This document shows, piece after piece, positions 1 to 64,000 of a DNA stretch of 64,000 nucleotides. Made by a program: the position numbers and the translations under genes. Each line of letters opens with the position of its first letter. Positions within the stretch are counted from its first letter, which is position 1. Source of the DNA: Thermogemmatispora onikobensis (lineage in GTDB: Bacteria > Chloroflexota > Ktedonobacteria > Ktedonobacterales > Ktedonobacteraceae). The notes below the pieces were generated by a model. The model was not told where the DNA came from. It worked only from the letters and a program-made list of their open reading frames with translations, and did no database searches. The DNA lies in contig NZ_BDGT01000001.1 of the NCBI RefSeq assembly GCF_001748285.1, positions 62,001 to 126,000 on the forward strand. The letters run 5' to 3'.

Positions 1-681
1 CTGATTGCGGGCCGAAACGCTGGCTGGCTCTTGCATCGTTAAGGCGAAATAGAGTGTTCCACCCAGAGCGTAGACATCGGAGCGGGGGTCGGTGCCGCTC
101 CCACCGGGATACTGTTCGGGCGGAGCATAGCCGGGCGTGCCTTGATGGCGGGCGAAGAAGAGCGTACGTGCTCCGTCGGCCACCGCCTTCGCATTGCCCA
201 GGTCGACCAGATAGGCCGTCCCGTCGGAGGTAATGCGGATATTGTCGGGCTTGATATCGCGATGGATCACCGGCGGCTGCTGACTGTGGAGAAACTGGAC
301 GGCATCGCAGACCGCTAGCAACCAGCCCAGAATCACAGGTAAAGGAATAGCCTCATCGCGCTGGCGAGCCAGACGCAGCTGTTCGGTCAGGTCGCGCCCT
401 TCGATATAGCTCAGCACGACATAGTAGCGCCCGCGCTCGCTGAAGGCGTCGATAAAGCTGGGCAAATGGGGATGGTGGAGGCGGCTGAGCACGCGCGCCT
501 CATGCTGGAGCTGAGCCTGGCCACTGGCACCGGTGACCAGATATTCTTTCACCGCACAAGGTTGATTGCTGCGCAGGTCCACTGCCAGGTAGACATGGCC
601 GAAGCCGCCGCTGCCCAGGGCCCGCTCAATGCGGTACTGGCCACGCATGATCGTCCCCGGCGGGATGGTTTCGATCATCAT
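1..681 (-). CDS. Serine/threonine protein kinase (3' end outside window)
   Basis: Reading leftward from the ATG at 681, 227 codons stay open to the window edge. The protein has a glycine-rich loop (GSGGFGHVY, about residues 23-31), the VAIK-type lysine in CAVKEYL, the catalytic loop HRDIKPDN, a DLG in place of DFG (VDLGNAK), and the GTPGYAPPEQ activation/P+1 segment. These are the Hanks-type kinase landmarks, so it should be catalytically active. The C-terminal part, where a sensor or membrane segment usually sits, is missing. The start follows a purine-rich GGAGG/GAGAG stretch. A good sigma70-like promoter lies about 75 bp upstream. A second kinase, with a FHA domain, is encoded at 27.9-29.4 kb. 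Confidence 0.93.
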   Translation of the reverse strand, partial: MMIETIPPGTIMRGQYRIERALGSGGFGHVYLAVDLRSNQPCAVKEYLVTGASGQAQLQHEARVLSRLHHPHLPSFIDAFSERGRYYVVLSYIEGRDLTEQLRLARQRDEAIPLPVILGWLLAVCDAVQFLHSQQPPVIHRDIKPDNIRITSDGTAYLVDLGNAKAVADGARTLFFARHQGTPGYAPPEQYPGGSGTDPRSDVYALGGTLYFALTMQEPASVSARNQ

Positions 682-755
682 AAATGCTCTCTCTTCCTCC
701 AGTTATCGCTCGGCTAAGAATAAGGGAGAGGCGGCGCTCCATGAGGCCCCGCTGC

Positions 756-785
756 ATTATAACACTCCCGTCGCGCCACTGTCAT
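756..785 (-). promoter_or_regulatory. Sigma70-type promoter of the Ser/Thr kinase
   Basis: On the minus strand a perfect TATAAT (756-761) is preceded by ATGACA (780-785; 5 of 6 matches to TTGACA) with an 18-bp spacer. Initiation would fall near 749, giving an untranslated leader of roughly 70 nt before the kinase ATG at 681. Confidence 0.6.
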
Positions 786-1189
786 GAACACACACTACAA
801 TGGCTAGCTCGCTGGCTGGGAGAGACAAGCAAGCGTACAGTGACCGCCAGGAGTAAAGGAGTTGCCACGTCCTCCAAGGTTCTCCTGGAGAGACAAACGC
901 CCTTCTCCCCTTTTTCTTACCGATGAACTTCTTCCTGGCAGCAGTGTGCCATATGAGATACTGGCCCTATTCCAGCGGCCGCGGCGCCGGGTCATCTCGC
1001 GTAGCTGCCGGACCGCCTGGCACGGCCAACGCATCGAGATACGTGCGCATTGGCTGGTGCTGAGGTAACCTGAACGTGCTATGCTAGAGATATTCCCTTT
1101 TTCTTGTTGTCCCAGTCGCAGCCGGTTGCTCGACTGTTCCTGAAGCAGCCGGTGGGCGAGCCTTCTGATCTGAAAGATGGAGTGAACGG
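786..1189. other. Intergenic region without recognisable gene
   Basis: Divergent spacer between the kinase (leftward) and the HDAC-like gene (rightward). Short open frames on both strands here have no ribosome-binding sites and no family-like sequence. I see no tRNA fold or clear rightward promoter. Confidence 0.5.
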
Positions 1190-2335
1190 ATGCCTGCGGC
1201 GAACTCGACCAGTGGTCTCCTCTTTGACGAGCGCTTTCTGGCCCACGACGCCGGGGTTGAAACGATTGTGCAGATGCGTGAGGGGAGCTTTGAGCTGGAC
1301 CCTGAGCCGCATCCTTCGGATCTGGCCATTACCAGGCGCACCTGGCAATTCTTGGAGCGTTCCGGGCTGCTGGGGCGCATGCGACGTCTGGAAGCACGGC
1401 CAGCCCGTGAGGAAGAATTGCTTGTCTATCACACGCGCCCCTATCTCAATGGTCTGCAAGCCCATGCGGCGGGTGGTCCACGGCAAGGAGACTGGGGCGA
1501 AATCGATGAGGACACACCAGTGAGCGCCAGCTCCCTGGAGGCCGCGGTATGGGCTGCCGGCGGGGCCTGTCAGGCAGTGGAGGCTGTGATGCGTGGCGAG
1601 GTGCGTAACGCCTATGCCCTCCTGCGACCTCCCGGTCACCATGCCGAGCGCGAGCGGGCCCTGGGTTATTGCATCTTCAATAACGCGGTCATTGCTGCCG
1701 AGTATGCGCGCCACACATATGGGCTGGAGCGCATTCTGATTATCGACTGGGATGTCCACCACGGCAATGGGACCCAGCAGGCTTTCTACCTGGACCCGGG
1801 AGTCCTCTTTCTTTCCCTGCACCAGCACAACTGGTATCCCCGTCACTCGGGTGAGCTAGAGCAAGTCGGCGCGGGCGCGGGCGTTGGCTATACCGTCAAT
1901 ATTCCTCTGCCACCGGGGACGGGTGACCGTGGCTACATTGCAGCCTTCGAGCAGCTGGTGCTCCCGATCGGCCTGCGCTATCGCCCGCAGCTCATCCTTG
2001 TCTCGGCAGGGCAAGATGCAAGCTGGCTTGATCCGCTAGCGCAGATGATGCTCACTCGGGCCGGCTATCGGCGCCTGGCCGAGCTGGTGGTCGCCCTGGC
2101 CGACGAGGTCTGCGAGGGTCGCCTGGTGGCTCTACAAGAGGGGGGATACAGTCGCGCCTACGTTCCCTACTGTACCGCGGCGATCGTTGAGGCTTTGCTC
2201 GGTATCGACCTTGGCATAGTCGATCTCTATGCCGGTGCCTGGGAGCTGGAGCGCAGCGCGACTATCTTTACGCGCGCGACGCGCCAGGCTCTGGAGCAGG
2301 CCCGGCGTTGGCACCGTCAATGGTGGCCACTATGA
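1190..2335 (+). CDS. Histone deacetylase family protein (class II / acetoin-utilization type)
   Basis: A 381-residue zinc-dependent deacetylase of the arginase/HDAC fold. Visible motifs are RPPGHH (146-151), the metal-binding DWDVHHGNG (186-194), SAGQDA (272-277) carrying the second Asp ligand, and the EGGYS segment (317-321) with the transition-state tyrosine. Bacterial members deacetylate polyamines, acetyl-lysine or other small acetylated amines. The substrate here cannot be told from sequence. The start has a GGAG about 8 nt upstream. It is followed 140 bp later by an EamA exporter on the same strand, which hints at but does not prove a metabolite-handling pair. No truncation is visible and all catalytic residues are present. 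Confidence 0.92.
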   Translation: MPAANSTSGLLFDERFLAHDAGVETIVQMREGSFELDPEPHPSDLAITRRTWQFLERSGLLGRMRRLEARPAREEELLVYHTRPYLNGLQAHAAGGPRQGDWGEIDEDTPVSASSLEAAVWAAGGACQAVEAVMRGEVRNAYALLRPPGHHAERERALGYCIFNNAVIAAEYARHTYGLERILIIDWDVHHGNGTQQAFYLDPGVLFLSLHQHNWYPRHSGELEQVGAGAGVGYTVNIPLPPGTGDRGYIAAFEQLVLPIGLRYRPQLILVSAGQDASWLDPLAQMMLTRAGYRRLAELVVALADEVCEGRLVALQEGGYSRAYVPYCTAAIVEALLGIDLGIVDLYAGAWELERSATIFTRATRQALEQARRWHRQWWPL

Positions 2336-2475
2336 GACGAGTGCTGACAGGAGAGAGATGGGAGCTGCTGCAGTGCAGAGCAACCCGCCCCGGACTCCGG
2401 GTGCCGAGCGCGGGCGACGCGGGGGACATCTGGGTTGCAGCAATAGAGCTGCTCTGGCTGAGAAAGGATGATCGA

Positions 2476-3504
2476 GTGTTGGACATGAAGGGTGAGGGGC
2501 GCGGGCGCCTCCGGGGCTATCTGCTGGTTGGGTTGGCCTCGCTCCTCTTTGGTCTCAATGGGAACCTGGCGCGCAAGCTGTTCGATGAAAGCGCGTTGAC
2601 GCCGCTGACGCTGGTGGAATGGCGCATGCTCATTGGGGGGGCATGCCTGCTGGTTTTACTGGGAGTGGTTCAGCGCGGAAAAGTGCTGCCACCGCGCCGA
2701 AGTTGGGGCTGGCTGCTGGCTTTGGGCCTGGCGATGGCGCTGGTGGCCTATAGCTACTTCATGGCTATTAGCCGCTTGCCGGTGGCCATTGCCCTGGTGA
2801 TCCAGTTCAGCACACCGGCCTGGCTGGTACTTGGCGAGGCGCTCTGGCGACGCCGCTGGCCGGCCCTGCCGGTTCTGGGGGCTTTGCTCCTGGCGGGAAG
2901 CGGCCTGGTGCTGGTGACGGGAGCCTGGCAGCAGCGGTTCCTGCGCCTGGATGCCCTGGGGCTGCTCTATGCGGTGCTCTCGATCCTCTCCTTTGCCGCC
3001 TACCTGCTGTTGGGGCGACGTGTCGGGCGTGAGCTGCCGGCCCTGAGCGCCACGACCTGGGGGGCGATTGTTGCCGCCCTCTTCTGGCTGTTTGTGCAGC
3101 CGCCCTGGCGCATCCCGCCGGCCAGCCTGCAGCCGGGCCTATGGCCGGCGCTGGCGGCGGTTGGAATCCTGGGCATGGCGCTGCCGTTCCTGGGCGAGCT
3201 GGCGGCCCTGCGCTACCTGGACGCGGCCAGGGTGGGCATCGCAGCGATGCTGGAGCTGGTAGCCGGCAGCGCCATCGCCTACCTCTGGCTTGGCGAAGCC
3301 TTGACCCTTGATCAGTTGGTCGGCGGGCTGCTTGTCATGCTTGGAGTGGGCCTTCTTCATTACGAGGAGCTCCGTCGCCATGCTGGCAGCTCCTCCCCAC
3401 AACCAGGGGGAGCGCCCGCCGACATGACGACTGGAGGCTGCAGTCAGCCAGGTCGAGGGGAGGACCCGCGAGACCTGGCTGTCGGTCGGGTCCCCGAGGG
3501 CTAG
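2476..3504 (+). CDS. EamA/DMT-family transporter
   Basis: A predicted inner-membrane protein of about 342 residues with ten hydrophobic helices in two EamA repeats (first half to about residue 140, second from about 155 to 295). This is the drug/metabolite transporter arrangement, usually an exporter of amino acids, sugars or other small metabolites. I chose the GTG at 2476 because AAAGGA lies 7 nt upstream; an ATG at 2485 is an alternative. The frame stays open further upstream, but that part looks non-coding. A hydrophilic Pro/Ser/Gly-rich tail of about 45 residues follows the last helix. The substrate is unknown. The gene converges with the LOG gene 55 bp downstream. Confidence 0.88.
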   Translation: MLDMKGEGRGRLRGYLLVGLASLLFGLNGNLARKLFDESALTPLTLVEWRMLIGGACLLVLLGVVQRGKVLPPRRSWGWLLALGLAMALVAYSYFMAISRLPVAIALVIQFSTPAWLVLGEALWRRRWPALPVLGALLLAGSGLVLVTGAWQQRFLRLDALGLLYAVLSILSFAAYLLLGRRVGRELPALSATTWGAIVAALFWLFVQPPWRIPPASLQPGLWPALAAVGILGMALPFLGELAALRYLDAARVGIAAMLELVAGSAIAYLWLGEALTLDQLVGGLLVMLGVGLLHYEELRRHAGSSSPQPGGAPADMTTGGCSQPGRGEDPRDLAVGRVPEG

Positions 3505-3559
3505 GGCGCATCGGGAACGGCGAGGTGAGGAGGAATGGCCGCCGGGAGCGAAGGAGGAC

Positions 3560-4471
3560 TCAGCGAATCGACTTCTCGCGATTCGGGTCCTCGCGCTCCT
3601 GACGGTAGGTCTCGTAGGCCTCGCGCACCAGGCGGCAGATTTCCCGGGGATCATCCGAGACGCACAACAGCTTGGCATCGCCTGGGGAGATCTTGCCCTC
3701 GGCCAGCATCGTGTGGTGCAGCCAGTGCAGTAAGCCACCCCAGTAGCGAGAGTCATAGAGAATCACCGGGAAATGGCTGACCTTGCGCGTCTGTATCAGT
3801 GTCAGGGCCTCGAACAGCTCATCCATTGTTCCAAAGCCGCCCGGGAAGATGACAAAGGCGTTGGAGTACTTCACGAACATGGTCTTGCGGACCATAAAGT
3901 AGCGGAAGTCGATGGAGATATCCAGGTAAGGATTGGAGGCCTGCTCGAAAGGGAGTTCGATATTGCAGCCGATGGAGAGATTGCCTCCCTCCTGAGCCCC
4001 CTTGTTGGCGGCCTCCATGATGCCTGGCCCACCCCCGGTGATAATCGCGAAGCCAGCCTGTGCCAGCAGGCGCGCGGTCTCCACAGCGGCGGCGTAGGCG
4101 GGATCATTGGGCCGCGTGCGGGCCGAGCCGAAGATAGCCACAGCTGGCGGAATATGGGCCAGCGCATCGAAGCCGTTGACAAACTCGCTCATAATGCGAA
4201 AGACGCGCCAGGGGTCAGTGATGGTAAAGTCAAAGTGGAGCGCGCGCTCCAGGGCGTGCTCATCGGCCTGGATCTGCTCGCTCGGAGGTGGCTCCGAAGG
4301 ACTCACCAGCGGACGGGTTGGGCGCGTCAGCAGGCGCTCATCCTCGGTCATGGGCCGGCGCTTGCTCTGGAACGAGCCAAAGCGCTCCGCCGCTTTGCGG
4401 TTCCGCTGGTTAAACTGGTTCCCTTTTGGCGACTGGTGCTGCGACGGTGAATGATTATGATTGCGACTCAT
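3560..4471 (-). CDS. LOG family protein (lysine-decarboxylase-like Rossmann fold)
   Basis: A 303-residue protein with a basic, Gln/Asn-rich N-terminal tail of about 75 residues followed by a LOG domain. The diagnostic motifs are ITGGGPGIM and PGGFGTMDE, which in LOG enzymes bind the nucleotide phosphate and supply the catalytic Arg/Glu for hydrolysing the N-glycosidic bond of nucleoside 5'-monophosphates. Bacterial members are often annotated as TIGR00730 or decarboxylase, but phosphoribohydrolase is the established activity of the family. The ATG at 4471 is preceded by AAGGA at 7 nt. The gene lies 41 bp downstream of glgB on the same strand and is probably co-transcribed with it. The long polar tail is unusual for the family. 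Confidence 0.88.
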   Translation of the reverse strand: MSRNHNHSPSQHQSPKGNQFNQRNRKAAERFGSFQSKRRPMTEDERLLTRPTRPLVSPSEPPPSEQIQADEHALERALHFDFTITDPWRVFRIMSEFVNGFDALAHIPPAVAIFGSARTRPNDPAYAAAVETARLLAQAGFAIITGGGPGIMEAANKGAQEGGNLSIGCNIELPFEQASNPYLDISIDFRYFMVRKTMFVKYSNAFVIFPGGFGTMDELFEALTLIQTRKVSHFPVILYDSRYWGGLLHWLHHTMLAEGKISPGDAKLLCVSDDPREICRLVREAYETYRQEREDPNREKSIR

Positions 4472-4512
4472 CTCATCGTCCTTCTTCCTCACGAATAGTG
4501 CGGTCCCTCTGC

Positions 4513-6564
4513 TTAATGCTCTGGAGGGTGGTCGGGCTGGCCGGCGTCTGCCGCAGTCACAGCGGAGGGCGAGCCGAAAGGGCGCCACTTTAAGACAATG
4601 GTGGAGAGCGGCGGCAACGTCAGCACGATGGACTGCGGGCAGGACTGCCAGGCGATGGGGACACTGGGCAGCGGCTGAGGATTGCCGAGGCCACTGCCAC
4701 CGTAGCGCAGCTCATCGCTATTGAGTGCCTCATAGTACTCGCCGGCCAACGGGGCCCCAACGCGGTAGCCGAAGCGCGGCACCGGTGTAAAGTTACAGAT
4801 AAAGATGAGCGTTTCCTCTGGGCGCCCGCTGCGGCGTTGGAAAGAAATGACGCTGTTCTCGCTATCGTGGCAATCGATCCAGGCAAAGCCCTCCGGCTCG
4901 CAGTCCAGGCTGCTCAAGGCTGGCTCCTGCAGATAGAGGCGATTCAGGTCGCGCACAAAGTCGCGCAGCTGGGCATGGTGCGGATCGCTGGGTGGTTCCA
5001 GCAGGTGCCAGTCGAGGCTCTCACGATAGTTCCACTCGCGCCACTGGCCGAACTCGCCGCCCATGAAGAGCAGTTTCTTGCCCGGGTGCCCCCACATGTA
5101 GCCCAAGAAGGCGCGCAGGTTGGCGAAACGTTGCCAGAGGTCGCCTGGCATCTTGGTCAACAGCGACCCCTTCATATGGACCACCTCATCGTGAGAGAGG
5201 GGCAGCACGAAGTTCTCGGAGAAAGCGTATGTCAGAGAGAACGTAATATTATTGTGATGATAGCGGCGATAGATAGGATCAAGACGCATATATTCAAGCA
5301 TATCATGCATCCAGCCCATATTCCACTTCATGCTGAAGCCCAGCCCTCCGACATAGGTGGGGCGTGAAACCAGCGGCCAGGCAGTAGACTCCTCGGCGAT
5401 GGTCAGAGCGCCCAGCTCCTCGGCGTAGACGGCCTCATTGAGTTGGCGCAAGAACTCGATGGCCTCCAGATGTTCGCGTCCGCCGTAGCGATTTGGGACC
5501 CACTCGCCGGGGCCGCGCATATAGTCCAGATAGAGCATGGAGGCCACAGCATCGACGCGCAGCCCATCGATATGGTACTCGCGTAGCCAAAAGAGCGCAT
5601 TGGCGATCAAAAAATTGCGCACCTCACTGCGACCGTAGTTGAAGACCAGCGTGCCCCACTCGCGATGTTCTCCCTTGCGGGGGTCAGCGTACTCGTAGAG
5701 GGGGGTACCATCGAAGAGGCGCAAGCCGTGGGCATCCCTGGGGAAGTGGGACGGCACCCAATCGAGGATGACGCCAATACCTTGCTGATGGAGATAATCG
5801 ACAAAGTACTGGAAATCCTCCGGGCTGCCGTAGCGACTGGTGGGAGCGTAGTAGCCAGTTACCTGGTAGCCCCACGAGCCATCAAACGGATGCTCCGCGA
5901 TTGGGAGCAGCTCGATATGGGTGAAGCCCAGATCCTTGACGTAGGCAGCCAGGGCATGTGCCAGCTCGCGGTAGGTCAAAAAGCGATCCTCCTCAACGGC
6001 GCCGGGGCGATGGCGCTCGGGGACGTGGCGCCAGGAGCCGAGATGCACCTCATAGATCGAGAGGGGGGCGGAGAGGCGCTGGCGCGCGGCTCGCTGGAGT
6101 ATCCACTCCTCATCGTGCCAGCGATAGCGATGCAGATCGGTGACCATGCTGGCGGTCGCAGGGCGCAGCTCAGCGGCAAAGGCGTAAGGATCGGCCTTTT
6201 CCAGCACCTGGTGGTCCACCCGCGAAACAATCGCGTATTTGTAGAGCGCACCCGCCTGCACACCGGGGACAAAGCACTCCCAGACGCCCAGCTCGCGGTG
6301 ACGGAGCTGCATTGGGTGAGCGAAGCGGTTCCAGCCGTTGAAGTCGCCGATGACCGAGACCGCCTCGGCATTGGGGGCCCAGGTCGCAAAGTGCACCCCG
6401 CTGACCCCATTGACCACACGTGGGTGGGCGCCCATCTTGTCGTAGAGACGATACTCCCGACCCTGCCCAAATAGGTAGAGATCGAACTCACTGAAGAGCG
6501 AGGGGACTGACTGACCGTTGGTCGGCTGCTGGGCGTTCGCTCCATCCTCAGAGACTGTTGACAT
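4513..6564 (-). CDS. glgB: 1,4-alpha-glucan branching enzyme GlgB
   Basis: About 683 residues: an N-terminal CBM48/early-set domain (to about residue 150), a GH13 TIM barrel and a C-terminal beta domain. The GH13 motifs are intact: [10 protein letters not shown] with the nucleophile Asp near residue 338, AEEST with the acid/base Glu near 391, and [11 protein letters not shown] with the third acid near 459. It makes the alpha-1,6 branches of glycogen. The start is uncertain: an in-frame ATG at 6579 and a TTG at 6606 are alternatives, and none has an ideal ribosome site. Other glycogen genes are not in the window. A LOG gene follows closely. Confidence 0.96.
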
Positions 6565-6606
6565 GGCCTTGCATTCCATCCAGGCGCGAGATTGGTTCCG
6601 GGTCAA

Positions 6607-7229
6607 TGCTGCTTGTTAGTGGTGGTGGTGGCTCTTCCTATCCAGAGCACAGAGAACAATTCTAGCATAACACAGAAGGCAAGAGAGGGCCTCCCTTCTT
6701 TCCCTCTTGTTGGGACTCTGGGCTGGGGGCCTGGCTGGGGAACGGCAAACAAGGCGCGGAGGCCAGGGAGGGGAGAACGACTTGTCTTCCCCGGGATTTG
6801 ATGTACAATTTGAGGACATGTGAGTGATTCGGATGCAGCAACCTCTGTGCGGGCCGGCGCGTGTGCCACTGCTGTGGGCGGAGCGCGTGAGGTGCGAGGG
6901 ACCTCGCCGCTCTCCCTCCCTGCCAGTCTGAGCTTCCTGTACAGGGAGAGAGACCGCCGAACTGAGAGGCAAGCGAGCAAAGGGCGACAGAAAGACTCGC
7001 CTGTCTCTCCTGAGAAGCTGGCCACTCATCAACCAGATGAAGCGAGCGGAGGTGAGCGCCGCTCTGCAGAGCAGTGGGAAAGGAAGAGCAGCGGGAAGGA
7101 AGAGCAGGGTCACGAGCGCGTGAGCGAACGCGGAAGAGCTTGCCCTGTCTGATTGGCGAGCCTGTGATGGGGGAGGGGGTCGGTGGCTGGTTTTCAGGAG
7201 CATGGCATGATCACAAAGGAGGCCAAGTC
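6607..7229. other. Long intergenic region upstream of the DksA-like gene
   Basis: Between divergent glgB and the DksA-like gene. A possible promoter reading right is TTGTCT (6782-6787), 16 bp, TACAAT (6804-6809), which would leave a leader of about 410 nt. The open frames in the leader (for example 6820-7152) are rich in Arg/Glu/Ser and show no protein-like pattern. I see no known riboswitch. Confidence 0.35.
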
Positions 7230-7592
7230 ATGAGCATCGACCTGGCAAAAATGAAAGCATTGCTGGAGGCAAAGCGTGACGAGCTGCGGGCGGATATCGC
7301 CCGGTTGACTGCTCCTCCGGCCCCGGTGGAGCTACTGCCCCAGGATAATGAGGACTCGGCAACCGAGATACAGACCTATCAGCAGGAGCAGTCGATCCTC
7401 GAAAACGAACAGGCCCTGCTGGCGGAGGTCGAGGCGGCACTGGCCCGCATTGAAGAGGGGACCTACGGGCGATGTGTGAGCTGCGGGCGTCCCATTCCAG
7501 AGAAACGCCTGGAGGCCATTCCATGGGCGGCGCGGGATGTGCAGTGCGAGGCTCAACGCCAGGCTGGTCGCGAGAGCTTCGCGGGGGGCTAG
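7230..7592 (+). CDS. DksA/TraR-type C4 zinc-finger protein
   Basis: A 120-residue protein with an N-terminal coiled-coil-forming helical hairpin (residues about 5-75, including an acidic DNEDSATEI stretch at the tip) and a C-terminal DksA/TraR zinc-finger signature (CVSCGR, then RLEAIPWAARDVQC). Family members insert the coiled coil into the RNA polymerase secondary channel or act as general stress regulators. The third zinc ligand, normally Cys, is Asp here, so the finger reads C-C-D-C. The start at 7230 has a textbook AAAGGAGG 7 nt upstream; longer in-frame starts are unlikely. The gene stands alone and is followed by a hairpin terminator. Confidence 0.88.
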   Translation: MSIDLAKMKALLEAKRDELRADIARLTAPPAPVELLPQDNEDSATEIQTYQQEQSILENEQALLAEVEAALARIEEGTYGRCVSCGRPIPEKRLEAIPWAARDVQCEAQRQAGRESFAGG

Positions 7593-7747
7593 CCTCGGGA
7601 CAGCGCAGCAGCAACGTCCTGGCCTCTCAGGCCCCATAGCCTCGGCTCAGTAGATTCCACCCGCTTGCGGGGCGAGAGGAGAAGGCCAGAGCTGCACGAT
7701 GCTCTGACGATTCCACGTCTTGCCAGCAGCCTGGTGGCGTGGCAGGC

Positions 7748-7800
7748 AAGGAGCGGTCCTGGCAGAACGGCTGCGAGCCTGCTTGCGGGCCGCTCCTTTT
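7748..7800 (+). terminator. Rho-independent terminator candidate after the DksA-like gene
   Basis: Nine-base perfect arms AAGGAGCGG (7748-7756) and CCGCTCCTT (7790-7798) enclose a loop that itself can form a small GCAG/CTGC stem. The 3' arm runs directly into TTTT. It lies 155 bp after the DksA-like stop codon. Confidence 0.55.
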
Positions 7801-7825
7801 CAAGTCCGAAAAAATCGGCTACAAT
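7797..7825 (+). promoter_or_regulatory. Possible promoter of lspA-rluD
   Basis: TACAAT at 7820-7825 has a 17-bp spacer to a weak TTTTCA (7797-7802). It overlaps the T-tract of the preceding terminator and lies about 150 bp before the lspA start. Confidence 0.35.
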
Positions 7826-7978
7826 ACAAGAGCCCTTACGAACGTGTGTCCAAAGGAAGACTGGTGGTGCAGAAACACGCGCCCGAGCAGAGGCGGACGA
7901 GTGCAGTTTCTCTAAAGCGTCAGGGGCCTGACAAAAAGGTTGGAGCGAACGAGAGAAAGAAAGGAAGAACGAAGAGCA

Positions 7979-8617
7979 GTGAGCGCGCGTCGCGCACGTC
8001 TCTATGATCTGCTAGCCCTGCTGGTGATGGCCCTCGTTGTTGGCCTGGACCAGTGGACCAAGGCGCTGGTGGTCAGCTATCTGAGTCCTCCCGATAGCGG
8101 ACGGGTGGTTCCGCTGCTGGGCGACTATCTCTCCCTCTATTATACTCGCAATAGCGGAGCGGCCTTCGGGCTGTTTGCCAACAGCGTGGTGCTGGCGGGC
8201 CTAATTGCTGTGGCCGTAGCGGTTGTCATCACGCTCTATCTGCGTGGCTTGAACTCGGGGCCGCTGAGCTACAAGCTGGTCTTCGGCCTGATCATTGGTG
8301 GGGCAGTTGGCAACCTCATTGATCGTGTGCGGCATGGTGGCTACGTGGTTGACTTTATTCTCTTCCGCATTCCTCAGATCGGCTTCCGGTTCGCGGTCTT
8401 TAACCTGGCCGATGCAGCCATCACGGTGGGGGTCATCCTGCTGCTCTTGCTGATGGTGACAGGCGTGTTACCGCGGGCCTCTGGCCCCGCTTCCGGTGAG
8501 CTGGCTGCGGGGCGGCAGAGGAGGGCAGAGACGGAGATCGACAGCGTTCAAGCGGAGCAGACAGCGACCTCGCCGACGCTGGGTCCGGGGCAACCCCCGG
8601 CTAATTCTCACTCCTAA
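7979..8617 (+). CDS. lspA: Lipoprotein signal peptidase LspA (signal peptidase II)
   Basis: About 212 residues with four transmembrane helices. The two catalytic aspartates sit in GNLIDR and FNLADAAI, and the family motif TRNSGAAFG is present. The enzyme cleaves the signal peptide of diacylglyceryl-modified prolipoproteins at the outer face of the membrane. The GTG at 7979 is taken as the start because a TTG at 7940 would directly abut its only purine tract. A C-terminal hydrophilic tail of about 45 residues (Gln/Glu/Ala-rich) is longer than in typical LspA. rluD follows 49 bp later, a gene pair conserved in many bacteria. The lipoprotein RibY at 56.4 kb is a plausible substrate. Confidence 0.95.
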   Translation: MSARRARLYDLLALLVMALVVGLDQWTKALVVSYLSPPDSGRVVPLLGDYLSLYYTRNSGAAFGLFANSVVLAGLIAVAVAVVITLYLRGLNSGPLSYKLVFGLIIGGAVGNLIDRVRHGGYVVDFILFRIPQIGFRFAVFNLADAAITVGVILLLLLMVTGVLPRASGPASGELAAGRQRRAETEIDSVQAEQTATSPTLGPGQPPANSHS

Positions 8618-8666
8618 AGCGATGTCTTTGTTGAATGCTCAACGTGGAGAGAGCAGAGGAAGGAGC

Positions 8667-9656
8667 ATGTCAGCTACTGAATCCACCTTCTCTCATCCCC
8701 AGTCACAGCAAGAAGCCATGTCAGCAGCGTCTCGCCATGAAGTGCGCAGGTACGAGGTCGGCCCCGAAGAGGCCGGCCAGCGTCTCGATCGCTTTGTGCA
8801 ACAACAGCTGGCTCCGCTCTCGCGGACAACAGTGCAGCGTCTCATCGACGAGGGAGCGGTACTCGTCAACGGGGAGCGCGAGAAGGCGGGCTATGGGCTA
8901 CGGGTCGGAGATGTGGTCGAGGTGCTCTGGCAACTGCCCCAGCGTGTGACGGAGGTGGCGCCGCGGGCCTTGCCGTTGGAGATCCTCTATGAAGACGAGG
9001 ACCTGCTGGTGGTCAATAAGGCTGCTGGCATGGTGGTGCATCCTGCTCCTGGGCATGAAGAGGATACGCTGGTCAATGCGTTGCTGGCCTACCGCCCTCA
9101 GCTACGCGAGGTTGGCAGTGGGGAGCGTCCTGGCCTGGTCCATCGCCTGGATAAGGATACTTCGGGCCTGCTGCTGGTGGCCAAGCACCAACAGGCGCTG
9201 ACAGTCCTGGCCGAAATGATGCAACGGCGCCAGATCCACAAGCGCTATCTGGCCCTGGTGGTGGGCCAGGTGCCACTTGACCAGGGCACCATCGAGGCCC
9301 CCATTGGACGCGACCCGCGCAATCGCCAGTTGATGACGGTGACGGCCCATCACAGCCGCGAGGCACGAACCCATTTCCGGGTTGTGCGTCGTTTCGCGCA
9401 GCATACGCTCTTATCGGTCGAGCCGGAGACGGGCCGCACGCATCAGATTCGCGTGCACCTGAAGGCTATTGGCTACCCTGTGGCGGGTGACCCGGTCTAC
9501 GGGCGCAGCGGCCACCGCTTGCCGGGTCTGACGCGCCAGTTCCTCCATGCCGCGCAGCTTATCCTGCCCCATCCAATGACCGGGGTGACGCTGAAGCTAG
9601 AGGCCCCGCTGCCCGCTGATCTGCAAGCCGTTCTGGCCAGGGAAGCGTTGCTCTGA
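8667..9656 (+). CDS. Ribosomal large-subunit pseudouridine synthase, RluD family
   Basis: A 329-residue RluA/RluD-type synthase. An S4 RNA-binding domain (about residues 30-85) precedes the catalytic domain, which has the nucleophilic Asp in HRLDKDTSGLLL and the GRTHQIRVH motif. Such enzymes isomerise specific uridines of 23S rRNA; RluD itself acts in helix 69. The ATG at 8667 follows AGGAAGGAG. Upstream in-frame methionines lie in an Arg-rich extension that looks non-coding. It follows lspA and is likely co-transcribed. I have not assigned the exact target uridines. Confidence 0.93.
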   Translation: MSATESTFSHPQSQQEAMSAASRHEVRRYEVGPEEAGQRLDRFVQQQLAPLSRTTVQRLIDEGAVLVNGEREKAGYGLRVGDVVEVLWQLPQRVTEVAPRALPLEILYEDEDLLVVNKAAGMVVHPAPGHEEDTLVNALLAYRPQLREVGSGERPGLVHRLDKDTSGLLLVAKHQQALTVLAEMMQRRQIHKRYLALVVGQVPLDQGTIEAPIGRDPRNRQLMTVTAHHSREARTHFRVVRRFAQHTLLSVEPETGRTHQIRVHLKAIGYPVAGDPVYGRSGHRLPGLTRQFLHAAQLILPHPMTGVTLKLEAPLPADLQAVLAREALL

Positions 9657-10058
9657 GGGCAGATGATTCGGCTCGCCAGGCGCTCTCGGGTCCTCCGGCC
9701 CACCCCCCGGAAAGTTGCTTATAGGCCCCTGGCGAAAAGCAGGGGGGGATGCTACACTATCCTCAGCGAAGGGAGCCGGGCTTCCCCCACCGGAGTGAGA
9801 GAGAAGCCACGGCTGGCCAGGCCGGAGGGTTCAGCGCTGCTCGCTGCGCGAGTGTCTGTCTCGTGCCTTGAGCTTCGCTTCGTCCATCCATAATGTGGTT
9901 GCTTCCGATGGCAGCGCTTCAGTGGCGGTAGCTTCTCGCCTCGATCAGCTCGCCGCGAGCGCATGCCCTTGCTCTACTACCCAAATCGGTGAGACGGATA
10001 CAGCACCAGCGTCCTTGTTTCTCCTGATGATCGCTTATAGGAAGCTTTTCTCGTCCCC
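9657..10058. other. Intergenic region with no recognisable gene
   Basis: Between rluD and the promoter of the following membrane-protein gene. A TACACT near 9754 lacks a convincing -35. No tRNA fold, riboswitch or protein-like frame was recognised. Confidence 0.4.
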
Positions 10059-10088
10059 TTGACTAGAACTTATGTTCTATGTTACCCT
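10059..10088 (+). promoter_or_regulatory. Promoter with LexA (SOS)-box-like palindrome
   Basis: TTGACT (10059-10064) is immediately followed by the perfect palindrome AGAACTTATGTTCT (10065-10078). This matches the Gram-positive-type LexA consensus GAAC-N4-GTTC. A weak -10 (TACCCT, 10083-10088) lies 18 bp after the -35. A repressor bound here would block the promoter of the gene starting at 10231. The pattern match is seen in the sequence; LexA control is inferred. Confidence 0.45.
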
Positions 10089-10230
10089 GGCAAGAGAAGA
10101 AGAGAAGAGCCGACCGGTGGAAGCTGAAGAAGGTGCTCCGACCGCTGTCGCTATTTCTGAGGCACTGCCCCTGGCAGTGCGGGCTTGTCTGAGAGACTGA
10201 CGCTTGACGAGACGAAAGGAGAACCAGGCT

Positions 10231-11100
10231 ATGCCTGTACTTGAAGCAACTGACAGGCTCACTCCCAAGAGTGCCCTGCGTCATCGTCCTCTGCAATCGG
10301 AAAGCGGATCGGAGCGAGCGGCGGGAGCCACGGGAGCCGGGGGGCCAGTGGCACAGCGCGCCTCGCGTCCACGTCCGACGCTGGCCGATGTAGCGTCCGA
10401 AGAGGTAGCGGAGTGGAAACGGGTCGGGGGTGAGGGAGACAACCGAGCTGGGCCGAAGCGCTCGCTCAAGGGGCCAGGCCGGACCATGAGCGGATCGCGA
10501 GCAGCCTCCACAGGGGATGCCGCTACCACGACAGGGACTCCTGCCGGGCAGCGTGGTCCAGTGGCAGGCCCTGCGCCGGCCCAGGAAGGGAAGACTACCG
10601 CCGGGCGGCAGCCGCGGCGCGGCTGGCTGCAGGCCCACCCCTTGCTCTATCTTGGATTGGGGATGCTCTGCATGCTCCTCCTCTGGTGCGTGTTACTGCC
10701 GCTGGTCTCCTGGGGCCAGACGACGCTGGATGACCTGCGCTACGGTCGCCCGCGGACCTTCCAGATCGATGCGTTTGTGGGACACAATGAGACAGCGGGG
10801 GTTCCAAGCCACTTTATCGCACTCAATCTGAATGGGCACATCGAGATCATTGAGCTGCCAGGAGGTGATCCGGCGCATGCCCGCATCTATGGCGGTCCCC
10901 AGCTCTATGACCCAGATGCCGACCTGGTACCAGTGACCCTCAGTTTTGCCGACGTCAATGGCGATCACAGGCCGGATATGCTGGTGCATTTCCAGAGCAC
11001 GCGCCTGGTCTTCATTAACGATGGCAGTGCCTTCCGTCCGCTGCGTCCTGATGAGCGACCTGCTGTGCTCCAGTATCTAGAGCGCCATCCCAATCTCTAG
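10231..11100 (+). CDS. Single-pass membrane protein with FG-GAP/VCBS-like C-terminal segment
   Basis: A 289-residue protein I do not recognise as a named family. Residues 1-130 are a low-complexity, charged cytoplasmic-type region rich in Gly/Ala/Arg/Pro. One strong transmembrane helix follows (about 135-160). The rest is an extracytoplasmic domain containing SFADVNGDHRPDMLV, which resembles an FG-GAP/VCBS calcium-binding blade (DxNxDxxxD). The start at 10231 has AAAGGAG 9 nt upstream. It stands alone, behind a LexA-box-like palindrome. One such blade would not make a whole propeller, so it may act as a small surface or envelope protein. The function is unknown. Confidence 0.72.
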   Translation: MPVLEATDRLTPKSALRHRPLQSESGSERAAGATGAGGPVAQRASRPRPTLADVASEEVAEWKRVGGEGDNRAGPKRSLKGPGRTMSGSRAASTGDAATTTGTPAGQRGPVAGPAPAQEGKTTAGRQPRRGWLQAHPLLYLGLGMLCMLLLWCVLLPLVSWGQTTLDDLRYGRPRTFQIDAFVGHNETAGVPSHFIALNLNGHIEIIELPGGDPAHARIYGGPQLYDPDADLVPVTLSFADVNGDHRPDMLVHFQSTRLVFINDGSAFRPLRPDERPAVLQYLERHPNL

Positions 11101-11606
11101 AGGCAAGCACTGCGGAGCAGGAAGCCCTCCCCGCAGAGGAGCTACCCCAGGTACGAGAGAGAAGGGACCGCTGTCGCGAGCTGCTGGCGTTGCAGTGTCA
11201 GGAGCAGCTCACGGCAGCCAGTCCCTTCGTCCCTGCCTGAGTATGGACCTGGCCGCTGCGCCTCGGCTCCACCCAGCCCGGTGTGCCGCGTTGAGGCTGC
11301 GCCAGACCGGAGGAGCATCCGGCCAGCTGAGCCGTAGACTTGCCCCTTCGATCTATGGGCTGACCCTGACCTCGATGCTCAGGCTTGTCGATCCGAGGCC
11401 AGCCAGTCCAGTCGGCAGCTACGGAACCGGACCTACCAACTCGTCAACCGACTCCTGATAGGTTGCTGACAGCCTCGTGCGTGCGTGCGTGCATTGGCCA
11501 TCTGGCCAAGCGGGCCGCTGGCAAGATCCAGGAGGCCGGTTCTTTCTCCCAGCAGTGTGGAAGGTGGGACAGGCACAGAGAACCGCGGGAGGGGAGGGAG
11601 GGCACG
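11101..11606. other. Intergenic region between convergent genes
   Basis: About 500 bp between the membrane-protein gene and the HU gene, which converge. It contains simple GTGC repeats near 11478-11490 but no protein-like frame, tRNA or clear terminator with a T-run. Confidence 0.4.
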
Positions 11607-11972
11607 TTAGTGGTGTCGCCGCTCTCCCTGCCGCTCACTCTCCCCATGCGCTCGTCCCTGTTGCCCCCTGGCCGCCTGAGCCAGGACAGCCCCCACGGAG
11701 AAGCCGACTCGTTTGCGCGCGGGAATAGTAATCTGCTGCCCCCCACGGATGGATTTGACCTTGCGCGGAGCAACGGTGCGCAAGCTCCAGGTGCCGAAGC
11801 CCATCAGACGCACCTCGTGCCCACGGGCCAGTTCCTCGCGCACGACTTCGGTGAAGGCGTCGATCACTTTGCCCGTCTCCTTGAGACTGAGGCCGGCCCT
11901 GGCCGCCGTCTGGTGAATCAGCTCGTCTTTGCCAATGACACTGTGATGCTTTTCAGACGAGACAGTGGTCAT
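11607..11972 (-). CDS. HU/IHF-family DNA-binding protein
   Basis: A 121-residue histone-like protein. The HU fold is clear: two N-terminal helices (residues about 13-50), the GFGTW beta turn, and an arm segment ending in ITIPARKRVGFSVG, which corresponds to the IPA(S/R)K motif of HU. It should bind and bend DNA as a dimer. A basic, His/Arg/Gln-rich tail of about 22 residues follows the core. The start has AAGGAGG 11 nt upstream. A TATAGT-type -10 for this gene may lie at 12156-12161 (minus strand), without a good -35. It is divergent from the GntR operon. Confidence 0.92.
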   Translation of the reverse strand: MTTVSSEKHHSVIGKDELIHQTAARAGLSLKETGKVIDAFTEVVREELARGHEVRLMGFGTWSLRTVAPRKVKSIRGGQQITIPARKRVGFSVGAVLAQAARGQQGRAHGESERQGERRHH

Positions 11973-12206
11973 ATCGGTTATTCCCTCCTTGTGCTAACGA
12001 AATGGCGCTGCTGAAGGCCCAGTGCGCCGCAGGGCGCCCCTTCACAACGCTTCTTGACGCAACACACGTTCCCGGTTTCGGTGAGTGTCTTTGGTCTCTC
12101 AGCGACTCACCATGCTGCCGCATTGTGTATGGGAATGGTGTTACCATCCATTTCCACTATACAGAGCCTCACCAAATACCGCAGGAGAAAGCTCCTAGCA
12201 CTCCCC

Positions 12207-12256
12207 TTGACATGCTAGACAGGGATGGCTACACTTGTCTACAAGATGTCTAGACA
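12207..12256 (+). promoter_or_regulatory. Promoter and operator-like palindromes of the GntR operon
   Basis: TTGACA (12207-12212), a 17-bp spacer and TACACT (12230-12235) form a strong promoter, with initiation near 12241-12243. Inverted half-sites TAGACA (12216-12221) and TGTCTA (12236-12241) flank the -10. A perfect palindrome TGTCTAGACA (12247-12256) overlaps the GntR start codon. The core GTCTAGAC resembles operators of HutC-subfamily GntR regulators such as DasR, so autoregulation is likely. The start codon at 12246 is only 3-5 nt from the predicted transcript end, so the mRNA would be leaderless. Confidence 0.68.
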
Positions 12257-12980
12257 GAATAGAGCCTATGTGCAAATCTGTGCTGCCCTTGAGGAGGAGA
12301 TCCGCAGCGGGCGCCTGCCAACAGGCCAGCGACTACCGGGCGAGTATGAGCTGGCGCGGCGCTTCGGCGTCAGTCGCATGACCGTGCGACAGGCGCTGGC
12401 GGAGTTAGCGCGTAAGCAGCTGATTCAGACGCGGGCGGGTTCGGGCAGCTATATTACCTTTGATCACCGGCCCCTGGACTGGAGCCAGGGCTGGTCTCGG
12501 GCGCTGATGCGTCAGGGAGCGCAGGTCACGACGCGCGTGCTCTACTTTGGAGCAGTTGTCGAACCCGAGCTGCGGGAGCGCCTGCAGGTAGAGGCGGAGC
12601 GCTTCATTGCTCTGGACCGCCTGCGTCTGCTGGAGGGACGCGAGCCGATTTCGCTGGAGCGCAGCCGCATTCCGCTGACGGAGCAGACGAGCGCTTTGTT
12701 GGATATTGATTTCGCCCATGAGTCGCTGATGGAGGCGCTGACGGGGCGTTTAGGACTGATCCCTGCGACTGGAGAGGAGTGGGTGGAAGTGACGCGCCTG
12801 CGCACTGAGGAGGCTCATCTCTTAGGGAAGGCGATTGGGGAGGCATTCTTACTGAGCCGCCGTGTCACACGCGATTGCACGGGGCAGGTAATCGAGCATG
12901 TTGTCAGTTTGCTGGACCCGTTGCATTTCCGCCTCTATATGACCTTTGATCTGAGTTCGAACGAGCGACAGCGGAGGTAA
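12246..12980 (+). CDS. GntR-family transcriptional regulator (HutC subfamily)
   Basis: A 244-residue regulator with an N-terminal winged helix (residues about 5-72; ELARRFGVSRMTVRQALAEL is the helix-turn-helix) and a C-terminal UTRA effector-binding domain of the chorismate-lyase fold (about 90-235, including LDRLRLLEG and ERSRIPL). It probably represses its own operon and responds to a metabolite of that pathway. The ATG at 12246 was chosen because an upstream ATG (12225) lies inside the promoter. No Shine-Dalgarno precedes it, consistent with leaderless translation. It sits 8 bp ahead of the ADP-ribosylglycohydrolase gene. Confidence 0.9.
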   Translation: MSRQNRAYVQICAALEEEIRSGRLPTGQRLPGEYELARRFGVSRMTVRQALAELARKQLIQTRAGSGSYITFDHRPLDWSQGWSRALMRQGAQVTTRVLYFGAVVEPELRERLQVEAERFIALDRLRLLEGREPISLERSRIPLTEQTSALLDIDFAHESLMEALTGRLGLIPATGEEWVEVTRLRTEEAHLLGKAIGEAFLLSRRVTRDCTGQVIEHVVSLLDPLHFRLYMTFDLSSNERQRR

Positions 12981-12988
12981 TAACAGCC

Positions 12989-14041
12989 ATGCCTGAAGCG
13001 TGTGCAGCAGCGAGATGCGAGCAGCCAGAGATGGTGCGCCGGGCGCAGGGGACCATGCTGGGGTTGGCTATTGGTGATGCCCTGGGAATGCCGACGCAGA
13101 TGCTCCCGCGCCCGGTGGTCGCCCGCCTTTTTCCGGCCCTGGAAGGGTTTGCCCCTGGTCCCCTGCAGAACGCCATCAGCGCTGGCCAGCCGGCGGGCCG
13201 GGTGACCGACGACACGCAGCAGGCTCTCCTCGTAGCGCGCCTGCTGGTGGAAGGTCGGGGCCATCTTGCGAGCGCGCGGTTCGTGGAGGAGCTGCTCCGC
13301 TGGGCCGAGCAGGCGGAAGCCGACGGCAGCGAGCAGCTTGGGCCATCGTCGCGGCGAGCTTTGGAAGCGGTACGGCAGGGAATGGCTCCGGAGGACGCCG
13401 GGCGGCGGGGGGATACGAATGGGGCCGCCATGCGCATTGCCCCCGTGGGAATCGCCGTGCCTCTGGAGCCGGTGGAGCGCTTTCTAGAACGAGTAGAGGA
13501 GGTCTGTCGCCCGACGCACTTTACGGGTCTGGCAATCAGTGGAGCGGCGGCGGTGGCGGCGGTCATCAGTGCAGGACTGGCGGGGGCGAGCTTTGGGGAG
13601 GCGGTCAACGAGGCGCGGCGGTTAGCGCGCCTGGGGCAAGAGCGTGGGGCCTATGTGGCGGGGGCCTCGGTCGCAGAGCGGCTGGTCTGGGCTATGGACC
13701 TGGTGAGCCAATTAGATGAGGAGAGTGCCCAGGATGCGATTGTAGATCTGGTTGGAACGGGCGTAGCAACACAGGAGGCAGTGCCGGCGGCCTTTGCCGT
13801 TGCAATGCGCTGGCGGAGCGATCCCTGGCGAGCCTGTCTGGTGGCGGCTCGTCTCGGCGGTGACAGCGATACCATTGCGGCTCTGGTGGGGGCCATGCTT
13901 GGTGCCTGCTCTGGTCTGGAGGTTTTCCCGGTCGAGGCACGCACCACGGTGGTGCAGGTCAATGCTTTAGACATCGACGGGTTGGTCAGCGAGCTCTTGG
14001 CTTTGCGGACCCGCTTGCAACAAGAGGAGGTACGCTTGTGA
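12989..14041 (+). CDS. ADP-ribosylglycohydrolase family protein
   Basis: A 350-residue all-helical ARH/DraG-type hydrolase. Metal-ligand motifs are GDALGMP (near residue 30), VTDDTQ (near 72) and GGDSDTIAALVGA (near 290), the usual binuclear Mg/Mn site. Family members remove ADP-ribose or hydrolyse N-ribosides. The operon also has a purine/pyrimidine-type permease and a sugar kinase, so cleavage of a nucleoside-like N-glycosidic bond is the likeliest role, as proposed for E. coli YegU-type proteins. The start follows GGAGGT; the stop overlaps the next start as GTGA. No residue seems to be missing. Confidence 0.88.
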   Translation: MPEACAAARCEQPEMVRRAQGTMLGLAIGDALGMPTQMLPRPVVARLFPALEGFAPGPLQNAISAGQPAGRVTDDTQQALLVARLLVEGRGHLASARFVEELLRWAEQAEADGSEQLGPSSRRALEAVRQGMAPEDAGRRGDTNGAAMRIAPVGIAVPLEPVERFLERVEEVCRPTHFTGLAISGAAAVAAVISAGLAGASFGEAVNEARRLARLGQERGAYVAGASVAERLVWAMDLVSQLDEESAQDAIVDLVGTGVATQEAVPAAFAVAMRWRSDPWRACLVAARLGGDSDTIAALVGAMLGACSGLEVFPVEARTTVVQVNALDIDGLVSELLALRTRLQQEEVRL

Positions 14042-15513
14042 GCGTGCAACAACAGCGACAGCCGGAAGCTGATCGTCCTTGGGCGATTGAACTCCACGGG
14101 ATTGATCCCATTGGGGACGATGAGCGTCACGGTGCGCCCACAGAACTATTTTGGGTCTGGTTTGCCGCCAATATTGGAATCCTGGGCATCGTCTACGGTG
14201 GCATCTTGACTGCTGCTGGTCTCAATCTCTGGCAGAGCCTGCTGGTCGCGGTGGTCGGCTCCGCGGGGTCTTTTGTACTCGTCGGCGTATTGAGTGTAGC
14301 TGGCAAGTGGGGAGGCGCACCGATGTTAACGTTATCACGCGCTCCCTTTGGGACACGTGGCAATATGGGGCCGACGCTCATCAGCTGGGTCAGCCTGGTC
14401 GGCTGGGAAACAATTACGGTGATTACGGCTGCCTATGCGCTGCTCGGGTTGCTGGGTCTGCTGGGGCTGCCCACGACTCCTGTCTGGACGCTGGTCAGTC
14501 TGGTGGTAGTGGCATTGCTGGTGGTGCTTTTTGGCCTGCTCGGTCATGCGACGCTGGTCTGGATTCAACAGGCGGCGACCTGGATCTTTGGCCTGCTGAC
14601 CCTGGTGGTGGTGCTCTTCTTGCTGGCAAAGACGGACTGGGCTAAGACGCTGGTGGCTCCACCAGGTCCCTGGGATAGCGGAGTGCTGGCGACGTTGAGC
14701 ATTGTGATTGCCGGCACGGGCATTGGCTGGGCTAACGCCGGCGCGGACTATACCCGCTATCTGCCGCGTGCAAGCAGTGGCCGCGCTATTGTCGGCTGGA
14801 CGGTGCTGGGCGCCACCCTCCCGCTAGTAGTGCTGATGATGACAGGGGTGTTTTTGTCGAGCCGCTTGCCCAATTTGACGAGCGCGACAAACCCGATTAC
14901 GGCCATCGGTCAGGAGCTGCCGCCCTGGATGGCGGCCCCCTATCTGCTGACGGCGGTCGGTGGCTTGATCGCCTCGGCGGATCTGTCGATCTATTCCTCG
15001 GGGCTGAATCTGCTAGCGCTTGGGGTGAGGCTAGAGCGCTACAAGACGGTGCTGATCGATGGTGTGCTGATGGTAGTCGGGGCTGCCTACGTGATGCTGG
15101 TGGCCCAGGATTTCTTCGGGCCGTTCGAGAGTTTCCTGCAACTGCTCTCGGATGGACTGACGGCCTGGGCGGCGGTCTTCCTGGTGGACATGCTTCTGCG
15201 TCGCACCTATGACGCGCAGAGCCTGGTAGAGACCGGGCCGGGGAGCCGCTACTATTATCGCGCTGGGGTGAACTGGCGGGCGGTGGTAGCCTGGCTGCTT
15301 GGCATCGGCGTTGGCCTGCTCTTTACGGTCTCGCCCTGGTTCACTGGCCCCCTGGCACGAGGAATCTTTGCCTCTAGTAGCCTGGGCTATCTGCTGGGTT
15401 TCGTGGTGAGCGCACTTGTGTACTGGCTGCTGGAGAGAGGGCGGGAGGTGGTACTGGAGGCAACAGAGGCTGAGCCAGCCTCGGAGTTGCCAGGCGGAGG
15501 GAGATCTGTATGA
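14038..15513 (+). CDS. NCS1-family permease (cytosine/purine/nucleoside type)
   Basis: A 491-residue polytopic membrane protein with about 12 helices, typical of NCS1 transporters (cytosine, uracil, allantoin, hydantoin, thiamine). Family-like segments are APMLTLSRAPFGTRGN near residue 100, and GWANAGADYTRYLPR near 240, which matches the DYxRY(L/F) consensus. It probably imports the substrate of the operon by proton or sodium symport. It starts with GTG overlapping the preceding stop and ends overlapping the kinase ATG, so translation is coupled. The exact substrate cannot be read from sequence. Confidence 0.9.
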   Translation: MSVQQQRQPEADRPWAIELHGIDPIGDDERHGAPTELFWVWFAANIGILGIVYGGILTAAGLNLWQSLLVAVVGSAGSFVLVGVLSVAGKWGGAPMLTLSRAPFGTRGNMGPTLISWVSLVGWETITVITAAYALLGLLGLLGLPTTPVWTLVSLVVVALLVVLFGLLGHATLVWIQQAATWIFGLLTLVVVLFLLAKTDWAKTLVAPPGPWDSGVLATLSIVIAGTGIGWANAGADYTRYLPRASSGRAIVGWTVLGATLPLVVLMMTGVFLSSRLPNLTSATNPITAIGQELPPWMAAPYLLTAVGGLIASADLSIYSSGLNLLALGVRLERYKTVLIDGVLMVVGAAYVMLVAQDFFGPFESFLQLLSDGLTAWAAVFLVDMLLRRTYDAQSLVETGPGSRYYYRAGVNWRAVVAWLLGIGVGLLFTVSPWFTGPLARGIFASSSLGYLLGFVVSALVYWLLERGREVVLEATEAEPASELPGGGRSV

Positions 15514-16481
15514 GCCGGCTGCGACTGCGACCCAGGCGTCTGGTGCTGGTGGGCAGTGTACTGGTAGATCTGCTGCTCTATGTGGAGCGCTTGCCCGAGC
15601 GCGGTGGCGATCTGCTGGCGGAGCGCACGTTGCAGGCGGTGGGAGGGGGCTTCAATGTCCTGATTGGGGCACTGCGGCTGGGACTGCCGGCGGCTTATGC
15701 TGGCCGCATTGGAGATGGACCAATGGGACAACGGGTGCGCGCTGAGTTAGCGGCGGTGGGCATCCCGGTGCTGCTGCCTCCGGTGGGAGGGCGAGACACT
15801 GGCTTTGATATTGGGTTGGTTGAACCGGATGGCGAACGGACCTTTGTGACGGCGCCAGGGGTGGAGGCAGAGCTGAGTCTGCCTGAGCTGGAAGGGCTGG
15901 CCTTGCAGGAGGGAGATGCGGTCTACGTCTCGGGCTATGATCTCTGTTACCCCCTCTCGGGGGCAGCTCTAGAAGCCTGGTTGCCTGGTTTGGCACCTGG
16001 GTGCCTGCTGGTGCTGGACCCGGGGCCGCTGGTCGCTGCCATTCCTAGGCTGCGGCTGGAGCAGGTTTTGCGCCGGGTAGACGTCCTGAGTTTGAACGCC
16101 CGCGAGCTGCGGCTGCTAGGCGGAGAGGAGGAGCCGGTCCGGGGAGCAGAGCGTTTGTGTGCCTGGCTGGCTCCGCAGGGCATTGTTGTGGCACGGGTGG
16201 GGGCTGAGGGCTGCTGGCTGGTGAGCGCTGAGGGATCGCCGTCCAGGATTGCAGCCAGGCCAGCGCGGGCCGTAGTGGATACGACGGGGGCAGGCGACGC
16301 GCATGTGGCAGCCTTTCTAGCGGCGCTGGCACGGGGACAGAGCCTTGAGGAGGCGGCCTATGAGGCCAATGTGGCTGCCTCGCTGGCGGTGGAGCGCGCC
16401 GGGCCGGCCACAACTCCAACGCGGGCCGAGCTGGAGATGGCCCTGGTGGAGGACAGAAAGAGAGGGGGCGCGTGGGAATAA
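15510..16481 (+). CDS. PfkB/ribokinase-family carbohydrate kinase
   Basis: A 323-residue PfkB kinase. The N-terminal region has the glycine-rich GGGFNVLIGALRLG motif. The C-terminal signature DTTGAGDAHVAAF holds the catalytic Asp and anion hole. It would phosphorylate the sugar or nucleoside released or imported by the upstream proteins. Together with the ARH-type hydrolase, permease and GntR regulator, the gene set mirrors E. coli yegTUVW, with an NCS1 permease in place of the YegT major-facilitator transporter. The ATGA overlap with the permease shows translational coupling. A strong terminator follows. Confidence 0.9.
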   Translation: MSRLRLRPRRLVLVGSVLVDLLLYVERLPERGGDLLAERTLQAVGGGFNVLIGALRLGLPAAYAGRIGDGPMGQRVRAELAAVGIPVLLPPVGGRDTGFDIGLVEPDGERTFVTAPGVEAELSLPELEGLALQEGDAVYVSGYDLCYPLSGAALEAWLPGLAPGCLLVLDPGPLVAAIPRLRLEQVLRRVDVLSLNARELRLLGGEEEPVRGAERLCAWLAPQGIVVARVGAEGCWLVSAEGSPSRIAARPARAVVDTTGAGDAHVAAFLAALARGQSLEEAAYEANVAASLAVERAGPATTPTRAELEMALVEDRKRGGAWE

Positions 16482-16602
16482 ATTCCCCCTGGCGCTGGTT
16501 TTCTGTGGGTGGAGTGCTCCAGAGTTCTCCACTCCACCCTCTTCCTCTCTCTTCGGATGCCCTCGCTTCCCTATGTCGCTGTCGGTACAGCTCGGTGCTG
16601 GC

Positions 16603-17190
16603 TCACTCCAGACACTGCAGAACGAGCGAGAGCAGCCTCGTCGGGTCCTCTTCGAAGAGGACCGGCGAGGCTGTTTTTTTGCGCAGGCGGGGATACCAGG
16701 TGGGCAGCTCATCGGCCAGGCCACCGCTGCCAACAAGGACGCCAATAGGTTTCCCCTCATAAATCAGGTTGGTAAATTCGTTGAGGGTGCCCCAGCCGCC
16801 GCTGATGATGAGGCCGGCGTCACTGTTGACGGTTGAGATGACGTTACGGTATTTGAGGCGCGCGCCCCAGTCGCGGTCGGGCGTTGTCGGAGCCAGGCCG
16901 AAGAGATCGTGATAGCCGGGGGGAACATAGATGAGACGGTGGTAGATGCCGACGTCGTCCTGGGGGTAGGCGCGGCGATGCTCGTCTAGGTTGAGCGCTG
17001 GGGTGAAGCCCCAGACCTCGGCCCCATGCTCGAAGGCGGCGCGGGCAACAGCATAGGGCATGCCACTGCAAGCACCGGTGATGACGATGCAGCTGCGTTC
17101 AGCCAGAGCCTGGCCCAGCTGGCGGGCCAGACTGAGGGCGCGCTCGCTCTCGACGATGTTGGAGCCGTAGACGCCAATTTTGAAGGGCAT
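16603..17190 (-). CDS. LOG-like Rossmann-fold protein (TIGR00725-type)
   Basis: A 195-residue single-domain protein of the SLOG/LOG superfamily. Key features are an N-terminal KIGVYGS strand-loop, VITGACSGMPYAVARAA (nucleotide-phosphate loop) and SGGWGTLNEF (equivalent to PGGxGTxxE, with Ser in place of Pro). It lacks the long N-terminal tail of the other LOG protein at 3.6-4.5 kb. It may bind or hydrolyse a nucleotide; stand-alone relatives are often nucleotide-sensing. The ATG at 17190 has AAGGAGGAGG close upstream. Its last 25 codons also encode the terminator of the convergent operon on the other strand. Confidence 0.82.
   Translation of the reverse strand: MPFKIGVYGSNIVESERALSLARQLGQALAERSCIVITGACSGMPYAVARAAFEHGAEVWGFTPALNLDEHRRAYPQDDVGIYHRLIYVPPGYHDLFGLAPTTPDRDWGARLKYRNVISTVNSDAGLIISGGWGTLNEFTNLIYEGKPIGVLVGSGGLADELPTWYPRLRKKTASPVLFEEDPTRLLSLVLQCLE
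16634..16680 (+). terminator. Strong terminator of the GntR operon, inside an opposite-strand gene
   Basis: The arms AGCCTCG (16634-16640) and CGAGGCT (16666-16672) enclose a 20-nt perfect palindrome with core TTCGAA (16644-16663). Seven T residues follow (16674-16680). It serves the rightward operon, yet lies wholly within the 3' coding end of the leftward LOG-family gene. Confidence 0.85.
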
Positions 17191-17265
17191 CGTTCCCTCC
17201 TCCTTCTTGGCTGTTGTCTGCTGGATGGTTGTTGGCACTGCTCTGTCTTGCCACTGCCTGCTATT

Positions 17266-18459
17266 TTAGTCGTCTGACCCAGGAGCTGGAGAGGGAAACA
17301 GGCCCTCGTTGGCGATCTCGGAGGCGACGTAGTAGCGCAGGACCATCGCGGGTGAGTTCCAGCCACCAGCTTGCTGAAGTTGAGCCAGATTGCGCTGGCG
17401 GCTGGCGTGGTAGGTCGCCCAATAGTGGCGGCAGTCGTGGGGAGAGAGGTGGTCGATGCCGAGCTGGTCACCGAGGTCTTTGAGTAGCTGCTCGACCAGG
17501 CGTGTGCTCAGGTGGCGGCCTTTGTACCCTGGGAACAAATAGCGCTCGCTGGCGACGTCGGGCAGGTAGGCGCGCAAGGCCTGAAGGCAATCGGCGGTGA
17601 GACGATGCGTCTGCTCTTTGTCGACCTTTTCACGGTAGAAGCGCAGCAGGCCGCGATTGAGCTGCACATCTTTGACCTGCAGAGCTACGAGCTCGCCGAC
17701 ACGTAGCCCCAGATCGAGGAGGAGACAGAGGATGAGGCGGGCACGTCGCCCCTGGGGAGTGCTGGTGTCGTGGCAGCCTTTGAGCCAGGCCACCTGCTCC
17801 TCGGTCAGGAGGTTCGGCTCGGCTTTTTTGGCACCGCGCCGGGTGATGGCCCGCTGGCGATCGATCTGGCGCCCTTCCTTATGACGGTAGCCCTGGACGC
17901 GGCTGATGCGATAGAGTTCCTCCTGGGAGAGGACGCCGGCGTCGGCAGCCAGGCGGCAGTAGCGCTTGAGGGTGGAGAGACGTACGTTCATGGTGTCAAT
18001 GGCGTAGCCCTGGCGCTCCATCCAGCTCAGAAAGAGCTGGATCAGACCAGCGCTGACAAAGCGCCAGGTCGAGGCTTCGAGAAAGAGGGCCTGAGTGAGG
18101 GTGGCGACGTCTGTTTGCAGGCTGACCCCAGTGGCGCGAGTTCCGGCCTCAAGGCAGAAGGTGGCGAAGGCTTTGAGATCCCAGAGCTGACGGATGCGCG
18201 TATTGTGGGCCTGCCGCCGATGGTAGCGCGCAAAAACTTCGTGCTGGGCATAGAGATCCGCCATGTCGGCGATGCGCCGCAGGAGGTCCAGATCCTCCCC
18301 TGCCAGGGCGCCCAGGCCCTCGCCCGTGCTGTCCTCTTCAGAAGCAGGTGGCGTGCCCTGTCGTTCGCGCACGACTCCAACCAGGACAGGCTGCGCCAAC
18401 GAGAGCAGGGCTGCTGCGTTCTGACCGGAGAGATGGGAGGCCGTTTTCTTCCTGCTCAT
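17266..18459 (-). CDS. Tyrosine recombinase / phage-type integrase
   Basis: A 397-residue site-specific recombinase. An N-terminal SAM-like core-binding domain (about residues 60-185) precedes the catalytic domain. The active-site set is complete: Arg in GLRVGEL, Lys in EKVDKEQ, His and Arg in SPHDCRHYWAT, Trp at the His/Trp position in GGWNS, and the nucleophile Tyr in VLRYY. It could integrate a mobile element or resolve dimers; the length and an extra N-terminal extension of about 50 residues favour an element integrase over XerC/D. It has its own promoter with an adjacent hairpin. It sits beside the toxin-like cassette and marks a possible island edge. Confidence 0.9.
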   Translation of the reverse strand: MSRKKTASHLSGQNAAALLSLAQPVLVGVVRERQGTPPASEEDSTGEGLGALAGEDLDLLRRIADMADLYAQHEVFARYHRRQAHNTRIRQLWDLKAFATFCLEAGTRATGVSLQTDVATLTQALFLEASTWRFVSAGLIQLFLSWMERQGYAIDTMNVRLSTLKRYCRLAADAGVLSQEELYRISRVQGYRHKEGRQIDRQRAITRRGAKKAEPNLLTEEQVAWLKGCHDTSTPQGRRARLILCLLLDLGLRVGELVALQVKDVQLNRGLLRFYREKVDKEQTHRLTADCLQALRAYLPDVASERYLFPGYKGRHLSTRLVEQLLKDLGDQLGIDHLSPHDCRHYWATYHASRQRNLAQLQQAGGWNSPAMVLRYYVASEIANEGLFPSPAPGSDD

Positions 18460-18502
18460 ATTACACTCTATTCTTCCACAATATATTTTTGTGCTTATAT
18501 GA

Positions 18503-18532
18503 AGTGTAAAACGTAAAGAGAAGATTTGTCAA
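18503..18532 (-). promoter_or_regulatory. Promoter of the tyrosine recombinase gene
   Basis: On the minus strand, a perfect TTGACA (18527-18532) is 18 bp from TACACT (18503-18508). The surrounding 100 bp is unusually AT-rich for this window. Confidence 0.62.
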
Positions 18533-18533
18533 G

Positions 18534-18556
18534 GGCTGATTGCTGAGAAATCAGCC
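18534..18556. repeat. Short inverted repeat next to the integrase promoter
   Basis: GGCTGATT (18534-18541) and AATCAGCC (18549-18556) are perfect 8-bp arms with a 7-nt loop, starting 1 bp upstream of the integrase -35. It could be a regulator site. Confidence 0.4.
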
Positions 18557-18775
18557 AGGCGAAGCCCTGCCACCAGTTCTGTTCACAGAGACTGCTTGCT
18601 GCTCGCAGCGTGATGTGGGGGGAGGCTCTGGGGCGTGGGTCAGGCTCAGGCGCAGGGCGGGCCAGAGGAAGGAGCGACTGCCAAGACTGCTGTCTGCCTG
18701 GGGATAGCTTTTCTTGCCTGCTGGGGGGAGGCAGGTAGGCAACAGTGGAGTAACGATGGGCTGTCAAAGAGGGAC

Positions 18776-18823
18776 TTGCCCCCAGGTATTGATAGAAGTA
18801 TACTAGCGCGTAGAGTTAGTATA
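18776..18823 (+). promoter_or_regulatory. Promoter plus inverted repeat ahead of the toxin-like cassette
   Basis: TTGCCC (18776-18781), 17 bp, TATACT (18799-18804). The -10 forms one arm of an inverted repeat: TATACTA (18799-18805) and TAGTATA (18817-18823) with an 11-nt gap. A repressor binding this repeat would block initiation. Confidence 0.5.
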
Positions 18824-18856
18824 GTCATGCAAAAGATAGCTGGAGGAGTCTAGAGC

Positions 18857-19504
18857 ATGAGACCTGAAGGCTCTGATAACAGTGGTTCTGCAGATGAGAA
18901 CATTAAGGTCTGGCCTGGCACGTGGACAGATACTTCTCACACGATGAGCTTTGGAAACCAGAAGAATGAGGATATTCAGGCGGCAGCCATGCTGGCGCTC
19001 AACGGTGTCATCGACGCGCTCAACGCCTTCTCCTTTCTCCATGGAGCAGTGAATCTGGCGAATGCCCTGTCAGACTTCTCTGACAATCTCGGGGTGTCTC
19101 TTGGGTGTGTTGCTGTCGACTTAAGCGTCGTTGCCAGTGGTCTGCTGGAAGCAGCTGAGGCTTTTGCGTCGCTGGATCAGGCGCTGGCCAATATGTGGGC
19201 CGGTCTGCAGAAGCAATTGCCTTACTTTACGACAGGAACAACCCTGACGCCGGCGGTAGTGTCAACCTTTAGCCCGCTGACCATCCACCCGGCGTCTCAG
19301 CCAGATCCGATTAGCAGTTTTTTTTCGCAGGCCTGGCACACGGTGACCAGTTGGACGAGCGACGCTCACGACTGGGTCTACTCCCACGTCTCTTCTTCCG
19401 GCGCTCCCCAGTGGGCGGCAAACGCAGCCGCCGCCGTGGTCGCGGTGACAGTCTTTGTGGGACTGCTCTTGCTTGTTCCAAAGCCGGTACCTCCCTACGT
19501 CTGA
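18857..19504 (+). CDS. Unrecognised helical protein with C-terminal membrane anchor
   Basis: A 215-residue protein I cannot assign to a family. Residues about 38-120 are a long amphipathic/helical region (ALNGVIDALNAF, then LSVVASGLLEAAEAFASLDQAL) with the feel of WXG100/ESX-like or pore-partner helices. A Ser/Thr/Pro-rich linker follows. One transmembrane helix near the C-terminus (about 188-208) ends with a short KPVPPYV tail. It has GGAGG 10 nt upstream and a good promoter. It heads a co-directional cassette with a nuclease-like toxin candidate, so a role as partner, chaperone or anchor is possible, but only by context. Confidence 0.7.
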   Translation: MRPEGSDNSGSADENIKVWPGTWTDTSHTMSFGNQKNEDIQAAAMLALNGVIDALNAFSFLHGAVNLANALSDFSDNLGVSLGCVAVDLSVVASGLLEAAEAFASLDQALANMWAGLQKQLPYFTTGTTLTPAVVSTFSPLTIHPASQPDPISSFFSQAWHTVTSWTSDAHDWVYSHVSSSGAPQWAANAAAAVVAVTVFVGLLLLVPKPVPPYV

Positions 19505-19589
19505 GCTTGCCGATTCCATGCCGTATCTGGACCCGCCGACTCCTTATTCCGCTTGTTGTTTCTCGAAGCCACATGAGAGGAGCAAGAAG

Positions 19590-20732
19590 ATGGTTGGAGG
19601 ACCTCTACCCCCTCCGCTAGTCATGGTTTCCTATCCGGAGGTACCGGCTGATCTGGCAACCAGGCTGAATGATTTGATCACAGCCCTTCAGACCAGCAGC
19701 GGCCAGTTGCAGGGTTTCTCTGGTCTGATGCAGGATTTTATCGGCCAGGTGCACAAGGCCGTCGAGCACGTGGCAAGCATTTCCGAGGGGCATAGCACGC
19801 AAACCTTGCTAGAGACCTGGCTGCTTTCTCTCAACGATAGCTCGCAATCTCATAGCGGTATGAGCGAGGTGGCCTCGCACCTGAGCAGTCCTCTCTCATC
19901 CCTCCAGGAGCAAGTCCAGGCCGTTAAGAGTGGTATGAGTCTCATCACGGAGCTGCAGGCCAATGGCGGGCGAGTGCCGAGAACGGCGGCTGATGAGGTA
20001 CAGAAGGATATTGACGATTTTAACAACGCGCTCAATACTATCAGTATAGCTCTGGATGGGGCTGCAAAGCTCATCAAGGCCCTTAATGATACCTGGCCCC
20101 GTACCTGCGCTACAGGTTTTACGCCTGGCAACCGCTACCCAACGTTTGCGCCTGGTTCCTTTGACCAGCATATGATGAAGATGAGCGGAGACCTCTCTGG
20201 AGCCTTCAACAGCTCTGCTGGTCAGAGGATTATCAACAAGCTTGGCGAAGAAGAAGGCCAGACGCTCATTGCTCTGGCTCAGGCGAATGGCGCTGATCTG
20301 GACCGTGTTGCCCAATTTGTTGACCAAGGAGCAGACCCTCAGCTGATCGATTGCTGGATTCAATCGGGGCATCCTGCCGATGTCATCGACTTAGGGAGGC
20401 TGCGAGAGTTCTATGTCAAGTCTCATCTCGATACCCTGATTCCTGACTACGGCGGCGATGTGCAAGAGCAGGTGAAGCTCTCTGTGGAAGGGGCAAGTGC
20501 CAGGGCAGATTTTGTGACGAGCAACGCTATTATTGAAGTATCAGGGGGCCCTCGCCTGAGTACTAAGGTGCTAAACGACAAAATGAAGCAGTTCTCTGTC
20601 TATAGTAAGATCGCTTCCCAAACGGGAAGGAGGGTCTACTTCCTGTGGGACAAGAGCTCGGGCGCACCAGTTCCTCCAGAGCTGCAGAGGCAGGCAAAGC
20701 GCTGGGGCGTGACGATTGTAGAGTTCCCCTAG
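19590..20732 (+). CDS. Putative polymorphic toxin with PD-(D/E)xK-like nuclease C-terminus
   Basis: A 380-residue, two-part protein. Residues about 10-180 are helical and coiled-coil-like (DLATRLNDLITALQ, LSSLQEQVQAVKSGM), like the N-terminal trafficking regions of LXG/WXG-type effectors. After a linker, residues about 285-380 read as a restriction-endonuclease-fold domain: ARADFV (acidic strand), AIIEVSGG (strand with E-x-S in place of E-x-K), then KMKQFSVYSKIASQTGRRVYFLW and a final WGVTIVEF strand. Such domains occur in contact-dependent nuclease toxins. The ATG at 19590 has AGAGGAG 7 nt upstream. A candidate immunity gene follows. Nuclease activity is inferred, and the canonical Lys is not in its usual place. 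Confidence 0.62.
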   Translation: MVGGPLPPPLVMVSYPEVPADLATRLNDLITALQTSSGQLQGFSGLMQDFIGQVHKAVEHVASISEGHSTQTLLETWLLSLNDSSQSHSGMSEVASHLSSPLSSLQEQVQAVKSGMSLITELQANGGRVPRTAADEVQKDIDDFNNALNTISIALDGAAKLIKALNDTWPRTCATGFTPGNRYPTFAPGSFDQHMMKMSGDLSGAFNSSAGQRIINKLGEEEGQTLIALAQANGADLDRVAQFVDQGADPQLIDCWIQSGHPADVIDLGRLREFYVKSHLDTLIPDYGGDVQEQVKLSVEGASARADFVTSNAIIEVSGGPRLSTKVLNDKMKQFSVYSKIASQTGRRVYFLWDKSSGAPVPPELQRQAKRWGVTIVEFP

Positions 20733-20752
20733 GAACGGGGTGGGGACTGTGT

Positions 20753-20782
20753 ACCTGGCCTGGCATGCTGTGAAGGCCAGGT
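20753..20782. repeat. Hairpin between toxin-like and immunity-like genes
   Basis: ACCTGGCCT (20753-20761) and AGGCCAGGT (20774-20782) form perfect 9-bp arms with a 12-nt loop. No T-tract follows. It could protect or attenuate the transcript between the two genes. Confidence 0.45.
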
Positions 20783-20837
20783 CGCCGCTCCGCTGGGCAA
20801 CCTGTTCTGTGAAATGAGAACAGAGGGAGGTACAAGT

Positions 20838-21494
20838 ATGGGGGATACATTGAACAGCACCTTTGAGCTGCAGACGGAGAGGGGGGAGCTGTTTTGGTGG
20901 CCGTTGCTGCTCGAGGCGCTAAGCTGGCACGGCTTTCATTTTACCGCGCCGGGGAAGCCCCCTGGGGTGGGCTACTACTTCTACCGGTCCTCCGTGCAGG
21001 AGGAGGATAGCGACTTTGTGTGTGGCTCCTTCCGCGAATTGTGGGAGAGGATCGTAGATCGCCGGGCCCAGGTCATGGTGTCGCTATGGTCCTCAACTGC
21101 TGATTCTTTTCCCCTGGATCTCCTGATCGCTTCGGGGGGGAACGCTGCCGCACTCAGCGTCTCGCTGGGGTGTGATGATGCGTATCTGGGGTCGGATGAT
21201 GTCGACCCCGAGACGGTCAAAGAACGGCTCCGGCTGCTCTGGGAGTGCTCCAAGACGCTCTTTGTGGCCTGCCAGCCCTGCCGTGGGGAACTGAGCTGGG
21301 GAGAGGCGGCTCCTGGCACACCGGCGCTGGCCAGCTTCGGGCAGCCGCTGGAGGTGTCTGAAGAGGTGCGACATCGGTGGCGGCTGCAGGTGCAGGATCT
21401 GGTGTTGCCAGGCGGCGAGCGGATCTTTGTGGCGCAGCCCTGGTACGTGAGGAGGCGGCAAGGCGAGCTGGCTTACTGGCCCCTGGAGGACTAA
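20838..21494 (+). CDS. Unrecognised soluble protein, candidate immunity protein
   Basis: A 218-residue acidic, Trp-rich soluble protein without signal peptide or membrane segment (WWPLLLEALSWHGFHF near the N-terminus; AQPWYVRRRQGELAYWPLED at the C-terminus). I recognise no domain. The size, acidity and position directly after the nuclease-like gene are what immunity proteins look like, but this is context only. The start has GGGAGG 7 nt upstream. The STAND ATPase gene begins 18 bp later, so the two are co-translated from one message. There is no sign of truncation. Confidence 0.68.
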   Translation: MGDTLNSTFELQTERGELFWWPLLLEALSWHGFHFTAPGKPPGVGYYFYRSSVQEEDSDFVCGSFRELWERIVDRRAQVMVSLWSSTADSFPLDLLIASGGNAAALSVSLGCDDAYLGSDDVDPETVKERLRLLWECSKTLFVACQPCRGELSWGEAAPGTPALASFGQPLEVSEEVRHRWRLQVQDLVLPGGERIFVAQPWYVRRRQGELAYWPLED

Positions 21495-21512
21495 GGGCAA
21501 CGGAGGCCGCCG

Positions 21513-23357
21513 ATGGCTGGAGATCAATATGAGCTTGCCGGACACCCTGGAGATAGTCAAGCGAGGGGCCAGAGCGGCGAGGGTGCGAGGCCGTCCGCCG
21601 CAGTTGATCTTCTCTGCGCGAGGTCTGAGCGACTCCTGAGCGAAGTGCATGCGGCTCTGCGCAGCCGCCATGTGGCTTTGCTGACCGGTCTGGCCGGTAG
21701 CGGTAAGACGACGCTGGGCCGTGCCTATGTGCGCCACTTCGGCGCACAGTATGCGTCGGTGATCTGGCTTGATGCGCTTGCTCCTGAAACACTGGTCGCT
21801 GATCTGCTGGCTCACTCTGAGTTCCTCCCGTCGGTGAGGGAGGGGTTAGGCAAGGGAGCAGAAGGCATTCGGCAGATCATTGAGGCGCTCCTGGCGGTAG
21901 ATGGTCTGTTGCTGGTGCTTGATCATGCGACACTGACAAGCGAGGGGCTGCCTATGGCCAGCGGGCGCTCCCCCAAGGGCACGGTGCTGGTCCTGACTCA
22001 GGAGCAGCTACCGGCCTCTGTAATGGCGGGCTTCGAGCTCAAGCCGTTGGAGGCAGAGGATGGCGCTACCTTGCTCTTGGGTCAGGCTGGCCTGCTGGCG
22101 GTGGAGGCCTCACTGCAGGAAGCTCAAGCTCAGGAAGCTCCGGGGGAGCGCCAGCGGCTTGCTCTGGAGATCTCCCGCGAGCTGGCGGGTTCCCCTCTAG
22201 CCCTGACGCTCGCGGCTGGGTATCTGGCGTTGACCGGTTGTACGCTTGAGTGCTATCTTTCTGCCTGCCGTAGTGATCCGTTGCGGCTCTCTGGCGCCGG
22301 CGATCGCCATACCGCTGCTGCCAGGGTCGCCTGTCATCTGCTGCTGGTGCATCTGGAAGGGGCTGACCCTGATGCTCTGCGCCTGCTTGAGGCTTGCGCG
22401 CTCTTTGCTTGCCCCCCGGTGCCTCGCGCGGTGCTCCAGCAGGATGCACTCCTCCAGGCTGTCTTTGGCACGACGGGGGCAGCCGGAGAAGAACGCTTCC
22501 AGCATGCCCTCCATACTCTATTGACGGGGCGGCTCCTGAGCGCGGTGCAGGTGTCAGGCAACTATGAGGCCTTGGAGCTGCATCCGCTGCTGCGCGAGCT
22601 TGTTCTGCAGGCCCTTTCTCAGCAGCGACAGGTCATCCTGCGAGAAGCAATTGCGGCTGCCTGTCTATGTCTGGCGGAGGCTTCAGGCCCTCCGAGCGCT
22701 TCTTCATTGGCGCTCTGGTTCCGGCTGGCCGGGCATATTCGCGAAGGAGCCGCTGCTGATGAGCGGTTGCTCCTCTCGGGAGAGCAAACGGCGGATGCCT
22801 ACGCCTGGGCTGCCTCTCTGTTAGGAGCGCAGGCGTATTTCAGTGCCGCTGAGTCGCTGTTGCGCCGGGCGGTCATGATCTGGGAGCAGGTGGCCACCGA
22901 TACTGCCCTCGCTAAAATGGCTGGCGCTTGCCTGTATTTAGGAGTGTTTAATGCCCACCTCCAACGCTATACGCTTGCTGAAAGGTATGCCCAGCGGGCA
23001 CTGACGATAACACAACAGCTTCCCTCAGTACCGCCTCTGCGCCTGCTCGACTGCATCACGACCCTGGCCTGGATTTACGAAATGGCTGGGAGGCCTGCTG
23101 AGGCCCGGCGCTTCTATCAGAGAGCCCTCGCGTTCGGGGACACGGCTAGCCTGCGGGCTCATCCTCTTTACCTGGCAGCAATGGAGGCTGCCCGACGACT
23201 CTCTCCAGAGGAGCGGGAGACTCTTCCAATAGATAACCCACCGAACCCACCGTACCCAGGCTTCGAAACATCCGCCGAAGCAGAGCAAGATGAGCCACCA
23301 GCAGTCAACCCTCCGTATACGGGCTTCGATCCCCCTGAAATATCAGATGTCTTATAG
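21513..23357 (+). CDS. STAND-type NTPase with TPR repeats
   Basis: A 614-residue protein. An NB-ARC-like P-loop domain has Walker A GLAGSGKTT (about residues 58-66) and Walker B LLLVLDHA (about 132-139), followed by a helical winged region with LELHPLLRELVLQAL. Residues about 420-560 are TPR-like (ACLYLGVFNAHLQRY, then TLAWIYEMAGRPAEARRFYQRAL). The C-terminus carries two copies of a short motif, NPPYPGFE and NPPYTGFD, in a Pro-rich tail. STAND proteins sense a ligand through their repeats and oligomerise to trigger an effector; no effector domain is visible at the N-terminus here. It may guard or regulate the adjacent cassette. The start has GGAGG 6 nt upstream. Confidence 0.85.
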   Translation: MAGDQYELAGHPGDSQARGQSGEGARPSAAVDLLCARSERLLSEVHAALRSRHVALLTGLAGSGKTTLGRAYVRHFGAQYASVIWLDALAPETLVADLLAHSEFLPSVREGLGKGAEGIRQIIEALLAVDGLLLVLDHATLTSEGLPMASGRSPKGTVLVLTQEQLPASVMAGFELKPLEAEDGATLLLGQAGLLAVEASLQEAQAQEAPGERQRLALEISRELAGSPLALTLAAGYLALTGCTLECYLSACRSDPLRLSGAGDRHTAAARVACHLLLVHLEGADPDALRLLEACALFACPPVPRAVLQQDALLQAVFGTTGAAGEERFQHALHTLLTGRLLSAVQVSGNYEALELHPLLRELVLQALSQQRQVILREAIAAACLCLAEASGPPSASSLALWFRLAGHIREGAAADERLLLSGEQTADAYAWAASLLGAQAYFSAAESLLRRAVMIWEQVATDTALAKMAGACLYLGVFNAHLQRYTLAERYAQRALTITQQLPSVPPLRLLDCITTLAWIYEMAGRPAEARRFYQRALAFGDTASLRAHPLYLAAMEAARRLSPEERETLPIDNPPNPPYPGFETSAEAEQDEPPAVNPPYTGFDPPEISDVL

Positions 23358-23531
23358 TCTAGACTACCTCAGCGCGCTCGCTCGTCAGAAGGGTACAAGC
23401 CCTGCTGTACTTGCTCCGTCATACAGACAAGGTAACCTGCACTGAGGGGGGACTCGGTGATGCCAGTATTGCCCCAGGAGGCCAGATGCTGCAGCAGGTG
23501 GAGGCCAAGCGCCTGCTCGGTCTACCAAACT

Positions 23532-23563
23532 GACCTCCTGCTTCCTTCATCTGGCAGGAGGTC
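23532..23563 (+). terminator. Hairpin after the STAND gene, terminator-like
   Basis: GACCTCCTGC (23532-23541) and GCAGGAGGTC (23554-23563) are perfect 10-bp arms around a 12-nt loop. There is no T-run, so it may end transcription only weakly or stabilise the 3' end. It lies 175 bp past the STAND stop codon. Confidence 0.4.
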
Positions 23564-23584
23564 CCTAACGCTAAAGCGCAAGGC

Positions 23585-23609
23585 GGAGCGGAGCAGAGCA
23601 GAGCAGAGC
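23585..23609. repeat. Pentanucleotide tandem repeat
   Basis: Five consecutive copies of RGAGC (GGAGC twice, AGAGC three times) abut the left arm of the large inverted repeat. Confidence 0.6.
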
Positions 23610-23664
23610 GGCCCGTTGCAAATTTCGTATTAGTCGGCGAAATACGAAATTTGCAACGGGCCGC
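23608..23664. repeat. Perfect 24-bp inverted repeat
   Basis: The arm at 23608-23631 (beginning GCGGCCCGTTGC, ending TCGTATT) is exactly complementary to 23641-23664, with a 9-nt loop (23632-23640). The AT-rich inner part and GC-rich outer part are unlike a standard terminator, and no T-run follows. It may be a small non-autonomous element, a recombination site, or a stable RNA hairpin. Confidence 0.75.
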
Positions 23665-24019
23665 AGAAACGCCTCTCCGCCGCCTCCATGCCACCGCTCT
23701 CACCTGGCCTACTGGCTGTCACCTGCCACGGAGCCGCCTTTCTCCTTCTCACGAGCGCATCAACAGTCAGCCCAGAGTCAGCAGAGACCGGTTTTCCCGG
23801 ATCAACCTGCTTGCCGGCTGCCCGCTGCCCTCTCCTCGACGCCAGGCAGGCCCGGACAGCACTGATGGCGCCGCTGGCCACTGCTGCAGAATCGGCCAAA
23901 GATCAACCAGGATTTGCCTGGGTCCCCGGCCTCTGAGATCGCTATACTTTCTTGTGGAAAGCAAGGCTACTCACAGAAGAAGAGAAAGACAAGCAAAGCA
24001 AAAAATACTGAGGTGAATT

Positions 24020-25003
24020 GTGCAATACACTCGATTAGGAAAGACAGGTCTAGAGGTCTCGCGCATCTGCCTTGGCTGCATGAGCTTTGGCGATCCCACG
24101 CGCTGGATTCATCCCTGGGTCCTTGATGAAGAGCAGAGCCGGCAGATCATCAAGCGGGCGCTTGACCTGGGCATCAACTTCTTTGACACGGCCAATGCCT
24201 ACTCACTTGGGGTCAGCGAGGAAATCCTTGGGCGCGCCCTCAAAGACTTTGCCAGCCGAGATGAGGTTGTCATTGCCACGAAGGTCTTCTTTCCGATGCG
24301 TGGAGCCCCCAACGGAGCCGGTCTCTCGCGCAAAGCCATTCTCAGCGAAGTCGACCACAGCCTCCAGCGCCTGGGAACCGACTACATCGATCTCTATCAG
24401 ATTCATCGTTGGGATTATCAGACCCCGATTGAGGAAACAATGGAGGCGCTCAACGATCTCGTTCGGGCCGGCAAGGTGCTCTACATCGGGGCTTCAGCCA
24501 TGTATGCGTGGCAATTCCAGAGAGCCCTTTTCGTGGCAGAGCAGCATGGCTGGACGCGCTTCGTCTCCATGCAGAACCATCTCAACCTCATCTACCGCGA
24601 AGAAGAGCGCGAGATGCTGCCGCTCTGCCGTGCCGAGGGCATCGGCGTGATCCCTTACAGCCCCCTGGCTTCTGGCAGGCTGGCACGCGAAGTCTCACAG
24701 CAGCAGACCAAGCGCGCGGAAACGGACCAGATTGCCCGGCGCAAGTACGACGCCACTGCTGCAGCCGATCAGCGCATCATCGATCGGGTCGGAGAGCTTG
24801 CCGGTCAATACGGCGTTCCACGAGCCCAGATTGCCCTGGCCTGGCTCCTGCAGAAGGAACCGGTCACTGCTCCTATTGTTGGAGCCACCAGGGTCAGCCA
24901 GCTGGAAGAGGCCGTCGGCGCCCTCAACGTCCACTTGAGTGCCGAGGACATTGCCTACCTTGAAGAGCCGTACGTACCGCATCCTGTCGTTGGCCCGGAG
25001 TAA
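24020..25003 (+). CDS. Aldo/keto reductase
   Basis: A 327-residue (alpha/beta)8 NADPH-dependent oxidoreductase. The catalytic tetrad is visible: Asp and Tyr in FFDTANAYSLG (about 55-65), Lys in IATKVFF (about 93) and His in LYQIHRWD (about 130). The C-terminal cofactor segment is PIVGATRVSQLEEA. It resembles the AKR11/YajO-like group that reduces sugar aldehydes or general carbonyls; the substrate is unknown. Translation starts at GTG 24020, with GAGGTG 5 nt upstream. It is transcribed alone and converges with the APH-like gene across a hairpin. Confidence 0.94.
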   Translation: MQYTRLGKTGLEVSRICLGCMSFGDPTRWIHPWVLDEEQSRQIIKRALDLGINFFDTANAYSLGVSEEILGRALKDFASRDEVVIATKVFFPMRGAPNGAGLSRKAILSEVDHSLQRLGTDYIDLYQIHRWDYQTPIEETMEALNDLVRAGKVLYIGASAMYAWQFQRALFVAEQHGWTRFVSMQNHLNLIYREEEREMLPLCRAEGIGVIPYSPLASGRLAREVSQQQTKRAETDQIARRKYDATAAADQRIIDRVGELAGQYGVPRAQIALAWLLQKEPVTAPIVGATRVSQLEEAVGALNVHLSAEDIAYLEEPYVPHPVVGPE

Positions 25004-25040
25004 GCTGCCTGTCTGTAAGCACAACCTGCTGGTCCTCCTC

Positions 25041-25073
25041 CGTCGGCAGCGCCCTTCCGAAGGATTGCCGACG
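25041..25073. terminator. Hairpin between convergent genes
   Basis: CGTCGGCA (25041-25048) and TGCCGACG (25066-25073) form perfect arms. The loop holds a further palindrome, CCTTCCGAAGG. It lies between the stops of the aldo/keto reductase and the leftward APH-like gene. No T-run is present. Confidence 0.4.
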
Positions 25074-25117
25074 CCAGGCCAGCAGGCTGTGCACGGGGGG
25101 GGAAGTCACAGCGCCAC

Positions 25118-26263
25118 TCAGCTGGTGGCGGCCTCCTCCCACAACTCGGCCAGCCAGCGCCGTGCGCGCCGCAGCCAGCCCGGCCAGGCACTCGCCCAGG
25201 CCAGCCGTTCCAGCACGTCGTCGATCTCTTCCTGACTCCCGATCTCGTCCAGCTCTGCCCCCTCCGCGAAGAAGAGATCCTCCAGTGGACCGTTGATTGT
25301 CAGAATCGGCACCGTCAGCGTCAGCGCCTCTGCCAGACAGACGGCCTCCTGCCCCTGGGGATGGGCACGCGCCCCATAGCCGCGCAAAAAGGCCCGTGCC
25401 CGCTCTGGTTCCAGTCCTCGGGCTACCAGTGGGCGCGTCTCTCCCGTCGCAGGTTGCCAATCCAGAGCACTGAAGGCAAAGAGGGCTGCCGCCACCTCCA
25501 GAATGCGCTTCTCCCAGCGCGAAGCATAGAAACCAGTAACTGAGCACACGCCCCTGGCATCGAAGCGCAGATTCAGCGCCTGGTAATCTCCGTGAATGTG
25601 CAGCTCAGGCAGCCCACGAGCCGCCCCGAGGGTCATCATCGCTGCTGGTAGTGCCGCTTCCCACTGCTCGACCCAGGTCTGCAAGGCGCTGGCGACCGCT
25701 CCCACCTGGCAACGCTCGGCGCGCTCACGGGCCAGATTGAGCCAGCCCTGCACCAGCCCGCCGGCCTGCAACTCCGCAGGCCAGCGGTGCTGCGGACCCG
25801 GGAAGCGGAGTGACGCCTCGTGGAGCTGCGCCAGCGTGCTGCCAGCGGCCTCCACCCAGCGCAGCCCCCGTGGTCCCACGCTGGCGAAGTCCTCCCCATC
25901 TGGCCACTGCTGTAGTTCAAAGCGCTCCTCTCCCCCCAGCTCCAGGCAATAGGCCCCCGTTGGGGTCTGGCGCAGAGCGGGCACAGGTAAACCTGCCAGG
26001 CGCAAAAAGCGCTGAAAGCGATAGCAATGCTCACCATCCTCGCCTGCCGGCCCCTCTGGGCGCGGGCGCAACAGATAGCGCTCCCCCTCGATCTCCAGTA
26101 GCATGCCCAGCGGCTCAGGGCTATAGGGAGACGTCAACAGGCCCAGGGGCTGCCAGGATGAGAGGCCGAACCCCTCCATGATCCGCTCCAGATCAAAAGA
26201 GGGCTGTGCAGACCCTTCCCAATGCTCGCCCCCACCAGCCTCAGCGGAGAAAAACCCCTCCAT
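25118..26263 (-). CDS. APH-like (aminoglycoside phosphotransferase-fold) protein
   Basis: A 381-residue protein with the protein-kinase-like fold of the APH/choline kinase group. HIHGDYQALN matches the Brenner motif HGDxxxxN with its catalytic Asp and Asn. The following strand reads SVTGFY where active enzymes usually have a metal-binding Asp (xxIDF/xxIDW), so that Asp appears replaced by Gly. It may be a pseudo-enzyme or use another residue. The ATG at 26263 has GAGG 7 nt upstream; an ATG at 26269 is possible. It is 42 bp after the sulfurtransferase gene on the same strand. The substrate is unknown and there is no evidence it acts on antibiotics. Confidence 0.72.
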   Translation of the reverse strand: MEGFFSAEAGGGEHWEGSAQPSFDLERIMEGFGLSSWQPLGLLTSPYSPEPLGMLLEIEGERYLLRPRPEGPAGEDGEHCYRFQRFLRLAGLPVPALRQTPTGAYCLELGGEERFELQQWPDGEDFASVGPRGLRWVEAAGSTLAQLHEASLRFPGPQHRWPAELQAGGLVQGWLNLARERAERCQVGAVASALQTWVEQWEAALPAAMMTLGAARGLPELHIHGDYQALNLRFDARGVCSVTGFYASRWEKRILEVAAALFAFSALDWQPATGETRPLVARGLEPERARAFLRGYGARAHPQGQEAVCLAEALTLTVPILTINGPLEDLFFAEGAELDEIGSQEEIDDVLERLAWASAWPGWLRRARRWLAELWEEAATS

Positions 26264-26305
26264 CAGCATGCCTCACGAAACAGCACATAGAGCCGCACGA
26301 CAGCA

Positions 26306-27190
26306 CTACACTTCCGTAGGGAGATCGGGACGGACCCCCCACTCGTTCCAGGAGCCATCGTAATTTGTCAGATGAGGATACCCCAGCAATGCCAGACTAA
26401 AGAGCACCACCGTCGCCGCCACGCCGCCATTACAATAAGCGATCACCTGTTCCTCCGGGCGCACTCCGGCGCGGGCAAAGACAGCCGCGAGCTCCTCGTT
26501 GCTGCGGAACAGACCCGTCTGAGGATCAACCAGCTCCTCACGCGGAATATTGATGGCGCCCGGAATATGTCCCCGACGACCCGGGCGGCGCACCACCTGA
26601 CCGCTGTACTGGCCCACATCGCGGGCATCAATCACACGGACTCCTGCCCGTCCCAGAGCCGCCAGCACCTCCTCCGCCGTGGCCCGCAACGCCGGCTGCA
26701 CCCGCGGTGTAAAGACCGCGGGCGGGAACTGCGGCACCTCCGTCGTCAGCGGACGCCCCTCGCGCAGCCAACGCGGAAAGCCTCCGTTCAGCACCCGTAC
26801 CTCGCGATGACCATAGTAGGTCAGCGCCCACCACAGGCGCGTGGCAAACTGCGAGGCCGGATGTGCATCATAGGCCACCACCACATGCTCATCCCCTATA
26901 CCCAGCCGCCCCAACACCTCAGCAAAGCGCTCCGGCGGCGCCACCTGCGCCTTCACCTCGCTAGCGGGATCAACGATATCGCTCGTCCAGTCAAGATAGA
27001 CCGCACCTGGAATGTGCCCTTGCTCGTACTCAGCGCGCGCTCCCTCGTAGACTGCCTCCTGCTCACCCGCTCCACGCTCCACGGTGCGCACATAGCCGCG
27101 CATATCCACAATACGTAGCCTTGGATCGTGCAAGTGCTCCTCCAGCCAGGCCGGCTCGACCAGCAAGCGGTCGCGCTGGTCACTTGCCAT
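26306..27190 (-). CDS. Sulfurtransferase (thiosulfate/3-mercaptopyruvate type, two rhodanese domains)
   Basis: A 294-residue tandem rhodanese. The N-terminal inactive domain (about 10-145) has VDMRGYVRTVE and GHIPGAVYLDW; the C-terminal domain (about 160-290) has the catalytic cysteine in the loop CNGGVAAT. The proteins transfer sulfane sulfur from thiosulfate or mercaptopyruvate to a nucleophile such as cyanide or a thiol. The loop differs from both the CRxGx(R/T) of thiosulfate and the CGSGVTA of mercaptopyruvate enzymes, so the donor is unsettled. The ATG at 27190 has AAAGGAGG 10 nt upstream; a TTG at 27199 is too close to that site. Confidence 0.92.
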   Translation of the reverse strand: MASDQRDRLLVEPAWLEEHLHDPRLRIVDMRGYVRTVERGAGEQEAVYEGARAEYEQGHIPGAVYLDWTSDIVDPASEVKAQVAPPERFAEVLGRLGIGDEHVVVAYDAHPASQFATRLWWALTYYGHREVRVLNGGFPRWLREGRPLTTEVPQFPPAVFTPRVQPALRATAEEVLAALGRAGVRVIDARDVGQYSGQVVRRPGRRGHIPGAINIPREELVDPQTGLFRSNEELAAVFARAGVRPEEQVIAYCNGGVAATVVLFSLALLGYPHLTNYDGSWNEWGVRPDLPTEV

Positions 27191-27223
27191 TGTCGCCAAG
27201 CCTCCTTTCTCCCATCACCAGGA

Positions 27224-27766
27224 TCACCAGGAGAACAACCGAGCCGCCTCCGGGTTCTCCGTGCTCACAAAATGGGCCGGTGTTCCCAGCACCTCGAAGC
27301 GCTTCACCCCAGTGATGCGCATCGACGATGAGGGCGTCTGGGTTGTCAGATAGCGTTGCACCGTTAACCCCAGAGGCCGCGCCAGAACCAGGGCCGCCGT
27401 CGTCGCCAGAACCACATTATTGAACGTATTGAAGGGGCGCCGCATGCGCGCCACCGTCATCGCCGACAGCCCACTCAACACGCCTGCCACTGCCAGATTC
27501 GTGCCGCAGCGCTCATGGACCGCCAGCTCCGGCTGCGTCGTACGCAGCAAGTGCAGCGCCTCCTCAGCTGCTGGCAGCACCTCCTCTGTCGGCACATCGC
27601 CAAAAACCAGAAAGCCCAGCGCCGATGACACCCCAGAGAAACGCACCTCCGGGAACTTACGGCTCAGCAGCACAATGGTGGCATGCTCCAGCGCATGATT
27701 CTGACGCACAGCGCTGCCCAGCAGCAACTGCTGCATGACCGCATTCACAGGATTCAACGAAGCCAT
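27224..27766 (-). CDS. DUF6391-like protein of unknown function
   Basis: A 180-residue protein with the signature RQNHALEHATIVLLSR near its N-terminus, as in a conserved family of unknown function (I recall it as DUF6391, common in Chloroflexota and cyanobacteria). The central region has hydrophobic stretches (NLAVAGVLSGLSAMTVA and NNVVLATTAALVLARPLG) that may be one or two membrane helices. The C-terminal residues end in a beta-rich, polar segment. The ATG at 27766 has AAGGGGG 7 nt upstream. It lies 33 bp before the sulfurtransferase start and probably shares its message. Confidence 0.7.
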   Translation of the reverse strand: MASLNPVNAVMQQLLLGSAVRQNHALEHATIVLLSRKFPEVRFSGVSSALGFLVFGDVPTEEVLPAAEEALHLLRTTQPELAVHERCGTNLAVAGVLSGLSAMTVARMRRPFNTFNNVVLATTAALVLARPLGLTVQRYLTTQTPSSSMRITGVKRFEVLGTPAHFVSTENPEAARLFSW

Positions 27767-27870
27767 CGCTCGTCCCCCTTTCCGGGCGAGGAACAGGCCA
27801 GCCTGAGCAGTGATCGCATCTGCCAGGCGACCATATTCGTCCCGCCTCCTGGGAACCACGTTCCTTTTCC

Positions 27871-29430
27871 TTACTTATAAACTATATGAAAGATCAAGCG
27901 TTCATCGCCGAGTTGGATCACATCGCCATCGCGCAGCATGGTCTGCTGAATACGCTCGCCGTTCACCAGCGTACCATTGGCGCTCTGCAGATCCTCCAGG
28001 TACCAGAAGCCGCTATCGAACCACAGCCGGGCATGGCGGCGCGAGACTGTACGACCGGCAATAATAAAATCATTGCCATTGGTGCGCCCAATCGTCGTCA
28101 CATCCTGATGGAAACGGAAAGAGCGACCAGCCAGCGGTCCACTCTGTAGAGTCAAACTGGCCAACACCACGCGCCCCTGAGCATCGACATAGCGGTCCTT
28201 TGCCGCCTTGCGATCGGCCAGTTCATAGCCGCAAGTCGTACAGAACAGGCGCGTGCTCGGGTTAGGAGTACCGCAGCGGAAACACGATAATGTCACCGTG
28301 GGGAATGGTGTACCCGACGTGGCACGGGGTGCCAACGGCTCCCCCAGGCTCTGGCCAGAGGTAGAGCTGCTACTGGCACCTGTGGCAGCGGGCGTACCAT
28401 AAGAAGGAGCGGACTGCGGTCTGGCTCCAGGGGGAGCTGGCCAGGACCCCAGTTGAGGTGAGAGCAAGGTAGAGACCGATCCGCTGCTGCTGCCCTCGGA
28501 AGAAAGAGGAGGAGGCACTGTTGACAGCCGCCAGGCGCGTGGCAGCGGCAGACGAGCCGCATTCATTGCCGCCGCCAGAGCCTCCGCCATCTCCTCGATC
28601 GACTGGTAGCGATCAGCAGGCGCCTTAGCTGTCATCTTCACCACAACCTGCTCGATCACCGCTGGCACTCCCGCCTGACGCAGCGGCTCAATCGGCAGCG
28701 GCTCCTGCAAATGCTTGAGCGTCACACTGACCGGATTCTCCGCGGTGAAAGGTACCCGCCCCGTCAGACATTCAAAAAAGACAATCCCCAGGGAGTAGAT
28801 GTCGCTGCGCTGATCAACAGCCTGGCCTGTGCTCTGCTCTGGAGACATATACTGCGGCGTCCCAATGCCCACCCCGGCCCGTGTCAGGTGCGTCGTCCCC
28901 TCCAAGATCTTAGCAATCCCAAAATCAGAGAGCAACAGGTGGCCATCGCGACGCAAGAGCATATTACTCGGCTTCACATCACGATGGACAATATTATGGC
29001 TATGAGCGCAGCGCAGCCCCTCTGCCGCCTGGAGCAAAAAGTCAACAGCCTCCACCAGGGACAGCGAGCGACTCTTCAGGCGATCCCGCAAAGTGCCACC
29101 GTCGACGTACTCCATGACGATGTAGGTAATCTTTTCCTGCTCGCCGAAGTCGTGGATCTGGACAATATGGGGATTCACCAGCTTGGCGACCGAACGGGCC
29201 TCCTGCTCAAAGCGCTTGACAAAGACGGGGTCATGGGCATAGCGAGCCGGAAGCACTTTGACCGCCACATAACGGTCGAGCGAGGGCTGGTAGGCTTTAA
29301 AGACCGTAGCCATCCCGCCCGCCCCCAGCGGCTCGACGATACGGAATTGACCCAGGGACCGCCCAACGAGGGCCTGGAGATCATCGGCATGCCCCTTCTG
29401 CCGGGCATAGGGATTCTCTGATGGTTGCAT
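27871..29430 (-). CDS. Serine/threonine protein kinase with zinc ribbon and FHA domain
   Basis: A 519-residue protein. The kinase domain (about 25-290) has PLGAGGMATVFKAY, VAVKVLP, IVHRDVKPSN, SDFGIAK and GTPQYMSPEQ, all as in active PknB-like kinases. A Pro/Ser/Gly-rich linker (about 295-400) follows. A zinc ribbon (CFRCGTPN and FCTTCGYEL, about 400-425) comes next, then a FHA domain (about 440-519) with GRTNGNDF, SRRHARLW and SANGTLVNG. No transmembrane helix is seen, so it is cytosolic. The FHA domain would bind phosphothreonine, possibly its own. The start at 29430 has GAGGAA about 13 nt upstream. The message begins with a 190-nt leader carrying a hairpin. Confidence 0.95.
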   Translation of the reverse strand: MQPSENPYARQKGHADDLQALVGRSLGQFRIVEPLGAGGMATVFKAYQPSLDRYVAVKVLPARYAHDPVFVKRFEQEARSVAKLVNPHIVQIHDFGEQEKITYIVMEYVDGGTLRDRLKSRSLSLVEAVDFLLQAAEGLRCAHSHNIVHRDVKPSNMLLRRDGHLLLSDFGIAKILEGTTHLTRAGVGIGTPQYMSPEQSTGQAVDQRSDIYSLGIVFFECLTGRVPFTAENPVSVTLKHLQEPLPIEPLRQAGVPAVIEQVVVKMTAKAPADRYQSIEEMAEALAAAMNAARLPLPRAWRLSTVPPPLSSEGSSSGSVSTLLSPQLGSWPAPPGARPQSAPSYGTPAATGASSSSTSGQSLGEPLAPRATSGTPFPTVTLSCFRCGTPNPSTRLFCTTCGYELADRKAAKDRYVDAQGRVVLASLTLQSGPLAGRSFRFHQDVTTIGRTNGNDFIIAGRTVSRRHARLWFDSGFWYLEDLQSANGTLVNGERIQQTMLRDGDVIQLGDERLIFHIVYK

Positions 29431-29529
29431 AACCGGCTCATTTCCTCGATTCCTGCCATCAGTCGAACGACTCCAGAGCGCTCCCTCTCCCCTTCTCCTC
29501 AGCCAGCCAGGCTCGTCCGCTTCTACGCA

Positions 29530-29559
29530 CCCACACCGTCTCTTGTCGGGCGGTGTGGG
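29530..29559 (-). promoter_or_regulatory. Hairpin in the 5' leader of the FHA kinase
   Basis: CCCACACCG (29530-29538) and CGGTGTGGG (29551-29559) are perfect 9-bp arms around 12 nt. On the minus-strand message it lies about 100 nt before the kinase start. No T-run follows, so it is not a standard terminator. Confidence 0.4.
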
Positions 29560-29627
29560 CAAGGCAAGGCCCTTCTCCCCTCCCTCCTGGCAAGGAAGGC
29601 GGACCAGGTACGGACAGCACAGCTCTG

Positions 29628-29656
29628 ATTATCGCCTAACAGGCCGTCCCTGTCAA
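29628..29656 (-). promoter_or_regulatory. Promoter of the FHA-kinase gene
   Basis: TTGACA (29651-29656), exactly 17 bp, GATAAT (29628-29633) on the minus strand. Eleven of twelve consensus positions match. Initiation would be near 29621. Confidence 0.75.
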
Positions 29657-29822
29657 TCGAAGCAAACACCCTGCCCACGGCACCAGGCCATCTGTCTGAC
29701 TGTCTCCTCCCCATGCCCGCCCCCACTCGTCGTGCGGAGGCTGCCAGCCCGGCGTCCAGGCTCTCCCAGCCCAACCCACTCCCGCTCCCGCTCCCTCCGC
29801 CACCTGAAGCCTTGCCTGTCAG

Positions 29823-31196
29823 CTACCCTTCCAGCAGCAGCCGCTCGGGATCTTCCAGGAGTTCCTTGACCCGGACCAGGAACTGCACAGCTTCGCGGCC
29901 ATCGACCACGCGATGGTCATAGGAGAGCGCCACATACATCATGGGACGTACAACCACCTGTCCATCGACCACAACCGGACGCTCCTGGACCTTGTGCATC
30001 CCCAGAATGCCTACCTGGGGACCATTGAGGATCGGCGTCGAAAGCAGCGAGCCGAAGACCCCGCCGTTGGTAATGGTGAAGGTCCCTCCCTGGAGATCCG
30101 CCAGCGTTAGCTCATTGCTGCGCGCCCGCCGTGCCAGCTCCGCAATCTCCCGCTCGATCTCCACAAAGCTCTTACGGTCAGCATCGCGCACCACAGGCAC
30201 AACCAGCCCTTCATCCGTACTCACGGCGATGCCAATGTCATAGTAGTGCTTGACCAGCAGCTCGCGCCCTTGCAATTCCGCATTCAGATAAGGGAAAGCC
30301 TTGAGTGCTCCCACCACTGCCTTCGTGAAGAAGGACATAAAGCCCAGCGAGATGCTATAGCGCTGCTTGAATTCCTCACGGTGACGGGCCCGCACGGCCA
30401 GAATAGCGCTCATGTCGACCTCATTAAACGTGGTCAGCATGGCCGCCGTGTGCTGGGCCTCCACCAGACGTTGAGCAATGGTCAGGCGCCGACGCGAGAG
30501 CCGGATGCGCTCCTCACGCCGCGATTCCAAGGGCAGCAGTGGCGGCGGCTCCAAGACTGGTCCCGCCGTAGCGCTCGCCCCATCCCCTCGACCTGGCTGC
30601 GCGGTCACCGGGGCCGTGGCTGCAGGTTGCGATGGCTGCGACTGCGCTTGCAACTGAGCCTGGGCCGGGGCCTGACCTTGCTGGAGCGCCTGCTGCTGCT
30701 CCAGATAGTGCAGGACATCATCCTTGGTGACTCGCCCATGCGGGCTGCTGCTCTTGACCTGCGAGAGATCAATGTTGTACTCAGCGGCAATGCGACGCGC
30801 CAGCGGAGAAGGTGGACGTTGCCCATCTGCAAGACGCGCACCCGACGGTATGCTCTCGGGCTGAACCTCTGCCCGCACCTGCTGGGATGGAGCCGAGGCC
30901 TCAGGCGAGGGCCGTGCCTCACCCGTAGCGGACGCGGCGCTCGCCCCCGTCGCAACGGCGGCCTCCTCGAGACGAGCCAGAACCTCACCAACGGCCACAT
31001 CCTCCCCCTCACGCTTCACAATCTCGGTCAGCACCCCGTCATGGTCCGCGGTCACCTCAACGCTCACCTTGTCGGTCTCCAGCTCCGCCAGCACTTCGCC
31101 CTGACGGACCTGCTCCCCCTCGCGCTTGTGCCAGCGCGCCACCGTGGCCTCAACCACTGATTCGCCCAGGGGAGGAACACGAATATCTATCGCCAT
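29823..31196 (-). CDS. sucB: Dihydrolipoamide succinyltransferase, E2 of 2-oxoglutarate dehydrogenase
   Basis: A 457-residue E2. The lipoyl domain (1-80) has the lipoylated Lys in [10 protein letters not shown] flexible Ala/Gln/Pro-rich linker leads to the peripheral-subunit-binding domain (about 130-175, [16 protein letters not shown]). A second Gln/Ala linker precedes the catalytic acyltransferase core (about 230-457), with the active site [16 protein letters not shown]. The enzyme transfers succinyl from E1 to CoA in the citric acid cycle. It follows sucA by 225 bp on the same strand and makes the same complex. AAGG lies 12 nt before the start. Confidence 0.96.
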
Positions 31197-31421
31197 TTTC
31201 TCATTCTGCCTTTCCTGCTGCAGTGCTGACTTCTGCTTTTGATGAGTGCAAAGCCTTTCTCAGAAGCGGAAGAAAGCCAAAGGCGAGCCAGCGAGCCGAT
31301 CCTCTTCGACCACGCTGGTAGCTCCCGGCCTATTATAGCATTGCCGGGCCTGGCCTGTCGGCACAGCTCAGCGCGGCCCGCCCTGGCGCCATTCGTCCCT
31401 CGTCGTTCCTCGGCCTCGGCC

Positions 31422-34277
31422 CTAGCGCCGACGTTTGCCTGCTGATGCCTCCGCGCTACGCTTTTCCACCAGCACACCGCCCTCGCCAAGCAGAGCCTCC
31501 TCGATCAAAGCGCGCTGCTCGGCCTCGTAGCGGTCCATAAAGCCGGTGGCCGGGCTGGCGCTCTCGGGGCGCGCCAGCACCCGTAGCACCGCCTGGGACG
31601 CAGGGAGCGAGGCAAGCAGCCGTTGCAGGCGGGGCGCCATATACGTCCAGGCCCCCATATTGAGCGGCTCCTCCTGGACCCAGACCAGTTCTTGTAAGGA
31701 CGGGTAGCCGCTCAACACCTGCAGCAGCTCCTCGGCAGGCAGCGGATAAAGTTGCTCCACGCGCACCACTGCCACTTCGCTGGCCTGTGATCGCTGCTCG
31801 CTTGCCAGCAGATCGATAGCCATCTTCCCACTGCACAGCAAGACCCGGCGGATGGTCTGGGCCCGTTGCCGCGCCTCGGTATCGTCGAGCACTGGCTGGA
31901 AGCGCCCGGTCGTGAGCTCCTCCAGCCTCGCCGCCGCCAGCGGATGACGCAGCAGGCTCTTGGGGGTCAGGGCCACCAGTGGCAAGGGATGACGCTGGAG
32001 ACTATGCGCCTGCTGACGCAGCAGATGATAGTATTGGGCTGCCGTTGAGCAGTTGGTCACTCGCCAGTTATTGCCCGCCGATAGTTGGAGGAAGCGCTCC
32101 AGGCGCGCACTCGAATGGTCTGGTCCCTGGCCCTCATAGCCATGCGGCAGCAGCAGCACCACCGATGACTGCTGACGCCACTTGGCCCGTCCTGAAGCGA
32201 TGAACTGATCGATCATGACCTGGGCTACATTGGCGAAGTCGCCGTACTGGGCCTCCCAGAGCACGAGCGCCTCTGGCGCGTGCACGCTGTAGCCATACTC
32301 GAAGCCCAGCACCGCCGTCTCGGTAAGCGGACTATTGTAGATGGCGAAGCTGGCCTGGGCCTGTGAGAGATGCTGCAGTGGCACATAGCGCTCGCCCGTA
32401 CGGCTATCGTGCAGCACCGCATGGCGCTGGCTGAAGGTCCCCCGCTCCGAATCCTGGCCACTGAGGCGAATCGGGACACCATCGGCCAGAATCGAGGCGA
32501 AGGCCAGGGCCTCGGCATGACCCCAATCGATACTGCCCTGCTCTAGCGCATCGGCGCGGCGCTGCAACACGCGAGCCAGGCGCGGATGAACAGTAAAGCC
32601 CTGGGGCCAGCGCAGCAACTCGCGATTGAATTGGCGCAGCTGGTCTGCTGAAACCGGCGGAGCTGGCTCCAACTCCACCGCCAGACCGTTCTGGCCATTG
32701 CCTCCCAGCTGCTCGAAGCGGCGCGGGTCCTCGTCTACCTCCTGCTTCGCCCGCCGCAGTGTTGCAAAGGCCTCCTCCACCATCTGCTTGCACTCCTGGG
32801 CAGTCGCCACCCCCTGCTCCTGCAGGCGGCGGGCATACAGCTCGCGTACTGTCGGGTGGGCACGGATCAGCTCATAGAGCTGCGGCTGAGTAAAGGCCGG
32901 CTCATCGCCTTCGTTATGGCCCCACCGCCGATAGCCCACCAGCTCAATCAGGATATCCTTGTGGAACTCATCGCGGTAGGCATGGGCCAGGCGAATGGCG
33001 GTCAGAGCAGCCTCGGGGTCGTCGGCGTTGACATGGATGATGGGGATACTGAAGCCCTTGGCCAGATCGCTGGCGAAGAGCGTCGAACGGCTCTCCTGGG
33101 GTTCCGTAGTAAAGCCCAGCTGGTTATTAAGAATAATGTGGATGGTCCCCCCGACCGCATAGCCCTGCAGATGCCACAGGTTCAGGGTCTCCGCGACCAC
33201 CCCCTCGCCCGGGAAGGCAGCATCGCCGTGGATCAGGATCGGCAGGGTTCCATCCAGTTCCTGACGCGGCTCCCCAGCGCGATCGCGACGCTCCTGGGCC
33301 GCGCGTGTCATGCCCTCCACCACCGGATTCACAAACTCCAGATGGCTGGGATTGGGCGCCAGGATGATCTTGAGCGCCAGCGAGCGGTCACCACCCAGCA
33401 GGTGCTCCGCGCCAAGATGATATTTCACATCGCCGCTCCAACCGAAGCCGAAGGTATCGGTCAGCGGCACTCCCTCCTCGTGGCGCGTGTGGGCGAACTC
33501 CGCCAGAATGGCCTGGTAGGACTTTCCCAGGACGTGGGCCAGCACGTTGAGGCGCCCACGGTGGGCCATGCCGATGATGACCTCGCGCGTCTCCGACTCC
33601 AGCGCACAGCGGATCAACTCGTCAAGCATCGGCACCAGAACATCGCAGCCCTCAATCGAGAAGCGCTTCTGGCCGGGATAGGTCTGGTGCAGGAAACGCT
33701 CAAAGATCTCCACCTGGGTCAGGCGCTGCAGCAACTGGCGGCTGGCCTGGGGACTGAGACGGCGCTGGAAGAGCTGCAGCCCTACGGCATCGCGCAGCCA
33801 GAGACGCTCATGGGGACTCTTGACCTGGTCAAACTCGTAGCTGATGGTTCCTGAATACATGGCCCGCAGGCGTTGGATAGCCTCCAGGGCGTTGCGCGCT
33901 CCCTCGGCGGCATGCCCACCAACAACACTGGCGGGCAGCTGGGCCAGGTCCTCTTCGCTGAGGCCGTGACTCTCGGGCAATAAGGCCGGGTCGCCCTGCG
34001 GCGGGCGCCCAAGCGGATCAAGCTGAGCCGCCAGATGACCCCGCTCGCGGATAGCATGAGCCAGCGCCACCGCTGCCACCACCTTCTCTACAGCAAACGG
34101 CGCCCCCTCTGCCCCCCCCAAAGCCGGGGTCTCCCCCTCCTCTCTGATCACCGGCCTCCAGCGAGCAAAGATGGCGCGCGTCTTCTCATCTACTGCCGAG
34201 GGATCAGTCCGATAACGTTCATACAGATCGAGCACATAGCCTGCATTTGGACCATAAAATGTCTGTAAATTATCCAT
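31422..34277 (-). CDS. sucA: 2-oxoglutarate dehydrogenase E1 component
   Basis: A 951-residue thiamine-diphosphate-dependent decarboxylase of the SucA family. The N-terminus (DNLQTFYGPNAGYVLDLYE) is the E1o-type segment that docks E2. The catalytic part has IGMAHRGRLNVLAHVLGK (about 240), the ThDP-motif region GDAAFPGEGVVAETLNL (about 350), and the transketolase-like C-terminal domain with GFEYGYSVHAPEALVLWEAQYGDFAN (near 655). It starts at 34277 with AAAGGA 5 nt upstream. It runs divergently from the isoleucine T-box leader, whose promoter lies within 50 bp. With sucB it provides two of the three subunits; no E3 is in the window. Confidence 0.97.
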   Translation of the reverse strand: MDNLQTFYGPNAGYVLDLYERYRTDPSAVDEKTRAIFARWRPVIREEGETPALGGAEGAPFAVEKVVAAVALAHAIRERGHLAAQLDPLGRPPQGDPALLPESHGLSEEDLAQLPASVVGGHAAEGARNALEAIQRLRAMYSGTISYEFDQVKSPHERLWLRDAVGLQLFQRRLSPQASRQLLQRLTQVEIFERFLHQTYPGQKRFSIEGCDVLVPMLDELIRCALESETREVIIGMAHRGRLNVLAHVLGKSYQAILAEFAHTRHEEGVPLTDTFGFGWSGDVKYHLGAEHLLGGDRSLALKIILAPNPSHLEFVNPVVEGMTRAAQERRDRAGEPRQELDGTLPILIHGDAAFPGEGVVAETLNLWHLQGYAVGGTIHIILNNQLGFTTEPQESRSTLFASDLAKGFSIPIIHVNADDPEAALTAIRLAHAYRDEFHKDILIELVGYRRWGHNEGDEPAFTQPQLYELIRAHPTVRELYARRLQEQGVATAQECKQMVEEAFATLRRAKQEVDEDPRRFEQLGGNGQNGLAVELEPAPPVSADQLRQFNRELLRWPQGFTVHPRLARVLQRRADALEQGSIDWGHAEALAFASILADGVPIRLSGQDSERGTFSQRHAVLHDSRTGERYVPLQHLSQAQASFAIYNSPLTETAVLGFEYGYSVHAPEALVLWEAQYGDFANVAQVMIDQFIASGRAKWRQQSSVVLLLPHGYEGQGPDHSSARLERFLQLSAGNNWRVTNCSTAAQYYHLLRQQAHSLQRHPLPLVALTPKSLLRHPLAAARLEELTTGRFQPVLDDTEARQRAQTIRRVLLCSGKMAIDLLASEQRSQASEVAVVRVEQLYPLPAEELLQVLSGYPSLQELVWVQEEPLNMGAWTYMAPRLQRLLASLPASQAVLRVLARPESASPATGFMDRYEAEQRALIEEALLGEGGVLVEKRSAEASAGKRRR

Positions 34278-34295
34278 CGGTTTCCTTTATGCGGC

Positions 34296-34324
34296 TTGAC
34301 ACAGAGTGATGAATATGGCATACT
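34296..34324 (+). promoter_or_regulatory. Promoter of the T-box-alaX-ileS unit
   Basis: TTGACA (34296-34301), 17 bp, CATACT (34319-34324). Initiation near 34331 fits the 5' end of the T-box stem I. Confidence 0.6.
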
Positions 34325-34330
34325 CAACGC

Positions 34331-34904
34331 GGTAGCCTCTATCCACCGAGAGTAAAGACAAGCACAGTCCAGACAGATGCGAAGAGGGAGCCAGTAGGCC
34401 GCTTCCCTGGTTCCAGAGAGTCCGGGCAAGGTGAGAGCCGGATGCTAAGGAGCAGGCCGAAGATCACTCCTGAGCAGCTAGCAGAACGCGCAAGCGAGTA
34501 GAGCTAGCCGGCACCTCTCCGTTACCAGAGAGGGTCGCCTGTCTCAACCTCTCGACGAATGATCCCGCCTCCGCGCCGAGCCGCGCCGAATCGCGGCAAC
34601 GGCCTTCAACCGAGTCGGGCGGCGCGCCTGAGCGCTTGACGTAAGAGACAAGCAGAACAAGCTCATGCGTGCCATGCTGGCCCGATCAGACTGAGGGTGG
34701 GGGACCGACAAATAGTATATCACATCGAGGGAGACGGCGGCATGGAGCGAGTCACGACGAGTGCCAGATAGGCCAGTCCACATCAGCTGGCAGCTGGAAT
34801 GAATGCAATTCCGGGGACTGGCTCGCTAACGGTGCCCGGTCGTGACTAATGCGGGTGGTACCACGGGAAGCCCTCTCGTCCTGCGCGGATGAGAGGTTTT
34901 TTTT
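34331..34904 (+). promoter_or_regulatory. T-box riboswitch, probably isoleucine-specific
   Basis: Stem I carries the conserved landmarks in order: AGTA (34393-34396), CAGAGAG (34414-34420), a GGTGAGAG distal loop, and GAA opposite the AGTA. Right after the GAA comes the specifier ATC (34463-34465), read as isoleucine. The T-box sequence GGGTGGTACCACGGG is at 34853-34867. A terminator follows: arms 34872-34881 and 34887-34896, then eight T (34897-34904). Uncharged tRNA-Ile should stabilise the antiterminator and switch on alaX-ileS. About 380 nt of GC-rich sequence between specifier and T-box is longer than usual. A GAT reading (Asp) one base earlier is less likely given ileS downstream. Confidence 0.88.
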
Positions 34905-34928
34905 CGTATGGAGATCGGAGCTTGCAGG

Positions 34929-35684
34929 ATGAAGACGAAGCTGATCTACCTGGAGAATAGCTATACCTTTGAATGCAGCGCCAAAGTCGTTGCCGCGGAG
35001 GGCGATGAGCTGGCCCTCGATGCCACCGTCTTCTATCCCGGCGGCGGGGGCCAGATGGCCGACCGCGGTACGCTCTCCTGGGATCACGGGCACCAGCAGG
35101 CCAGTGTCATGGCCCTCCGCAAGCAGGAAGAGATGGTCTGGCACCTGCTCGATAGTCCTCCCCCTCCCGTGGGCACTGAGGTCACGGCGCGCATCGACTG
35201 GGATTTCCGCTATCGCATGATGCGCACTCATACCGCTCTGCACCTGCTCTGCGGCGTGATCTGGCAAGAGTTTCGCGTCCCGGTGACCGGTGGCCAGATG
35301 TACCCCGACCGGGCGCGCATGGACTTTGCGATGGAGGGCCTGACCAGGGAACGCCTGGCCTTCATTGAACAGCGCGTCAACGAGGCCATCGAGGCCGATC
35401 TGCCTATTCGGGTCTATACCCTGCCGCGCGAGAAAGCCTTTGCCATCCCCGACCTGATCCGTACACGCACCAACCTGTTGCCCCCAGAGCTGGAGGAGGT
35501 GCGGATCGTGGAAATCGTTGGCCTCGATCTGCAGGCCGATGGCGGAACCCATGTCCGCCATACCAAAGAGGTCGGCGGTATTCGCATTGTCCGGGCCGAG
35601 AACAAAGGACGGCTCAATAAGCGCCTGGAGATCCAGCTTGTTGATGAGCCACCTGGCTCCGACCCCAACGCGACTTTCCCGTGA
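34929..35684 (+). CDS. AlaX-type alanyl-tRNA editing hydrolase
   Basis: A 251-residue trans-editing protein related to the AlaRS editing domain, which deacylates Ser- or Gly-tRNA-Ala. The zinc motif HTALHLL (HxxxH) is intact, as is the GGGGQMADRG loop typical of AlaXM. The second zinc pair reads ADGGTHVRHT, where many homologues have Cys-Gly-Gly-Thr-His, so the Cys position looks like Asp. The start at 34929 has GGAG 8 nt upstream; an ATG at 34908 is possible. Its place directly behind an isoleucine T-box, and ahead of ileS, suggests it is induced with ileS. Confidence 0.87.
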   Translation: MKTKLIYLENSYTFECSAKVVAAEGDELALDATVFYPGGGGQMADRGTLSWDHGHQQASVMALRKQEEMVWHLLDSPPPPVGTEVTARIDWDFRYRMMRTHTALHLLCGVIWQEFRVPVTGGQMYPDRARMDFAMEGLTRERLAFIEQRVNEAIEADLPIRVYTLPREKAFAIPDLIRTRTNLLPPELEEVRIVEIVGLDLQADGGTHVRHTKEVGGIRIVRAENKGRLNKRLEIQLVDEPPGSDPNATFP

Positions 35685-36000
35685 GGCTGTTGTGGCCGTT
35701 GTGGCCGTTCTGCCTGCCAACGGCCACTGGCCCCCACTCTTTCCCGCTGTGGCCCTGCGCCGGCGAGCGGCTTCTCCAACCTGAGTGAGCAGATCATCCT
35801 CCAGTCCGAGGGAACGCTGCCAGAGCTGGCTGGAGCCTCATACGAGAGCAGGAGGCCAGGACAGGAAGGGAAGAAAGCGGACAGCGCACATAAGGACAAC
35901 GGAGAAACAAGGAAGCAGCAAAGCCAGACCTGGCTCAGCCAGGTTCAGCCGATGCCGGATAAGGCAAGGCAATCTCTCAGTGAGCGAGGAGGAAGCTGAC
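35685..36000. other. Spacer between alaX and ileS with a hairpin
   Basis: GTGGCCGTT (35701-35709) and AACGGCCAC (35719-35727) form a perfect 9-bp stem just after alaX, with no T-run. No further promoter of good quality or protein-like frame was seen. ileS could be read through from the T-box promoter or have its own unseen start. Confidence 0.45.
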
Positions 36001-39000
36001 GTGTCAGGTGAAGCAAGCGTCTTTCAGCCAGTGATTGCGGCTGACCGGGTTGACTACCCGGCGCTGGAGCACGAGATTCAACGCTGGTGGGATGAGCACG
36101 ATGTGCGCCAGCGCTACTTGCATCGCAACGATCACAGCGACAAGCAATATTCGTTTCTCGATGGCCCGATGACGGCTAACAACCCGATGGGGGTCCATCA
36201 CGCCTGGGGCCGCACCTATAAGGATCTCTTCCAGCGCTTCAAAACCATGCAGGGCTACCGGCAGCGCTACCAGAATGGCTTCGACTGCCAGGGCCTGTGG
36301 GTGGAGGTCAATGTCGAGCAGGAGCTGGGCCTCAAGAACAAGCGGGAGATCGAGGAGTTTGGCATCGCGCGCTTTGTCGAGCTGTGCAAGGAGCGCGTCT
36401 TCCGCTTTGCCCGCCGCATCACCGAGCAATCGATCCGGCTGGGCTACTGGATGGACTGGGGCAACGACTATTATACGCTCTCCGATGAGAATAACTATAC
36501 GATCTGGTACTTTCTGAAGCGCTGCCACGAGCGCGGCTTGATCTACAAAGGGCACGATGTCATGACCTGGTGCCCTCGCTGCGGCACTGGGATCTCCAAT
36601 ATGGAGACCCTCTCAGAGGACTGGCATGAACTGAGCCATCTGAGCCTGTATGTGCTCTTCCCGCTGGTCGAGCGCCCCGGCGAGTACCTGCTGGTCTGGA
36701 CAACCACCCCCTGGACGCTGGCCGCTAACGTGGCCGCCGCAGTTCATCCCGAACTGACCTATGTCAAGGTCGAGCAGGATGGCCAGGTCTTCTATCTGGC
36801 GGAGGAGCGCCTGAACCTGCTACGCGAGCTGCGCGGACGCGATAAGGGCGAGTATCGCGTTCTGGAGCGCCTCACGGGCGAGCAGTTGGTGGGTTGGAGC
36901 TACCGCGGTCCTTTCGATGAGCTGCCCGCCGCCCAGGGTGTCAGCCATCGGGTCATTCCCTGGAAGGAGGTCAGCGCCAGCGAGGGAACAGGCATCGTAC
37001 ACATCGCCCCGGGCTGTGGTCGCGAGGACTTCGCGCTCTCGAAGGAGTTCGATCTGACGGTGCTGGCCCCAGTCGATGAGTTCGGCGTCTACGTCGAGGG
37101 CTACAACTGGCTCACCGGCCAGTCGGTCTTGGAAGTGGCGCGGCCCGTTGCTGAGAATCTGGCACAGAAGGGCCTCCTCTATCGCTCGCAGAACTATCGC
37201 CACCGCTATCCGGTCTGCTGGCGCTGCAAGACTGAGCTGATCTTCCGCCTGGTCGATGAGTGGTATATCTCGATGGAGCAGCTGCGCTATGAGATCATGG
37301 AGGTTGCCCGCCAGGTGACCTGGATTCCTGCCTTCGGCCTGGAGCGCGAGCTGGACTGGCTGCGCAATATGGACGACTGGATGATCTCGAAGAAGCGCTA
37401 TTGGGGGCTGGCACTGCCAATCTACGAATGCCAGCAGTGCGGCACCTTCGAGGTCATCGGCAGCAAGGAGGAGCTGCGCGAGCGGGCTGTCGAGGGCTGG
37501 GAGGAGTTCGAAGGCCATTCTCCGCATCGTCCCTGGGTCGACGCCGTCAAGATCCGCTGCCAGCAGTGCGGCGCCCTGGTCTCGCGCATCAAAGATGTTG
37601 GCAACCCCTGGCTGGATGCCGGCATCGTCTCGTTCTCAACGCTGGACTATCGCCACAACCGCGACTACTGGCGCCAGTGGTTCCCGGCGGACTTCGTGAC
37701 GGAGTCCTTCCCGGGCCAGTTCAAGAACTGGTTCTATGCCCTGCTGGTAATGAGCACAGTTCTGGAGAACACGACTCCCTTTAAGACCTTGCTCGGTTAC
37801 GCGACGGTCCTCGATGAGGACGGCGAGATCATGCATAAGTCGAAGGGGAATGCGATCGACTTCGACGACGCCGCCGAGCGCGTGGGCGCCGATACCATGC
37901 GCTGGCTCTATACCAGCCAGGACCCCGAGCAGAACCTGCGCTTCCCCCGTATTCCTACCCGCGAGGATGTCGAGCGGGCCGCCCGCGAGGGGGTTCCGGT
38001 GCGCCTGAGCGAGAAGTGGATGCTGGTGCGCCGCTCCCTCGATAAGGTCTGGAATATCTACTGGTTCTTTGTGACCTACGCCAATATCGACGGCTTCAAT
38101 CCAACGCGCTACCAGCTGGCGGCAGAGCGACGCAGCAATCTGGATCAGTGGATTCTCTCTGAGCTGCAGCAGACGATTCTGGAGGTAACCGCCGGCCTGG
38201 AGCGCTACGAGAGTGCCCACGCTACGGCTGCCCTGCAAGACTTCATCGAGAACCTCTCGAACTGGTACCTGCGCCGTAGCCGCGAACGCATCTGGAAGTC
38301 TGAGCTGGATGACGATAAGCTCGGCGCCTATCTGACGCTCTACGAGTGCCTGACTACACTGGTGACGCTGCTGGCTCCGTTTGTGCCCTTCTTCGCGGAG
38401 AGCCTCTATCAGAACCTGGTGCGCAGCGTTCAGCAGGAGGCCCCGCTCAGCGTCCATCTCTGCGATTGGCCTCAGGCCCGTCAGCAGCTCATCAATGAGG
38501 CACTGACACACGATACGCATCTGGTAATGCGCGTGGTTGGCCTGGGCCGCGCCGCCCGCGAGAAGGCGCAGATCCGCGTGCGCCAGCCGCTCAATACGCT
38601 CTATGTGCGCCTGCCGTCGCAGGCCGATCAGGAGGCACTGCTGCGCCTGAAGGACCAGGTGCTGGAGGAGCTGAATATCAAGCGCCTGGAGTTGCTCAGC
38701 GACGATAGTGAGATGTTGGCCTATACCCTGCGCGCCCAGGCCCGTGTTCTGGGACCGAAGTATGGGCCACTGGTGCAGAAGATTCTGGCGACACTCAAGG
38801 GCCTGGATGCCCAGGCGGCCAGCGAGGCTGCCCGCCAGCTGCGCGAAGAGGGAGCCTTAAAGCTGACGATCGAGGGCCGCGAGGTTACTTTGACGCCAGA
38901 TGAGGTGGAGGTGATCGCTACGGCTCGCCCAGGCTACGTCACCGCCGAGGAGCGCGGCGCGGTAGTGGTGCTGGAGACAACGATCACGCCCGAACTACGC

Positions 39001-39315
39001 GAGGAGGGGCTGATCCGCGATCTGACCCACTATATCCAGGATATGCGCAAGCGGGCCAATCTCAAGATTGAGGACCATATCCAGCTGACCCTCTGCACAG
39101 ATGAGGCGCTGGCGGCTATGATGCAGCGCCACGCCTCCGAGCTACAGGAGGAGACGCTCGCCGACAGCCTGCGCATCGAGACGACTCCGCTCGCTGACGC
39201 TCTGCCCGGAGAACTCTATCGAGAGACGCTCGCGCCTACCTCGCCGCGCAGGTTGGAGGACTATACGGTCCAGGTGATTATCTCGGCCTCGCCATCCTCG
39301 ACTGGCAGTCGCTGA
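36001..39315 (+). CDS. ileS: Isoleucyl-tRNA synthetase (eukaryote-like, IleS2 type)
   Basis: A 1104-residue class I synthetase. The HIGH equivalent is MGVHHAWGRTYKDL (about residue 60) and the KMSKS equivalent is MHKSKGNAI (about 613). The editing CP1 domain carries TTPWTLAANVA (about 235) and the anticodon-binding domain follows the Rossmann core. The length and the HKSKGN signature point to the IleS2 branch, which is often less sensitive to mupirocin. The GTG at 36001 has GAGGAGG 8 nt upstream; the frame stays open further upstream but looks non-coding. An isoleucine T-box lies upstream of alaX. I infer IleS2 from sequence pattern; a tree would settle it. Confidence 0.95.
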   Translation: MSGEASVFQPVIAADRVDYPALEHEIQRWWDEHDVRQRYLHRNDHSDKQYSFLDGPMTANNPMGVHHAWGRTYKDLFQRFKTMQGYRQRYQNGFDCQGLWVEVNVEQELGLKNKREIEEFGIARFVELCKERVFRFARRITEQSIRLGYWMDWGNDYYTLSDENNYTIWYFLKRCHERGLIYKGHDVMTWCPRCGTGISNMETLSEDWHELSHLSLYVLFPLVERPGEYLLVWTTTPWTLAANVAAAVHPELTYVKVEQDGQVFYLAEERLNLLRELRGRDKGEYRVLERLTGEQLVGWSYRGPFDELPAAQGVSHRVIPWKEVSASEGTGIVHIAPGCGREDFALSKEFDLTVLAPVDEFGVYVEGYNWLTGQSVLEVARPVAENLAQKGLLYRSQNYRHRYPVCWRCKTELIFRLVDEWYISMEQLRYEIMEVARQVTWIPAFGLERELDWLRNMDDWMISKKRYWGLALPIYECQQCGTFEVIGSKEELRERAVEGWEEFEGHSPHRPWVDAVKIRCQQCGALVSRIKDVGNPWLDAGIVSFSTLDYRHNRDYWRQWFPADFVTESFPGQFKNWFYALLVMSTVLENTTPFKTLLGYATVLDEDGEIMHKSKGNAIDFDDAAERVGADTMRWLYTSQDPEQNLRFPRIPTREDVERAAREGVPVRLSEKWMLVRRSLDKVWNIYWFFVTYANIDGFNPTRYQLAAERRSNLDQWILSELQQTILEVTAGLERYESAHATAALQDFIENLSNWYLRRSRERIWKSELDDDKLGAYLTLYECLTTLVTLLAPFVPFFAESLYQNLVRSVQQEAPLSVHLCDWPQARQQLINEALTHDTHLVMRVVGLGRAAREKAQIRVRQPLNTLYVRLPSQADQEALLRLKDQVLEELNIKRLELLSDDSEMLAYTLRAQARVLGPKYGPLVQKILATLKGLDAQAASEAARQLREEGALKLTIEGREVTLTPDEVEVIATARPGYVTAEERGAVVVLETTITPELREEGLIRDLTHYIQDMRKRANLKIEDHIQLTLCTDEALAAMMQRHASELQEETLADSLRIETTPLADALPGELYRETLAPTSPRRLEDYTVQVIISASPSSTGSR

Positions 39316-39482
39316 CCTGGCTTGGGCTTGCTGGCCCGCTCTGCCAGACCAGGACCACTCACGGCGCAGCCCGAGATAGCCTGATTGGTTCAGCTCAGTA
39401 CCAGACCGCTGTCTCAACCGTTCCTAAGCAACGGTGAGCCAAGCTCAACATTGTCATATTGGTATGGTCTGGGAACACTGCA

Positions 39483-40712
39483 ATGGGTACGCTGCGATCT
39501 GCGTGGAAAGAGGCGGCTTGGGTCTTTGGGCTCAGCCGCCTCTTGCTGCTCTTGATCACCTATGTTGGGGGGGTCCTGCTCCGCCCCAGAAATATGGCCT
39601 CGATCCCTTGTGTGAACAACGGGCTGCGCTTCTGCCTGCTCGGCTGGTACCACTGGGATGCAGACGCCTTCGGGCGCATCGCGCATGTGGGCTATCGCTC
39701 CGTGGCCGATGTGGCCTTTTTCCCGTTCTGGCCCTGGCTGATCCGCCTCGGCGCCACCGTCCTGGGACACCGTTTCCCGCTCTCGTTCCTGCTGTCCGAG
39801 CTCCTGCTGTCGAATCTCTTCTTCTTCGCTGCCCTGGTTGCCTTCTACATGCTGGCCAGCGAGGGACTCCATTTCGATCCGGCTCAGGCTCGTAAGGCGC
39901 TCTGGTATCTGACATTCTATGCCTACGCGATCTTTTTCTTCGCCGGCTATAGCGAGTCGCTTTTCCTGTTGCTCACTCTGACGATCTTTCTTCTCCTACA
40001 GGGAACGGCGCTCTGGCGCTGGTGGCTGGCGGGTTTGTTGGGCTGTGTCGCCGCTTTGACGCGCTCGACCGCCATCGTGCTGCTGGTGCCATTCTTGTTC
40101 TTCTACGTTGAGCGCTTCTGGGGAGCTGGCTCGCTGGCGGCAGCAGCAGCGTCTGGAGAGATAGCTCAGGCTCAGCGCTGGCGCCTGTGGCTGCGTCGTG
40201 TGCTGGCGGCCTTGCCGGCTCTCCTGATTCCGGCGGCCCTGGCTGCCTACATGGGCTATCTTGGGCTGCGCTTCGGCGATCCGTTCATCTACAGCCGCAT
40301 GGAGCGTACGGTCTGGGGGCGGCAGTTTGCATTTCCCTGGGTAGCTTTCGGGCCAGCCCTGGGGGCCTTGTTGACTGGTCCTTTGCATACCGAGATGGCG
40401 GTGCGCAATCTGATGGATCTGCTCTTTACCTTGCTCCCGCTGGGAGTCCTGGCTGCCGGCTGGCGTCAGCTGCCTGCGGCTTATCGCTTCTTCTCGCTGG
40501 CGCTGGCGCTCTTTGCGCTCTGCTTTCCGCTGGTAGCAGGCGAGACGCTGGCTTCGCAGCCACGCTATATGATGATGGCCTTCCCCCTCTTCCTGGTGCT
40601 GGCGCGCTGGAGCAAGCGCTTCCCCAGTCTCGACCTGGTCTACGGCGGGTTCTGCGCTCCTCTCTTTGCGCTGAATGCCTTGCTCTTTACGTTGCATTAC
40701 TGGGTTGCTTGA
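39483..40712 (+). CDS. PIG-V-like mannosyltransferase family membrane protein
   Basis: A 409-residue polytopic protein with about 10 hydrophobic helices. The signature near the N-terminus, YHWDADAFGRIAHVGY, matches the luminal Asp-containing motif of GPI mannosyltransferase II (PIG-V, GT76). The second segment FFPFWPWLIRLGA also fits. In bacteria such proteins probably transfer mannose from a polyprenyl donor to lipids or glycoproteins, with the active site outside the membrane. Function is inferred from family only. The start is uncertain: ATG 39459 and ATG 39483 are both in frame, neither with a strong ribosome site. It is not tied to the ileS unit by obvious overlap. Confidence 0.78.
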   Translation: MGTLRSAWKEAAWVFGLSRLLLLLITYVGGVLLRPRNMASIPCVNNGLRFCLLGWYHWDADAFGRIAHVGYRSVADVAFFPFWPWLIRLGATVLGHRFPLSFLLSELLLSNLFFFAALVAFYMLASEGLHFDPAQARKALWYLTFYAYAIFFFAGYSESLFLLLTLTIFLLLQGTALWRWWLAGLLGCVAALTRSTAIVLLVPFLFFYVERFWGAGSLAAAAASGEIAQAQRWRLWLRRVLAALPALLIPAALAAYMGYLGLRFGDPFIYSRMERTVWGRQFAFPWVAFGPALGALLTGPLHTEMAVRNLMDLLFTLLPLGVLAAGWRQLPAAYRFFSLALALFALCFPLVAGETLASQPRYMMMAFPLFLVLARWSKRFPSLDLVYGGFCAPLFALNALLFTLHYWVA

Positions 40713-40965
40713 TGCTTGTGCCGGATCTTCTGTAACTGGCTGGCCTGCCGCTACTGGCAGGGTGAGGTTGACTGACCTGGCAAAGGGAGACGCGAGGTGC
40801 TATAGTTACAGTACCTCTGCTCTCCCGCCAGCTTCTCGACTCGCCCAGGGGAGTGGCCTCGATACGAGCAGAGGCGCGAGCGAGTACGGGCGAGCCGCCA
40901 GAGATGGTGAAGGAAGGCTGGCGGGCAAGAGCAAGCAGCGCAAGCGTGGAAGGAGCAGAGAGCGC

Positions 40966-41958
40966 GTGGCAGAAGAGCTGGTCCGTGATCCGTTGCTGGG
41001 TGAGCAGCGACTCAGCGAGCCCGTCCTGCTGGCGGTGCTCGACTCAGCGCCGCTGCGGCGTTTGAAGGGGGTCCATCAGGCCGGAGCTTCCTATCTGGTG
41101 CGTGCGGGACGCGATACAACGCGCTACGAACACTCTCTGGGGGTGATGCTGCTGATTCGTCACCTCGGCGGAGGGCTGGAGGAACAGCTGGCCGGCCTGC
41201 TACATGATGTCTCTCATACGGCCTTCTCTCATGTGGCAGACTATTTGTTTGCTTGCTTCGATGAGGACTATCATGAGCGACACCTGCGCCAAGTGATTGA
41301 GCACTCGGACCTGCCAGCGCTGCTGCGTTCCTTCGGGCTGGACCTGGGGCAGATTCTGGCGTTTGAGCACTGGCCGCTTTTAGAGCAGCCGGCTCCTGAA
41401 TTGTGTGCCGATCGGGTGGATTATACGCTGCGCGATTTGTGGCACGCAGGCTACCTGACACAGGCTGAGGTGGAGGGCTTTCTGCAGGCGCTTCGCGTGC
41501 ACGAGGGGCGCATAGTGGTGGCCGGGCAGAAGGCCGCAATCTGGTTTGCGCGCCAGTACGTGCGCCTGGTGACGGACCTGTTTATGCATCCATTGGAGAT
41601 GTTCGCCGACTATCAGCTGGCACAGGCCTTGCGCCTGGCCTTGGACGAGGGCCTGCTGCGCGAGACGGACCTGTTCCTCGAGGATGCCGGGCTGCTCGCC
41701 CGCCTCCGTCAGTCGGCTCACCCGGCGATCACGCGCTGCCTGAGCCTGCTGCGGCCCGGCCTGGAGGTGGTGGAGGTCTCGCCAGATCAACCTTTTGAGA
41801 TCTATGCCCGGGTGAAGCCGCGCATGGTCGATCCGCTGGTGCTGCTGGAAGATGGCCGGCTGGTCCGCTGCTCGGCACTCGATGGAGACCTGGCGGCACT
41901 GCAGCAGGCGGTGTTGCACAAGGCCAAACGCGGCAGCTATCTACGCCTGCGCAGCTGA
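40966..41958 (+). CDS. HD-domain phosphohydrolase (COG1078/SAMHD1-like)
   Basis: A 330-residue metal-dependent phosphohydrolase. The HD signature is TRYEHSLGVM (His), LLHDVSHTAFSHV (His-Asp) and CADRVDYTLRD (Asp), as in the COG1078 group related to SAMHD1 and dGTPases. It may hydrolyse deoxynucleoside triphosphates. The GTG at 40966 has AAGGAG 10 nt upstream; an earlier in-frame ATG at 40675 would overlap the preceding gene and is unlikely. A C-terminal domain (about residues 215-330) continues past the HD core. It converges with hisI. Confidence 0.85.
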   Translation: MAEELVRDPLLGEQRLSEPVLLAVLDSAPLRRLKGVHQAGASYLVRAGRDTTRYEHSLGVMLLIRHLGGGLEEQLAGLLHDVSHTAFSHVADYLFACFDEDYHERHLRQVIEHSDLPALLRSFGLDLGQILAFEHWPLLEQPAPELCADRVDYTLRDLWHAGYLTQAEVEGFLQALRVHEGRIVVAGQKAAIWFARQYVRLVTDLFMHPLEMFADYQLAQALRLALDEGLLRETDLFLEDAGLLARLRQSAHPAITRCLSLLRPGLEVVEVSPDQPFEIYARVKPRMVDPLVLLEDGRLVRCSALDGDLAALQQAVLHKAKRGSYLRLRS

Positions 41959-42051
41959 GTCAGCGTCTGTCTGGCCCGACTTTCCTGGTATGTTTGCCTC
42001 CCATCGAGCGCCGAGCATCCCGGCACCGGGCGCGGCTCTGCCCTCGCTGGC

Positions 42052-43023
42052 TTAGGAGACCAGTCCCTTGCGGCGCATTTGCTCCAGGTCGTCGCGTGCT
42101 GGCTCCAGAGGACTGAGGCCGGCCAGGGCGCAGGCCCGTCCGATGAGAGAGAAACCGAGTTGCAGGCCCTTGATGACGTGGGCCTGCTCGGCGCTCGCGA
42201 GGGCACTCAAGCAGGCTTGCTGTTGCTCAACGGCCTGTTCCTCTTCGACAGGCAGCCGGTAGCCTGCCAGCAGGGCCTGATGAGGAAGGAACTCCTCATA
42301 TGGGAGTCGGTAGGTGGCAGCCAGCAGCATCAGCCAGTAGCCGACCTGACTGCCCTCCAGGATGATGTCGGCTGGCAGCTCGCGATGGCGATGGGTCCCC
42401 TGGAGCACGCCCGCCAGCTCCTGCAACTCATCGGCCAGTCGTCCGAGAAGATAGGTCGGATTGGGTTCCTGGAGTAGGCGCGAGGTATGTGACTGCTCGC
42501 TGAGATCGTGGTCACGCAGGTACTGGTAGGCCGTGTAGAGCTGGCGTAGCAGCGTCTCCAGTTGCCCGCCGACGGTGGCGTCTATCTCTGCACTCCCCGC
42601 CTGGTTCGCTTTCGGCGAGGTTGCCGCTTCTGGCTGCGACAGCGGAGGAGTGTGGCCATAGACCGCCGCCGGGTCGAAGACGCGGGCCGCAATCACCTCA
42701 TAGCGATCGTCAGGGAGCAGGCGCCGATAGTAGCAGCTGCGGTAGCCGTCATGGCAGGCGGCCCCACCTTGTTGGACGACGCGGATGAGCAGGCTATTCT
42801 CCTCGCAATTGACGAAGATGGCGCGCACCTGCTGGGTGTGCCCCGACTGCTCGCCCTTGCGCCAGATGGCCTGGCGCGAGCGACTATAGAAGTGGGTATA
42901 GCCGGTCTCGCGCGTCAGGCGCAGGGCCTCCTCATTCATGAAGGCCACCATCAGCACCTCATTGCTCTCATCATCCTGAATTACCGCCGGAATCAGGCCC
43001 TGGCGGTCAAACCTGAGCGTCAT
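42052..43023 (-). CDS. hisI: Phosphoribosyl-AMP cyclohydrolase (HisI) with a long helical C-terminal domain
   Basis: A 323-residue protein. The N-terminal domain (about 1-110) is His[22 protein letters not shown] is its signature, and [10 protein letters not shown] carries the zinc Cys/His region. It opens the purine ring of PR-AMP in step 3 of histidine synthesis. The remaining about 170 residues are helical. [19 protein letters not shown] within them recalls the MazG/HisE nucleotide pyrophosphatase superfamily (ExxE type), so a HisIE fusion is plausible but the second domain is diverged and longer than HisE. The start has AGGAGGAG upstream and overlaps hisF by 17 bp. Confidence 0.88.
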
Positions 43024-43810
43024 CGTGGCTCTCCTCCTCTGCCTCATCCCAGCGCACGGCCACCCCGCGCTCGCGCAGGTAGCGCTTGGCCTCGGCGATG
43101 CGATACTGGCCAAAGTGGAAAATGGAGGCGGCGAGCACGGCATCGGCGCCCCCGCTGGTCAGTCCCTCATACAGATGCTCAAGGGTCCCTACGCCGCCCG
43201 AAGCGATCACGGGCACATTGACAGCCTGGGCGATGCGGGCGGTCAGGGTGAGATCATAGCCCTGCTGTGTTCCATCGCGGTCCATACTGGTCAGCAGGAT
43301 CTCGCCCGCGCCCAGCTCGACGCCGCGGCAGGCCCATTCAACGGCGTCGAGGCCTGTGGGCGTGCGCCCTCCATGAATATAGACCTCGTAGCCGCTGGGC
43401 ATGGCAGCATTGCTGCGGGCATCGATGGCGAGCACGATGCACTGGGCACCAAACTGCTCGGCTCCCGCCCGCAGCAGCTCGGGCTGCTGCACTGCTGCCG
43501 TATTGACCGAGGTCTTATCGGCCCCTGCTCCCAGGGTGGCGCGAATATCCTCCACGCTACGAATGCCTCCGCCGACCGTCACCGGAATGAAGACCTGCTC
43601 AGCCGTCCGGGCCACAACATCGAGCATGGTCTTGCGCTGCTCATAGGAGGCCGTGATGTCGAGAAAGACCAGTTCGTCAGCTCCTTCGCCGTTATAGAAA
43701 GCCGCCAACTCGACTGGGTCTCCAGCGTCGCGCAGGTTGAGGAAGTTGACCCCCTTCACGACGCGCCCGGCGTCCACATCCAGACAGGGAATAATTCGTT
43801 TCGTTAGCAT
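43007..43810 (-). CDS. hisF: Imidazole glycerol phosphate synthase subunit HisF
   Basis: A 267-residue TIM barrel. The N-terminal [15 protein letters not shown] holds the catalytic Asp11 equivalent; the Asp130 equivalent lies in [12 protein letters not shown]. Phosphate-binding Gly-rich loops are present ([22 protein letters not shown]). HisF uses ammonia from HisH to make imidazole glycerol phosphate and AICAR. It is in the order hisH-hisA-hisF-hisI. The C-terminal 20 residues are acidic and longer than usual and overlap the hisI start. Confidence 0.97.
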
Positions 43811-43920
43811 CGATCGCTACCCCTTCCTGTGCTCTGCTCCACTGCGCAGCACCTGGCCCGCCCCCACCATCCGCCTGACGTGAGGCGCAAGGTCCGGGTT
43901 AACCTGCCTGGCCAGCCGAA

Positions 43921-44679
43921 TCAGGCGCCGCTCTCCGCCGTCGGTTCGCAAGCCGCGGCGCAGGCCAGGGCCGCTGCCAGATCCACATCTCCCGTGTAGA
44001 GGGCCTTTCCAATGATGACCCCTTCGACTCCCAGGCGGGCCAGCGAGCGGACATCTTCCAGCGAGCGGACACCCCCGGAAGCAATCACGGCTCGCGCTGG
44101 CTGGGCCCGCCTCACCACCTGCAGTATGGCCTGCAGCGCCTCCAGATTCGGCCCGCCCAGCGTTCCATCGCGGGCGATATCAGTGTAGATAAAGCGCGCC
44201 ACTCCCAGCGTACACAACTGGACGGCCAGCTCTACGGCGGCGATGCTCTCCGTCTGCCGCCAGCCGGCGATCGCCACCAGGCCGGCCCGGGCATCCAATC
44301 CCACGGCGATGCGTTCTCCCCAGCGCTGCACGGCCTCAGCCACCAGCATGGGCTGGCGCACCGCGCTGGTCCCCAGCACCACCCGCTCGATGCCGAGGGA
44401 GAGCACGCGCTCGATACTGGCCAGGTCGCGCAGGCCGCCGCCTAGCTCGATCTGCAGTGTGGTAGCGGCCCGAATGCGCTCCACTGTGGCCAGATTGACT
44501 GGCTGTCCCTGGGCAGCGCCGTCCAGGTCAACCAGGTGCAGCCAGTGCGCCCCAGCTTCCTGCCAACGCTGAGCCACTGCCACCGGGTCGTGGCTGTACA
44601 CCGTGGCCTGGCGATAGTCGCCCTGGTAGAGACGGACACAGCGCCCCTCGTGCAGATCAATGGCTGGCAAGACGATCAT
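43921..44679 (-). CDS. hisA: ProFAR isomerase HisA
   Basis: A 252-residue TIM barrel for the Amadori isomerisation of ProFAR. MIVLPAIDLHEGRCVRL has the catalytic Asp near residue 8; the second acid is in YTDIARDGTLGGPN. The ATG at 44679 overlaps the hisH stop codon as ATGA, so translation is coupled. There is no PriA-like feature that I can single out, and no trpF is in the window. It runs into hisF after a 110-bp gap. Confidence 0.96.
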   Translation of the reverse strand: MIVLPAIDLHEGRCVRLYQGDYRQATVYSHDPVAVAQRWQEAGAHWLHLVDLDGAAQGQPVNLATVERIRAATTLQIELGGGLRDLASIERVLSLGIERVVLGTSAVRQPMLVAEAVQRWGERIAVGLDARAGLVAIAGWRQTESIAAVELAVQLCTLGVARFIYTDIARDGTLGGPNLEALQAILQVVRRAQPARAVIASGGVRSLEDVRSLARLGVEGVIIGKALYTGDVDLAAALACAAACEPTAESGA

Positions 44680-45293
44680 GGAACACGCTCCCCCACCCAG
44701 CGCACGAAGTTCGCCAGCAGGCGCAGCCCCATCGCTCCGCTCTTCTCGGGATGGAACTGCGTTCCCCACAGGTGGTCGCTGACAATGACGCTGCAATAGG
44801 GCGTGCCATAGTCGGTGACAGCAGCCACCCCGGAAGGATCACGCGGCTCAACATAATAGGAATGGGCGAAGTAGAAGAAAGCCCCGTCAGGTATTCCTTT
44901 AAATATAGGCAGATCCGGGCGCAGTGGCTGTACCTGGTTCCAGCCCATGTGCGGAATCTTGGGTCCCTGGGGAATGCGACGCACCTCACCGGCGAAGAGG
45001 CGCAAGCCCTCAACTTCGCCTTCGGCGTGGTGCTCAGCCAGCAGCTGCATCCCAAGGCAGATGCCCAGGAAAGGCCGCCCGCGGGCCGTGGCCTCGCGAA
45101 TGGCCTTATCGAGACCAGTGGTCTTCAGGCGCAGCATGGCGGCCCCACCAGAGCCAACTCCCGGCAGCACCACAGCTCGTGCGCGTGCCACCGTGGCCGG
45201 GTCGGCGGTCACCACTGCCTGGGCGCCGACATGCTCCAGGGCCTTCTGGATACTGCGCAGATTGCCAGCCCCGTAGTCAATGATAGCGATCAT
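44676..45293 (-). CDS. hisH: Imidazole glycerol phosphate synthase glutaminase subunit HisH
   Basis: A 205-residue class I glutamine amidotransferase. The nucleophilic Cys is in GICLGMQLL, and the His/Glu partners in FHPEKSG. The N-terminal IIDYGAGNLRS is typical. It supplies ammonia to HisF. It lies between a HAD-APH fusion gene (78 bp upstream) and hisA (overlapping). Confidence 0.97.
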   Translation of the reverse strand: MIAIIDYGAGNLRSIQKALEHVGAQAVVTADPATVARARAVVLPGVGSGGAAMLRLKTTGLDKAIREATARGRPFLGICLGMQLLAEHHAEGEVEGLRLFAGEVRRIPQGPKIPHMGWNQVQPLRPDLPIFKGIPDGAFFYFAHSYYVEPRDPSGVAAVTDYGTPYCSVIVSDHLWGTQFHPEKSGAMGLRLLANFVRWVGERVP

Positions 45294-45371
45294 GGTCGTC
45301 GCTCTTCCTCTTCTCTCTTCAAACTGTCCAGCTGCTCTTTACAACGCCTCTCTCTCGCGCGGGAGGCGCAC

Positions 45372-47762
45372 TCAGGCGCCGTCTTCTGTACCGGCTGCCA
45401 GCAACTCAGGCCAGGGCTGCAGGCCAAGATTGCCCAGGGTTACCGCCTGTGTCAGTCCCAGCCAGCAGACCGTTGTCGGAATGCGCCCACGATCCAGGAG
45501 ATTGATGGTCAACAACGGGCAACAGAGCAGCGCCAGCGCCAGCCAGCGCTCCCAGTCGGCGGGCAAAGCCCCCTCATCCTTCAGCCAGGCAAGGAGAGGG
45601 CGTAGGAAGGTTCGTAGCTTCGTGGCCAGAACCGCCTGACGAATGGGGGACGGCTGATAGGTATGCGTGACCTCAAGGCGCTCGCCCTCCGAGCCGCGGC
45701 GCAGGACGACACTCAGCGTCAGGGTGGAGGCTGTCTCCTGCGGGAAGTACATCCAACTGGCGAAAACATTGTGGTAGAGCGGCTTGACGACATCCAGCAG
45801 TGCTGCGTGCCGACCCGCGAAAGCTGGATCGAAGTAGAGATAGTCGCGTTCGTGCTCCAGGAAGACATTGCCGAAGTGGGCATCTCCATGCCCGATGATT
45901 GTCATTGCTGCCTGCCGTGGATGGAGGCGCTCCACGGCTTCCTCCAGCAGCTCGCCGAGGGTGCGCGAGAGCGCTTCTCCATTGACCACCCAACGGCACC
46001 GGAGCAGCTCCTCAAAGCGCAGTTCGTCCTGACTGGAGCCAGTAGGCCCCGGCAAGGGAAGAGCCTGACCCCGATAGAAGCTGCTGAGACGCCCACCGGT
46101 CAGGCGGTGCCAGAAGAGCTGATGAACTGGCGCCGTGGCATGCTCATCTGCGCTGCTGAAGCGCCCTGTAGCACGGTAAATCTCCAGCAGGCGCTCACAA
46201 GCGCGACGCTCGGCAGCTACCAGGGTCTCTGCCGAGACCGGAGCGGCGGCCCCTGTCTCGATGGCGCGCATCAAATCAAACATCACCGGCCAGTGCACCA
46301 GCGGATAAATGACCATCTGACGCCCCTCCTGGCGGACCACGCGCAGGGGCAGTACCATATTGTAGCCCGCCTCGTGCAGCAGCTCGGCATGGTAATACTC
46401 GGAGAGTGCGCTCTGCTCCTCCACATGCGTCTTGAAAAAGTAGCGCTCGCCGTCCCGCTCGTAGGTCCCATTGAAGGAATTCAGCGAGACAGGCCGTGGC
46501 GTCAGCGTCACCTGCTCAGTCAGCAGATCGAGGTGACGCGCAAACCACAGACGCAGCAGGCGCTCGGCCTTGTCCCGGGTCTCAAACTGCAAACGCTGGA
46601 TGGTCTCCAGGCGCTCCACCTCGGTCAGGAGCGACGGCAGGAGGCGTACATCCTCAATCACAAAATCCGGCTCGCAGGCTAGCAGGCGTCGTCTGGCCTC
46701 CTCGCTGCGTGCCCCGCTCAGAGTCGCCACTGTCACGGCGCCAGCAGCCCGCCCGCCGAGCATATCACCCGACGAATCGCCAACCACGATGAAGGGGGGC
46801 TTGCTGCGAGCCAGCTCGTCGGCGGAAGGGCCGCGGCGATCGAGGGCATAGAGAAACTGGAACGGGTGCGGTTTGCCCAGCAGGGTGGTATCGCCCCGGC
46901 GCCGCAGCTCGGCCTCTGCGACCTCGACGGCATCATAGGTACAGATGTGTTCAGCGTCGAAGCGCGAGAGCAGATCATAGGCTTGCAGCGGCAGCGCGGC
47001 CTCCTGATCAACCCGCCCCGTTGCCAGGCCCAGTGCGTAGCCCGAGGCGCGCAGGGTATCTAACGTTTCTCTGAGCGCCTCGGGAGGCAGCAATGGACGT
47101 TCGAAATAGATACAGCCGGGCTTGCCCGTCTGAGCCGGAGGGCGCCCGTATGTACGGCTGTAGAGCGCTTCCCCAAGATACCATTCCTGAAAGAGCGAGC
47201 GGCAGAAATCCCAGAAAGGACTGAGACGCGAAAAGACCCCCTCGATAGGGAGGCCCAGCCTGGCACTGGCAAAGGCATCATAGCGATTGAGCAGGTCCAG
47301 CCCAACGATGCCAGCGAAGAGGCTTTCAGCAAAGGGGGGATCACCTGCCGGCACGAGCTGGCACCCCTGGCCGAGAGCGTCGCGTTGCAGGGCCAGCGCC
47401 TCGCGCAAACGGGCCAACCACCCTTTTTCCCAGGGCTGCAGCGGCAGCAGCAGCTCGCGGCTGGCCGGGGGCAACTGCTCCAGCAGGGCAATCAGGCGCC
47501 AGCAGACCGCCGCATAGCATGTATCCCAGTTCGAGTTGATCGCCAGAGCTTTGTAGAGCAGAATCTCCTCTTCTGGGAGAGTGGCCCGGCTTAGATGGCG
47601 GCTCTCCTCAGCTCCGGTCACCGGCTGGTAGTCGCTCTGCCCCGTTACATTCCAATAGCGAGGGCTGTAGAGCAACTCGTGGAGCGTCAGACCTGCCGCA
47701 TCCCAATAGGCTGCTTCGCTGGTGATAACCCCATCCAGATCAAAGACAATCAGCGTCTTCAC
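45372..47762 (-). CDS. HAD-hydrolase / APH-type phosphotransferase fusion in the histidine cluster
   Basis: A 796-residue protein with two parts. The N-terminal HAD domain (1 to about 375) has the nucleophile motif FDLDGVIT, a long cap, and GDSSGDMLGG as motif IV. The C-terminal part (about 400-796) is kinase-like, with IGHGDAHFGNVFLE as the Brenner motif and YFDPAFAG as the metal-binding Asp. Its GTG start overlaps the hisG stop (GTGA), and hisH follows. A HAD histidinol-phosphatase is expected in such a cluster, so the HAD part may do that job. The fused phosphotransferase has no known role in histidine synthesis. Confidence 0.82.
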   Translation of the reverse strand: MKTLIVFDLDGVITSEAAYWDAAGLTLHELLYSPRYWNVTGQSDYQPVTGAEESRHLSRATLPEEEILLYKALAINSNWDTCYAAVCWRLIALLEQLPPASRELLLPLQPWEKGWLARLREALALQRDALGQGCQLVPAGDPPFAESLFAGIVGLDLLNRYDAFASARLGLPIEGVFSRLSPFWDFCRSLFQEWYLGEALYSRTYGRPPAQTGKPGCIYFERPLLPPEALRETLDTLRASGYALGLATGRVDQEAALPLQAYDLLSRFDAEHICTYDAVEVAEAELRRRGDTTLLGKPHPFQFLYALDRRGPSADELARSKPPFIVVGDSSGDMLGGRAAGAVTVATLSGARSEEARRRLLACEPDFVIEDVRLLPSLLTEVERLETIQRLQFETRDKAERLLRLWFARHLDLLTEQVTLTPRPVSLNSFNGTYERDGERYFFKTHVEEQSALSEYYHAELLHEAGYNMVLPLRVVRQEGRQMVIYPLVHWPVMFDLMRAIETGAAAPVSAETLVAAERRACERLLEIYRATGRFSSADEHATAPVHQLFWHRLTGGRLSSFYRGQALPLPGPTGSSQDELRFEELLRCRWVVNGEALSRTLGELLEEAVERLHPRQAAMTIIGHGDAHFGNVFLEHERDYLYFDPAFAGRHAALLDVVKPLYHNVFASWMYFPQETASTLTLSVVLRRGSEGERLEVTHTYQPSPIRQAVLATKLRTFLRPLLAWLKDEGALPADWERWLALALLCCPLLTINLLDRGRIPTTVCWLGLTQAVTLGNLGLQPWPELLAAGTEDGA

Positions 47763-48850
47763 GGTCGTTGTGCCGTCCTCTCGCTCAGCAAGCGCAGGCT
47801 GGCCGGCTCCTGACCAAAGCGATACGCCAGAGGCGTCACATCGATATGCTCGGCGCCCACACTGCGCAAAGCTGTAATAATCTCCACCAGATCGGCCACC
47901 GCTGTTCCCATCTGCAGCACACCCGAGACCCGGCAGCGCTGGGCCTGGGGATCATCCGTCGATTCTGAGCTGCCGATATGGTACTCAAAGCCTGGCACCA
48001 GCCGCTTTAAATGCATGCTCAGAAGCGAGCGCACCTCTTCGCCGCTGCCCGGCACATAGGCCGTCAGCAAGACGCGATTGCGCGCCTGCAGGCGGGCATT
48101 GATCAGCTCCAGGAGCACGCGCGCCACCCGCTGCGCCTGGGGGTCCTGGTTCAGGAAGCGCACATTGCCGATCAAACACGCCTGGGAACGCAGCACCACG
48201 CCATCATCAAGCAGCTTGAGGTGATTCTCACGCAGCGTCGTGCCCGTCTCCGTCAGATCGACGATCAGATCGGCGGCCCCCGTCAAGGGCGCAGCCTCTA
48301 AGGCGCCATGGGGGGTCACAATACGGCAGTGAGAGATACCGTGGCGACGCAAGAAATGACGTGTCAGCGTTGGGTACTTGGTTGCAATACGCAGCCCGCG
48401 CCTCTTATGCTCCTGGTAATAGCCGGCCAGATGCCAGAGGTCGGCGCAAGTATTGACATCGATCCACGTCTCAGGAACGGCGACCACCAGGCGGCAGGAG
48501 CCATAGCCGAGATCGCGCTCCAGAACCACCAGATCGTCATCGCTCTTCTCGTCCTCATCCGGCTCCTCGGCGTGGCCGCGGAACTCGGCCAGGAGGTCGT
48601 AGCCTGTGATGCCCAAGATGGCGTCGCCATCGTGCACTAACGCGGGAATATCAGCAGCGCGTTGAAAGACCACCTCCAGCTCTGGCAAACTGCTGATGCG
48701 AGCCAGGTACTGACGTGGATTACTGCGCTGCACCTTCAAACCGCATTCGGCCAGGAACGTCAGCGTAGCCCCTTCCAGCGTCCCCTTACCAGGTAAGGCC
48801 AGGCGGAGCTGAGCCGCTCCCGACCCGGCAGCCGCTCGCGACTCGCTCAT
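47759..48850 (-). CDS. hisG: ATP phosphoribosyltransferase HisG, long form
   Basis: A 363-residue HisG that catalyses the first step of histidine synthesis. The N-terminus has LALPGKGTLEGATLTFLAECGL; the PRPP-binding loop is DLIVDLTETGTTLREN. The C-terminal part (about 265-345, YVPGSGEEVRSLL and LRSVGAEHIDVTPLAYRF) resembles the ACT-like regulatory domain of HisG-long enzymes. An acidic insert (DEDEKSDDD) near residue 100 is unusual. Long HisG is normally allosteric and needs no HisZ, yet a HisRS-like gene precedes it (ATGA overlap). Confidence 0.93.
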   Translation of the reverse strand: MSESRAAAGSGAAQLRLALPGKGTLEGATLTFLAECGLKVQRSNPRQYLARISSLPELEVVFQRAADIPALVHDGDAILGITGYDLLAEFRGHAEEPDEDEKSDDDLVVLERDLGYGSCRLVVAVPETWIDVNTCADLWHLAGYYQEHKRRGLRIATKYPTLTRHFLRRHGISHCRIVTPHGALEAAPLTGAADLIVDLTETGTTLRENHLKLLDDGVVLRSQACLIGNVRFLNQDPQAQRVARVLLELINARLQARNRVLLTAYVPGSGEEVRSLLSMHLKRLVPGFEYHIGSSESTDDPQAQRCRVSGVLQMGTAVADLVEIITALRSVGAEHIDVTPLAYRFGQEPASLRLLSERTAQRP

Positions 48851-50373
48851 GTGCTATAGCCTCCTTCCCGCAAGGTCACGGCCAGGTCTCGGGCAGCGAC
48901 CGGGAATTCCTCGCCCGAGAGCAGATCGTGCAGCTTGACCATATTGGCCTGGCGTTCCTCTTCGCCGACGATCAGCGCCAGCCGGAAACCGCGCCGCGCT
49001 GCCTGGCGCAGAGCGTTGGTGACTCCACGAGTATTTATCTCCAGCTCTGCAATGATACCGCCCTCGCGGCGCGCCAGACGTGCCACGCGACCGGCATAAG
49101 CCAGATCCTGCTTGCCAACGGGGATCACCAGCGCCTGCGTCCGCGCCGTCTGCGGCCATTGGCTGGCAGGCATCAAGGAGATGAGCCGCTCCAGGCCAAA
49201 GGCGAAGCCGCAGGCGTTGACCCTGTGCGCTCCTCCAACCGCCTCAACAAGGTGGTCATAGCGTCCCCCACCGCACAGCTGCAGATCAGAGCCCTCCTCA
49301 TCACTGGCATGGATCTCGAAAAGCAAGCCTGTATAGTAACTCACGCCGCGCCCCAAAGCCAGATTCAGGGTAATCTGCCGGCGGTCAACCCCTGTCACCT
49401 CCATCAGCGTGGTCACCAATTGCTCTAGCTCCTCCAGCGGGTCATCATCAAGCTGATAGCGTTGGAGCAATTGGCGCAGCTCCTGGAAGACTTCGGGCGG
49501 TGGACCGGCCAGGGCGCGCAACTTGCGCAAAAACTCCAGCGCGCTAAAAACCAGTGTCCGCTGCTCACTGCGCCCGATCTTCCAAAGGAAGCGCTCGACA
49601 ATCTCGCGACGGCTGTCCTCATCGCCAAATGGCAGGCTGAAGCTGTTCAGCAGCGCTGCCACCAGCTGGTTTGACCCGTCGGAACTGGCCAGGCGGCGCC
49701 ACTGACCTGCCTCACTGGCCGATAGCGCCGGGTTGGACACCTGCTCGGGATAGAGGGCCTCCAGACGGGACTGGGCTGCTTGCTCCCCCTCTGGTGAACG
49801 ACTGATCTGCTCCATCAGGCTCAAGAGGAGGCGCGCTGTCTGAGCATCCAGGTGCAGACGCTCGATAAAACCACTGACGACGCCGACGTGACCCAGCTCA
49901 AGGCGGTAGCGGGCGATGCCCAGCTCATGCAAAATATCGCAGGCCAACTGCACGATCTCGCCATCGCCGCGCAGCGGCTGCCCGCCGAAGAGTTCAATAC
50001 CCAGCTGTGTGTACTGGCGATAGCGTCCCCGTCCAGGCGCCTCGTAGCGGAAGACCGGACCAACGTACTGAAAGCGCAGTGGCAATGAGGACTGTTGATA
50101 ATGCTCTAAATAAAGGCGACAGATGGAAGCGGTATATTCCGGCCTGAGACACAGCTCACGCTGGTGGAGCTGGAAGGCATAGAGATTCTGCCAGGCCTCC
50201 TGCCCGAAGCTCGCCTGGAAGAGGTCGCTGCGCTCCAGCACCGGCGTATCTACCGGCTCGTAGCCGGCCTTCTCTAAGAGAGCGCGCACACGCCCCACCA
50301 CCTGCGTCTGCCGGCGGTAGGCTTCGGGCAGCACATCATGCATCCCGCGCAGGCGCTCAATACGCTTCTTCAT
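48847..50373 (-). CDS. Histidyl-tRNA synthetase-like protein (HisZ or HisS)
   Basis: A 508-residue class II aaRS-like protein. Motif-2-type segment RFQYVGPVFRYEAPGRGRYRQ, the histidine-binding loop GRGVSYYTGLLFEI (RGLDYY in standard HisRS), and GGGRYDHL are present. A C-terminal HGTP anticodon-binding-type domain (about 415-500) is retained, as in true HisRS and unlike short HisZ. Coupling with hisG points to HisZ; the anticodon domain and the long HisG point to HisS. Both remain open. The ATG at 50373 is taken because the upstream extension looks non-coding. At 508 residues it is longer than typical HisRS. Confidence 0.8.
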   Translation of the reverse strand: MKKRIERLRGMHDVLPEAYRRQTQVVGRVRALLEKAGYEPVDTPVLERSDLFQASFGQEAWQNLYAFQLHQRELCLRPEYTASICRLYLEHYQQSSLPLRFQYVGPVFRYEAPGRGRYRQYTQLGIELFGGQPLRGDGEIVQLACDILHELGIARYRLELGHVGVVSGFIERLHLDAQTARLLLSLMEQISRSPEGEQAAQSRLEALYPEQVSNPALSASEAGQWRRLASSDGSNQLVAALLNSFSLPFGDEDSRREIVERFLWKIGRSEQRTLVFSALEFLRKLRALAGPPPEVFQELRQLLQRYQLDDDPLEELEQLVTTLMEVTGVDRRQITLNLALGRGVSYYTGLLFEIHASDEEGSDLQLCGGGRYDHLVEAVGGAHRVNACGFAFGLERLISLMPASQWPQTARTQALVIPVGKQDLAYAGRVARLARREGGIIAELEINTRGVTNALRQAARRGFRLALIVGEEERQANMVKLHDLLSGEEFPVAARDLAVTLREGGYST

Positions 50374-50577
50374 AGAAACTCTCGTTCCCCTCATAGAGTC
50401 ATGCCCGGTCCACCGTACCTCTAAAACCGTGTCTGCTGACCAGCGGACTGCTCCAGTGAGTGGGGTGCGCCCGCTGTCTCTCGCCCGCAGCTGCTGTGCT
50501 TGCTTCTCGCCAGGCGCGCCCACTCAAAGCTCCCGCCGTCCGTGCCGACCAGCCAGGGCAGGCAGGGGGGGCATTGC

Positions 50578-51468
50578 CTAGGCCGATGGCTGGCGTGTTC
50601 CGCGCACAATCATCGTGCCTGCCCCTTTGTCTGTGAACAGCTCGCGCAGCAGCACATGAGGCTCGCGGCCATCAACGATATGCACGCGGGGCACAGAGCG
50701 CAGCGCATCCAGGCAGGCTGCGACCTTGGGGATCATGCCGCCCTGGATCACGCCCTCATCGATCAAACGCAGTGCCTCCTCCTCCGTCAGCTCCGAAATA
50801 AGGCTGCCGTCGGGGCGACAAATCCCCACCACGTTGCTCAAGAAAATCAGCTTCTCAGCATTGAGGGCACCCGCCAGATGGGCGGCCACAACATCGGCAT
50901 TGATATTCAGGCAAGTGCCATCAGGCCCCTGGCCAAGAGGGGCGATGATTGGAATGTACCCCTGCTCAACCAGCACCTGGATCAGTGTGGGATCAACCTC
51001 CTCCACCTCGCCGACAAAGCCCAGACGCTCATCCGCAACCCGCGCCCGCACCAGGCCGGCATCGGTCCCGCACAGGCCGATAGCCTTGCCACCCATCTGC
51101 GAGGCCATGAGGACCAGCCCCTGATTGACCTGCCCCAACAGCACCATCCGCACTACCTCCAGCGTCTGAGCATCAGTCACCCGCAGGCCATTTTCAAAGC
51201 GTGTGGGGATCTGCAAGCGCTTGAGCCACTCATTAATATAGGGGCCACCCCCGTGCACCAGGACCGGCCTGGCACCGAGGGCGCTGAGCCAAATAATATC
51301 CTGCAGGACCACCTGCTGGTGCTCCAGCGTGCTCCCCCCCAATTTTATCACAAGAATTTTTCCCTTGAGGTAATCGATATATGGAAGCGCCTCGCGTAAA
51401 ACCTCGGCGATGAGATGATGATCGCTGATGATATCCCCGTCAGGTGTTCTTGAAAACGCAATAGCCAT
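50578..51468 (-). CDS. argB: Acetylglutamate kinase
   Basis: A 296-residue amino-acid-kinase-family enzyme. VIKLGGSTLEHQ (ATP-binding Lys), VHGGGPYINEWLKR (acetylglutamate loop) and NINADVVAAHLAGAL (Asn-Asp region) are conserved, as is GGMIPKV near the end. It phosphorylates N-acetylglutamate in arginine (and ornithine) synthesis. GAGGAG lies 11 nt before the ATG. It follows argC by 230 bp and is the second gene of the arg-his cluster. Confidence 0.96.
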   Translation of the reverse strand: MAIAFSRTPDGDIISDHHLIAEVLREALPYIDYLKGKILVIKLGGSTLEHQQVVLQDIIWLSALGARPVLVHGGGPYINEWLKRLQIPTRFENGLRVTDAQTLEVVRMVLLGQVNQGLVLMASQMGGKAIGLCGTDAGLVRARVADERLGFVGEVEEVDPTLIQVLVEQGYIPIIAPLGQGPDGTCLNINADVVAAHLAGALNAEKLIFLSNVVGICRPDGSLISELTEEEALRLIDEGVIQGGMIPKVAACLDALRSVPRVHIVDGREPHVLLRELFTDKGAGTMIVRGTRQPSA

Positions 51469-51698
51469 CTCTCTGCTAACTCCTCGTCAGACCGTCGTCA
51501 AACACGCTTCAGCCGGCTCCGGCGGCGCAGCAACGTTGCCTGTGCCTGTGCCTGTCCTTGTATCGCTGCGCTGGTGGGGTGCTCCCTCCGCTCTCCCTGC
51601 GATCACCTGGCCATGTGCTGGCCTTGCTTGGGCAGTGCCGCCTCCCAAGCGGCACCGGGCCGGGGCCCGGGAGGGTTTTCCCCGCCTACGGAAGAGTA

Positions 51699-52787
51699 TC
51701 AAGGATAGATTGCTCCTCCCTGCAGGCCGCAGCGCTCATCGAAGCCAAACATACAGTTGGCATTCTGCAATGCCTGCCCGGAAGCTCCCTTGACCAGATT
51801 ATCCAGACAGGAAAGGACCAGCAGCCGCCCGCTCCGCTCATCCACCGTGACATACAGCAGGCAATGGTTGCTGCCATAGGTCCACTTGGTATGTGGTGGC
51901 TGATCGATAACATGAACAAACGGCTCGCCCGCATAATAGTCACGGTAGAGCGCCTGAACCTGGGAGGCGGTTGGCAGGCGACCAGAATCATCGGGCCGCA
52001 GCTCGGCATAGCACGTAGCCAGAATGCCTCGCGTCATAGGCGTCAGATGGGGAACGAAGGTCAGACGCAGGCCCGGCTCATAGGTCTGGCCGGCGGAGCG
52101 AGCCGCGGTTTCTAACTCTTGCACAATCTCGGGCCAGTGGCGGTGTCCTCCGAGGCTATAGGCGCTCAGATCCTCGTTGGCCTCGGCATAGTGGGTATCC
52201 AGGCGTAGGCCACGCCCGGCTCCGCTCACTCCTGACTTAGCGTCGACGATCACGTCCCGGCTGACGAGGCCCGCCGACAAAGCTGGCAGCAGGGCCAGAA
52301 TGATCGCCGTCGCGTAGCAGCCGGGATTAGCCACCAGCTCTGTTGTACGGATACGCTCGCGATAGCGCTCACACAACCCATAGACAGCCTGCTCCAACAA
52401 GGCGGGAGCCGGATGCGTATGCTTATACCACTCCTGATAGAGGGAAGGATTGCGCAGGCGAAAATCGGCGGAGAGGTCCACCACCCGCGTACCGCGTTGG
52501 AGCAGGGCCTGCACGGCCTCGGCGGCAGCGGCGTGAGGGAGACAGACAAAGGCCAGCTCCGTTGTCTCTGGCTCCTCCACAATCTCCAACTCGGCCAGGT
52601 GGCGAGCCTCCTCCTGGCAGGCGCCCCCGGCCAAGGCATGCAACTGGGGAAAGACCTGACCCAGGCGCTGGCCAGCAGCGCTGCGCCCTGTCACCGACGT
52701 GACGCGAAAGTGAGGGTGATTGGCCAGCAGCCTCAGCAGCTCCAGACCGGTATAGCTGGTAACATTGAGAATCGAAACACTCACCAT
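51699..52787 (-). CDS. argC: N-acetyl-gamma-glutamyl-phosphate reductase
   Basis: A 362-residue two-domain dehydrogenase. The N-terminal NADP-binding segment SILNVTSYTGLELLRLL resembles the usual GYTGxELLRLL. The catalytic cysteine lies in VANPGCYATA. It reduces acetylglutamyl phosphate to the semialdehyde, the third step of arginine synthesis. The ATG at 52787 has AGGAG about 9 nt upstream. It is the first gene behind the second T-box leader. No argJ, argD or argF is in the window. Confidence 0.96.
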   Translation of the reverse strand: MVSVSILNVTSYTGLELLRLLANHPHFRVTSVTGRSAAGQRLGQVFPQLHALAGGACQEEARHLAELEIVEEPETTELAFVCLPHAAAAEAVQALLQRGTRVVDLSADFRLRNPSLYQEWYKHTHPAPALLEQAVYGLCERYRERIRTTELVANPGCYATAIILALLPALSAGLVSRDVIVDAKSGVSGAGRGLRLDTHYAEANEDLSAYSLGGHRHWPEIVQELETAARSAGQTYEPGLRLTFVPHLTPMTRGILATCYAELRPDDSGRLPTASQVQALYRDYYAGEPFVHVIDQPPHTKWTYGSNHCLLYVTVDERSGRLLVLSCLDNLVKGASGQALQNANCMFGFDERCGLQGGAIYP

Positions 52788-52922
52788 TGAAACGCGCTCC
52801 TGAACTCCTGGGCTGTAGCGAGGAACGAGGGCTGCACACGCGCTGGCCGACTGGCCTGGCGGTGGCCGAGCCACCTACCCGCCAGCCCTCCAAGCAGCCA
52901 GCCGGTCAGAGAGAGACCAAAT

Positions 52923-53552
52923 AAAAACGCCCTCGTCCCTGACCAACATGCATCGAAGGGACGAGAGCCGACAGAAACGCTCCCGCGGTACCACCCTGCT
53001 TGTCACCACCTGCAGCGCAGCCTCGGCCTGGCAGCGCAGCGATCTGCAGCTCCGCACTACTCAGGCGACAGCAGCACATTTCTCGGCAGCCGTCTGCCTG
53101 GTGGTCTGGCTCTCTTCATCCTCAACGGCCTGGCTCGTGCCACCGCCCGGCCTACCGTTGCCGCCTGATTCATTGTGGTCGGCTCGCCTCTTCCCGCCGG
53201 ACCCTCCATCAGCCAACCAGCAACACGGCGAACGCACCCCTGCTGCAGCCTGCTCATACCAGCACCAGAGATTCCTCACCTCATCGTGATGAACTGTGCT
53301 GTGACCACTCTTGCCGGTTATCTGCTGCGTGGGAACCACCCACCTGGCCTACTTGCCCACAGCGGGCAGGCCCTCCTTTCTGGAGAGCAAGAGGATCGCT
53401 GTCGCCTGGGCTTTCTTCGGCCAGCCGCTCACGAACGGGTTCTGAGCCGACGCATTCCTGCCGAACTCTCACCGCTCTTCGGCTCGCTGTTGGCCGTCGG
53501 GCTCATACTAGTTTCGCTCAACGCGGGACAGACTTGTATGCACTTGTTATTG
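52923..53552 (-). promoter_or_regulatory. T-box riboswitch upstream of argC
   Basis: The T-box AGGGTGGTACCGCGGG is at 52982-52997 (minus strand). A terminator follows: arms 52957-52965 and 52932-52940, then five T (52923-52927). Stem I landmarks upstream include AGTA (53506-53509) opposite a GAA, with a paired helix between. After the GAA, candidate specifiers are CGT (Arg, 53435-53437) or CCG (Pro, 53436-53438), depending on register. The downstream argC-argB genes favour arginine. It should raise expression of the arg and possibly the his genes when the matching tRNA is uncharged. Confidence 0.85.
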
Positions 53553-53558
53553 TTCTTA

Positions 53559-53587
53559 AGGATAACAGCAGTGGCTGGCGTTGTCAA
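53559..53587 (-). promoter_or_regulatory. Promoter of the T-box-argC unit
   Basis: TTGACA (53582-53587), 17 bp, TATCCT (53559-53564) on the minus strand. Initiation near 53552 gives a leader of about 765 nt to argC. Confidence 0.65.
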
Positions 53588-53799
53588 CCACTGGATGAAC
53601 GAGCTGCGGTTTTCCTTTCTTTCCTGCCCTTCCCTACTGAGCCGACAATCGGGTATATTACTGGGGGTGTGCCACCAGGCGGCAGCGGCAGCGGCGAGCC
53701 AGGCCCAGTGCGGCGACGACGTCAGCCGCCGTGCCGTGACTGGCCCACCCCAGTCCATCTTGAGCACCGACAGACAGATGAGGATGAGGAATAAAGCAC

Positions 53800-55314
53800 A
53801 TGGTAGCAGCACGAGAGGCGCATCGGGAGAAGATGCTGGTCGCGCTCTCCTCGGTGGGGGCGGCAGTTGGGCTGACCGCCCTGAAGCTCGTGGCTGGTTT
53901 GCTTAGCGGCAGTCTGGGCATCCTGGCTGAGGCGGCCCACTCTGGTCTGGACCTGGCAGCGGCCCTGATGACCTTTCTGGCCGTGCGGGTCGCTGACCGG
54001 CCCGCCGATGCCACCCATAACTATGGCCATGCCAAGATCGAGAACCTCTCGGCGCTCTTCGAGGCCATCCTGCTGCTGGCCACTGCTCTCTGGATTATCT
54101 ACGAAGCTCTGCGCCGTCTCCTTCTGGGTGAAGGGCATGTTGAGGCAAGCATCCTGGCGCTGCTGGTCATGGCCATCTCGATCGCTGTCGACGTCACTCG
54201 CTCGCGGGCCTTGCTGCGCGTGGCCCGTCGTCTAGGCAGCCAGGCCCTGGAGGCCGATGCTCTCCACTTCAGCACCGATATCTGGAGTTCCGCCATTGTC
54301 ATTGGCGGGCTGCTGGTTCTGCGTCTGGCTGAGATCTGGCATCTGCCAGCCTGGGTCAGACAAGCAGACGCCGTCGCTGCACTCGGCGTCTCCCTGATCG
54401 TGATCTACGTCGCCCTGCGTCTGGCGCGCGAAACAGTCGATGCCTTGCTCGATCGTGCTCCCGAAGAGCTCCTGCAGCGGCTGGAGGCGGCCATCCGGCA
54501 GGTGGAGGGAGTAAGCGAGCTGCGCCGGGTGCGCGTGCGTCGCGCCGGCAACAAAATTTTTGCTGACGTAGTGGTGGCGGCACCGCGCTCTTTCACGTTT
54601 GAGGAGACGCACGCCCTCAGCGAGCGCGTCGAGCAGGCCACCATTGCTGGAGTACATGCTCATGCTCCCCAGGCAGAGGCCGATGTGGTCGTTCACCTGG
54701 AGCCGGTGGCGACCGCCGAGGAGACGGTACGCGAACAGATCCACTACCTGGCCCAGCAGCAGGGGATTCGGGCCCACGATATTCGCGTGCGCGAGGTGGG
54801 GGGCAAGCTGGAAGCAGACTTTGACATCGAAGTGGAAGCCGATATGGACCTGGCCAGCGCGCATGCGGCGGCCACGCGCCTCGAAGAGGCAGTCTTGCGC
54901 GGCAATGCTCAGTTGCAGCGAGTCACCACTCACCTGGAGGCGCCAATCGCGACGATCGAGCGCCGCCAGGACGTCACGAGTGATTACCCTGAGATGGTCC
55001 AGCGCATTCGCCAGCTGGCCGATGCCGTGGCCGGCGCGGGCAGTGCCCATGACATCCATCTCTATCGCTCCTGCCGGGCCGAGGAGCGGGTCGCCGGGAC
55101 AGGGGTGCGCAGGGAAGAGCAGTGGCGGGAAGGAGAAAGGTCGGCGAGCGCGAACGGGCGCGAAGAGGAGCTGGATCTTGTGCTCCATATTACCTGTGCT
55201 CCCGAGATACCGCTGAGCCAGGCCCATCTCAAAGCTGAGGAGGTGCAGCGCGCCCTGCGTCAAGAGTATCCCCGCCTCGGCTCGGTCGCCATCCATACGG
55301 AGCCGCCGGAGTGA
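53800..55314 (+). CDS. Cation diffusion facilitator (CDF) with extended tandem cytoplasmic domains
   Basis: A 504-residue CDF exporter. Six transmembrane helices span about residues 10-210, with the metal site HSGLD (TM2) and HFSTD (TM5) as expected for Zn/Fe/Mn antiporters. After the membrane part, about 290 residues contain two or more ferredoxin-like repeats (VEGVSELRRVRVRRAGNKIF, then GIRAHDIRVREVGGKLE), each with alternating strands and helices. Normal CDFs have one such domain of about 90 residues. A third, diverged segment ends at HTEPPE. AGGA precedes the ATG by 9 nt. The transported metal is not clear. Confidence 0.92.
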   Translation: MVAAREAHREKMLVALSSVGAAVGLTALKLVAGLLSGSLGILAEAAHSGLDLAAALMTFLAVRVADRPADATHNYGHAKIENLSALFEAILLLATALWIIYEALRRLLLGEGHVEASILALLVMAISIAVDVTRSRALLRVARRLGSQALEADALHFSTDIWSSAIVIGGLLVLRLAEIWHLPAWVRQADAVAALGVSLIVIYVALRLARETVDALLDRAPEELLQRLEAAIRQVEGVSELRRVRVRRAGNKIFADVVVAAPRSFTFEETHALSERVEQATIAGVHAHAPQAEADVVVHLEPVATAEETVREQIHYLAQQQGIRAHDIRVREVGGKLEADFDIEVEADMDLASAHAAATRLEEAVLRGNAQLQRVTTHLEAPIATIERRQDVTSDYPEMVQRIRQLADAVAGAGSAHDIHLYRSCRAEERVAGTGVRREEQWREGERSASANGREEELDLVLHITCAPEIPLSQAHLKAEEVQRALRQEYPRLGSVAIHTEPPE

Positions 55315-55388
55315 TCGCCGGATTCCCTCTTCCTTCCAGGCCAGACCGCCACGCTACCGCACTACGCGCCACAAGCAAGCGGAAGAGA

Positions 55389-56093
55389 TCAGTGCTGTTT
55401 GCTGGCACGCAAGGCGTCGATCCGCTGGAGGAGTTCCTCCAGAGAGAGTGCGCTCAAGGTCCCCAATTGCAGATCGGGCGTGGCGTCTTCGGAAAAGGCT
55501 GCCTGGCGTGTGAGCACGCTAGGGACGGCCACGCAGAAGATGCCCGCTCGCCGCGCCGCCCGCACGCCATTGGGCGAATCTTCCAAAGCGATGGCCTCCT
55601 CGGCCCTGACGCCCAGACAGCTCAAGACTGCCAGATAGACCGCTGGGTCCGGTTTGGTTACCTGGACATCGTCGCCACAGCAGATGCACTGGAAACGCGA
55701 CCGCAGACCAAGACGTTCTAAGTGGCCGACAACCCAGCGCCGCGACGAGGAAGAAGCCACACCCAGACGCAGGCCGAGCCGCTGGGCTGCTTCCAGGTAG
55801 TCCAGCACCCCCTCGGCGACTGCCTGCCCCTCTAAGAGCTGGCGACAACGCTCCCGCCGAGCCTGACGCAGTGACTCGCGTTCCTCCAGCGAGAAGGAGC
55901 GGCCCAGGCGACGCTCCAGCTCCCGTAAGGGATCGAAGGGGTTAGAGGTGGGACCAATGCCGATGTAGGGGAGCCAGGCCTCCAGTTCGAAGCGCTGGCC
56001 ATAGCGCTCGTACAGCTCCTGCCAGGCTAAAAACTCCGGCACCTCTGTTTCGAGCATGAGACCGTCGAAGTCGAAAATCAGGGCGGTAATCAT
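55389..56093 (-). CDS. HAD-superfamily hydrolase (beta-phosphoglucomutase/GpmB-like phosphatase)
   Basis: A 234-residue subfamily IA HAD enzyme. The nucleophile motif is IFDFDGLMLETE, motif II VASSSS, motif III KPDP and motif IV LEDSPNGVRAA. The helical cap lies at about 16-85. It probably dephosphorylates a sugar phosphate or similar metabolite; the substrate is unknown. AAGGAGG lies very close to the ATG at 56093. It is the downstream neighbour of the riboflavin transporter genes but separated by about 310 bp. Confidence 0.9.
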   Translation of the reverse strand: MITALIFDFDGLMLETEVPEFLAWQELYERYGQRFELEAWLPYIGIGPTSNPFDPLRELERRLGRSFSLEERESLRQARRERCRQLLEGQAVAEGVLDYLEAAQRLGLRLGVASSSSRRWVVGHLERLGLRSRFQCICCGDDVQVTKPDPAVYLAVLSCLGVRAEEAIALEDSPNGVRAARRAGIFCVAVPSVLTRQAAFSEDATPDLQLGTLSALSLEELLQRIDALRASKQH

Positions 56094-56338
56094 GTCCTCC
56101 TTGGCGGGCAGCGTCCCCGGTCGGACGTGGCTCTGAACAGAGCCAGCCGACGCCTCCGTCCGCATGGGGCCGCAGCCCTCTCACTGGCAAAAATAGGCCG
56201 ACCTGCCGCCCATCTGAGTTGAGCAACGCGGGTCGGGCAAGGCTGCTAGCTCTGCCTTAAGCATACCACATCAAGCGGGCGGCCTGCCTGGCTGATCCCG
56301 ATCCCGATCCGGCGCGTCTTCTCTCCTTCCTGGCCCGG

Positions 56339-56375
56339 AGCGAGGCCCCAGCGCCAAGGGCCCTGGGGCCTCGCT
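56339..56375 (-). terminator. Perfect hairpin downstream of ribY
   Basis: AGCGAGGCCCCAG (56339-56351) and CTGGGGCCTCGCT (56363-56375) are complementary 13-bp arms around an 11-nt loop, about 30 bp after the ribY stop. It has no T-tract on either strand. Confidence 0.5.
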
Positions 56376-56406
56376 TGCCGTGGTCTGAGTCTGACCTGAC
56401 TTGCTG

Positions 56407-57411
56407 CTAGGCTACGAACTGGTTCGTGTAGGCGGCGCTGACATCGGGCACATCAGGGATCAGCTTCAGGGCAGCCAGAAAGGTGGCTGTTGCCTGCCAG
56501 GTGGCAGGATCATTGTAGCCGAGGTGGCCGTTGCCTCGCCAGACGGGAATCGTCGCCTGCAGGACTTCCCTGGCCTTTGCCAGATCCATGCCGGGCACAT
56601 AGCTCTTGCTGAGTTGCAGAGCCTCCTCGGGGTTGGCAATGACCTCGCTTAGTCCCCGCAGGGTCGCCTGCACGAAGGCCCGCACCATTTGCGGCTGCTG
56701 ACGCAAGGTGGTCTGCAAGGTCACGATGCCGTTAGAGATCAGCGGCTGGTAGTCCGAAACCTCAAAGGTGCGCACCGGGAAGCCCTGGCGGCGCAGCTGC
56801 AGTGGCTCATTATTCGAATAGCCCATCACGGCATCGACCTTGTGGCCGAGCAGGGCTGCGACCTGGGTGAAGCCGATGGATTGCAGATGAATGTCGTTGA
56901 CGCTCAGATGCTCGTGGTAGAGCAGCGCCAACAGCCCGACGTAGGTCGCCCCATAGGGACCAGGTACCCCAACGCTGTGGCCTTTCAGGTCCGCCAGCGT
57001 GCGAATCGGCGAATCCACTGGCACGATCAGACAGACCGGATAGCGCTGAAAAATAGTGGCCACGTTGACGGCCTGTACGCCCTTGCTCCGGGCCGTCAGT
57101 TCCTCATCGCCGCTGGCGAAGACGAAGGTGTTGCGTCCCGCCACCATTGAACCGACCAGGTCGGTCACGATCCCATGATTGAAGGTCACGTTCAGTCCTG
57201 CCTGGCTATAGTAGCCCTTGGCTTGGGCGACGTAGAAGGGCGCGAACTGGATGTCTGGGATGTAGCCCAGACCAATGGTGACATCCGTCAGCGTCTTTCC
57301 CCCGTTGGATGTGGGCGTGCCTTGCCCTGCCGACTGGCCGCAGGCGCCGAGCAAGAGGGAACATACAAGCAGGTAACTTATACACAAGAAGAGATGCGTG
57401 ATCTTCCGCAT
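56407..57411 (-). CDS. ribY: Riboflavin ABC transporter substrate-binding lipoprotein RibY
   Basis: A 334-residue NMT1/THI5-type substrate-binding protein. The N-terminal signal peptide ends in the lipobox LLGAC, so the mature protein is a lipoprotein processed by LspA. VTIGLGYIPDIQFAPFYVAQAKGYY is the family start, and FVFASGDEELTARSKGV the ligand-proximal region. THI5-like proteins bind pyrimidines or riboflavin. The FMN riboswitch upstream of its partner permease makes riboflavin the likely substrate, as for RibXY of Chloroflexi. The ATG at 57411 is used; a GTG at 57420 has a better ribosome site. Confidence 0.86.
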   Translation of the reverse strand: MRKITHLFLCISYLLVCSLLLGACGQSAGQGTPTSNGGKTLTDVTIGLGYIPDIQFAPFYVAQAKGYYSQAGLNVTFNHGIVTDLVGSMVAGRNTFVFASGDEELTARSKGVQAVNVATIFQRYPVCLIVPVDSPIRTLADLKGHSVGVPGPYGATYVGLLALLYHEHLSVNDIHLQSIGFTQVAALLGHKVDAVMGYSNNEPLQLRRQGFPVRTFEVSDYQPLISNGIVTLQTTLRQQPQMVRAFVQATLRGLSEVIANPEEALQLSKSYVPGMDLAKAREVLQATIPVWRGNGHLGYNDPATWQATATFLAALKLIPDVPDVSAAYTNQFVA

Positions 57412-57543
57412 AAGGCACACAATTCCCCCATACAGACAACACAACAGAGCTTGCTTGTCTTGAGTGAGCGATAGGGTATAGGAGCGGCACGCTGGCTGGC
57501 CAGCGGCGCCGAGCAGGGTGGTAGGGTGGCCGAAGTGGAGCCT

Positions 57544-58434
57544 TCAATAGACGGCTTCGGCCAATTTGCTCAGCAGCCAGGCAAGACCGTAGTAGACTGC
57601 CGCCAGCGCGGCAAGCAACGCCAGTGTTGCGAACATAAACGGTGTATCGTACTGATGCTGTCCTTGCAAGATCAGGCCCCCTAGCCCTTGATTGCCGCCG
57701 GCAACGAACTCGCCCACGAGGGCGCCGGTGATCGAGAGCGTCAGCCCAGTACGCACCGCTGCCAGGATGGCCGGCAGCGCCAGGGGAAACTCGATGGCGG
57801 TCAGCATTGACCAGCCGGCGGCCCCATCGACGCGCGCTGCGTCCACAATGGAGCGATCGATGGTGCGCACACCCAGTGCTGTCGTGATCACCATAGGAAA
57901 GAGCACTACCAGCATACACAGAATGACTGTCGGAAGCAAGGTATAGCCCAGCCAGAGCACGAGGAAAGGTGCGATGACGATGGCTGGGATGGCCTGACCA
58001 GCGGCCAGGTAGGGCTGGACGGTGGCGGCGATCAGGCGCGACTTGGCCAGGCCATAGCCCAGCGGTAGCCCGATAACGACCGCCAGCAGGAACCCGAGGA
58101 GGCTTTCCTCAACGGTTGCCAGGGCATTGACCTCGAAAAGCCCGGAGCTAAAGCCGTCTAGCAGGCGCTGCCAGACATCGGCAGGAGACGGTAAGAAGAG
58201 CGGATTGATGTGCCAGTAGGCGCTGCCGAGATACCACAGGCTCAGCAGCACAATAGCCACCGACAAGGGGGGCAGCAAGGTCAAGACTGTCGTCCGTCGA
58301 CGGTGGGTCCCGTTGGTCCTGGTGGCCGGGGTGAGTGCGAGGCGCGTTTGCTCCACGGCCTCCTCCGTGTGGTCCTGGCGCGGCAGGTTGAGCGAGAGAT
58401 GCTTTCTGGCTGAGGTAGAAGTGTCGATACCCAT
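57544..58434 (-). CDS. ribX: Riboflavin ABC transporter permease RibX
   Basis: A 296-residue permease of the BPD_transp_1 type with about six transmembrane helices. The EAA-like loop is DAARVDGAAGWSMLTAIEFP. It begins with a short polar cytoplasmic tail. The ATG at 58434 has GAGG 6 nt upstream. It is the first gene behind an FMN riboswitch, followed 132 bp later by ribY. The ATPase partner is not in this stretch and may be encoded elsewhere, as is usual for RibXY. Specificity is inferred from the riboswitch. Confidence 0.87.
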   Translation of the reverse strand: MGIDTSTSARKHLSLNLPRQDHTEEAVEQTRLALTPATRTNGTHRRRTTVLTLLPPLSVAIVLLSLWYLGSAYWHINPLFLPSPADVWQRLLDGFSSGLFEVNALATVEESLLGFLLAVVIGLPLGYGLAKSRLIAATVQPYLAAGQAIPAIVIAPFLVLWLGYTLLPTVILCMLVVLFPMVITTALGVRTIDRSIVDAARVDGAAGWSMLTAIEFPLALPAILAAVRTGLTLSITGALVGEFVAGGNQGLGGLILQGQHQYDTPFMFATLALLAALAAVYYGLAWLLSKLAEAVY

Positions 58435-58683
58435 CATGGCCCTCGGTGATCTGTTCTCATGACAGCGCTGTCGCTGCTCCTGCTTCGCGACGGCGGCAGC
58501 CACGAGCTTGCTCAGTCGCGTCCAGGGAGGCAACAGTCAGGCCGTCAGTTCAACCGACCCGGGGGGCATGTGAGGGAGACGCAGGAAAGCGCTGACGGAG
58601 AGCGCGACCGGCTGGCTGCCCTGCTCCAGGCGCCTGCTGCCGGTAGCAAGCGGAGGATCACTCGTCCGTTTCGCGAGATACCA

Positions 58684-58979
58684 AGCCTTCTCCCATCCGG
58701 ACTGTTACCGTCGGCTTCGGCCTCTCACCGAATCCATCGCTGGGTGCCGTTCACTTACTGGACTGATAGGGGCCTCTCAAGGCTATCCAGTGCATCTGAG
58801 CGAAGGCCGGCCTGGCAGTCGATCGTGACAGCCTGGCCACCCTCAACGGCACGCAGCGAGTCGCGGGCTCGGCAGCTCACACGTGGCTGTGGCATGAGAG
58901 GAAGCGGGTCACGCTGCTGTCATGCTGACGTGTGGCCGCCATACCGCCGGTCGGGAATTGCACCCTGCCCCGAAGGTCT
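58684..58979 (-). promoter_or_regulatory. FMN riboswitch (RFN element)
   Basis: On the minus strand the 5' part reads CCTTCGGGGCAGGGTGCAAT then TCCCGACCGGCGGT. The 3' part reads GGTGAGAGGCCGAAGCCGAC, then GGTAACAGTCCGGATGGGAG and AAGGC. These are the conserved blocks of RFN. A variable arm of roughly 180 nt separates them. No T-run terminator is seen in the 250 nt before ribX, so the control may be at translation or by Rho. It should shut off riboflavin import when FMN is plentiful. Confidence 0.93.
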
Positions 58980-58998
58980 TGTTTTCGTCTTTGTCGAT

Positions 58999-59028
58999 AT
59001 TATGACACAGAACGCAGGAGCGCTGCAA
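58999..59028 (-). promoter_or_regulatory. Promoter of the FMN-riboswitch-ribXY unit
   Basis: CATAAT (58999-59004) is 18 bp from a weak TTGCAG (59023-59028) on the minus strand, about 20 bp before the riboswitch. Confidence 0.45.
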
Positions 59029-59126
59029 GAGGGCGCGTGTGCAAGGCCAGGGAGCAACCAGCGCAACCCGCCTGAAGGGCCGTTCTCTTCTTGGCCACTG
59101 CCAGATGGGCGCTTATGCTGCTGGGC

Positions 59127-59519
59127 CTAGCCTTGGGCGCCGGTCTGTGCCGCCTTCGCCCCACTTTCTTCGAGCAGCACGAGCAGCAGGCCCCCCATCA
59201 GCCCCAGATTCTTGAAAAACTGCGTCTGCTGAGCCTGATGGGTCTGGGGATCACGCTCCTGCCAGAACGGGTGGCCGACGATGGTCGTAGGGACCAACGA
59301 GGCGAGCAGAACGGCGGCGGCCAGACGCGGAAACCAACCCAGAGCGAGGGCACTGCCAGCAACCACCATCGTGGCGCCGTTGAGCACGACGGCACGCTCT
59401 GGCTGAGGAACGCCAAAGCGTGCGACCCGCGCCGGGCGGCCTCCGGGATTAAGAAAGGCGTCTGCTCCCCCTTTGATGAAGATCACTGCCAACAGTGAAC
59501 GTGCCAGTGCTCGGATCAT
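59127..59519 (-). CDS. DoxX family membrane protein
   Basis: A 130-residue protein with four hydrophobic helices, typical of DoxX/DoxD-like proteins (LLAVIFIKGGADAF near the N-terminus; LGLMGGLLLVLLEE near the C-terminus). Members are membrane subunits of oxidoreductase or thiol-quinone systems, but most are uncharacterised. The start at 59519 has GAGGAG about 14 nt upstream. It is divergent from cofE. Confidence 0.85.
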   Translation of the reverse strand: MIRALARSLLAVIFIKGGADAFLNPGGRPARVARFGVPQPERAVVLNGATMVVAGSALALGWFPRLAAAVLLASLVPTTIVGHPFWQERDPQTHQAQQTQFFKNLGLMGGLLLVLLEESGAKAAQTGAQG

Positions 59520-59645
59520 AGGTGTATTTCATCTCCTCTCTCTCGCGCTAGCGTGCGCAGTGGGTGTATGCATGGAGCAAGAGCCAGGGGCTGTCAAGCT
59601 CGCTCGCCCCTCTCTCTTCTTTCATTGTAGTCCGTTGGCTCACGG

Positions 59646-59676
59646 CGCTACCAGTCCAGGCCCTGGACTGGTAGCG
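59646..59676. repeat. Perfect 31-nt palindrome between doxX and cofE
   Basis: CGCTACCAGTCCAGG (59646-59660) and CCTGGACTGGTAGCG (59662-59676) are 15-bp arms with a single central base. It lies between divergently read genes, just upstream of the cofE promoter, so it suits a dimeric repressor or activator site. Confidence 0.6.
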
Positions 59677-59686
59677 GACGGCTCAT

Positions 59687-59716
59687 TTGCAGGAGAGGCG
59701 AGTTGCGAAATATAAT
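59687..59716 (+). promoter_or_regulatory. Promoter of the F420 gene cluster (cofE)
   Basis: Perfect TATAAT (59711-59716), 18-bp spacer, weak TTGCAG (59687-59692). Initiation would be near 59723, giving a leader of only about 12 nt to the cofE start at 59735. Confidence 0.55.
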
Positions 59717-59734
59717 ACTCACCCAGGAGGATGT

Positions 59735-60529
59735 ATGGGCGCGGAACTACGGATCATCCCCATCACAGGTATTGGCGAAATCACCCCAGGGAGTGACCTG
59801 GGGGTTATCATCTCTGCAGCTTTGCAGGCCCAGGGGTTGGCTCTGGCCAACGGCGACATCCTGGTAGTCACCCAAAAAATCGTCTCGAAGGCAGAAGGGC
59901 GACTGGTTTCTCTGGAGGAGGTAATTCCTTCGCCTTTCGCCTTGACGATTGCGCGCGAGACTGGCAAGGACCCCCGCCATGTCGAGGTGATTCTGCAGGA
60001 GACACGCCGGTTGGTGCGCATGGACCGCGGGGTACTGATCTGTGAGACCCATCACGGCTTCATCTGTGCCAATGCCGGGGTGGATGAATCCAATCTTGCT
60101 GATCAGCATCAGGTGAGCCTCTTACCGCGTGATCCCGATCATTCGGCGCACTTGCTGCGGGAGCGCTTGCTCTCGCTGGCGCCTTCTACGGCCCCCCACT
60201 GGTCGCCGAAACACGAGCCGCTAGAGGAGCTGGCGGTCATTATCTCCGACACCTGGGGGCGACCCTGGCGCAATGGCCAGGTCAATATGGCGATCGGTGT
60301 GGCCGGGCTGGCCCCGATCAGGGACTATCGCGGCGAGCCTGATGCCTATGGGCGCGAGCTGCGCGTCAGTGCCATTGCGGTGGCCGATGAGCTGGCGGCG
60401 GCTGCCGAGCTGGTGATGGAGAAGAGCGCTGGCGTTCCCGTTGCGCTGATCCGTGGCTATGCCTTTCTCCCCGCAGAAGACGGGGTCAGACCATTGCTGC
60501 GCGATGCCGCCAGCGATCTGTTTCGTTAG
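59735..60529 (+). CDS. cofE: Coenzyme F420-0:L-glutamate ligase
   Basis: A 264-residue CofE/FbiB-N enzyme that adds glutamate to F420-0 using GTP. IVSKAEGRLVSLEEV (near residue 48), ICANAGVDESN (about 110) and VIISDTWGRPWRNGQVNMAIGVAGL (about 170) are the family's nucleotide and metal motifs. AGGAGG lies 4 nt before the ATG. It is not fused to a nitroreductase, unlike mycobacterial FbiB; a separate nitroreductase gene follows 163 bp later. Confidence 0.95.
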   Translation: MGAELRIIPITGIGEITPGSDLGVIISAALQAQGLALANGDILVVTQKIVSKAEGRLVSLEEVIPSPFALTIARETGKDPRHVEVILQETRRLVRMDRGVLICETHHGFICANAGVDESNLADQHQVSLLPRDPDHSAHLLRERLLSLAPSTAPHWSPKHEPLEELAVIISDTWGRPWRNGQVNMAIGVAGLAPIRDYRGEPDAYGRELRVSAIAVADELAAAAELVMEKSAGVPVALIRGYAFLPAEDGVRPLLRDAASDLFR

Positions 60530-60692
60530 TCATCCGCCGGACCTGGCCGGAAGACCATTGCCAGCTCTGCCAGGCGTGCCTTGCCCCTTGCCCCTGATGG
60601 CGATCAGGCGAGCTGCCTGGAATGGACGGGGTGCCTGCTGTCGGGTCAGGTCGGCCTGATGACACACACAGAGAAGGTAGAGCGAACAAGCC

Positions 60693-61370
60693 GTGACAAC
60701 TGCCTGCGAACGAGCTGTGACTATCTCCCAGCGAGCCGGTGACCTGCTGACGCTGCTGCGCAGCCGACGCAGTGTGCGCGCACTTCAGGAGCGCCCGGTT
60801 CCCGAACCCCTGCTGGAGCAGGTCTTAGAGGCTGCTCGCTGGGCCCCCTCACCGCATGGCCGACAGCCCTGGCGCTTCGTCGTCTTCAGTGGATGGGAGC
60901 GCAAGGAGCGGCTGATTGAGCAGATGAGTGCGGCCTGGGAGGCTCAGCTGCGGCTAGACCAGCAACCAGAGGAGATCATCGCTGTGCGTCTGGAGAAATC
61001 GCGCCAGCGCATCCGGCAGGCCCCGGTCCTGATCCTTCCCTGCCTGTACCTGGAGGATCTGGATCGCTATCCCGATGTCGAGCGTCAAGAGAACGAGCGC
61101 ATCATGGCGATTCAGAGCCTGGGAGCAGCCGTACAAAATATGCTCTTGATGGCCTACGAGCTGGGCCTTGATACGGGCTGGATGTGTGCGCCCCTCTTCT
61201 GCCCCGCGGTCGTCTGCGAGGCTCTCGATCTGGACCGGCGCCTGCAGCCCCAGGCCCTGATTACGCTGGGCTACGCCGCTGCTGACCCCAAACGGCGGCC
61301 TCGTCTGCCCCTGGAGACCCTCGTTATTCGTCTCGATAGTCAGAGTGGGGCCGGGCAGCCAGGACAGTGA
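60693..61370 (+). CDS. Nitroreductase-family flavoprotein, candidate dehydro-F420-0 reductase
   Basis: A 225-residue FMN-dependent nitroreductase fold protein. LLRSRRSVRALQERPVPE (N-terminal FMN phosphate loop), AARWAPSPHGRQPWRFVV and AAVQNMLLMAYELGLDTGWM are conserved. It lies between cofE and cofD. In mycobacteria the homologous domain is the C-terminal half of FbiB and reduces dehydro-F420-0, and stand-alone forms occur in other bacteria. So this is the likely job, inferred from context. Translation probably starts at GTG 60693; a GTG at 60717 is possible. Confidence 0.85.
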   Translation: MTTACERAVTISQRAGDLLTLLRSRRSVRALQERPVPEPLLEQVLEAARWAPSPHGRQPWRFVVFSGWERKERLIEQMSAAWEAQLRLDQQPEEIIAVRLEKSRQRIRQAPVLILPCLYLEDLDRYPDVERQENERIMAIQSLGAAVQNMLLMAYELGLDTGWMCAPLFCPAVVCEALDLDRRLQPQALITLGYAAADPKRRPRLPLETLVIRLDSQSGAGQPGQ

Positions 61371-61473
61371 GCAGAGCGAGGGGCGTAGAGATAAGCGGGC
61401 AGCCCGTGCTGCAGCTCGATTTCGAACCAGCCAGAGCCAGAGCAAGAGAAGAGAAGGGAGCAGCAAGAGAGCC

Positions 61474-62406
61474 ATGATCGTTGTGCTCGCTGGCGGCGTT
61501 GGGGGAGCGCGCTTTCTCCAGGGCGTCGTCCAGGTGGTCCCGCCTGCAGAGGTGACCGCCATCGTCAACACGGGCGATGATCGCGAGTTCTACGGATTGC
61601 ATGTCTCGCCCGACATTGACATCGTGATCTATACGTTGGCCGGCATCGTTGACGAGCGCCACGGCTGGGGCATCCGAGATGACACCTATCATGTCATGCA
61701 GCAGCTCACCCGCTATGGTCACGAGGACTGGTTTCTGCTGGGGGATCGTGATCTGGCGACGCACATCCATCGTAGCCAGCGTCTGCGCCAGGGACAGACG
61801 CCCAGTGAGGTGACCGACGAGCTGCGTCGCCTCTTTGGGCTGACGCTGCGTATTCTTCCCATGAGCGATGACCCAGTGGCGACGCATATTCAGACCCCCG
61901 TCGGCCTGTTGCACTTCCAAGAATATATGGTGAAGCGCCGCTGTCAGGACGAGGTGCAGGGCGTCGTCTTTGTGGGCGTTGAGCAGGCCCGGCCAGCTCC
62001 TGGTGTTCTCGAGGCCCTGCGTCAGGCCGAGGCCGTGCTGCTTGCCCCGAGCAATCCCATCGTCAGCATCGGAAGCATCCTGGCCCTGCCCGGCGTGCGC
62101 GAAGCATTGCAGGCAACCTCTGCCACGGTGGCCGCCGTCAGCCCCATCGTGGGAGGCTCCCCGCTCAAGGGGCCAGCGGACAAGCTGATGCGCGGTCTCG
62201 GCTACGAGGTCTCTGCCCTGGGCGTGGCCCGCTGCTACGCTGACTTTCTGGATGTCATGGTCATTGATCAGCAGGACGCGGCCCTGGCCCCGGCCATCGA
62301 GGCCCTGGGCCCGCACGTGCTGGTCACCGATACGATTATGCGTGACCAGGAGGCCAAAGCCCGCCTGGCGCGCGAGGTGCTGCAGAGCTGTGCACGCGCT
62401 GTCTAG
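61474..62406 (+). CDS. cofD: 2-phospho-L-lactate (phosphoenolpyruvyl) transferase CofD/FbiA
   Basis: A 310-residue CofD enzyme that joins the phospho-acid from the CofC product to Fo. VVLAGGVGGARFLQGV (N-terminal Rossmann loop), IVNTGDDREFYGLHVSPD, and NPIVSIGSIL are family signatures. GGGAG lies before the ATG at 61474, with an AAGAGAG closer. In bacteria the donor is usually phosphoenolpyruvate-derived, in methanogens phospholactate-derived. The next gene is cofC. Confidence 0.95.
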   Translation: MIVVLAGGVGGARFLQGVVQVVPPAEVTAIVNTGDDREFYGLHVSPDIDIVIYTLAGIVDERHGWGIRDDTYHVMQQLTRYGHEDWFLLGDRDLATHIHRSQRLRQGQTPSEVTDELRRLFGLTLRILPMSDDPVATHIQTPVGLLHFQEYMVKRRCQDEVQGVVFVGVEQARPAPGVLEALRQAEAVLLAPSNPIVSIGSILALPGVREALQATSATVAAVSPIVGGSPLKGPADKLMRGLGYEVSALGVARCYADFLDVMVIDQQDAALAPAIEALGPHVLVTDTIMRDQEAKARLAREVLQSCARAV

Positions 62407-62440
62407 TCCGAGAACCAGCTGTTCGGGAGTGGCGACTACT

Positions 62441-63163
62441 GTGGCGGCTCACCCAGCACACGAGCAAAGCACAGAGCAGGCGGGGGCCTTTCTGTCCAAC
62501 TGCGGCGCGCTGATCCCAGTGAAAGCCTTAGCGGCAGCCAAGGGCCGGCTGGCAGGGTATTTGACGCCAGCCGAGCGCGCCCAGCTGGTGTTGACCATGC
62601 TCCACCACGTGGTGGCTGCCCTTCAGGCCACTGGTCGGTTCTCCAGAATCGTGGTGGTGAGCGCCGACGAGCGCGTGCGCGCCTGTACAGTCAGGTGGGG
62701 AGCAGAGGGATGGCCCGAAGCACAACCGGGCCACAATGCCGCCCTGGAGGCCGCGGCCCAGCGCCTGCAAGCAGAGGGAGTGGCCGCCTTGCTCACTATC
62801 TCCGCCGACCTGCCCTGGCTCAAGACCGAGGAGGTCACAGCGCTGCTGGCCCAGGCCCAACGCTATCCCGTGGTGCTGGCTCCGGCCCACGATGGCCAGG
62901 GCACCAATGCCCTGCTCCTGCGTCCTCCCCTGCTGGTGCCCTATCTATTCGGAGAGCAGAGCCTGCAGCGCTACTGTGAGGCAGCCCAGCGTCGCCGCCT
63001 CGCCTACTGTCGCTATGAGAGTCCAGGGCTGGCTCTCGACATCGATACACCGGAGGACCTGCAGCGCTCGGGCCTGGCTGAGCGCTGGCTGACCGCACGG
63101 TCCTCCTTGCACTGTCTCAGGGAGATGACACCATGCCAGTCGTTGGATATTCCGCAGCCTTAG
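62441..63163 (+). CDS. cofC: Guanylyltransferase CofC/FbiD
   Basis: A 240-residue nucleotidyltransferase that activates phosphoenolpyruvate or 2-phospholactate with GTP for F420 synthesis. ALIPVKALAAAKGRLAGYL carries the start of the GTP-binding loop, and ISADLPWL the metal-binding Asp. LALDIDTPEDL near the end is the common C-terminal motif. Translation likely starts at GTG 62441, with GGGAG 11 nt upstream. It ends 31 bp inside the next gene, so the two are translationally coupled. Confidence 0.92.
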   Translation: MAAHPAHEQSTEQAGAFLSNCGALIPVKALAAAKGRLAGYLTPAERAQLVLTMLHHVVAALQATGRFSRIVVVSADERVRACTVRWGAEGWPEAQPGHNAALEAAAQRLQAEGVAALLTISADLPWLKTEEVTALLAQAQRYPVVLAPAHDGQGTNALLLRPPLLVPYLFGEQSLQRYCEAAQRRRLAYCRYESPGLALDIDTPEDLQRSGLAERWLTARSSLHCLREMTPCQSLDIPQP

Positions 63164-64000
63164 AGCAGTTCCATCCCAGCGACCTCCTGCGCTGGTGCCG
63201 GGAGGCCGAGGAAGCCGGTTTTGGCGGCGTCATGGCCGCTGACCACTTTCATCCCTGGACGCCAACCCAGGGGCAGAGTCCCTTTGTCTGGTCCTGGATG
63301 GGCGCCCTCGGGCTGGCCACCCAGAAGCTCACCTTTGGCCCGGGCGTCACCTGCGCCTCCTACCGCTACCATCCGGCCATCATTGCCCAGGCCGCAGCCA
63401 CCCTGGCGGCCATGTACCCAGGGCGCTTCTGGCTGGGGATTGGCACCGGCGAAGCGCTCAACGAACACGTCGTCGGCGGTGAGTGGCCCGAGGCTCCGAT
63501 CCGCCTGGAGCGCATGATCGAGTCGATCGAGATCATCAAGCTGCTCTTCAGTGGCAAGAAGGTCCGCTACAGCGGCAAGCATCTGCGCATGGAGAGCGCT
63601 CGTCTCTACACCCGCCCGGAGACGCCGCCCCCAATTCTGATAGCGGCCTCCGGCCCCAAGGCGGCAGAGACCGCCGGACGGCTGGGCGATGGGCTGATCA
63701 CACCGGCAGCCCCGCCTGAGAAACTCAAGATGCTGCTCGAGCGCTTCGAGAAGGGAGCGCGCGAGGCCGGCAAGGACCCCAGTACGATGCCGCGCCTGCT
63801 CCAGCTGCATGTCTCCTGGGCCCCCACCTACGAAGAGGCCGCCAACAACGCCCTCAAGGAGTGGCCCAACGGCGGCATCAAGGCCCCCAAGCAAGATATT
63901 CGCTCGCCGGAGGACTTTGAAGCCTTTGCCCAGCTGGTGCGTCCCGAGGACTTCCAGGGCCGCGTCTTGATCTCAGCCGATCTAGACGAGCACCGACGTC
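63133..64000 (+). CDS. LLM-class F420-dependent oxidoreductase (truncated by window end)
   Basis: The reading frame from ATG 63133 stays open to the window end, giving about 289 codons. The bacterial-luciferase-like barrel starts VVGYSAALEQFHPSDLLRW and contains GVMAADHFHPW, FGPGVTCASYRYHPAIIAQ and FWLGIGTGEALNEHVVG. This is the group that includes F420-dependent glucose-6-phosphate dehydrogenase (Fgd-like). The ATG has GGGAG 8 nt upstream and overlaps cofC. It would use the F420 made by the genes ahead of it. The substrate is unproven, and some relatives act on alcohols or other sugar phosphates. Confidence 0.9.
   Translation, partial: MPVVGYSAALEQFHPSDLLRWCREAEEAGFGGVMAADHFHPWTPTQGQSPFVWSWMGALGLATQKLTFGPGVTCASYRYHPAIIAQAAATLAAMYPGRFWLGIGTGEALNEHVVGGEWPEAPIRLERMIESIEIIKLLFSGKKVRYSGKHLRMESARLYTRPETPPPILIAASGPKAAETAGRLGDGLITPAAPPEKLKMLLERFEKGAREAGKDPSTMPRLLQLHVSWAPTYEEAANNALKEWPNGGIKAPKQDIRSPEDFEAFAQLVRPEDFQGRVLISADLDEHRR

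Follow-up and report, generated by a model that had tools for sequence, protein, structure and literature searches.

Histidine biosynthesis is a textbook case of a conserved pathway, and its imidazole-glycerol phosphate (IGP) dehydratase (IGPD, the HisB family) is a herbicide target; no alternative to this dehydratase was found described in the literature that we searched. The bifunctional HisB of E. coli and Salmonella serves as a point of reference for the gene described here (X), as both are one chain encoded among the his genes, with a HAD phosphatase at the N-terminus and a second enzyme at the C-terminus, and both genes lie directly before hisH. Each half of X also has described relatives of its own. 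S. aureus MW1667 (PDB 1qyi), deposited as a hypothetical protein, is a full-length relative of the HAD half that, unlike X, has no kinase fused to it. The APH-fold small-molecule kinases homoserine kinase (2ppq), APH(3')-II, and MTR kinase (2pun) have fold and catalytic residues in common with the kinase half at identities of about 10-18%, and the motif HQLFW..R..GGR sets the kinase family of X apart from them. Finally, the hisC3-hisD2 cluster of S. meliloti pSymA (SMa0387 to SMa0402 region) encodes a kinase that is 38% like that of X, together with a HisD that has the E/N/A signature described below; the HAD half is absent from this cluster, unlike in X, and the presence of a transporter and a HutC-type regulator points to uptake and catabolism as the predicted function.

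The fusion gene and its two halves

The window, i.e., the whole stretch of DNA that we analysed, comprises 64,000 nucleotides of the Thermogemmatispora onikobensis genome. X occupies positions 45372-47762 on its minus strand as an open reading frame of 796 codons that runs from a GTG start at 47762 to a stop at 45372-45374, with internal stops absent. Its start shares 4 nt (GTGA) with the stop of a long-form hisG (47759-48850, minus strand), that is, hisG ends at 47759, and hisG is itself preceded by a gene for a hisZ/hisS-like regulatory subunit (48847-50523, minus strand). X is followed, on the same strand, by hisH (44676-45293), hisA (43921-44796; the true start is probably internal, at MIVLPAIDL), hisF (43007-43810), and hisI (42052-43143). 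The C-terminal half of this hisI, which gives no PRA-PH (HisE) Pfam match and is a separate ORF in one relative (G026), is possibly a diverged HisE. In relatives with a contig covering the locus, X is a single gene adjoining hisH, with identities of 50-92%, and comparison with a congener gave a dN/dS of ~0.11 in the HAD half and in the kinase half alike. The sole split copy of X (G025) was considered as a natural fission and rejected, given that hisG and a transporter gene are frame-broken too in the same assembly.

The HAD half (residues 1-382; 46617-47762, minus strand) falls within the HAD phosphatase superfamily by its four motifs, namely D8-L9-D10 (motif I, 47733-47741), T248-G249-R250 (motif II, 47013-47021), K297 (motif III, 46872-46874), and D329...D333 (motif IV, 46764-46778), all of them on the minus strand and invariant, i.e., with no change at D8, D10, T248, K297, D329, or D333 across 20 homologues. 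It matched Pfam HAD families at E 1e-10 and 1qyi over the full length (phmmer E 4e-37; profile E 1e-56; Foldseek E 1e-20), and the histidinol-phosphatase types HisN, PHP, and HisB-N (TIGR02067, TIGR01856, and TIGR01656, respectively) were absent from the NCBIfam matches of X.

The kinase half (residues 383-796; 45375-46616, minus strand) carries the N-lobe lysine K444 (46431-46433), the Brenner motif HGDAHFGN (residues 625-632; 45867-45890), and the presumed Mg-binding D645 of a DPAFAG motif (45828-45830), as well as a family-specific motif, APVHQLFWHRLTGGR (46089-46133), that is likely substrate-binding (all on the minus strand). K444, H625-G626-D627, N632, and D645 show no change across the 20 fusion homologues, and the equivalent of K444 is kept in the standalone relatives except in Nocardia, where it is a serine. 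PF01636 scored X itself at 17.2 bits, below the gathering cut-off of 23.2, and matched all 17 kinase family members scanned (best E 5e-9); the lysine, the HGD..N motif, the second aspartate, and the fold nevertheless place X among the APH-fold kinases, with Foldseek matching two AlphaFold models (pLDDT 86 and 88) to APH(3')-II, APH(9), homoserine kinase, and MTR kinase. The first-pass annotation of the window had described one 796-residue chain joining a HAD phosphatase to an APH-type kinase, translationally coupled to hisG and with the Brenner motif of the kinase half intact, and had raised the question of whether its gene position is conserved in the family; the ORF, the 4-nt overlap, the invariant catalytic residues, and the adjacency to hisH in relatives bear out all of this.

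Missing late-pathway enzymes and the place of hisB

Of the 47 genomes of the class that were searched, 29 belong to the window's own family (f1; e.g., Thermogemmatispora, Ktedonobacter, Dictyobacter, Tengunoibacter, Thermosporothrix, and Ktedonosporobacter), and 27 of these carry X; elsewhere in the class, there were short, weak matches at most. Within f1, hisG goes with X without exception, as the 27 genomes with X all have it and the other two (G019 and G020) are without both. IGPD was found in none of the 29 f1 genomes, single-contig assemblies included, using both the PF00475 profile and a 194-aa Ktedonobacterales HisB as query, and is present in G001 and G002, the only other genomes of the class that have hisG. 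X itself has HAD matches only in Pfam, with no PF00475 domain to place it in the IGP dehydratase (HisB) family, and PF00475 gave no match in the source genome. At the level of the phylum, 283 of 400 Chloroflexota genomes encode IGPD, yet it occurs in none of the 28 that carry the kinase (Fisher p 9e-17, a value inflated by the relatedness of the genomes). In the control set for this search, B. subtilis was missed for hisB; since hisD and hisG were missed there too, the control genome appears to be without the operon rather than the search to be failing. A hidden IGPD was rejected for f1, the PF00475 searches (own genome, class, and phylum) and the HisB query all being negative there, although an IGPD of an unfamiliar kind may be encoded elsewhere. 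Genomes without hisG, hisD, or hisB in two other families of the class (f3 and f4; G003-G018) are predicted histidine auxotrophs, and the literature searched gave no report of Ktedonobacteria being prototrophic for histidine.

The pathway also requires a histidinol-phosphatase, and, as the first-pass annotation had presumed from the window, no clear one was found elsewhere in the source genome: HisN gave no match, and the best match to the PHP family (C3) scored 66 bits against a cut-off of 90.2, although this protein could be a histidinol-phosphatase. One genomic match (C22) exceeded the TIGR01656 cut-off and was rejected as a histidinol-phosphatase, as it is most likely GmhB, given that it sits in a gmhA-gmhB-hldE-type heptose cluster. 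This cluster (L057:5945-9385), in a Chloroflexota genome, consists of gmhA-like, gmhB-like, and hldE-like genes with glycosyltransferases.

These gaps could be read to mean that the HAD half is the histidinol-phosphatase of the canonical pathway, with the kinase being accessory and an IGPD lying unrecognised elsewhere. The HAD catalytic residues are invariant, no competing phosphatase is evident, and the gap seen most often in prototrophs is HisN (28% of 148 organisms have it at low confidence; PMC7311316), all of which would suit this explanation; it is nonetheless unlikely in our view, as it leaves the absence of IGPD unexplained and it is the kinase, not the HAD half, that recurs with hisD and hisG elsewhere and with HisD2 on plasmids (below). 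That is, the earlier proposal of the HAD half as a histidinol-phosphatase candidate retains the phosphatase gap in its favor but had missed both the lack of IGPD and the recurrence of the kinase.

Gene order suggests which gene X stands in for. In G001, a member of the same order, the locus reads hisG, a fused hisD-hisB ORF, hisH, hisA, hisF, and hisI. The fused ORF (L077:9327-11291) joins hisD and hisB in 654 aa within Ktedonobacterales. Among the loci compared, f1 hisH, hisA, hisF, and hisI are nearest to those of G001 (61, 54, 75, and 45%, respectively), and f1 hisG, hisZ, HisD, and kinase are nearest to those of two other Chloroflexota, OLB13 and G258. Judged from these sequences, a hisG-hisD-hisB block appears to have been exchanged for hisZ-hisG-X, with a new HisD (HisD2) at another locus, so that X would stand, by elimination, in the place of hisB. 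Wherever the contig reaches, X lies directly before hisH, mostly after hisZ-hisG; in Dictyobacter and Tengunoibacter it follows argB, with hisG at another place. These genomes (L081 and L082, i.e., G037 and G024; also G023, G026, and G027) have a shorter, canonical-type hisG elsewhere and X beside hisH; here, hisG was exchanged and hisB was not regained.

Standalone kinases and the altered histidinol dehydrogenase

A genome collection was scanned with two peptide patterns, both from the kinase half, so the resulting distribution covers kinase-bearing relatives and is a lower bound. The scan returned OLB13, J038, and Nocardia colli, and G258 came from the 400-genome phylum search. In the three Chloroflexota (OLB13, J038, and G258), a standalone kinase without a HAD half directly follows hisD, IGPD is absent, and, in OLB13 and G258, a convergent hisG-hisZ comes after hisD-kinase. 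As OLB13, J038, and G258 agree in gene order and possibly form a single clade, the Chloroflexota pattern of IGPD absence represents about two lineages. Nocardia colli has a kinase homologue with the N-lobe lysine changed (K to S) and a normal IGPD in the genome; at its locus (L119:7971-11044), the kinase gene overlaps a gene for a HAD-HisC fusion, with secretion and NlpC/P60-type genes around them. Outside of f1, it is the kinase half that recurs beside hisD and hisG, not the HAD half. The finding of the kinase without a HAD half bears on a regulatory or repair role as well, in which the kinase and phosphatase of X would form a non-essential opposing pair acting on the histidinol or IGP pool. 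The predicted opposing activities in one chain and the fixed place before hisH would be in keeping with such a role, but separate kinases in other lineages, together with the strict pairing of kinase and IGPD absence in Chloroflexota, would be unexpected for a regulator, and we regard this role as highly improbable.

The kinase is also found on plasmids: 106 plasmid records have it, and, in agreement with this number, 103 have a HisD that resembles the S. meliloti protein at 60% or more. Seven intact plasmid clusters were examined (S. meliloti, Shinella, R. leguminosarum, Phyllobacterium, Paroceanicella, Klebsiella, and Pantoea), and in each of them the kinase is accompanied by a HisD and an ABC transporter; most also encode a HutC/GntR-type regulator. 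The HisD2 and kinase genes overlap in Klebsiella and Pantoea, and the clusters encode HisC in S. meliloti and Shinella and an aromatic aminotransferase in R. leguminosarum. Across these clusters (L164, L165, L166, L167, L168, L169, and L170), dehydrogenases are present and the kinase is annotated as a hypothetical protein. In an S. meliloti tolC mutant, hisC3, hisD2, and the GntR regulator fall together, and so do nitrogen-control genes (PMC2912261). The literature searched on hisB loss, on histidine in Ktedonobacteria, and on the SMa0398 cluster held nothing decisive. The clusters probably serve to import and use some imidazole compound. The first-pass annotation had counted homologues outside his clusters against a role in histidine synthesis; the proteobacterial ones do lie outside biosynthetic clusters, but they occur together with a HisD paralogue. 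The co-location of HisD2 and kinase in both the IGPD-less Chloroflexota loci and the plasmid transport operons, and hence in two phyla, makes the two a linked pair.

The HisD proteins of f1, of OLB13, J038, and G258, and of the plasmid clusters form a type of their own, HisD2. HisD2 scores above the TIGR00069 cut-off, and relative to E. coli HisD (1k75) it has Q259 changed to E, D360 to N, and H367 to A, with H262 and H419 kept. That is, where canonical HisD has the zinc ligands Q259, H262, D360, and H419, HisD2 has E, H, N, and H. The E, N, and A residues are found in all 15 HisD2 compared (eight from Chloroflexota and seven from plasmids), as opposed to Q, D, and H in canonical HisD and HpsN. 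HpsN was considered as an identity for the f1 HisD and rejected, HisD2 being nearer to HisD (E 9e-93) than to HpsN (E 3e-68; 8wwe/8v35). A TIGR00069 match alone over-calls hisD, as the second HisD of G002 (L079:6979-8328) shows: it belongs with the sulfopropanediol (DHPS) dehydrogenases (8wwe, E 6e-123). In Medicago HisD, the amino group and the imidazole of the substrate are both bound to zinc (PMC5585171), and for this reason the exchanged ligands of HisD2 may mean that its substrate has another group at that carbon. In G019 and G020 (L074 and L075), HisD2 persists without hisG and X, either serving another purpose or as a relic.

The absent IGPD and the altered HisD, in addition to auxotrophy that seems common near f1 (hisG and hisD are missing from most genomes of f3 and f4, in the same class), could alternatively reflect a truncated pathway, in which IGP (or only AICAR) is made, X leads to another imidazole compound, and histidine is required for growth. 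This is improbable, even more so than the HAD half acting in a canonical pathway, as the upper-pathway genes are kept beside argB-argC across f1, in OLB13, J038, and G258 the kinase shares an operon with a gene of the histidinol-dehydrogenase type, and X and hisG were lost together in G019 and G020.

Proposed role of X and comparison with known systems

We consider it somewhat probable, from the gene content and sequence comparisons above, that the kinase half of X replaces IGPD and the HAD half provides a phosphatase step, in conjunction with HisD2. Gene content and gene order are what was observed, and the substrates, elimination chemistry, and order of steps given here are what we infer for X. 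Under this hypothesis, X would cover the missing late steps between IGP (the HisHF product) and histidine: the kinase half would phosphorylate the hydroxyl beside the imidazole ring, the phosphate would leave with assistance from the ring, and tautomerisation would give a ketone, with the HAD half supplying the phosphatase step and the HisD2-type paralogue, encoded elsewhere, working with X. Loss of the ring-side hydroxyl from an imidazole diol may be the simplest chemistry common to the biosynthetic and the uptake loci.

Two orders of steps can be envisioned. In the canonical one, the kinase would act on IGP, followed by an aminotransferase, the HAD half on histidinol phosphate, and HisD2 on histidinol; the Nocardia kinase next to a HAD-HisC fusion and the parallel with HisB favor this order. 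In the other, the HAD half would convert IGP to imidazoleglycerol, HisD2 would oxidise the latter to imidazolylglycerate, the kinase half would remove the ring-side hydroxyl via a phosphate ester, and the imidazolylpyruvate so formed would be turned into histidine by an aminotransferase (the f1 HisC gene was not located). This reordered scheme is favored by the altered HisD2, which is paired with the kinase and not with the HAD half, and by the plasmid clusters, which would import an unphosphorylated substrate. We lean slightly toward the reordered scheme over the canonical one; that it is indeed how histidine synthesis ends here, with the HisD2-kinase pair likewise serving rhizobia and Klebsiella, is put forward only tentatively and is rather doubtful. 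If it were true, IGP dehydratase, histidinol phosphate, and canonical histidinol dehydrogenase would all be bypassed, and rhizobia and Klebsiella would turn imported imidazole polyols into histidine by means of the HisD2-kinase pair. If X does replace IGPD, it would represent a clear non-orthologous replacement by a kinase-type enzyme linked to an altered HisD. Predictions of histidine auxotrophy in a whole family of bacteria with large genomes would then need correcting, and a kinase that is annotated as hypothetical on the symbiosis plasmids of rhizobia would gain a candidate function.

The proposed chemistry has counterparts in other pathways. LanM-type lanthipeptide dehydratases, mevalonate diphosphate decarboxylase, and NAD(P)HX dehydratase (ATP-dependent and of a kinase-type fold) phosphorylate a hydroxyl and then eliminate the phosphate; their folds and substrates are other than those of X, and, to our knowledge, none of them acts in histidine synthesis. 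Within histidine synthesis, X would be the functional counterpart of bifunctional HisB if the canonical order holds. It is not itself a bifunctional HisB, however: where HisB has the dehydratase, X has an APH-fold kinase as its C-terminal half, without a PF00475 match, and its HAD half is 1qyi-like and does not match TIGR01656.
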